A DNA stretch of 21,946 nucleotides from a virus: positions 1 to 21,946 of IMG/VR virus record IMGVR_UViG_3300042154_000424, one strand, 5' to 3'. How positions within the stretch are numbered: the stretch's first letter is position 1; every line of letters starts with the position of its first letter. Shown here piece by piece: positions 1 to 21,946 of this stretch. The translations under genes were made by a program, and so were the position numbers. Under the pieces are notes generated by a model, which saw nothing but the letters and a program-made list of their open reading frames with translations, did no database searches and was not told the origin of the DNA.

Positions 1-2
1 TG

Positions 3-1028
3 GCCGCATACGAGGTTTTGTTACTGAACACAGCAGTCCCGCAGATCCAAGCGGCACAGTCTGGCGACACCTATGTCGTCCCTCGGGACATTGCGTTCTC
101 TGCTGCGCTCACGCTGTCGGCTGGCACCGTCAACGGCGTGGCTTTCCTCAACGCCTCCAAAGTCCTGACCACGGGGAGTGCGCTGACGTTTGATGGGACT
201 ACGCTCAAAAACACTGCTGGCAATTCTGGAACAAGCATTGCTGGCAATGCGGTTCTTGCGTTGGAAGACGATGTAAACGCTGTCATTTCATTTAACGTCC
301 CCGATGCAAATGCGGCAGGTCTGTTCTTTGGGTATGGCGGAAACCCATACTGGGCAGGTATTGAGAAGGACGGGTCTACTGGGCTGAGGCTGGTTTCCGG
401 CGGGATCATGACGTTCAGCGTAAGCGGCTCCGAACAAATGCGCCTGACCAGCACAGGGCTGGGTATTGGGACGAGTTCGCCGGACAGCGGCTTCCAGTTG
501 ACCGCTTATGCGGATGTCGCGGGGGCAATCCGAGTTCGCGGCGGCGGTACTGGGTCAAACACTGCCCGTACTGCAAGCCTGTCACTTTTGTCAAGCGGTA
601 ACGAAGAATGGATTGTGCGAGGTGCTAATGACTCGCTGCGCTTCCTTCAATCGTCCACCGAACGCGCCCGTATCACCAGCGGGGGGGATTTTCAAACATC
701 GTCTGGTGGTAGCGTCCAAGTAGGCGGCACTGCTGCTCGCGCAACAACCGCTGGCACAAATCGCCTAGACATCTTTGACGGCACTGCGCCTGTCGGTACT
801 CTTGCAAACGGGGTGTCGTTCTATTCAACAGCAGGCGAAGCGCGGGTAATGGACGCAGCAGGAAACGCAACCCTGCTGTCACCGCACGACACAGCAACGA
901 ACGAATGGATCTTCCATTCCAAGCACACACCAACCGGCAAAGTGCTGAAGATTGATGTTGAGCGTCTGCTTAAGTTTGTCAACGACCATTTCGGTCTTGA
1001 CGCGGTTCACGAATTCATTGAGGACTAA
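3..1028 (+). CDS. Tail-fibre-like structural protein, 5' end cut by window
   Basis: The frame is open to the left edge of the window (the residues before the first TTG read AAYEV), so this is the C-terminal 341 residues of a longer protein. It is rich in Ser, Thr, Gly and Ala and looks beta-structured, with a GLGIGTSSP motif near residue 150. That GIGTxxP pattern is typical of shaft repeats in phage fibres and recurs in the fibre gene at 9421-10893. The C-terminus (PTGKVLKIDVERLLKFVNDH and following) is a helical cap of the type seen at the end of some phage fibre-like proteins. I see no self-cleaving S74 chaperone. It lies upstream of the scaffold and capsid genes, an unusual place for a fibre. 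It could instead be a capsid-attached fibre. Family-level call only. Confidence 0.7.
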   Translation, partial: AAYEVLLLNTAVPQIQAAQSGDTYVVPRDIAFSAALTLSAGTVNGVAFLNASKVLTTGSALTFDGTTLKNTAGNSGTSIAGNAVLALEDDVNAVISFNVPDANAAGLFFGYGGNPYWAGIEKDGSTGLRLVSGGIMTFSVSGSEQMRLTSTGLGIGTSSPDSGFQLTAYADVAGAIRVRGGGTGSNTARTASLSLLSSGNEEWIVRGANDSLRFLQSSTERARITSGGDFQTSSGGSVQVGGTAARATTAGTNRLDIFDGTAPVGTLANGVSFYSTAGEARVMDAAGNATLLSPHDTATNEWIFHSKHTPTGKVLKIDVERLLKFVNDHFGLDAVHEFIED

Positions 1029-1031
1029 ATC

Positions 1032-1349
1032 ATGACCCCCGTTTGGACAATCGAATGGATGAACACCACACCGATCTCTGCTGATCCCGCAGAAGCAGTA
1101 ATCACCGTGGGCTGGCGCTGCAACGGCACACAGGACACCTACTCCGGTACGGTCTACTCCACCTGCTCACTGCCCCCTGCTGACCCGGCAAACTTCACCC
1201 CCTACGCTGATCTGACGCAGGATCAGGTGCTTGGATGGATCTGGGCAAACGGTGTGGATCAAGCATCGGCAGAAGCCGCAGTGCAGCAGCAGATCGACAA
1301 CCAGATCAACCCTCCTGTGATTCAACCTCCTCTTCCCTGGGCAGCATGA
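1032..1349 (+). CDS. Small conserved phage protein (DUF7936-like)
   Basis: The 105-residue product begins with an ATG three bases after the preceding stop. It has an N-terminal beta-rich half (WTIEWMNTTP, then VITVGWRCNG) and a helical half containing TPYADLTQDQVLGWIWANG, ending in a proline-rich tail. This pattern, a strand-rich start followed by 'PYADLT...V..W' and an acidic/glutamine helix, matches small proteins encoded in structural regions of many podoviruses, which I recall as DUF7936. That recall was not verified. The function is unknown; its place between a fibre-like gene and the scaffold suggests a virion or assembly role. The gene is coupled to the next one by an ATGA overlap at 1346-1349. 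Confidence 0.75.
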   Translation: MTPVWTIEWMNTTPISADPAEAVITVGWRCNGTQDTYSGTVYSTCSLPPADPANFTPYADLTQDQVLGWIWANGVDQASAEAAVQQQIDNQINPPVIQPPLPWAA

Positions 1350-1507
1350 TGCAAGAGTTCACCATCACCGTGACGGTTGACGAAGCCAACATCATCGCTA
1401 TGGGCCTGGGCAAACTGCCGCTGGAAGTGTCTGTTGCGATCTGGCAGAAGCTGCGTGAGCAGATTCAGCAGCAAAGCAGCTTGACACCCACCACGCAAAA
1501 CGATTAA
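1346..1507 (+). CDS. Hypothetical 53-residue protein
   Basis: The start ATG at 1346 overlaps the previous stop (ATGA), and a second in-frame ATG follows directly, so the product begins MMQEFTITVTVDEANI. The frame runs further upstream, but that part lies antiphase inside the previous gene and was discarded. The sequence predicts a beta strand (FTITVTVDE) and then two helices (EANIIAMGLGKL, EVSVAIWQKLREQIQQQ), like small phage proteins that precede scaffold genes. No family is recognised and the function is unknown. The overlap and tight packing argue that it is translated. Confidence 0.65.
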   Translation: MMQEFTITVTVDEANIIAMGLGKLPLEVSVAIWQKLREQIQQQSSLTPTTQND

Positions 1508-1519
1508 CCTCAGTGCGTA

Positions 1520-1536
1520 CTGGTGCGCTACACCAG
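1520..1536. other. Short hairpin before scaffold gene
   Basis: CTGGTG (1520-1525) pairs with CACCAG (1531-1536) around a CGCTA loop. It lies in the 48-base gap between the 53-residue gene and the scaffold ATG and has no T-tract, so it is not a standard terminator. It may be an RNA-processing or translation-control element, or chance. Confidence 0.3.
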
Positions 1537-1555
1537 GGATTCTTCGGAATCAACC

Positions 1556-2329
1556 ATGTCTGAACAAGAAGTAGCGGTACAGGTCGAACAGACCCCCGCG
1601 CCAGCAGAGCTCCAGGTTACGGCACCTGAACCCGCTGAAGCAACACCACAAACGCCGGAAGCGACCAAGACCTTCACTCAAGAAGAGCTTGACGCCATCG
1701 TTGCCAAACGGCTTGCGCGAGAGCAGCGCAAGTGGGAGCGCCAACAGCGCCCCCAGCAGCAAACGTCCGAGACGCCCAAGGAACTGCCGCCGGCAGAACA
1801 GTTTGAGTCGGTTGAAGCCTACGCGCAAGCGCTGGCCGAACAGAAGGCTCAACAGCTTCTCCAGCAAAGGGACATGGAGCGCCAACAGGCCGAGCTGCTG
1901 GAGACGTACGCGGAACGGGAAGAGCAAGCGCGGGACAAGTACGACGACTTTGAAACGGTCGCCTACAACCCGAACCTGCGAATCACCACCGTGATGGCGC
2001 AAACGATTCAGGCTTCTGACGCTGGCCCTGACCTTGCCTATTATTTAGGCAGTCATCCAAAGGAAGCTGATCGCATCTCCCGCTTGAGCCCGATCTTGCA
2101 GGCCAAGGAGATCGGCAAGATTGAGGCGAAACTCGCCAGCAGTCCAATGCCGGTCAGGAAGCAATCGAGCGCCCCGGCGCCCATCACGCCTGTCACAGCG
2201 CGAACGGCCGGAACGCCCGCTTACGACACCACGGACCCTCGCTCGGTCAAAGCGATGGATGCTACTGCGTGGATCGAAGCGGAGCGCCAACGGCAGATCC
2301 GCAAGTGGCAAGCCCAACAGCAAGTTTAA
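1556..2329 (+). CDS. Capsid scaffolding protein
   Basis: The 257-residue, highly charged, glutamine- and alanine-rich protein lies directly before the major capsid gene, the usual scaffold position. Residues about 42-60 (KTFTQEELDAIVAKRLARE) are the motif commonly seen near the N-terminus of phage scaffold proteins. They are followed by a long predicted coiled coil (about 60-150) and a basic C-terminal helix (WIEAERQRQIRKWQAQQQ) that would bind coat protein. Scaffolds guide coat assembly into procapsids and then leave. I chose the ATG at 1556 because MSEQE starts the charged domain; the GTG at 1523 in the same frame would add 11 residues over a hairpin. The next gene starts nine bases after the stop with its own strong ribosome site. 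Confidence 0.85.
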   Translation: MSEQEVAVQVEQTPAPAELQVTAPEPAEATPQTPEATKTFTQEELDAIVAKRLAREQRKWERQQRPQQQTSETPKELPPAEQFESVEAYAQALAEQKAQQLLQQRDMERQQAELLETYAEREEQARDKYDDFETVAYNPNLRITTVMAQTIQASDAGPDLAYYLGSHPKEADRISRLSPILQAKEIGKIEAKLASSPMPVRKQSSAPAPITPVTARTAGTPAYDTTDPRSVKAMDATAWIEAERQRQIRKWQAQQQV

Positions 2330-2334
2330 GGAGC
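2327..2334 (+). promoter_or_regulatory. Strong ribosome binding site of capsid gene
   Basis: TAAGGAGC overlaps the scaffold stop codon and places AAGGAG about five to six bases before the ATG at 2339. It is stronger than the sites of the upstream genes, fitting the need for large amounts of coat protein. Confidence 0.7.
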
Positions 2335-2338
2335 CATC

Positions 2339-2435
2339 ATGGCAAATAGCATTCTTACGATTGACATGATCACGAGGAAGGCTCTCGAAATCCTCGAGAA
2401 CAACCTTGTGATCACCCGTAACGTAAACCGTCAGT
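2339..2435 (+). CDS. Major capsid protein, exon 1 (P22 coat family)
   Basis: ATG 2339 starts MANSILTIDMITRKALEILE, followed by NNLVITRNVNRQ, which is the N-terminal arm of the P22-type coat protein (P22 gp5 family). The frame then meets TAA at 2435-2437. In relatives the coat sequence continues directly as 'NRQYD.SFA.EGAKIG'. Here that continuation is found at 3170, so the gene is split. The exon is 97 nt: 32 codons plus the first base (T2435) of the Tyr codon. Its last seven bases (CGTCAGT, 2429-2435) pair with an internal guide at 2449-2455, ending in a U.G wobble as group I 5' splice sites do. If the RNA were not spliced, only a 32-residue peptide would be made. Confidence 0.9.
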
Positions 2436-3169
2436 AAACGAAAGTCTAGCTGACGTTAAACCCCGTTAATTGCTGGAAACCCCTTAGAGCCATGCACGCC
2501 ACAACGCACTCGGAAACGGGAATCGTGACGGCCAAAAAGTGCTGGATTGGGCAATCAGCAGCCAAGCATCTTATCATTAACTGTGATATGATGAAGGTTC
2601 AACGACTAGCCGGAAACGGCGTAGGGCCAAGCGGCCCGAAATGCGGGGCAAACGTGAAGCGATCAGTTGAAGAACGATTTTCTGAAAAAGTGGCCGTCCG
2701 CGAGAATGGCTGCCATGAGTGGGTCGGGTTTGTGATGCGTAACGGGTATGGGCAGTTCAGCATGAACGGAAAGCCCCACTACTCGCACCGCGTAGCGTAT
2801 GAGTTGGCGTATAGCAAGCCAACAGACTACGTTCTGCACAAATGCGACAATCGTCGATGCGTCAACCCAGAACATCTGTTTTCGGGTTCGTTCCACGACA
2901 ACATGGCAGACATGACCACTAAAAATCGCCAGGCTGCTGGCGATCGTAGCGGGCGCCGCAAACTGTCGTCGGAAGACGTCAAGAAAATTCGCGCTTCAGT
3001 TGGTCTGCACCGAGAGATTGCTGCTCAATTTGGTGTCACACCTAGCTTGGTGTCGATGATCCGAAGTGGGCGCATCTGGCGGTCCGTTTGAAGATATAGT
3101 CTGATCCTTGGTGAAAGCCAAGGCTGCGAAAGCAGGGTGTGGGTGTAGCGGCCCATGCCGAACAGAATG
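2436..3169 (+). ncRNA. Group I intron (IA-like) in the major capsid gene
   Basis: The intron core is readable by eye. P1: exon CGTCAGT with guide GCTGACG (2449-2455), with a U.G pair at the splice site. P3: CCCCGT (2461-2466) with GCGGGG (2643-2648). P4: GCTGG (2472-2476) with TCAGC (2555-2559). The R element is GTTCAACGACTAG (2597-2609) and the S element AAGATATAGTCTGA (3091-3104). P7: GACTA (2604-2608) with TAGTC (3097-3101). Two hairpins lie between P7 5' and P3 3': GCCG-GAAA-CGGC (2609-2620) and GGGCC-AAGC-GGCCC (2624-2637). These match P7.1/P7.2 of subgroup IA. P9: CCTTGG/CCAAGG (3106-3123), then CTGC-GAAA-GCAG (3124-3135). Ending at G3169 restores T-AC (Tyr) and the coat frame. The 5' site is firmer than the 3' site. 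Confidence 0.93.
2654..3091 (+). CDS. Intron-encoded HNH homing endonuclease
   Basis: The 145-residue protein, if started at GTG 2654, lies between P3 3' and the S element, i.e. in the P8 loop. Residues about 20-90 form an HNH domain (HNH_3-like): conserved Cys20, the segment SHRVAYELAYSKP, then H62-K-C-D-N-R-R-C69-V-N71-P-E-H74 with the histidine/asparagine/histidine signature. Residues 104-143 (LSSEDVKKIRASVGLHREIA, then FGVTPSLVSMIRSG) are a helix-turn-helix of the kind used for target recognition. Such enzymes nick or cut the intronless coat allele so that the intron is copied in. The same frame has an ATG at 2492, but that start would translate P4-P6 and R, so it is less likely. The stop TGA (3089-3091) abuts the S element. 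Confidence 0.9.
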   Translation: MKRSVEERFSEKVAVRENGCHEWVGFVMRNGYGQFSMNGKPHYSHRVAYELAYSKPTDYVLHKCDNRRCVNPEHLFSGSFHDNMADMTTKNRQAAGDRSGRRKLSSEDVKKIRASVGLHREIAAQFGVTPSLVSMIRSGRIWRSV

Positions 3170-4275
3170 ACGACAACTCGTTCGCGCAGGAAGGCGCCAA
3201 GATTGGTACGACCCTTCGTATCCGTCTGCCGGACCGCGCGCTGGTAACCGATGGCGCCGCGCTGCAAGTGCAGGACGACAATGAGCAGTTCACCACGCTC
3301 ACCGTCTCCAGCCAGAAGCATATCGGCATCAACTTCACGACTGCCGAACTGACGATGCAGCTCGACGACTTCGCCGAGCGTGTGTTGAAGCCTCGGGTTA
3401 GTCAGCTGGCCTCCAGCATCGACGCCGATGTGGCGAACGCTTACCAAGGCATCTTTGCCTCGGTCGGCACGCCTGGCACCGTTCCGTCGACGAGCCTGGT
3501 GCTGCTCCAAGGTCAGCAGAAGCTGAACGAGGCCGCCGCGCCGATGAGCCCGCGCTACGCCACCGTCAACCCGGCTGCCAACGCCGGTCTGGTCGAGGGC
3601 ATGAAGGGCTTGTTCAACCCGGTGTCGACCATCAGCCGTCAGTTCAAGTCGGGCCTGATGGGCGAAGGCATTCTGGGTTACGACGAGATGGCGATGTCGC
3701 AGTCGATCAAGCAGCACACGACCGGCACCCGCACCGGCGCGCACACGGTGACCACTACCGTCAGCACGCAGGGCGCGACGACCGTTGCGATCACCGGCAC
3801 CGGCACGCAGACCATCAAGAAGGGCGATGTGTTCACCGTTGCGAACGTCTATGCGGTCAACCCGCAAACCCGTGAGTCGACTGGTGCTCTTCAGCAGTTT
3901 GTGGCGACCGCTGACGCGACGGCAGCCGGCGGTGCGTACACGGTCAGCGTCAGCCCGGCGATCTACACCTCCGGTCAGGCTCTGGCAACCGTGGACTCGT
4001 TCCCGCAATCGGGCGCGACGGTGACCTTCTTGGGCAGCGCCAGCACCCAGTACCCGCAGAACCTGCTCTACCACAAAGACGCGATCGCGTTTGCGACCGC
4101 TGACCTTGTGATGCCGCAGGGCGTGGACATGGCGAGCCGCCAGGTTCACAACGGGATCTCCATGCGGATCGTGCGCCAGTACGACATCAACAACGACAGG
4201 ATGCCCTGCCGTATTGACGTCCTCTACGGCTACTCGGTCATTCGTCCGCAACTCGCTTGCCGTATGTGGGGTTAA
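3170..4275 (+). CDS. Major capsid protein, exon 2 (P22 coat family)
   Basis: This exon continues the coat protein. T2435 plus AC (3170-3171) gives Tyr, followed by DNSFAQEGAKIGTTLRIRLP and the family segment TTAELTMQLDDFAERVLKPR. With exon 1 the protein is 400 residues, close to the 430 of P22 coat. The middle (about residues 205-300, HTVTTTVSTQGATTVAI onward) is Thr/Val/Gly-rich beta structure and probably corresponds to the insertion (I) domain of P22-type coats. The C-terminus, ending in VIRPQLACRMWG, is also typical. The protein is an HK97-fold shell subunit. An in-frame GTG at 3139 lies inside the intron and is not a real start. A decoration-type gene follows after 24 bases. Confidence 0.92.
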
Positions 4276-4299
4276 ACCCTTTCTGTAAAGGAACAAATC

Positions 4300-4707
4300 A
4301 TGGCTCTTTCTAATGGTGCAGGCGGCTATCAGGTCGGCGCTGGCAATCGTGCAGAAACCACGATGGGCTACGCGGACACACCGCAAACCGCAACTTCCAC
4401 GGCGACCCTGACCGCCGCCCAGATTTTGGGCGGTATGCTGGTAGCCAACCCTTCCACTTCTGCTGCAACCTACACGCTGCCGACCGCTGCTCTGATTGAT
4501 GCGGCACTGCCCAACGCTACTGTTGGCAGTACGTTTGATCTGAACTTGGTCAACATCGGTACGTCAAGCGGCACCGTCACGTTAGCTACGGCGACTGGCA
4601 TCACAGATGGCGGCAACGCCTTTGTTGTGGTAGCCATCACCTCAAGCGCAGCGTTTCGGTTCCGCAAGACCGCAGAGGGTGCGTACACGGTCTACAAGAT
4701 TGCCTAA
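4300..4707 (+). CDS. Small beta-rich virion protein, possible capsid decoration
   Basis: The 135-residue protein starts MALSNGAGGYQVGAGNRAET and is dominated by Thr, Ala and Val in short strands (TATLTAAQILGGMLVANPST, ATYTLPTAALIDAAL, GTVTLATATGITDG). It ends in FRFRKTAEGAYTVYKIA. The 'YTLPTA...G..FDLNLVN...VTLA' arrangement resembles small trimeric phage beta proteins. It is preceded by a good ribosome site (AAAGGA, about eight bases from the ATG) and directly follows the coat gene. That position suggests an abundant head decoration or stabilising protein, but no characterised family is confidently recognised. The next gene shares its general strand pattern and may be a distant paralogue. 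Confidence 0.75.
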   Translation: MALSNGAGGYQVGAGNRAETTMGYADTPQTATSTATLTAAQILGGMLVANPSTSAATYTLPTAALIDAALPNATVGSTFDLNLVNIGTSSGTVTLATATGITDGGNAFVVVAITSSAAFRFRKTAEGAYTVYKIA

Positions 4708-4719
4708 AGGAGCTACGTC

Positions 4720-5079
4720 ATGCCGAATACTAAATCTGTTGGCGTGGCGTACTCCGATCCGGCGCTGACGTCGTTTTACCTCAACGCTCCGGTCACCAAG
4801 ACCGCCAGCTTTACGCTGGGCGAAGATGAAAACTACGTCATCTGTAACGGCTCCGCTGCCAACGTCACTGTGACGTTGCCCAGCGGGGCTGCTTACATCG
4901 GACGGACCGTCTACCTCAAAAACTTGTCGGGCACTTACACGGTCATTTCCGCGTCGTCTAACGTCAAGCCGCGTACCTCAAACACTGCTGCCACGGCCAT
5001 TTTGGCCGCGTCAGCGGGTGCTTGGGCAACGCTGGTTTGCGAAGATGGCACGAATTGGGTCGTTATGGCCGGCAACTGA
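4720..5079 (+). CDS. Small beta-rich virion protein, fibre- or decoration-like
   Basis: The 119-residue protein reads as a succession of strands: TKTASFTLGEDENYVICNGS, ANVTVTLPSGAAYIGRTVYL, KNLSGTYTVISASSN, then AGAWATLVCEDGTNWVVMAG. The combination 'VTLPS...GR.VYLKN..GTYTV' followed by 'TLVCEDGTNWVV' is a common domain pattern at the tips of phage fibres and in small head proteins. It has a strong ribosome site (AAAGGAG) about seven bases before the ATG and ends five bases before a very stable hairpin. An abundant virion protein made together with the coat seems likely. Whether it decorates the head or belongs to a fibre cannot be decided from sequence. Confidence 0.72.
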   Translation: MPNTKSVGVAYSDPALTSFYLNAPVTKTASFTLGEDENYVICNGSAANVTVTLPSGAAYIGRTVYLKNLSGTYTVISASSNVKPRTSNTAATAILAASAGAWATLVCEDGTNWVVMAGN

Positions 5080-5083
5080 TGGA

Positions 5084-5107
5084 CAGCGGGGGCTTCGGCC
5101 CCCGCTG
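5084..5107 (+). terminator. Very stable UUCG-capped hairpin, possible terminator
   Basis: A perfect ten-base-pair stem (5084-5093 with 5098-5107), nearly all G-C, is closed by a TTCG tetraloop. It begins five bases after the stop of the 119-residue gene and ends seven bases before the next ATG. No T-run follows, so it may be an inefficient terminator, an RNA 3'-end stabiliser that raises expression of the capsid block, or both. Confidence 0.6.
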
Positions 5108-5114
5108 CATACAC

Positions 5115-5306
5115 ATGGCAATAATTTACCTGCGGCACCCCACCCACGGCGAGAAAATCGCCACGATGGAGATGGAAGCCGAACAGGATGAAAAGAACGG
5201 CTGGGTGCGGTATGATCCGGACGAGGCCGAGGCGCCTTCGACCAACGAGCTAGCCGCGCCTGCGCGGCGGCGTCGGAAGGACACCGCTCATGCAGAGCTA
5301 CTATGA
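5115..5306 (+). CDS. Hypothetical 63-residue protein with basic tail
   Basis: Starting at ATG 5115 the product is MAIIYLRHPTHGEKIATMEM, an acidic middle (EAEQDEKNGWVRYDPDEAEA) and a basic tail (ARRRRKDT). The frame is open further upstream, but that would run through the strong hairpin and the previous gene's 3' end. There is no obvious Shine-Dalgarno site because the hairpin sits just upstream. The charged segments recall small proteins of phage structural regions, but I cannot assign a function. It overlaps the glycine-rich fibre gene by 17 bases, implying coupled translation. Confidence 0.65.
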   Translation: MAIIYLRHPTHGEKIATMEMEAEQDEKNGWVRYDPDEAEAPSTNELAAPARRRRKDTAHAELL

Positions 5307-6423
5307 CATTGTCACAGACAGTGGCAACAACCCGATCAGCGGCGCGCTGGTCTACGTCTATGATTCGTTAGGCGCGCTCGCAACGATTTATTCTGATGAT
5401 GGGCTGACGCTTCAGTCAAACCCCATCACGACAAACGCTTCCGGCGGCTGGATCTTCTACGCAGCTAACGGCATCTACAGCGCCGTCATCACCGCTGCTG
5501 GCTACACCAGCAAGACCATCACCGGCATCACGCTAAACGACCCGACGCCCTCGCAAGGCGCCGTCGACATCCAAGAGTTCACAACGGTCGGCACATCGAC
5601 CTGGACGAAACCGCTCGGCGCTCGGTACGTCGAAGTGCTGATGTACGGTGGCGGTGGTGGTGGAGGGTCTGGCAGACGCAGGAGCGCGTCAACAGCAAAC
5701 AACGCTAATGGTGGTGGCGGTGGTGGCGCTGGCGCAAGGATCGATATTCGCATTCCTGCAAGCGCACTGAGCGCCACAGAGACAATCGTTATTGGATCGG
5801 GCGGCACAGGTGGTCCTGCACAAACGGCCGACGAAACGAACGGCACACTAGGTGGAACTGGTTCATCCAGTCAATTTGGCACTTTTGTGGCAATTGGCGG
5901 CGCTGGTGGTACTGGTGGGTCAACTTCTGGTGTCGGCGTTGCTGGTGGCGCTAGACGACTAAGCATAGATGCATTTCGCACTGCAACGACACCGTTTTCA
6001 TCTGCTGGTGGGTCTGGAACTACATCTGTAGGAAATGGTGGGAGTCGGGGCGGGTATGTCGGCGGCGGCGGTGCTGGAGGCGCTGGTTTTTTAGCAGGAT
6101 CAACAACCTCGCAGATAGGCGGCGACGGTGGTCTTGGCGGCGCGGTGTTCTCTGGCAATGCAACTGATGCTGGCGGCGGCGGCGGCGCTGCCGGAACCGC
6201 TGGAGGCAACGGAGGCGCAGGAGCTGACGGTCTGCTGGACTACTTCGTTGGCGGCTCAGGAGGCGGCTCAGGCGGCTGTACTAGCACTCAGGCAGGATCT
6301 GGCGGTAAAGGTGGATTTCCTTCTGGCGGTGGTGGTGGTGGCGCTGCTGCGTCTGGAGCGTTCGACTCAGGCGCAGGCAGCGACGGTGGCGACGGGTTCG
6401 TGCGCGTGGTGACCTACCTATGA
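5290..6423 (+). CDS. Glycine-rich tail fibre / adhesin
   Basis: This 377-residue protein has two parts. Residues about 8-80 (NNPISGALVYVYDSLGALAT through ASGGWIFYAANGIYSAVITA) look like a transthyretin- or carboxypeptidase-regulatory-type beta domain, frequent as an N-terminal module in phage fibres. From residue about 95, 'FTTVGTSTWTKPLGARYVEV' opens a long glycine-rich domain with many GGGGGG and GGAGG runs, ending in GGDGFVRVVTYL. Glycine-rich repeats of this type form polyglycine-II helix bundles in the T4-like phage S16 adhesin gp38, where the loops bind the receptor. That analogy is inference. The ribosome site GGAAGGA lies nine bases before the ATG, and the stop overlaps the next ATG (ATGA, 6420-6423). 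Confidence 0.82.
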   Translation: MQSYYDIVTDSGNNPISGALVYVYDSLGALATIYSDDGLTLQSNPITTNASGGWIFYAANGIYSAVITAAGYTSKTITGITLNDPTPSQGAVDIQEFTTVGTSTWTKPLGARYVEVLMYGGGGGGGSGRRRSASTANNANGGGGGGAGARIDIRIPASALSATETIVIGSGGTGGPAQTADETNGTLGGTGSSSQFGTFVAIGGAGGTGGSTSGVGVAGGARRLSIDAFRTATTPFSSAGGSGTTSVGNGGSRGGYVGGGGAGGAGFLAGSTTSQIGGDGGLGGAVFSGNATDAGGGGGAAGTAGGNGGAGADGLLDYFVGGSGGGSGGCTSTQAGSGGKGGFPSGGGGGGAAASGAFDSGAGSDGGDGFVRVVTYL

Positions 6424-6632
6424 AACAGTTTCTGCTCAAGCCTGACGGCACCTTCCCGCCCAATACCAACGTCGAGGCGTTGAAAGCCGCTGGCATTCGC
6501 TTTGTGCTGCCCACGCCGCGCCCTCGTCCGTCGCCCGGCATGATGCTGCGCGATACTGAGCCTGAACTGATCAATGGCGTCTGGCACCAGCGGTGGACTG
6601 AGGTGCCGGCGCCCGAGGAGCCTACGGAATGA
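6420..6632 (+). CDS. Small protein linked to the glycine-rich fibre
   Basis: The 70-residue product (MKQFLLKPDGTFPPNTNVEA, then a proline/arginine stretch PTPRPRPSPG, ending GVWHQRWTEVPAPEEPTE) overlaps both neighbours by ATGA junctions. Its 'FLLKPDGTFPP...' start and the 'NGVWHQRWTEVPAP' end resemble small phage proteins placed after fibre genes, some of which act as fibre assembly chaperones or caps. Direct family assignment is not possible. Strict coupling to the adhesin gene is the main hint of shared function. Confidence 0.65.
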   Translation: MKQFLLKPDGTFPPNTNVEALKAAGIRFVLPTPRPRPSPGMMLRDTEPELINGVWHQRWTEVPAPEEPTE

Positions 6633-7369
6633 CCATCCTCACGCTATCCGGCGCCGGCGTCTCGGCAGGCGACCTGATCAACGGGGCGCTGCGCCTCATC
6701 GGTCAGTTGGCCGAAGGTGAGACGCCTTCGCCTGAGACATCGGACGACGCCTTCACGGCGATGAACCAAATGATCGACTCTTGGTCGACCGAACGTCTGT
6801 CGGTGTTCTCGACGCAAGACCAAGTCTTTACCTGGCCCGCCAACACGATCAACCGGTCGCTTGGCCCGACTGGCGACTTCGTTGGTCAGCGCCCCATCCT
6901 GCTCGATGACAGCACCTACTTCAAGGACACCAGCAGCGGCCTGTCCTATGACATCCTTTTCATCAACCAAGACCAGTACAACGGGATTGCGTTGAAGACT
7001 GCGGGGAGCACGTTCCCACAGATGATGTGGGTCAACATGACCTTCCCCAACGTCGAGATGTACCTGTACCCCCGTCCGACGAAGGATCTGGAATTTCATC
7101 TGGTGTCGGTGCAGCCGCTCACGCAGGCTGCGTCGCTCAACACCATCCTTCAGTTCCCGCCAGGCTACCTGCGGGCGTTCCGGTACTGCCTCGCGTGCGA
7201 GATCGCGCCTGAGTTTGGGGTCGAGCCGCCGCCCACCGTGCAGCGGATCGCGATGACGTCCAAGCGCAACCTGAAGCGCATCAACAATCCCGACGACATC
7301 ATGGCGCTGCCGTACAGCCTGATCGCGCGCCGCCGTCAGCGCTTCAACATCTTCGCAGGCGGCTACTGA
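6629..7369 (+). CDS. P22 gp4-like tail accessory / head completion protein
   Basis: The 246-residue protein resembles the P22 tail accessory factor gp4 family. Its N-terminus has helices typical of head-tail connectors (SAGDLINGALRLIGQLAEGE, then AFTAMNQMIDSWSTERL). A beta-containing middle follows, then a C-terminal helical part (PPGYLRAFRYCLACEIAPEF, then SKRNLKRINN). gp4 binds below the portal and starts tail assembly, closing the DNA-filled head. At 246 residues it is longer than P22 gp4 (166), as in many relatives, because of the middle segment. Placement directly before a gp10 homologue matches P22 gene order. It overlaps neighbours at both ends (ATGA 6629-6632; TGATG around 7369). Confidence 0.85.
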   Translation: MTILTLSGAGVSAGDLINGALRLIGQLAEGETPSPETSDDAFTAMNQMIDSWSTERLSVFSTQDQVFTWPANTINRSLGPTGDFVGQRPILLDDSTYFKDTSSGLSYDILFINQDQYNGIALKTAGSTFPQMMWVNMTFPNVEMYLYPRPTKDLEFHLVSVQPLTQAASLNTILQFPPGYLRAFRYCLACEIAPEFGVEPPPTVQRIAMTSKRNLKRINNPDDIMALPYSLIARRRQRFNIFAGGY

Positions 7370-8874
7370 TGAAGACGCCCATCCTCGGCGCTTCTTATGT
7401 CGCGGCGAGCATCAACGCCGCGAACGACCGCTGCGTGAACCTGTATCCGGAGGTGGTGCCGCAGGGTGGCAAGGAGTCTGCGTTCCTGACGCGCTGCCCA
7501 GGTTTGAAAGCGATCACGTTCACGGTAGGCGGTTCGCCGGTCAGCGCGCTGGACGACGGCCCGATCCGAGGGCTGTGGACTTACGGGGGCGAGCTGTACG
7601 TCATCACGGCCCAGTCAGCCGCTACGCTGCCCTACCCGCAGACCAAACTCTGGCGGGTCGACTCGTCCTATGTGGCTACGCTCGCGGGCACGGTCAGCAG
7701 CGACGCCGGCGTGGGGCCGGTCAGCATTGCAGACAACGGCGTGCAGATGTTCTTGGCGCTGGGTGACGCGGCAGGCACGTCTTACATCTACAACGCCACG
7801 ACTACGGCGTTTGCCCAGATCACCGATCCTGACTTCCCCGGCGCGTCCTCGGTCGGCTTCATAGACGGATACTTTGTGTTCGCCGAGCCTGACAGCCAGA
7901 AGCTATGGGTGACCGCGCTGCTGGACGGCACGTCGGTCGACCCGTTGGACTTCGCGAGCGCTGAAGGGGCGCCAGACGACATCGTGTCGGTCTTGGTCGA
8001 CCACCGGGAAATCTGGGTGTTTGGCGCCAAGTCCACCGAGGTCTGGTACAACGCGGGCGGGCCTGACTTCCCGCTTGAGCGCATCGCGGGCGCTTTCAAC
8101 GAACTAGGCTGTATCGCCCGTTACTCGCCCGTCAAGCTCTCCAACATCGTCTTCTGGCTTGGCACCAACGACCAAGGCCAAGGGATTGTCTATCAGACAA
8201 ACGGCTACCGAGGCGTGCGGGTCAGCACGCATTCGATCGAGCGCGAGATCCAGTCCTACAGCGTCATTACTGACGCGATTGGGTCGTCCTACCAGCAAGA
8301 CGGCCATCTGTTCTATGTGCTGACCTTCCCGACCGCCGGCAAGACTTGGGTCTACGATCTGACCACGCAACTGTGGCATGAGCGCGCCGCATGGGTTGCG
8401 GGGCAGTACACGCGCCACCGCGCTAACTGCATGGTGAACTTCAACGGCACAATCCTGGTTGGCGACTATCTGAACGGCAAGGTCTACGAATACGACCTCG
8501 CGACCTACAGCGATGACGGCGTACCGCAGCGCTGGCTGCGGTCTTGGCGCGCGCTTGGTACCGGCCAGAACAATCTGAAACGCACGGTGCAGCACAGCCT
8601 ACAGCTCGACTGCGAGTCAGGCGTGGGGCTTGTGACCGGCCAAGGGTCCGACCCGCAGGTCATGCTGCGGTGGTCGGACGACGCGGGCCACAACTGGTCA
8701 AGCGAGCACTGGCGGTCGATGGGCGCGATCGGCGCCACCGGCACGCGGGTCATCTGGCGGCGGCTGGGCAGCACGGTAAGGCTGCGCGACCGCGTCTACG
8801 AGGTGAGTGGCACCGACCCGGTCAAGATCGCGATCATGGGGGCTGAACTCACCGCGAGCGCCACCAATGCCTAA
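7369..8874 (+). CDS. P22 gp10-like packaged DNA stabilisation protein
   Basis: The 501-residue protein begins MKTPILGASYVAASINAAND followed by RCVNLYPEVVPQGGKESAFL and a 'RCPGLK' segment, which is the hallmark start of the P22 gp10 (phage stabilisation) family; P22 gp10 is 472 residues. The rest is repeated four-stranded blade-like beta structure with patterns such as GPIRGLWTYGGELYVITA, FIDGYFVFAEPDSQKLW and NGTILVGDYLNGKVYEYDL, consistent with a propeller-like neck protein. gp10 follows gp4 in tail-machine assembly and holds the packaged DNA in. The gene starts on the last base of the gp4-like stop codon. Confidence comes from both the sequence start and gene order. Confidence 0.88.
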   Translation: MKTPILGASYVAASINAANDRCVNLYPEVVPQGGKESAFLTRCPGLKAITFTVGGSPVSALDDGPIRGLWTYGGELYVITAQSAATLPYPQTKLWRVDSSYVATLAGTVSSDAGVGPVSIADNGVQMFLALGDAAGTSYIYNATTTAFAQITDPDFPGASSVGFIDGYFVFAEPDSQKLWVTALLDGTSVDPLDFASAEGAPDDIVSVLVDHREIWVFGAKSTEVWYNAGGPDFPLERIAGAFNELGCIARYSPVKLSNIVFWLGTNDQGQGIVYQTNGYRGVRVSTHSIEREIQSYSVITDAIGSSYQQDGHLFYVLTFPTAGKTWVYDLTTQLWHERAAWVAGQYTRHRANCMVNFNGTILVGDYLNGKVYEYDLATYSDDGVPQRWLRSWRALGTGQNNLKRTVQHSLQLDCESGVGLVTGQGSDPQVMLRWSDDAGHNWSSEHWRSMGAIGATGTRVIWRRLGSTVRLRDRVYEVSGTDPVKIAIMGAELTASATNA

Positions 8875-9424
8875 CCCGACCCCCTTCCGCATCCCGGCGC
8901 AGCGCGTGCCGCTGCTTGAGGCCGGGACCGCTGACCTGATGTCGCGGGAGTGGTATCGGTTTTTGAACCGCAGCCCGCGCTACGGATCGTTCTACGACAC
9001 CACAACGCAGACCGCTGCTGCGATTGACACACCCTACGCGGTCACGTTTAACAGCGAGACGGTATCGTTTGCCATCCAGCGTGGCACGCCAACCTCGCGC
9101 ATCTATGTGCCTGATGTGAGCGTTTACGAAATCCAGTTCTCGCTGCAACTGGACAAGACTTCGGGCGGCGTGGGCAGTATTTTTATTTGGCCGCGCATCA
9201 ATGGAATTGATGTGCCGTTTTCAGCCGGCCGCGCCCGCATTCAAGGCAACAACGCAGAGTTGGTTGCCGCGTGGTCCTTTATGCTGAACATGCAAGGCGG
9301 CAGCTATTTTGAACTGATGTGGGCGGTCGACACGACTTCGGTACAATTGATCGCAGAAGCGGCGACCGCCTTCTGCCCGGCCATTCCATCGGCCATTCTG
9401 ACCGTTTCTGAGGTGGCCCTATGA
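8867..9424 (+). CDS. Beta-rich virion protein, tail-needle/fibre position
   Basis: The 185-residue protein is taken from ATG 8867, which overlaps the gp10-like 3' end by eight bases; the frame runs further upstream but only in antiphase to gp10. Residues 1-45 (MPNPTPFRIPAQRVPLLEAG, then MSREWYRFLNRS) look like an attachment segment. The remainder is jelly-roll-like beta sequence (SVYEIQFSLQLDKTSGGVGS, FIWPRINGIDVPFSAGRARI, AWSFMLNMQGGSYFELMWAV), recalling C1q/TNF-like domains of phage fibres. It occupies the gene position of the P22 tail needle gp26, but I see none of the expected long coiled coil. It is more likely a small fibre or a plug with another fold. ATGA overlap with the next gene. 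Confidence 0.7.
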   Translation: MPNPTPFRIPAQRVPLLEAGTADLMSREWYRFLNRSPRYGSFYDTTTQTAAAIDTPYAVTFNSETVSFAIQRGTPTSRIYVPDVSVYEIQFSLQLDKTSGGVGSIFIWPRINGIDVPFSAGRARIQGNNAELVAAWSFMLNMQGGSYFELMWAVDTTSVQLIAEAATAFCPAIPSAILTVSEVAL

Positions 9425-10893
9425 GCTTTAATCTGTCATCCGTCCCCAAGCTCCAGTTCTTCGACAACGACGGCAATCCGCTCGTTGCCGGCAAACTGTA
9501 CACCTATGCGGCCGGCACGACCACACCGCTTGCGACCTACACAGACTCGACCGGCGCGACGCCCAACACCAACCCGATCATCCTGGACTCGCGTGGCGAG
9601 GCCAATGTCTGGCTGGCCGCGCAGTCCTACAAGTTCGTGCTAAAGACCTCGACCGACTCCACGATCTGGACGGTCGACAACGTCAGCAACGCCATCAACG
9701 TCTCGCAGATCCTTGCGAACAGTGGCGCAGCAGGCGCGCCGCCTTACTCATTCTCTGCGGACACCGACACCGGCGTCTACTTGGCCGCCGTAGGGCAGCT
9801 GGGCTTGACGGCAGGCGGTGTGCCGTTCCTGCGGGGCACCAATACCGCTATGACGTTTGGGCAAGTAGGCGGCGCGAACGATGTTGATGTAACGCATTAC
9901 GGCGACACCACGCAGATTGGCAACTTTACGCTGACAGGCGATGTTAATGTCACTGGCGCTGCGGTGTTTAATGAAGCAGGCGCAGACAAAGACTTTCGTG
10001 TTGAGGGCGACACCGACGCAAACCTGTTGTTTGTTGACGCATCGACCGACCGCGTAGGCATTGGCACTAACACGCCAACAGTCAAACTTGACGTTGTAGG
10101 CGCTGTTTTGGTGACGGGTAACACTACACTTAACGGCGCGGTCGTAATTAACGAAACGGGCGCTGACGTTGACACGCGGATCGAAGGCGACACGGATGTT
10201 AATTTGGTGTTTGTTGACGCATCAACCGACCGCGTAGGCATCGGCACTGACACACCGCAGACTAAAGCGCACATCCAACAGACCAGTGCCACCACCAACG
10301 CCGTTACGCAAGTCTTGCGGATTGACAGCCAGTCATCCGGCACGCCCGCCAACGGCATCGGTGTTGGAATGCAGTTTGCTGTTGAAACGACCGCCGGCAA
10401 CACCGAGATCGGCGCCACGATCGAGGCGATTACGACTGATGTGACGGCAGGCTCGGAAGACTTCGACCTGTCGTTCAAAACGATGGCGGCGGGCGCCGCC
10501 GCTGCCGAGCGGTTTCGTGCCACGTCTACTGGCCTGTTCCAATTCAACAGCGGTTACGGTTCAGTAGCGACCGCTTATGGTTGCCGTGCGTGGGTTAACT
10601 TTAACGGCACTGGTACACCGGCAATTAGGGGTAGCGGCAACGTCAGCAGCATTACGGACAACGGCACAGGCGACTATACGGTCAATTTCACCGTGGCGAT
10701 GCCGGATGCTAATTACTCGGCAATTGTTACGTCGGAATTTGTAAGCAACGGCACTAACATTTGTTTTCCGTCGCTGTACGCAGCCGGGCCACCTATTGCA
10801 ACTGGATCTGTCCGCGTGTACATACAACCTTCGGGCGCAGGCGGCGGCGGCGCGGTAGACGCTACTTATTACTGTGTTGCTATCTTCAGGTGA
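9421..10893 (+). CDS. Tail fibre protein with tandem repeats
   Basis: The 490-residue protein begins with a head/tail-attachment domain: PKLQFFDNDGNPLVAGKLYT, 'YAAGTTTPLATYTDSTG', 'NPIILDSRGEANVWL'. This is the typical N-terminal module shared by many podovirus fibres and tailspikes. A shaft follows in which a 60-residue unit occurs twice, each containing 'EGDTDxNLxFVDASTDRVGIGTxTP'. The C-terminal third ends in a beta-rich head (YSAIVTSEFVSNG ... GAVDATYYCVAIFR) likely to touch the receptor. No enzyme motif (depolymerase, S74 chaperone) is seen. It overlaps the previous gene by ATGA and is followed after five bases by a small gene. Confidence 0.82.
   Translation: MSFNLSSVPKLQFFDNDGNPLVAGKLYTYAAGTTTPLATYTDSTGATPNTNPIILDSRGEANVWLAAQSYKFVLKTSTDSTIWTVDNVSNAINVSQILANSGAAGAPPYSFSADTDTGVYLAAVGQLGLTAGGVPFLRGTNTAMTFGQVGGANDVDVTHYGDTTQIGNFTLTGDVNVTGAAVFNEAGADKDFRVEGDTDANLLFVDASTDRVGIGTNTPTVKLDVVGAVLVTGNTTLNGAVVINETGADVDTRIEGDTDVNLVFVDASTDRVGIGTDTPQTKAHIQQTSATTNAVTQVLRIDSQSSGTPANGIGVGMQFAVETTAGNTEIGATIEAITTDVTAGSEDFDLSFKTMAAGAAAAERFRATSTGLFQFNSGYGSVATAYGCRAWVNFNGTGTPAIRGSGNVSSITDNGTGDYTVNFTVAMPDANYSAIVTSEFVSNGTNICFPSLYAAGPPIATGSVRVYIQPSGAGGGGAVDATYYCVAIFR
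9955..10251 (+). repeat. Tandem 180-bp repeat in the fibre gene
   Basis: Two copies, about 9955-10071 and 10135-10251, are offset by exactly 180 bases. Each encodes a unit with GAD, EGDTD and FVDASTDRVGIGT. The segment at 10033-10068 is almost identical to that at 10213-10248, differing at a few third-codon positions. An internal duplication of a shaft module that could vary fibre length is likely. Confidence 0.8.
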
Positions 10894-10898
10894 TCAAC

Positions 10899-11090
10899 AT
10901 GAACCAACGAGTCATTTACCCGACGCCTGATGGCGGTGTGGCGATCCTGATCCCGATCCCCGACTGCGGGTTGACGCTGGAAGAGATCATCGCCAAGGAC
11001 GTGCCGCCTGGTGTGCCGTACAAGATCATCGACGCGGCCGACATTCCGACTGACCGCACCTTCCGGAACGCTTGGGAGTACACGGCATGA
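10899..11090 (+). CDS. Small conserved phage protein after fibre gene
   Basis: The 63-residue product (MNQRVIYPTPDGGVAILIPI, then DCGLTLEEIIAKDVPPGVPY and DAADIPTDRTFRNAWEYTA) starts at ATG 10899. AGGTGA lies five bases upstream and overlaps the fibre stop. Proteins beginning 'RVIYPTPDGGVA' and ending 'DIPTDRTFRNAWE' recur next to fibre genes in many proteobacterial phages. They are often followed by a protein like the next one, and in some phages the two are fused. The role is unproven; fibre-assembly help is a reasonable inference. ATGA overlap with the next gene. Confidence 0.75.
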   Translation: MNQRVIYPTPDGGVAILIPIPDCGLTLEEIIAKDVPPGVPYKIIDAADIPTDRTFRNAWEYTA

Positions 11091-11323
11091 TCATCGTCAA
11101 CATAGACAAAGCCAAGCAGATCGGTCACGATATGCGTCGGGCGGCGCGGGCAAAAGAGTTTGCGCCGTTGGACATCAAGGCGACCATCCCCACCGAGGCC
11201 GCCGCTGCCGAGGCCGAGCGCCAGAAGATCCGCGACAAGTACGCGCTTATGCAAACCGCAATCGACGCTGCCGCAACGCCTGAGGCGATCAAGGCCGCGC
11301 TCGCGCAGACCAAAGAGGTGTGA
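11087..11323 (+). CDS. Small helical phage protein, possible fibre assembly partner
   Basis: The 78-residue, mostly helical product (MIIVNIDKAKQIGHDMRRAA, then AEAERQKIRDKYALMQTAID, then TPEAIKAALAQTKEV) starts at ATG 11087, overlapping the previous stop. The frame is open a little upstream, but the overlap decides the start. 'KAK.I.HDMRRAAR..EFAPLD' followed by 'IRDKYA.MQ..IDAA.TPE.IKAAL' is a recurrent phage pattern next to fibres, similar to C-terminal parts of fibre-assembly and DUF4376-type proteins. No experimental function is known to me. Confidence 0.72.
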   Translation: MIIVNIDKAKQIGHDMRRAARAKEFAPLDIKATIPTEAAAAEAERQKIRDKYALMQTAIDAAATPEAIKAALAQTKEV

Positions 11324-11324
11324 G

Positions 11325-12161
11325 ATGGCTATTGATCCTATAACTGCCGGCCTCATTGGAGGTAACATCCTCGGCGGTCTGTTTGGCTCGAGCGCCACTC
11401 GTCGTGCGGCGAGAGACCAAGCCAACGCTATCCGCGAGGGCATCGCGTCGCAAGAGCGGATGTTCGAGCGCGGTTTGGAAGCCCAAGCGCCGTTTCGCGA
11501 GGCCGGCATCGAGGCGCAGAACATGCTCATGGAACGGATGCGGAACTTCCGTCCGTACCAGGCAAGCGCTGGTCTGTCGCCCGCCGAGCTGGCATCCGAG
11601 CAGTTCAACTTCCAAGCTGACCCCGGCTATGCGTTCCGGATGTCCGAGGGGCTGAAAGCGCTTGAGCGAACCGCTGCCGCACGCGGCGGGCTTCTGTCAG
11701 GCGGCGCTGGCAAGGCGTTCCAGCGGTACGGCCAAGACTTGGCCTCGCAGGAGTACGGCAGCGCTTTCGACCGGTTCCAGCGTGACCGCGCGGCCCGTGC
11801 GAACCTTGGCGCGATGGAGTATGGCCAGTTCACCGGCGAGCGGTCAGGCGAGATGCTGCCGCTGCTCCAGACCGCCGCCACCGGTCGAGGCGTCACCTCT
11901 GACATTGCCAACCAGATGATGAACTTGGGCGGCGCGCAGGCGCAGGCCGCCGGTGCGGTCGGCTCGGCCGCCGCTGCTGGCCGTCTGGGCCAGGCGCAGA
12001 CGTTCTCAAACACGCTCGGCCAGTTGGGCAACCTCTACATGGGCGACCGGATGTACAACATGCTGCAAAGCAGGCAGCCCGCAAACTTGAACTGGATGAA
12101 TTATGCCAGCCCATCGCAGATGAACGCGATTGGAACTGGTTCATTAGATTACGGGGGCTAA
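11325..12161 (+). CDS. Internal virion / DNA-transfer protein (ejection, first)
   Basis: The 278-residue protein starts MAIDPITAGLIGGNILGGLF, a glycine-rich hydrophobic N-terminus, followed by helices (ARDQANAIREGIASQERMFE). The conserved segment 'FNFQADPGYAFRMSEGLKAL', 'AAARGGLLSGGAGKAFQRYG' and 'DLASQEYGSAFDRF' is characteristic of podovirus DNA-transfer proteins (p32-like). The C-terminal part is Ala/Gly/Gln-rich. Such proteins lie in the capsid and leave with the DNA to help build a conduit across the envelope. It is first in a set of three large proteins, as P22 gp7 precedes gp20 and gp16. GAGGTG lies a few bases before the ATG. Confidence 0.83.
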   Translation: MAIDPITAGLIGGNILGGLFGSSATRRAARDQANAIREGIASQERMFERGLEAQAPFREAGIEAQNMLMERMRNFRPYQASAGLSPAELASEQFNFQADPGYAFRMSEGLKALERTAAARGGLLSGGAGKAFQRYGQDLASQEYGSAFDRFQRDRAARANLGAMEYGQFTGERSGEMLPLLQTAATGRGVTSDIANQMMNLGGAQAQAAGAVGSAAAAGRLGQAQTFSNTLGQLGNLYMGDRMYNMLQSRQPANLNWMNYASPSQMNAIGTGSLDYGG

Positions 12162-12163
12162 AC

Positions 12164-13507
12164 ATGGCTATCAACCAACTGATCGCCGCCGGGATTCAAC
12201 CGCCTCGGTTCGAGTCTCCGTACAACATGATGGCGCAGTTCGCCCAGATTCAGCAGGCGCAGCAAGCCAACGCGCTGAACCAGATGCGGATGCAGCAGTT
12301 CGAGCGGCAGATGGCGCAGGAAGAGGCGCTGGCGGGCGCGCTAAGGAGCGGGCGCCCGCTTACACTGGAGCAAGCGCTGATGGGCGGCGAGCGTGGCCTG
12401 CGCGCGCTTGAGCTGCAAGAGACGTTCGGCGAACGCGAGCGCAAGCGTAAGTCAGCAGGCCAACAACTTGCCGCTGAAGCGTTGATGGAGACGTCGCCTA
12501 ATTTAGGCGACTTTGCGGAAACCTACCGGCGCCTGAAAGAGCAAGGCGTCGACATGGGCCCGCGCGCTGCTGAACTGATGCTGATGCCGCAAGAACAACG
12601 CGCCCGCGAGATGCAGCGCGAGGTCGCGCTAACGCCGGGCATGGGCCCGGTCGTCGCGGCGCGGGAGAAGTCGGCAGCCGAGGTGGCGAAGCTGATCGCC
12701 GAAAGACGCCGTCAAGAAGGCGAGTTTCAAAAACTTCAGATGCAGATGCAAGGCACGTTGCCGGCTGGACCGGGCGCGCAAACAGAGTTGACACGCTTGA
12801 TTGCGGAGCGCGACAGGCTGCCGCCTAACGACCCCAATCGTGCGGCGTATGACGCGCGGATTGAAGCGTTGGGCAGGGTTGGTGGTACGACCGTAAATGT
12901 TGGCGCAGGCGAACGGGAAGAAGAAAAAGCTCGTGGCGCAGGGTTGGCTAAAGAAGAAGAAACAGTGTCAACGTTGGCGCAATCTGCCCGTCGTCAGTTG
13001 ACCTCCATCGATTCTGCACAACGAGTGCTAGACGCAGGCTTTCGCACTGGGTTTGGTACGGATGTAAAAGCCAAAGCGGCTAATTTTTTGGCGGCGATGG
13101 GCGTCAAAGATGCTGGCAAGTTTGCCACTAACGCACAAACTTTCTTGCAAGCAATTAAAGAAAATGTGCTTGCAAAGCAGCTTGAGCAGAAAGGTGTGCA
13201 AACTAACCAAGACGCCGAGCGAATTGAACAAACGTTTGCTCAACTTGGCAATACGCCTGAAGCCAACCAATTCATGTTGGATGTAGCTCGCGCTCAAGCT
13301 AAACGCTCGATTGAGCAAGACCAGTTCTATCGCAAATGGATTGCGGAAAACAAAACGATGCGCGGCGCTCGCGACGCATGGTTTGAAACAGAAGGTGATA
13401 AGTCGCTGTTTGAGCGGCCCGAACTGCAACGCTACGCACCGCAACAGCGCGGGTCAGCAGGCGGTGAGCAGCCGGAAGTAATTGACTTTCGGAGTCTAAA
13501 GCGATGA
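12164..13507 (+). CDS. Internal virion protein, coiled-coil (gp20 position)
   Basis: The 447-residue protein begins MAINQLIAAGIQPPRFESPY and quickly becomes glutamine- and methionine-rich helix (NALNQMRMQQFERQMAQEEA, ERERKRKSAGQQLAAEALME). It contains several coiled-coil stretches (EKSAAEVAKLIAERRRQEGE; GAGLAKEEETVSTLAQSARR) and ends with a basic tail. The overall make-up fits a DNA-ejection protein, and the location between a gp7-position and a gp16-position gene matches P22 gp20, although sequence identity cannot be judged. The 3' third is less GC-rich than the 5' part. ATGA overlap with the next gene (13504-13507). Confidence 0.75.
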   Translation: MAINQLIAAGIQPPRFESPYNMMAQFAQIQQAQQANALNQMRMQQFERQMAQEEALAGALRSGRPLTLEQALMGGERGLRALELQETFGERERKRKSAGQQLAAEALMETSPNLGDFAETYRRLKEQGVDMGPRAAELMLMPQEQRAREMQREVALTPGMGPVVAAREKSAAEVAKLIAERRRQEGEFQKLQMQMQGTLPAGPGAQTELTRLIAERDRLPPNDPNRAAYDARIEALGRVGGTTVNVGAGEREEEKARGAGLAKEEETVSTLAQSARRQLTSIDSAQRVLDAGFRTGFGTDVKAKAANFLAAMGVKDAGKFATNAQTFLQAIKENVLAKQLEQKGVQTNQDAERIEQTFAQLGNTPEANQFMLDVARAQAKRSIEQDQFYRKWIAENKTMRGARDAWFETEGDKSLFERPELQRYAPQQRGSAGGEQPEVIDFRSLKR

Positions 13508-16260
13508 ATGTTCGTTTGCCTGATGGTACGGTCATACAAAACGTGCCTGACGGCACGACACGCTCGCAACTTATTCAAAAACTGGAGGCCAACGGCTACG
13601 ACGTGTCCGCTCTAAAAGCGGAAGTAGAACCGGCGCCCGCTACCCGCACAACTGTTGCGGAAGCGATCCCGTTTATTCCAGAAGAAACGCGGCAGGAGCT
13701 TGGCCAAACCGTTCGCCAACTGCGAGCGGGGGCAACGCAAGCGCTGATGACACCCGCTCAGATCACAGGCGCGGCGCCTATGCTAGGGCTGCCCGCACGG
13801 GGCGCTCAAACTGAAGCGTATTTGCGCGAAGTCTACGGTGTTGACCCAACGACAACCACTGCAAAGGTTGGTCAGATCGGCACAGAAGTTGCGCTAGGAA
13901 TGCCGATTGTACGGGCGGCTGGCGCAGCGCTTGGGGCGGCGTCGCCCGCGTTTGGGCAAGCCGTTAGAACAGGTGGGTTCGAGATTCCGGCGGCTGTTCA
14001 GGGCGCCAAAGGCATAGGGCTGCGAGCCGCTGGCGGCGGCACAGCAGCAGTTGTCGGCACCGCGCCGTTCAGCCCTGAAGACGTGATGATGGCGGGGCCG
14101 CTTGGCGCCGTCCTAGCGCCCGCTTTCAGGTTGGGGCTCGGTGCGGCTCGGTCTGTAAAAGGTATGCTGACTCCCGCCGAACAAATTGCAGAGAACGCGC
14201 TTTTGAGCGCGGCTGGCGCAGAAGGGGTCAACGCGCTTCGCGCTACGCAAGGTATGCGAACAACCCCTGGCTATGTGCCGTCTGTGTCCGAGCGCGTTGT
14301 TGAGGGCGGCGTTGAGAACATTGCTTTGGCGGCGCTACAAGACCGCATTAAACGAGCGCCGCAAGCCGCGCAAATTCAGTTTGATGCGGTGCAAAAGAAC
14401 ATGGGTTATCTGCGCGGTCAGCTTGACCGCATTGAACAGCAGATAGCGCAGGAAGGCACCCAGCTTGCGCCGGCTGATCTGACGCGGTTGTCAGAAGTCA
14501 GGAACAATCTGCAACGCCAAATTGCTGGCGAGGAGCAAAACCTTAACGCGCTGATGACCTCACTTCGAGGTGAACTACCTACCAAAGCGGCGTACCCAGA
14601 AGGCGCGGCGCCAGGTGAAGTCATACAGTCGCGCGCAGAAGCGCTGCGGCGCCGTATGCGGGCGCAGGAAGTTCAGCCGGCCTACGCCGCTGCGTTCAAC
14701 GCCGCTGAAGGCGCTCAGATTGACGTTACTCCGATCGCTGACGCAGCGCGAGCCGCGCTCGGGCGCCCGCTGGCTGAGTTCGCACCGGAGTCCGCACCAG
14801 CTATCGCGCGAGCGCTAGCTCCGCTTCAGCCCACGCCTACGGCGGGGCTCATCATTGGTCCGAACGGGCGTCCGCTGACGACCGGTGTCGAATTGCCTAC
14901 TATGTCGCTTGAGCAGTTGGACGCGCTGCGTAAAGCAATCAATTCCGACATCGCCAGCGCCCAACGTAGCATGGCAGGGCTGACGCCAGCGCAAGTGCCC
15001 GATTTGATGGCGATGCACCGGCAGATTGATGAAGTGATCGCCAACACGCCAAACTTGTCTGACGAGGCAAAAGCGTTGTATGGCAGAGCGCTGGAAACCT
15101 ATCGGCTGCGGTTTGCGCCCGCGTTCAAAGACAACGTCACCGGACGGCTGCTTAAAGATTCTGCGTTTGGTGAGACGCGCATCCTGCCAGAGAACACGGT
15201 CGCGGCCTACTTCAAAGATCCGACCGACACTCGTCAGTTCCTGACCACCTTTGGCCAAGACCCGCAAGCGCGCGCAGCGTTTACGCGCGGCATTCAAGAC
15301 ATGTTCCGCGACGCGGTGATCGACCCTGTCACAATGCGAGTGCGGCCTGACGCGGCCGCAACATTCCTGCAAAAGCATTCCGACAAACTTCAGTTGCTGG
15401 AGCAAAACGGCGTCCCCGTGCGTCAGCAGTTAGACCGAATCCAAACCGAAGCGGCGCGCCTTACGCAAGGGCTGGATGAGATTGGTTCGTTGCGTGGCGT
15501 TTATGGGCAAGAAAACCCGCAAGACATTGTGCAATCTTTGCTCCGTAGCCCAGCGCAAATGTCTGATGCGTTGCGGCGGTTGTCGCCAGACGGCCGCGAA
15601 GCTATTCAAGCCTCTGTAGTGCAGCGCGTCACCAACATGATCTCAGGCGACAAGCCTGACATTGGTGCGGCAGTCAAACTGCTGGCAGAGAACAGCGGTA
15701 GCATTAAACAAGTTATGGGCCGAAGCGGCTTTGCTGACTTGGAAGCGTTGGTTGAGCGCGCTGGTCAAGTTCGTAAAGTAGCGGCTGAGTTTCAGCGGTC
15801 ATTGCCTGATGCTCGCGTGCAGCCTAAAGTCCAGCAAATTGTCGGCAATTTTAGTCGTGAAGACCTCACCGACCTATCTTCTGTTGCAGCCGACATCGCT
15901 CGTTTTCAGCGCGCAGAAGGACTTGCAGCCCGAGGTGAAGCGGCGTCGCGCCCATCCGCGCAACGCCTTGCTACTGAAGCCGCAGAAGAGACTTCTCCAA
16001 TTCGCGGCTACAATCCGCTCGATCAAGCCACGCAGCTCGCCTTACGGGTCAGTCGGCATCTTGAACAGCGTATCAACGACAAAGCGGCGACTGAACTGGC
16101 AGTGCTGATGTATCAAAAGCCTGATGAAGCCTTGGCGGCTATGCAGCGGGCGCTAGCGCGTAAAGAGCGGCGCACAATGTTCAGCGGCGCTGCGGGCCGC
16201 GCGACGGCTGTGGCAGTGCCTCCTGTAGCTGCGCCGGTTGTTAGCTTTAGTGAGGACTGA
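13504..16260 (+). CDS. Large internal virion protein (ejection, gp16 position)
   Basis: The 918-residue protein opens with the module MNVRLPDGTVIQNVPDGTTR, followed by SQLIQKLEANGYD, a short ubiquitin-like start found on several phage internal proteins. Residues about 75-240 are alanine/glycine-rich and amphipathic (TEVALGMPIVRAAGAALGAA), possibly membrane-active. Residues about 295-350 form a coiled coil (AVQKNMGYLRGQLDRIEQQI). The rest is helical. I find no lysozyme or transglycosylase motif, so peptidoglycan cleavage would have to be elsewhere. Size, order and composition suggest the largest ejection protein. Codon use becomes less GC-rich than in the gp4/gp10 region, like the 3' part of the preceding gene. 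Confidence 0.78.
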   Translation: MNVRLPDGTVIQNVPDGTTRSQLIQKLEANGYDVSALKAEVEPAPATRTTVAEAIPFIPEETRQELGQTVRQLRAGATQALMTPAQITGAAPMLGLPARGAQTEAYLREVYGVDPTTTTAKVGQIGTEVALGMPIVRAAGAALGAASPAFGQAVRTGGFEIPAAVQGAKGIGLRAAGGGTAAVVGTAPFSPEDVMMAGPLGAVLAPAFRLGLGAARSVKGMLTPAEQIAENALLSAAGAEGVNALRATQGMRTTPGYVPSVSERVVEGGVENIALAALQDRIKRAPQAAQIQFDAVQKNMGYLRGQLDRIEQQIAQEGTQLAPADLTRLSEVRNNLQRQIAGEEQNLNALMTSLRGELPTKAAYPEGAAPGEVIQSRAEALRRRMRAQEVQPAYAAAFNAAEGAQIDVTPIADAARAALGRPLAEFAPESAPAIARALAPLQPTPTAGLIIGPNGRPLTTGVELPTMSLEQLDALRKAINSDIASAQRSMAGLTPAQVPDLMAMHRQIDEVIANTPNLSDEAKALYGRALETYRLRFAPAFKDNVTGRLLKDSAFGETRILPENTVAAYFKDPTDTRQFLTTFGQDPQARAAFTRGIQDMFRDAVIDPVTMRVRPDAAATFLQKHSDKLQLLEQNGVPVRQQLDRIQTEAARLTQGLDEIGSLRGVYGQENPQDIVQSLLRSPAQMSDALRRLSPDGREAIQASVVQRVTNMISGDKPDIGAAVKLLAENSGSIKQVMGRSGFADLEALVERAGQVRKVAAEFQRSLPDARVQPKVQQIVGNFSREDLTDLSSVAADIARFQRAEGLAARGEAASRPSAQRLATEAAEETSPIRGYNPLDQATQLALRVSRHLEQRINDKAATELAVLMYQKPDEALAAMQRALARKERRTMFSGAAGRATAVAVPPVAAPVVSFSED

Positions 16261-16261
16261 C

Positions 16262-17062
16262 ATGGCCGACCCGCTCGCTAACCTCCTCGCCGAAAGCGGC
16301 GGGCTGACCTTCAACCAGGCGTTCGCCAACGCGCGAGCGCGGGGCGAGACGACCTTCCGCTGGCGCGACCCCAAGACCAACCGCGTCCAGACCTACACGA
16401 CCGCGCGCGCTGACGACCGCCCGGCCCGGCCCAGCAACAACGCCATGCTGGAGGCGACCCGCGCTCGCCGCGAGGCGACCGATCTGATGAGCCTGCCGGT
16501 GATGCCTGCGGACCTGCCGGCCAAGGACCGCGAGCTGTGGCAGTACTACACCCCGCAGGCGCGCGAGGGGCGCATGGCCGAGTCGGACGCCGCTGCCGAC
16601 CGCCGTCTGATCCAGCGCGCCACCGCGCAGACCGAGGCTGACGCTGCCGAGCAGCAGTCGCTCGCCGACTCCAGCGACCGCGCGAAGATCTTGGGGCTTA
16701 ACCGGCAGGCCGCTGACGAGCATCTGGCCGCCATGCGCGACTTCGAGATGCGAAACGCGATCGAGAGCCAAGTCAACGAGGCGTTTGAGCCGCGCCGGCT
16801 GATGATGGAGCGGCTGATCCAGCAGACGAACGAACGCGCTGCGGAGGTCGCGCTCAACAACCTACGCGCCTACGAGGGCCGCGAGCAGGCTGCCGAGGAC
16901 GCTTACCGCCAGCAGCAGTACCAAAACCAGTTGCGCGCGCAGGCGCTTCAGCCGGTCTATCCGGAGGCGCTCCTCCCGTTTACGCGTGGGCTGAACGCGC
17001 TGAGAGGATTGTTTGTCAGACCAAGGGCTCCGGCGCAGCCGCGCATCGAGCCGACGCTTTGA
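16262..17062 (+). CDS. Coiled-coil virion protein with N-terminal phage module
   Basis: The 266-residue protein starts at ATG 16262, one base after the previous stop. Its N-terminus, GGLTFNQAFANARARGETTF followed by RWRDPKTNRVQTYTT, is a recurrent phage module of the type 'F..AF..AR..G...F.W....Y.T'. It occurs on internal, tail and structural proteins. Residues about 110-240 are long charged helices with many Arg, Glu, Ala and Gln, likely coiled coil. The C-terminus is basic (RGLFVRPRAPAQPR). It probably belongs to the ejection set. The base composition is markedly more GC-rich than in the preceding large gene. Confidence 0.7.
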   Translation: MADPLANLLAESGGLTFNQAFANARARGETTFRWRDPKTNRVQTYTTARADDRPARPSNNAMLEATRARREATDLMSLPVMPADLPAKDRELWQYYTPQAREGRMAESDAAADRRLIQRATAQTEADAAEQQSLADSSDRAKILGLNRQAADEHLAAMRDFEMRNAIESQVNEAFEPRRLMMERLIQQTNERAAEVALNNLRAYEGREQAAEDAYRQQQYQNQLRAQALQPVYPEALLPFTRGLNALRGLFVRPRAPAQPRIEPTL

Positions 17063-17076
17063 ATGGAGTCTTATCA

Positions 17077-17241
17077 ATGGGAAGCATCAACGAAGTGGAG
17101 GCCCGACTGATGACGCACGAAGAAGTTTGCGCTGTGCGCTACGAGGGCATCAACGCTCGCCTCAAGCGGCTGGAACAGATCCTGATCGGTAGCGCCGGCT
17201 TCATCATCGTGCTGCTCTTGGGCCTTGTCGTCAAACTTTAA
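17077..17241 (+). CDS. XhlA-like single-TM lysis accessory protein
   Basis: The 54-residue protein (MGSINEVEARLMTHEEVCAV, then RYEGINARLKRLEQIL, then a hydrophobic segment GSAGFIIVLLLGLVVKL) has an amphipathic N-terminal helix and one C-terminal membrane span. That architecture is typical of the haemolysin XhlA family found beside holins, where it is thought to help permeabilise the membrane. GGAG lies eight bases before ATG 17077; a TTG at 17059 in frame overlaps the previous stop and has no better site. It is followed nine bases later by the holin. Confidence 0.78.
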   Translation: MGSINEVEARLMTHEEVCAVRYEGINARLKRLEQILIGSAGFIIVLLLGLVVKL

Positions 17242-17250
17242 GGAGACAAC

Positions 17251-17415
17251 ATGAACGCAACCGTTTTGACCGCCGTCGTGCGGCACGTCCTGACCGCCAC
17301 TGGCGGCGGCTTCGCGGTGTCTTGGGGCATTGATGGCGAGACGTGGGAAGGGATCGTGGGCGCGCTCGCCACGCTCGCCGGGCTCGGCTGGTCGATCTGG
17401 GACAAGCGTCGATGA
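17251..17415 (+). CDS. Holin (Pam3 gp28-like)
   Basis: This 54-residue gene starts at ATG 17251 behind a strong AGGAG. The product reads MNATVLTAVVRHVLTATGGG, FAVSWGIDGETWEGIVGALA, TLAGLGWSIWDKRR. It has two membrane segments, the second (GIVGALATLAGLGWSIW) followed by basic residues. 'RH.LT..GG' with 'W.GI.....WE.IVGA...L.G..WS...K' is the pattern of a small holin family (Pam3 gp28-like) that releases endolysin to the wall. The stop overlaps the endolysin ATG (ATGA 17412-17415), the classic holin-endolysin arrangement. Confidence 0.82.
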   Translation: MNATVLTAVVRHVLTATGGGFAVSWGIDGETWEGIVGALATLAGLGWSIWDKRR

Positions 17416-17924
17416 CCCGGTTCGAGGAGTGCCTCCAGCACGTCCTCCAGCATGAGGGCGGCTTCGTTCTGAACCCTCACGACCCCGGCGGCGCCACCAA
17501 CCTTGGCGTGACCAAGGAGACGTGGGAGCGCTGGGTCGGGCGGCCCGTCAGCGTGGACGCCATCAAGGCACTGACGGTCGCAGACGTGACGCCGCTCTAC
17601 CGTGACAAGTACTGGGACCGCCCACGGTGCGGCGCGCTGCCCGCCGGCATCGACTATGTCGTCTTCGACACGGCGGTCAACAGCGGGCCTGGCCGCGCGG
17701 TCAAGTTCCTGCAAGAGGTCGCTGGCGTGACGGTCGACGGCGTGCTCGGGCCGCGCACGCTGGCGGCGGTCGAGGCGATCGTGGTGCCGGATGTCATCAA
17801 CGCGTACTGCGACAAGCGGCTCGCGTTCCTGCAAGAACTCAAGACGTGGGAACACTTCGGCCGTGGCTGGGGTCGGCGCGTGCTGGAGGTCAGACGGACT
17901 GCTTTGGTGATGGCAACGGTCTGA
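17412..17924 (+). CDS. Endolysin, GH108 N-acetylmuramidase
   Basis: The 170-residue protein has the GH108 signature near its start: H14-E15-G16-G17-F, then NPHDPGGATNLGVTKETW. Glu15 is the predicted catalytic acid of this muramidase family. The second half (about residues 85-165: IDYVVFDTAVNSGPGRAVKF, LQEVAGVTVDGVLGPRTLAA, then ELKTWEHFGRGWGRRV) is the family's PG_binding_3-type peptidoglycan-binding domain. There is no signal peptide, so export depends on the upstream holin. It starts in the ATGA overlap with the holin. A longer same-frame start upstream would run through the holin and was rejected. Its last 35 bases overlap the leftward gene at 17890-18069. Confidence 0.93.
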   Translation: MTRFEECLQHVLQHEGGFVLNPHDPGGATNLGVTKETWERWVGRPVSVDAIKALTVADVTPLYRDKYWDRPRCGALPAGIDYVVFDTAVNSGPGRAVKFLQEVAGVTVDGVLGPRTLAAVEAIVVPDVINAYCDKRLAFLQELKTWEHFGRGWGRRVLEVRRTALVMATV

Positions 17925-18069
17925 CGTGGTAGTCGCCGCAGAAGCGGCATAGGTAGACCTCCCCGCCGTCCAGCATCTGCGCGAGCTGGACAGTCTGCTC
18001 CTTGGTCGGGCAGCGCCGCTCCAACTCGCGCCAGGCTTCTTCCTCCTCGGGTGTCCAGTCGGTCACCAC
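17890..18069 (-). CDS. Small CxxC protein, end of leftward operon
   Basis: This 59-residue leftward gene starts at GTG 18069, with a second GTG directly after it. A GAGGAGG-type ribosome site lies about six bases upstream, and the gene ends with TGA at 17890-17892. The product (MVTDWTPEEEEAWRELERRC, PTKEQTVQLAQMLDGGEVYL, CRFCGDYHVRPLPSPKQSV) has a charged helix, then C41-x2-C44 and H48, which may bind a metal. Its 3' end overlaps the endolysin convergently. No family is recognised. Support comes from the ribosome site, nine-base spacing from the upstream gene and a sensible composition; its length kept it below usual reading-frame cut-offs. Confidence 0.6.
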   Translation of the reverse strand: MVTDWTPEEEEAWRELERRCPTKEQTVQLAQMLDGGEVYLCRFCGDYHVRPLPSPKQSV

Positions 18070-18078
18070 GGCGCCTCC

Positions 18079-18582
18079 TCACTGACCAAGGACGCTGAAC
18101 CAGCTTTGCGGCTGCGTCGGGGCTTTGGTTCGGGGTTTAGGGGCGGCTCGACTCTCCCCGTCTTCGATTCGGTAAACCCTGCTGGCGGGAACGGCCACGG
18201 GATCGGGCTGCGGTTTGGCGCGGGACTTGCGCGGCGCAGGCGGGGCAACCTCTTTGTCGACGAGGTGCCAGAGCTTTCTTCCGTTCTCGCCAAACTTGAA
18301 TTGGACACGGTTTTCCCTCTCCAGTTTTTTGATGGCGTTTTGCGCCGTTGCGGGTGTCACGCAGAAGTGTCGAGCAATCGTCTCATACGACTGCCAGCCC
18401 TTACGTTCTGACAAGAACCTGATCAAGCGTTCTTCGGTCATGGTTCCGATCTCATAAAGGATGACCTCCTGCGTCTTGAAGCGAGCCTTGCAAGCGAGGC
18501 AGTTTCGTACCCTGAAAGCATCCGCATTCTTGCGCCATCGTTTGAAAGCCAACGCCGCGCCGCAGTTGGGGCAAGGCGTCAT
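18079..18582 (-). CDS. Zinc-ribbon plus winged-helix DNA-binding protein
   Basis: The 167-residue protein starts at ATG 18582, eight bases after AAGGAG. Residues C4-x2-C7 and C28-x2-C31 form a zinc ribbon; 'RVRNCLACKARFKTQEVI' is close to zinc ribbons of NrdR- and Ogr-like regulators. Residues about 48-110 (MTEERLIRFLSERKGWQSYE, TIARHFCVTPATAQNAIKKL, EREN, then a GRKLWHLVD wing) look like a MarR/wHTH domain. The C-terminal 55 residues are basic and proline-rich (PRKSRAKPQ ... RTKAPTQPQ). It is probably a transcription regulator, perhaps acting on phage late genes or host genes. No cognate operator was identified. ATGA-type overlap with the upstream gene. Confidence 0.75.
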   Translation of the reverse strand: MTPCPNCGAALAFKRWRKNADAFRVRNCLACKARFKTQEVILYEIGTMTEERLIRFLSERKGWQSYETIARHFCVTPATAQNAIKKLERENRVQFKFGENGRKLWHLVDKEVAPPAPRKSRAKPQPDPVAVPASRVYRIEDGESRAAPKPRTKAPTQPQSWFSVLGQ

Positions 18583-18839
18583 CCATTCTTCTCCTTGAGT
18601 TTTGCTTCGATGGCTCGGGCAAATACGATTGGATTGATACCGTTTTTGCCAAACACTGGCACAACATGACCATCCCATAAACTGCCGATCTCCTCATCCG
18701 TCAGTCCTTGCCACATTCGCTTGGCTTCAGCCTCGGCTCCGGCGGCAAAAGCCACCTCCATGTTGTATTTTGTGAAAACCGGCTCGTCTCCAACATCTCC
18801 ATAGGCTTTAGGTAGCCAATCCCAAAAGTCTTCAATCAT
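18579..18839 (-). CDS. Hypothetical 86-residue phage protein
   Basis: Starting at ATG 18839 behind GGAGCG, the product is MIEDFWDWLPKAYGDVGDEP ... TDEEIGSLWDGHVVPVFGKN, ending NPIVFARAIEAKLKEKNG. The 'FARAIEAKLKEKN' end and 'LTDEEI..LW' are recurrent motifs in small proteins from early regions of proteobacterial phages, but no function is known. Both ends overlap neighbours by four bases, so translation appears coupled. Confidence 0.75.
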   Translation of the reverse strand: MIEDFWDWLPKAYGDVGDEPVFTKYNMEVAFAAGAEAEAKRMWQGLTDEEIGSLWDGHVVPVFGKNGINPIVFARAIEAKLKEKNG

Positions 18840-19258
18840 TTATTACGCTCCTCAAACATCGCTTTGTCCCACTCGTTGCGCCACTGCATGATGCGCGCCA
18901 TCACCCTGTCACGATCTAGGCGTTCATCGTCGTCAAAATCCATACATACAAGGTCACGCGTAAGTTTCATTGCTGCTGTATTTACGTCTTTAAGCCTTCG
19001 CTCGACTCGCTCGCAGTGAACGGCAACATCGTGCAGGCGTGATTCAGATTTATTGAATCCGTCTTTTAGCCGTTCAATTTCAGTCGCCATTCGCTGCTGT
19101 TCTGCAACCATCACCGCCATTGCATCCCAGTCGGGCTCGAACTCGTTGGGCTGCGCCAGCCTCTCGCGCAGGGCTTTGACCAGTTCGCGCCACTCTTTGC
19201 TTGTCATGCCTTCTTCCAGCGCCATCAGCGCCTGCTGCATCAGTTCTTTATCGCTCAT
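18836..19258 (-). CDS. Coiled-coil early phage protein
   Basis: The 140-residue protein begins MSDKELMQQALMALEEGMTS, then KEWRELVKALRERLAQP. This 'LMQQAL.ALE........L..RLAQP' helix is a motif shared by many unrelated-looking phage early proteins (Ea22/ead-like groups). The middle (MVAEQQRMATEIERLKDGFN, HCERVERRLKDVNTAAMKL) is coiled coil and the C-terminus is charged (DRVMARIMQWRNEWDKAMFE). The function is unknown. Start and stop overlap neighbours as ATGA. Confidence 0.78.
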   Translation of the reverse strand: MSDKELMQQALMALEEGMTSKEWRELVKALRERLAQPNEFEPDWDAMAVMVAEQQRMATEIERLKDGFNKSESRLHDVAVHCERVERRLKDVNTAAMKLTRDLVCMDFDDDERLDRDRVMARIMQWRNEWDKAMFEERNK

Positions 19259-19533
19259 ATCTCAAGGCTCTCAATAATGTGGGCAAGCTCATCAATGACG
19301 GCTGTGGTTTGTTGTCGGTATTGATGGATGGACAGGCCGAGCGGTGAAGCCACTGGCGATACCTCACTAGAGGCTGTACGCATTGGTGCGTCCGCCATAA
19401 CTGGTTTGAGGCGCATATACAGTGTTTCTACCGTTGCCTTCAGCAGATGAAGCGCAGCCTGCATCTCAACGCATTGCCGCTCAATCTGGCTTTTGTATTG
19501 CTCTACTTCTGGGTTTTGTTTAACTTGGTTCAT
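19255..19533 (-). CDS. Hypothetical 92-residue helical protein
   Basis: Start ATG 19533 follows GGGGAGAG; a longer upstream reading with MCEGC... is only antiphase sequence in the neighbouring gene. The product starts MNQVKQNPEVEQYKSQIERQ and is largely helical (ALHLLKATVETLYMRLKPVM), with a Ser/Pro-rich linker and a C-terminal helix (TTAVIDELAHIIESLEI). No family is recognised. Four-base overlaps on both sides. Confidence 0.68.
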   Translation of the reverse strand: MNQVKQNPEVEQYKSQIERQCVEMQAALHLLKATVETLYMRLKPVMADAPMRTASSEVSPVASPLGLSIHQYRQQTTAVIDELAHIIESLEI

Positions 19534-19829
19534 TTCTCTCCCCTTGCTCTGATCATCGCTGCCGCTGCCAGCGTCCCGTAGCCATCGACCCCTGCCTGCT
19601 CGACAACCTTCGCACACGCCTCACGTTCGGCAGCAACCGCCTCCTCCAGCGTTTTGATGTACTCGTTGATGCGCTCAATCTCGGGCGCATTCAGGGCGAT
19701 GATTTGATCACGCTCGGCAGCGGCGACAAGGGCTGCGAAGCGTTCAAGCCTGTTTTCTTCGTCGTCCCAGTGTTTGTGCCAATCAATGTCTGCCTCCCGC
19801 GCCATGCGGATGATGTCGTCGCGTGTCAT
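19530..19829 (-). CDS. Conserved early phage protein (RFAALVAAAE type)
   Basis: The 99-residue product reads MTRDDIIRMAREADIDWHKH, LERFAALVAAAERDQIIALN, EAVAAEREACAKVVEQAGVD, ending AAAAMIRARGEK. The motifs 'RFAALVAAAER', 'AEREACAKV' and a terminal 'AAAAIRARGE' recur in mosaic form across very many small phage proteins of unknown function. It is mostly helical. Overlaps neighbours as ATGA at both ends. Confidence 0.8.
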   Translation of the reverse strand: MTRDDIIRMAREADIDWHKHWDDEENRLERFAALVAAAERDQIIALNAPEIERINEYIKTLEEAVAAEREACAKVVEQAGVDGYGTLAAAAMIRARGEK

Positions 19830-20068
19830 GCGCCTTCCTCCAAGTGGTCACGGATGCTCTTGTCTTCCGTGCAGTTCACAGGGATGCAAGTCGGATGCTC
19901 CCAGCCCTTGGCGTCAGCGCCACGGCGCAGCTCGACCGCAATGTCGTCGTAGTCAGCCATGCCGAGCGCGTCGTCTGCGTTCTCCATTGCGGCCGCCTTC
20001 GCGGCCTTCTCGTCGTCAGCCACAACCACGAACTCAAAGGTCATCCGCACGGTCCAGAGCTTACTCAT
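19826..20068 (-). CDS. Hypothetical 80-residue protein
   Basis: Started at ATG 20068 with GGAGACGG upstream; the Arg-rich extension in frame before it belongs to antiphase sequence. The product (MSKLWTVRMTFEFVVVADDE, KAAKAAAMENADDALGMADY, DDIAVELRRGADAKGWEHPT) looks like a small alpha/beta fold beginning with strands, then an Ala-rich helix. Similar starts ('W.V..TFEFVV.AD.E..A') occur in phage proteins of unknown role. Its start overlaps the previous gene by eight bases. Confidence 0.72.
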   Translation of the reverse strand: MSKLWTVRMTFEFVVVADDEKAAKAAAMENADDALGMADYDDIAVELRRGADAKGWEHPTCIPVNCTEDKSIRDHLEEGA

Positions 20069-20240
20069 GGCCCGTCTCCTTGGGGTGTTGGGCGCCGATC
20101 TGCGCCTTGGTGAGCCGCGCCTCAACCACGATGGTGTCGCAGAGCGCGCGGGCCTCGCTGAACTTCTGCTCGAGGATCAGTTGCCAGACCTGATCCACCA
20201 GCTTCTTCATCTGATGATGCCCTTCGGCGTAGTCAATCAT
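20061..20240 (-). CDS. Hypothetical 59-residue helical protein
   Basis: The product MIDYAEGHHQMKKLVDQVWQ, LILEQKFSEARALCDTIVVE, ARLTKAQIGAQHPKETGHE starts at ATG 20240 after GGAGAAG. Two helices and a 'EARALCDTIVVEARLTKAQI' segment make up the protein. Unknown function. It overlaps its neighbours by eight bases at each end. Confidence 0.7.
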   Translation of the reverse strand: MIDYAEGHHQMKKLVDQVWQLILEQKFSEARALCDTIVVEARLTKAQIGAQHPKETGHE

Positions 20241-20628
20241 TGTCTTCTCCAAAGTCTGCTTCAGTGACTTGGTTCGCAAAGCGCCGCCACGTCGTGTAGT
20301 TGTAGCGGAAGTTCCTTCGTTGGTTAGACTCAAATCCGTTGATGGTCAGGGGCGAGTCGTTGTACATGGTGTCTTGCAACTTGCGCCGGAACTGCCCCGG
20401 ATCAAAGTCAAGCCATGTCGCGTACTCGTTCAGCCCGGACACACTCTCGTCGAACATGAACCGCAGCGCCGTGAGGGCGTCCACCGTAATGTGCGACAAA
20501 ACCGCCTTGTCACCTTCTCGACGCTTGGGCGGCTGCGAGCAAGCGTCGGCCACGGCAAGCTGGATCACCGTGGCCAGCAGGTTTCGGCACGCTTGCGTCT
20601 GATCATGTCTGTCAAAAATTTCGATCAT
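20233..20628 (-). CDS. Hypothetical 131-residue phage protein
   Basis: From ATG 20628 the product starts MIEIFDRHDQTQACRNLLAT and contains RREGDKAVLSHITVDALTAL, RFMFDESVSGLNEYATWLDF and DPGQFRRKLQDTMYND, ending in an aromatic and acidic part (NFRYNYTTWRRFANQVTEAD). The helical segment with 'DPG.FR..L...MY' recalls small phage proteins next to helicase genes, but I cannot name a family. Start overlaps the previous stop (ATGA, 20625-20628). An AAGGA lies upstream. Confidence 0.74.
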   Translation of the reverse strand: MIEIFDRHDQTQACRNLLATVIQLAVADACSQPPKRREGDKAVLSHITVDALTALRFMFDESVSGLNEYATWLDFDPGQFRRKLQDTMYNDSPLTINGFESNQRRNFRYNYTTWRRFANQVTEADFGEDND

Positions 20629-20756
20629 TTCATGTCCTTCAGTCGGGTAGGTTGCTGGGCGGCCGCCCACTTGGCCTGGTACTCGGGCTGCTCCGAGGGC
20701 GGCGTCCAGCCGTGCTTGCGCCAGGTGCGCTGGACGTCGGTTGCCGCTGCGATCAT
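20625..20756 (-). CDS. Very small early phage protein (43 residues)
   Basis: The ATG at 20756 overlaps the upstream stop (ATGA) and the TGA at 20625 overlaps the downstream start (ATGA). This fixes a 43-residue product: MIAAATDVQRTWRKHGWTPP, then SEQPEYQAKWAAAQQPTRLK. The pattern 'ATDVQ.TWRK.GW.PPSE...Y..KW' recurs as a short phage protein. The frame is open upstream to 20888, but that part lies antiphase in the preceding gene and is not needed. Confidence 0.7.
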   Translation of the reverse strand: MIAAATDVQRTWRKHGWTPPSEQPEYQAKWAAAQQPTRLKDMK

Positions 20757-20941
20757 GTAGCGCTCGTCAAGCGCTTCAGCAGTTCCAGCCTCTCGCGCGA
20801 GTCGCGCAGCCTGCAAATTCTCATGTGCAGGCGTGTCGCAACGGACACGCGCCTCTTCCCCGTTACCTCTTCTTCCAGCAGCGCCCATAGTTGCTCCTCA
20901 GTGAGTGAGTTTAGTTTTCGCAGAGTTTCTCGCCAGTTCAA
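20753..20941 (-). CDS. Small early phage protein (MNWRE type)
   Basis: The predicted TTG start at 20941 sits seven bases after GGAGAAG, giving MNWRETLRKLNSLTEEQLWA, LLEEEVTGKRRVSVATRLHM, RICRLRDSRERLELLKRLTS. 'NWRE.LRKLN.LTEEQ....L..E..G.RR..V..RLH.R...LR..RERL.LL' is a conserved pattern of a short phage protein often near the replication genes. An alternative longer start at 20977 would run further into the preceding gene. Overlaps the preceding gene by 44 bases and the next by four. Confidence 0.72.
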   Translation of the reverse strand: MNWRETLRKLNSLTEEQLWALLEEEVTGKRRVSVATRLHMRICRLRDSRERLELLKRLTSAT

Positions 20942-21068
20942 TTCGCTTCTCCAAGTTGTTGATCTGCACCAAGACACGGTCGAGCGCGCGCTTGGCAGCG
21001 TTGTAGTCGCGCTGCCGTATGCGCGCCTCCAGCCGCGCCGCCTTCAGTCTCTCAGTCAAAGGGATCAC
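20898..21068 (-). CDS. Small basic helical protein (56 residues)
   Basis: The GTG at 21068 overlaps the helicase stop (GTGA) and has GGAGG seven bases upstream. The frame runs 56 codons to TGA at 20898-20900. The product (MIPLTERLKAARLEARIRQR, DYNAAKRALDRVLVQINNLE, KRIELARNSAKTKLTH) is one long charged helix, probably coiled coil, and strongly basic. It is too short for usual ORF cut-offs but fills an otherwise empty gap. Unknown function; it could bind DNA or partner the helicase. Confidence 0.68.
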   Translation of the reverse strand: MIPLTERLKAARLEARIRQRDYNAAKRALDRVLVQINNLEKRIELARNSAKTKLTH

Positions 21069-21946
21069 CGTAAAGCCTCCATCGCAAGGTCAGACACCGT
21101 TCGCTTTTCAAACAAACCCTTCCAGATCGTGTCATCGACCGTCTTCTCGGTCAGCAACACATAGTTCCACACAGGCCGGCGCTGCCCGCTGCGGTGCAGG
21201 CGCCCGACCGCCTGTTCGTAGAGCTCCAGCGACCACGGTAGCGACAACCACACCATCATGTGCTGGCCTTGCAGGTTGAGCCCGTGCCCGGCTGACTGCG
21301 GGTGCGCTGCCAAGAGTTCGATCTGGCCCGCGTTCCAGCGCGTGACGCTGTCCGGATGATTAAGCGTCTCGACGTGCGGGAAGCGCCGCTCAAGCGCTGC
21401 CAACTGCTCTTTGAACTGATACCAGACAAGCGTCGGCGCGCGCTGGTTCTCATCCAGTATGTCCGCGAGCGCGTCGAGCTTGTGGTCTGAGCGCCAGACC
21501 GCGTAGCCGTGGTTGTCGTAGACGAACCCGGCTGCGAGCTGCTGAAGCTTCATCGTGACCGCCGCTGCGGACGGCGCGGTGATGATGGCGCTGCCGTACT
21601 GGAGCAGCATCTCCTTCTTCATCGCGGCGTAATCGTCCATCCGCATCGGCAGGCGCCGCTCGACTGTGTTGAGTGGTGGCAGGCTGTCCTTGTAGTCAGC
21701 GTTCTCCAGCACATAAGTCCACGGTTTGATGCGCTGCATCACGCGCTCCAGCGCACCAGGCAGCGGCGTCCACTGGCCGTAGTCACGGTTCAAGCAGTGG
21801 AAGTACTGTTGCAGGAACGCGCCTTTGCTGCGGCCCAGCATCTGCTGGTCGATGATCTTGCACTGGCCGAATACGTCCTCGAGTCCGTTCGCGGTGAACG
21901 AGCCGGTCAGCCCCCAACGGATCTGCATGGGCTCGATCACTTTGGC
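21065..21946 (-). CDS. SF2 (SNF2-type) DNA helicase, N-terminus beyond window
   Basis: The visible 293 residues are the C-terminal part of a superfamily 2 helicase. It opens at motif III (RWGLTGSFTANGLEDVFGQ, usually LTGTP). The second RecA-like domain follows, with HKLDALADILDENQRAPTLV as the motif-IV region, motif V AGHGLNLQGQHMMVWLSLPW, and motif VI YEQAVGRLHRSGQ with its arginine finger, then VWNYVLLTEKTVDDTIWKGL. This is the pattern of SNF2-like helicases widespread in phage replication regions. The first domain with Walker A and DEAD/DEGH boxes must lie to the right of the window. Motif III has 'TGSFTAN' instead of TGTPxxN. Confidence 0.88.
   Translation of the reverse strand, partial: AKVIEPMQIRWGLTGSFTANGLEDVFGQCKIIDQQMLGRSKGAFLQQYFHCLNRDYGQWTPLPGALERVMQRIKPWTYVLENADYKDSLPPLNTVERRLPMRMDDYAAMKKEMLLQYGSAIITAPSAAAVTMKLQQLAAGFVYDNHGYAVWRSDHKLDALADILDENQRAPTLVWYQFKEQLAALERRFPHVETLNHPDSVTRWNAGQIELLAAHPQSAGHGLNLQGQHMMVWLSLPWSLELYEQAVGRLHRSGQRRPVWNYVLLTEKTVDDTIWKGLFEKRTVSDLAMEALR

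Follow-up and report, generated by a model that had tools for sequence, protein, structure and literature searches.

A group I intron with an HNH endonuclease frame, apparently mobile, in the P22-type coat gene of an environmental phage

Group IA introns occur in several phage genes, including td, nrdB, and sunY of T4 and the DNA polymerase gene of SPO1, and introns of the SPO1 type carry HNH enzymes. The mark of subgroup IA is the presence of P7.1 and P7.2 between P7 and P3'. The intron that we describe here is like those of T4 and SPO1 in having P7.1 and P7.2, an endonuclease frame in a peripheral loop, and a stop codon near the 5' splice site. It is unlike them in its host, which is a late structural gene instead of a gene of DNA metabolism.

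In mycobacteriophage LittleE, RT-PCR together with sequencing of the protein's N-terminus proved that an intron in the major capsid gene is spliced (Pope et al. 2013, PMC3706429), and the authors cite another capsid intron, from the lactococcal phage Tuc2009 (PMC3706429). LittleE is also a tailed phage, and the intron in its major capsid gene is most likely of group I and has a putative homing endonuclease; as at our locus, the exon ends in U and the intron ends in G. However, the phage lineage and the intron are different, and the LittleE frame lies on the opposite strand and has similarity to LAGLIDADG enzymes, whereas ours is a sense-strand HNH frame, located in P8 of an intron that clearly matches Rfam's group I model. 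An earlier note on this DNA had considered a late structural gene to be a less usual host for such introns. The interrupted gene is indeed a coat gene, but a capsid host is not unprecedented, since the LittleE intron is proved; Tuc2009 and 49 further P22-type coat loci (see below) are other examples.

Among named phages, Aeromonas phage phiA009 (OM033134), for example, has about 71% identity to the 5' part of our intron over 198 nt. This match is confined to the 5' part of the core (27% of the intron), and no record in that search covers 80% of the intron. A literature search, which was not exhaustive, found no report of an intron in a P22-type coat gene. The kind of element is already known; what is new is its recurrence across coat lineages.

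The DNA that we analyzed, from a short-tailed phage, is an IMG/VR virus record of 21,946 nt (IMGVR_UViG_3300042154_000424), and we refer to this whole stretch as the window. The features of the coat locus are:

2327 to 2338, plus strand: ribosome-binding region of the coat gene (AAGGAG), from the sequence; overlaps the stop of the scaffold gene
2339 to 2435, plus strand: coat exon 1, with 32 codons (MANSIL...NRQ) and the first base (T) of a Tyr codon
2429 to 2455, plus strand: P1, exon CGUCAGU (2429-2435) with the internal guide GCUGACG (2449-2455); U2435.G2449 is at the 5' splice site
2436 to 3169, plus strand: group I intron, 734 nt, from the RF00028 match, the empty site in loci L006 and L005, and covariation; the last base is G (omega-G)
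2461 to 2648, plus strand: P3, 2461-2466 with 2643-2648
2471 to 2560, plus strand: P4 (2471-2476 with 2555-2560) and P5 (2481-2483 with 2549-2551), with an extended L5 (2484-2548)
2561 to 2598, plus strand: P6 and P6a
2604 to 2608, plus strand: 5' strand of P7, GACUA, which pairs with UAGUC at 3097-3101 (the guanosine-binding helix)
2609 to 2637, plus strand: P7.1 (2609-2620, GAAA loop) and P7.2 (2624-2637), the subgroup IA mark
2650 to 3089, plus strand: P8, 2650-2654 with 3085-3089; its loop is occupied by the endonuclease frame
2654 to 3091, plus strand: probable HNH homing-endonuclease frame, 145 amino acids from GTG 2654 (PF13392, phrog_1872, codon-position signal)
3097 to 3101, plus strand: 3' strand of P7, UAGUC
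3106 to 3159, plus strand: P9 (3106-3123, GAAA loop), P9.1 (3124-3135, GAAA loop), and P9.2 (3136-3159)
3170 to 4275, plus strand: coat exon 2, through the stop codon; its first two bases complete the Tyr codon (PF11651, phrog_283, spliced translation)

The coat frame begins with ATG 2339, downstream of AAGGAG, and is closed after 32 codons by TAA at 2435-2437. Sequence 3' of 3169 belongs to the coat family (118 bits to PF11651 and 232 bits to phrog_283), which bears out the P22-type coat assignment in the earlier note. A scaffold gene (phrog_8865) lies upstream, as a neighbor of this P22-type major head protein. If 2435 is joined to 3170, the frame is restored and the translation (...NVNRQ-Y-DNSFAQEGAKIG...) is a full-length P22-type coat protein. 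We also compared the locus to intronless homologs, as the earlier note had suggested. Phage L006 is nearly identical to the phage in the window (the exon 1 peptide is the same, and the flanks are 99.7% and 97.3% identical) and has an empty site, where CGTCAGTAC runs uninterrupted into GACAACTCG; L005 has a similar empty site. Because the coat sequence of L006 is uninterrupted, the insert is exactly 2436-3169 (734 nt), so the earlier account of where the frame stops and resumes had the coordinates right.

A search of the window against Rfam, also suggested in the earlier note, gave RF00028 (group I catalytic intron) as the only match, with 80.5 bits (E = 2.5e-19, model positions 1-253 in full, and a gathering score of 50). 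All of P1, P3, P4, P5, P6, P7, P7.1, P7.2, P8, P9, P9.1, and P9.2 can be drawn with standard pairs, with the P7.1 and P7.2 hairpins placed between P7 and P3'. Exon 1 ends with U2435, which is paired with G2449, and the intron ends with G3169. P10 is weak, with about 3 base pairs and a 2-nt offset.

The drawn pairs are supported by covariation. We counted 71 pairs (P1 and P3 to P9.2) over 22 distinct copies of the intron. Changes on both sides were seen at 43 of the 71 pairs, which none of 500 shuffles reached, and standard pairs filled 92.3% of cells, as compared to 80.6% in shuffled alignments and 32-42% with slid partners. No shuffle matched the real alignment on any of five measures. P3 is 100% paired (4 of 6 pairs changed on both sides), P9 is 99% paired (6 of 7), and P7, which crosses P3, is 98% paired and almost invariant. 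Both sides also changed in 7 of 8 pairs in P6a, 8 of 9 in P7.1 and P7.2, 4 of 5 in P8, and, across copies at different sites, 6 of 7 in P1; the U.G pair at the splice site is present in 21 of 22 copies. P4, P5, and two pairs in P6 are invariant in the 22 copies and hence uninformative. P9.2 is weaker (67% paired), probably due to shifts in the alignment. Given the Rfam match, the empty site, and the covariation, our analysis supports the identification of 2436-3169 as an IA-like group I intron in a P22-type coat gene, and the core that the earlier note had drawn (P1 with its U.G pair, P3, P4, P7, P7.1/P7.2, and P9) holds up.

The intron also contains an HNH frame, which the earlier note did not mention. 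The frame matches PF13392 (HNH_3; E = 1.4e-6, 28.2 bits versus a cut-off of 24.8), and a mechanically-called ORF of 199 amino acids from ATG 2492 matches phrog_1872 (E = 1.9e-26). We rejected ATG 2492, which lies inside the catalytic core, as the start because 2492-2653 has no codon-position bias. Third-position excess and synonymous bias are seen only from 2654 onward, which makes 2654-3091 the probable gene, with a GTG start and a product of 145 amino acids; it fills the P8 loop. Its start codon overlaps P8, and its stop codon comes after P8. Compared to relatives for which both rates could be estimated, dN/dS is about 0.1-0.2, so this intron-encoded HNH frame is under purifying selection. 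Because the P8 loop holds such a frame, this looks like a mobile intron. The single protein sequence had no match among solved structures. With the family profile, I-PpoI matched in the zinc loop, which was insignificant (E about 0.3), and the C-terminal part had a weak likeness to helix-turn-helix domains (E = 0.02).

A 25-nt core pattern identified 78 stretches of IMG/VR in many genes, about half of them in P22-type coat genes. Using this and a second pattern, followed by exact assignment of the sites, we gathered 50 P22-type coat loci that have an intron, counting the window; 25 of them are distinct at 97%. The 3' splice sites of L128, L153, and L176 were assigned by eye. There are five insertion sites, which together span no more than about 15 codons. 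In 42 of the 50 loci, the intron is at the same site as in the window (NRQ^Y or NRE^Y); the other sites are VN^RQ (L097 and L134), DDQ^F (L104, L136, and L146), YD^D (L118 and L152), and KIG^Y (L119). The P1 guide and the exon vary together from site to site. An HNH_3-type frame is present in 42 of the 50 introns, and five introns (292-347 nt) hold none; the other three failed the HNH motif search. Of 13 representative loci, 12 matched RF00028 at its gathering threshold, and L153 was below it.

L153 is also among the three introns that failed the motif search. Its intron, at 2153-2833 when read in the direction of the coat gene, is at the same coat site and encodes another type of HNH protein (a weak match to PF01844, E = 0.02), and this loop gene precedes the P7.2/P3' region instead of lying in P8. 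This suggests that the endonuclease was acquired independently. Among the window's nearest relatives (L091-L096), the intron's first 140 nt (window 2436-2576, including the extended L5) is almost invariant; the HNH part diverges by about 25-30% in L092-L095. A 36-nt intron pattern had no matches in GTDB genomes, and the intron core had none in E. coli genomes, so we found no host.

Full, endonuclease-less, and empty alleles coexist among P22-type coat loci. A pattern for the empty site had at least 120 matches, versus 37 for the intron-bearing pattern; empty sites seem to be commoner, although the two patterns differ, so these counts do not give a rate. A separate set of coat sequences, which included none of the intron-bearing relatives, did not enter into this comparison. 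HNH similarity tracks the insertion site and not the coat protein. L171 and L105 share a site, and their HNH proteins are 70% identical while their coat proteins are 42% identical; L147 and L119 have different sites, and their coat proteins are 72% identical while their HNH proteins are only 41% identical. In the coat tree, the Site-A carriers do not form one clade (p-AU = 3e-74), whereas in the HNH tree, the Site-A proteins all lie on one side of one branch (support 92). When the HNH tree was constrained to the coat grouping, it was rejected only marginally (p-AU = 0.037), with long branches present. Homing predicts both the three allele states and the disagreement between the coat tree and the HNH tree.

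The intron might instead still splice but now be inherited vertically with its coat lineage, with an HNH protein that no longer drives homing. Six further near-identical copies have both the intron and the flanks in common, as this would predict. However, L006 is nearly identical to the window's phage and lacks the intron, the relationships of the coat and HNH proteins are discordant, and the low dN/dS of the HNH frame argues against a loss of homing, so we consider vertical inheritance to be unlikely. It is very unlikely that the intron is degenerate and does not splice, with the coat protein starting in the intron's tail. There is an in-frame reading frame of 378 amino acids from GTG 3139, but 3139-3169 is P9.2 and the tail of the intron and not coat sequence, and all of the core helices are intact, with compensatory changes. 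Furthermore, exon 1 has a good ribosome-binding site, and across intron-bearing loci it stays in frame with mostly synonymous differences; because of this conservation we rejected GTG 3139 as the coat start. Finally, although the element comes from metagenomic contigs only, an assembly artefact or a non-intron insertion is in effect refuted by its compensatory evolution and by the occurrence of such elements in 49 further contigs, which are drawn from many datasets.

We propose that an IA-type mobile intron lies in codon 33 of a P22-type coat gene, that it splices and homes via its HNH protein, and that introns of this kind have entered five sites. We give this a probability of roughly 0.93. 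The internal guide (2449-2455) of the late transcript would pair with the end of exon 1. As expected from the conserved ribozyme, exogenous guanosine bound in P7 would attack after U2435, and the freed exon 1 would then attack after G3169 to give an uninterrupted coat message. Because TAA spans the splice site, an unspliced message would give only a 32-residue peptide, and this TAA would also keep ribosomes out of the intron core. We infer that splicing occurs in vivo, and it follows logically, as the earlier note had argued, that the supply of coat protein would depend on the efficiency of the ribozyme. The distribution of the intron suggests that when a co-infecting phage has a coat gene without the intron, the HNH protein probably cuts that gene near the site, and repair would copy the intron in. 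Introns of the same class would have invaded the part of the gene for the coat N-terminus, at five sites and in many lineages of phages, and some copies would have lost the endonuclease.

More broadly, we lean toward the view that P22-type coat genes have a previously unreported hotspot in their first 45 codons, where HNH-bearing group IA introns repeatedly cross between coat lineages of environmental phages (with identity as low as 35-45%) and re-target neighboring sites by changing the guide. If so, a selfish intron has repeatedly settled in a highly expressed virion gene whose product is essential. In such phages, gene callers would see a 32-amino-acid stub, then an HNH gene, and then a coat gene without its 5' end, so coat annotations would be wrong. 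With alleles of a single gene that are empty, full, without the endonuclease, or shifted in site, these loci are a ready comparative system for studying homing and the re-targeting of guides.

We also note three observations from these and other loci. In L101 (IMGVR_UViG_3300036466_000243, 4155-5511, minus strand), three group I introns (85, 71, and 68 bits) lie in a 1.4-kb stretch, immediately after a DNA-polymerase-like frame and apparently also within it; their 5' cores look alike and their P1 regions differ. In a Manatee Spring phage (L309, MW202674.1, 1155-2670), the annotation splits the P22 coat gene in two and places a small hypothetical gene in between. Since tblastn matches this coat gene in one piece, the split may be due to a frameshift or a sequencing error rather than an intron. 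In the window, downstream of the head genes, 5290-6423 is a very glycine-rich frame of 377 amino acids, possibly a tail or fiber component with low-complexity repeats.
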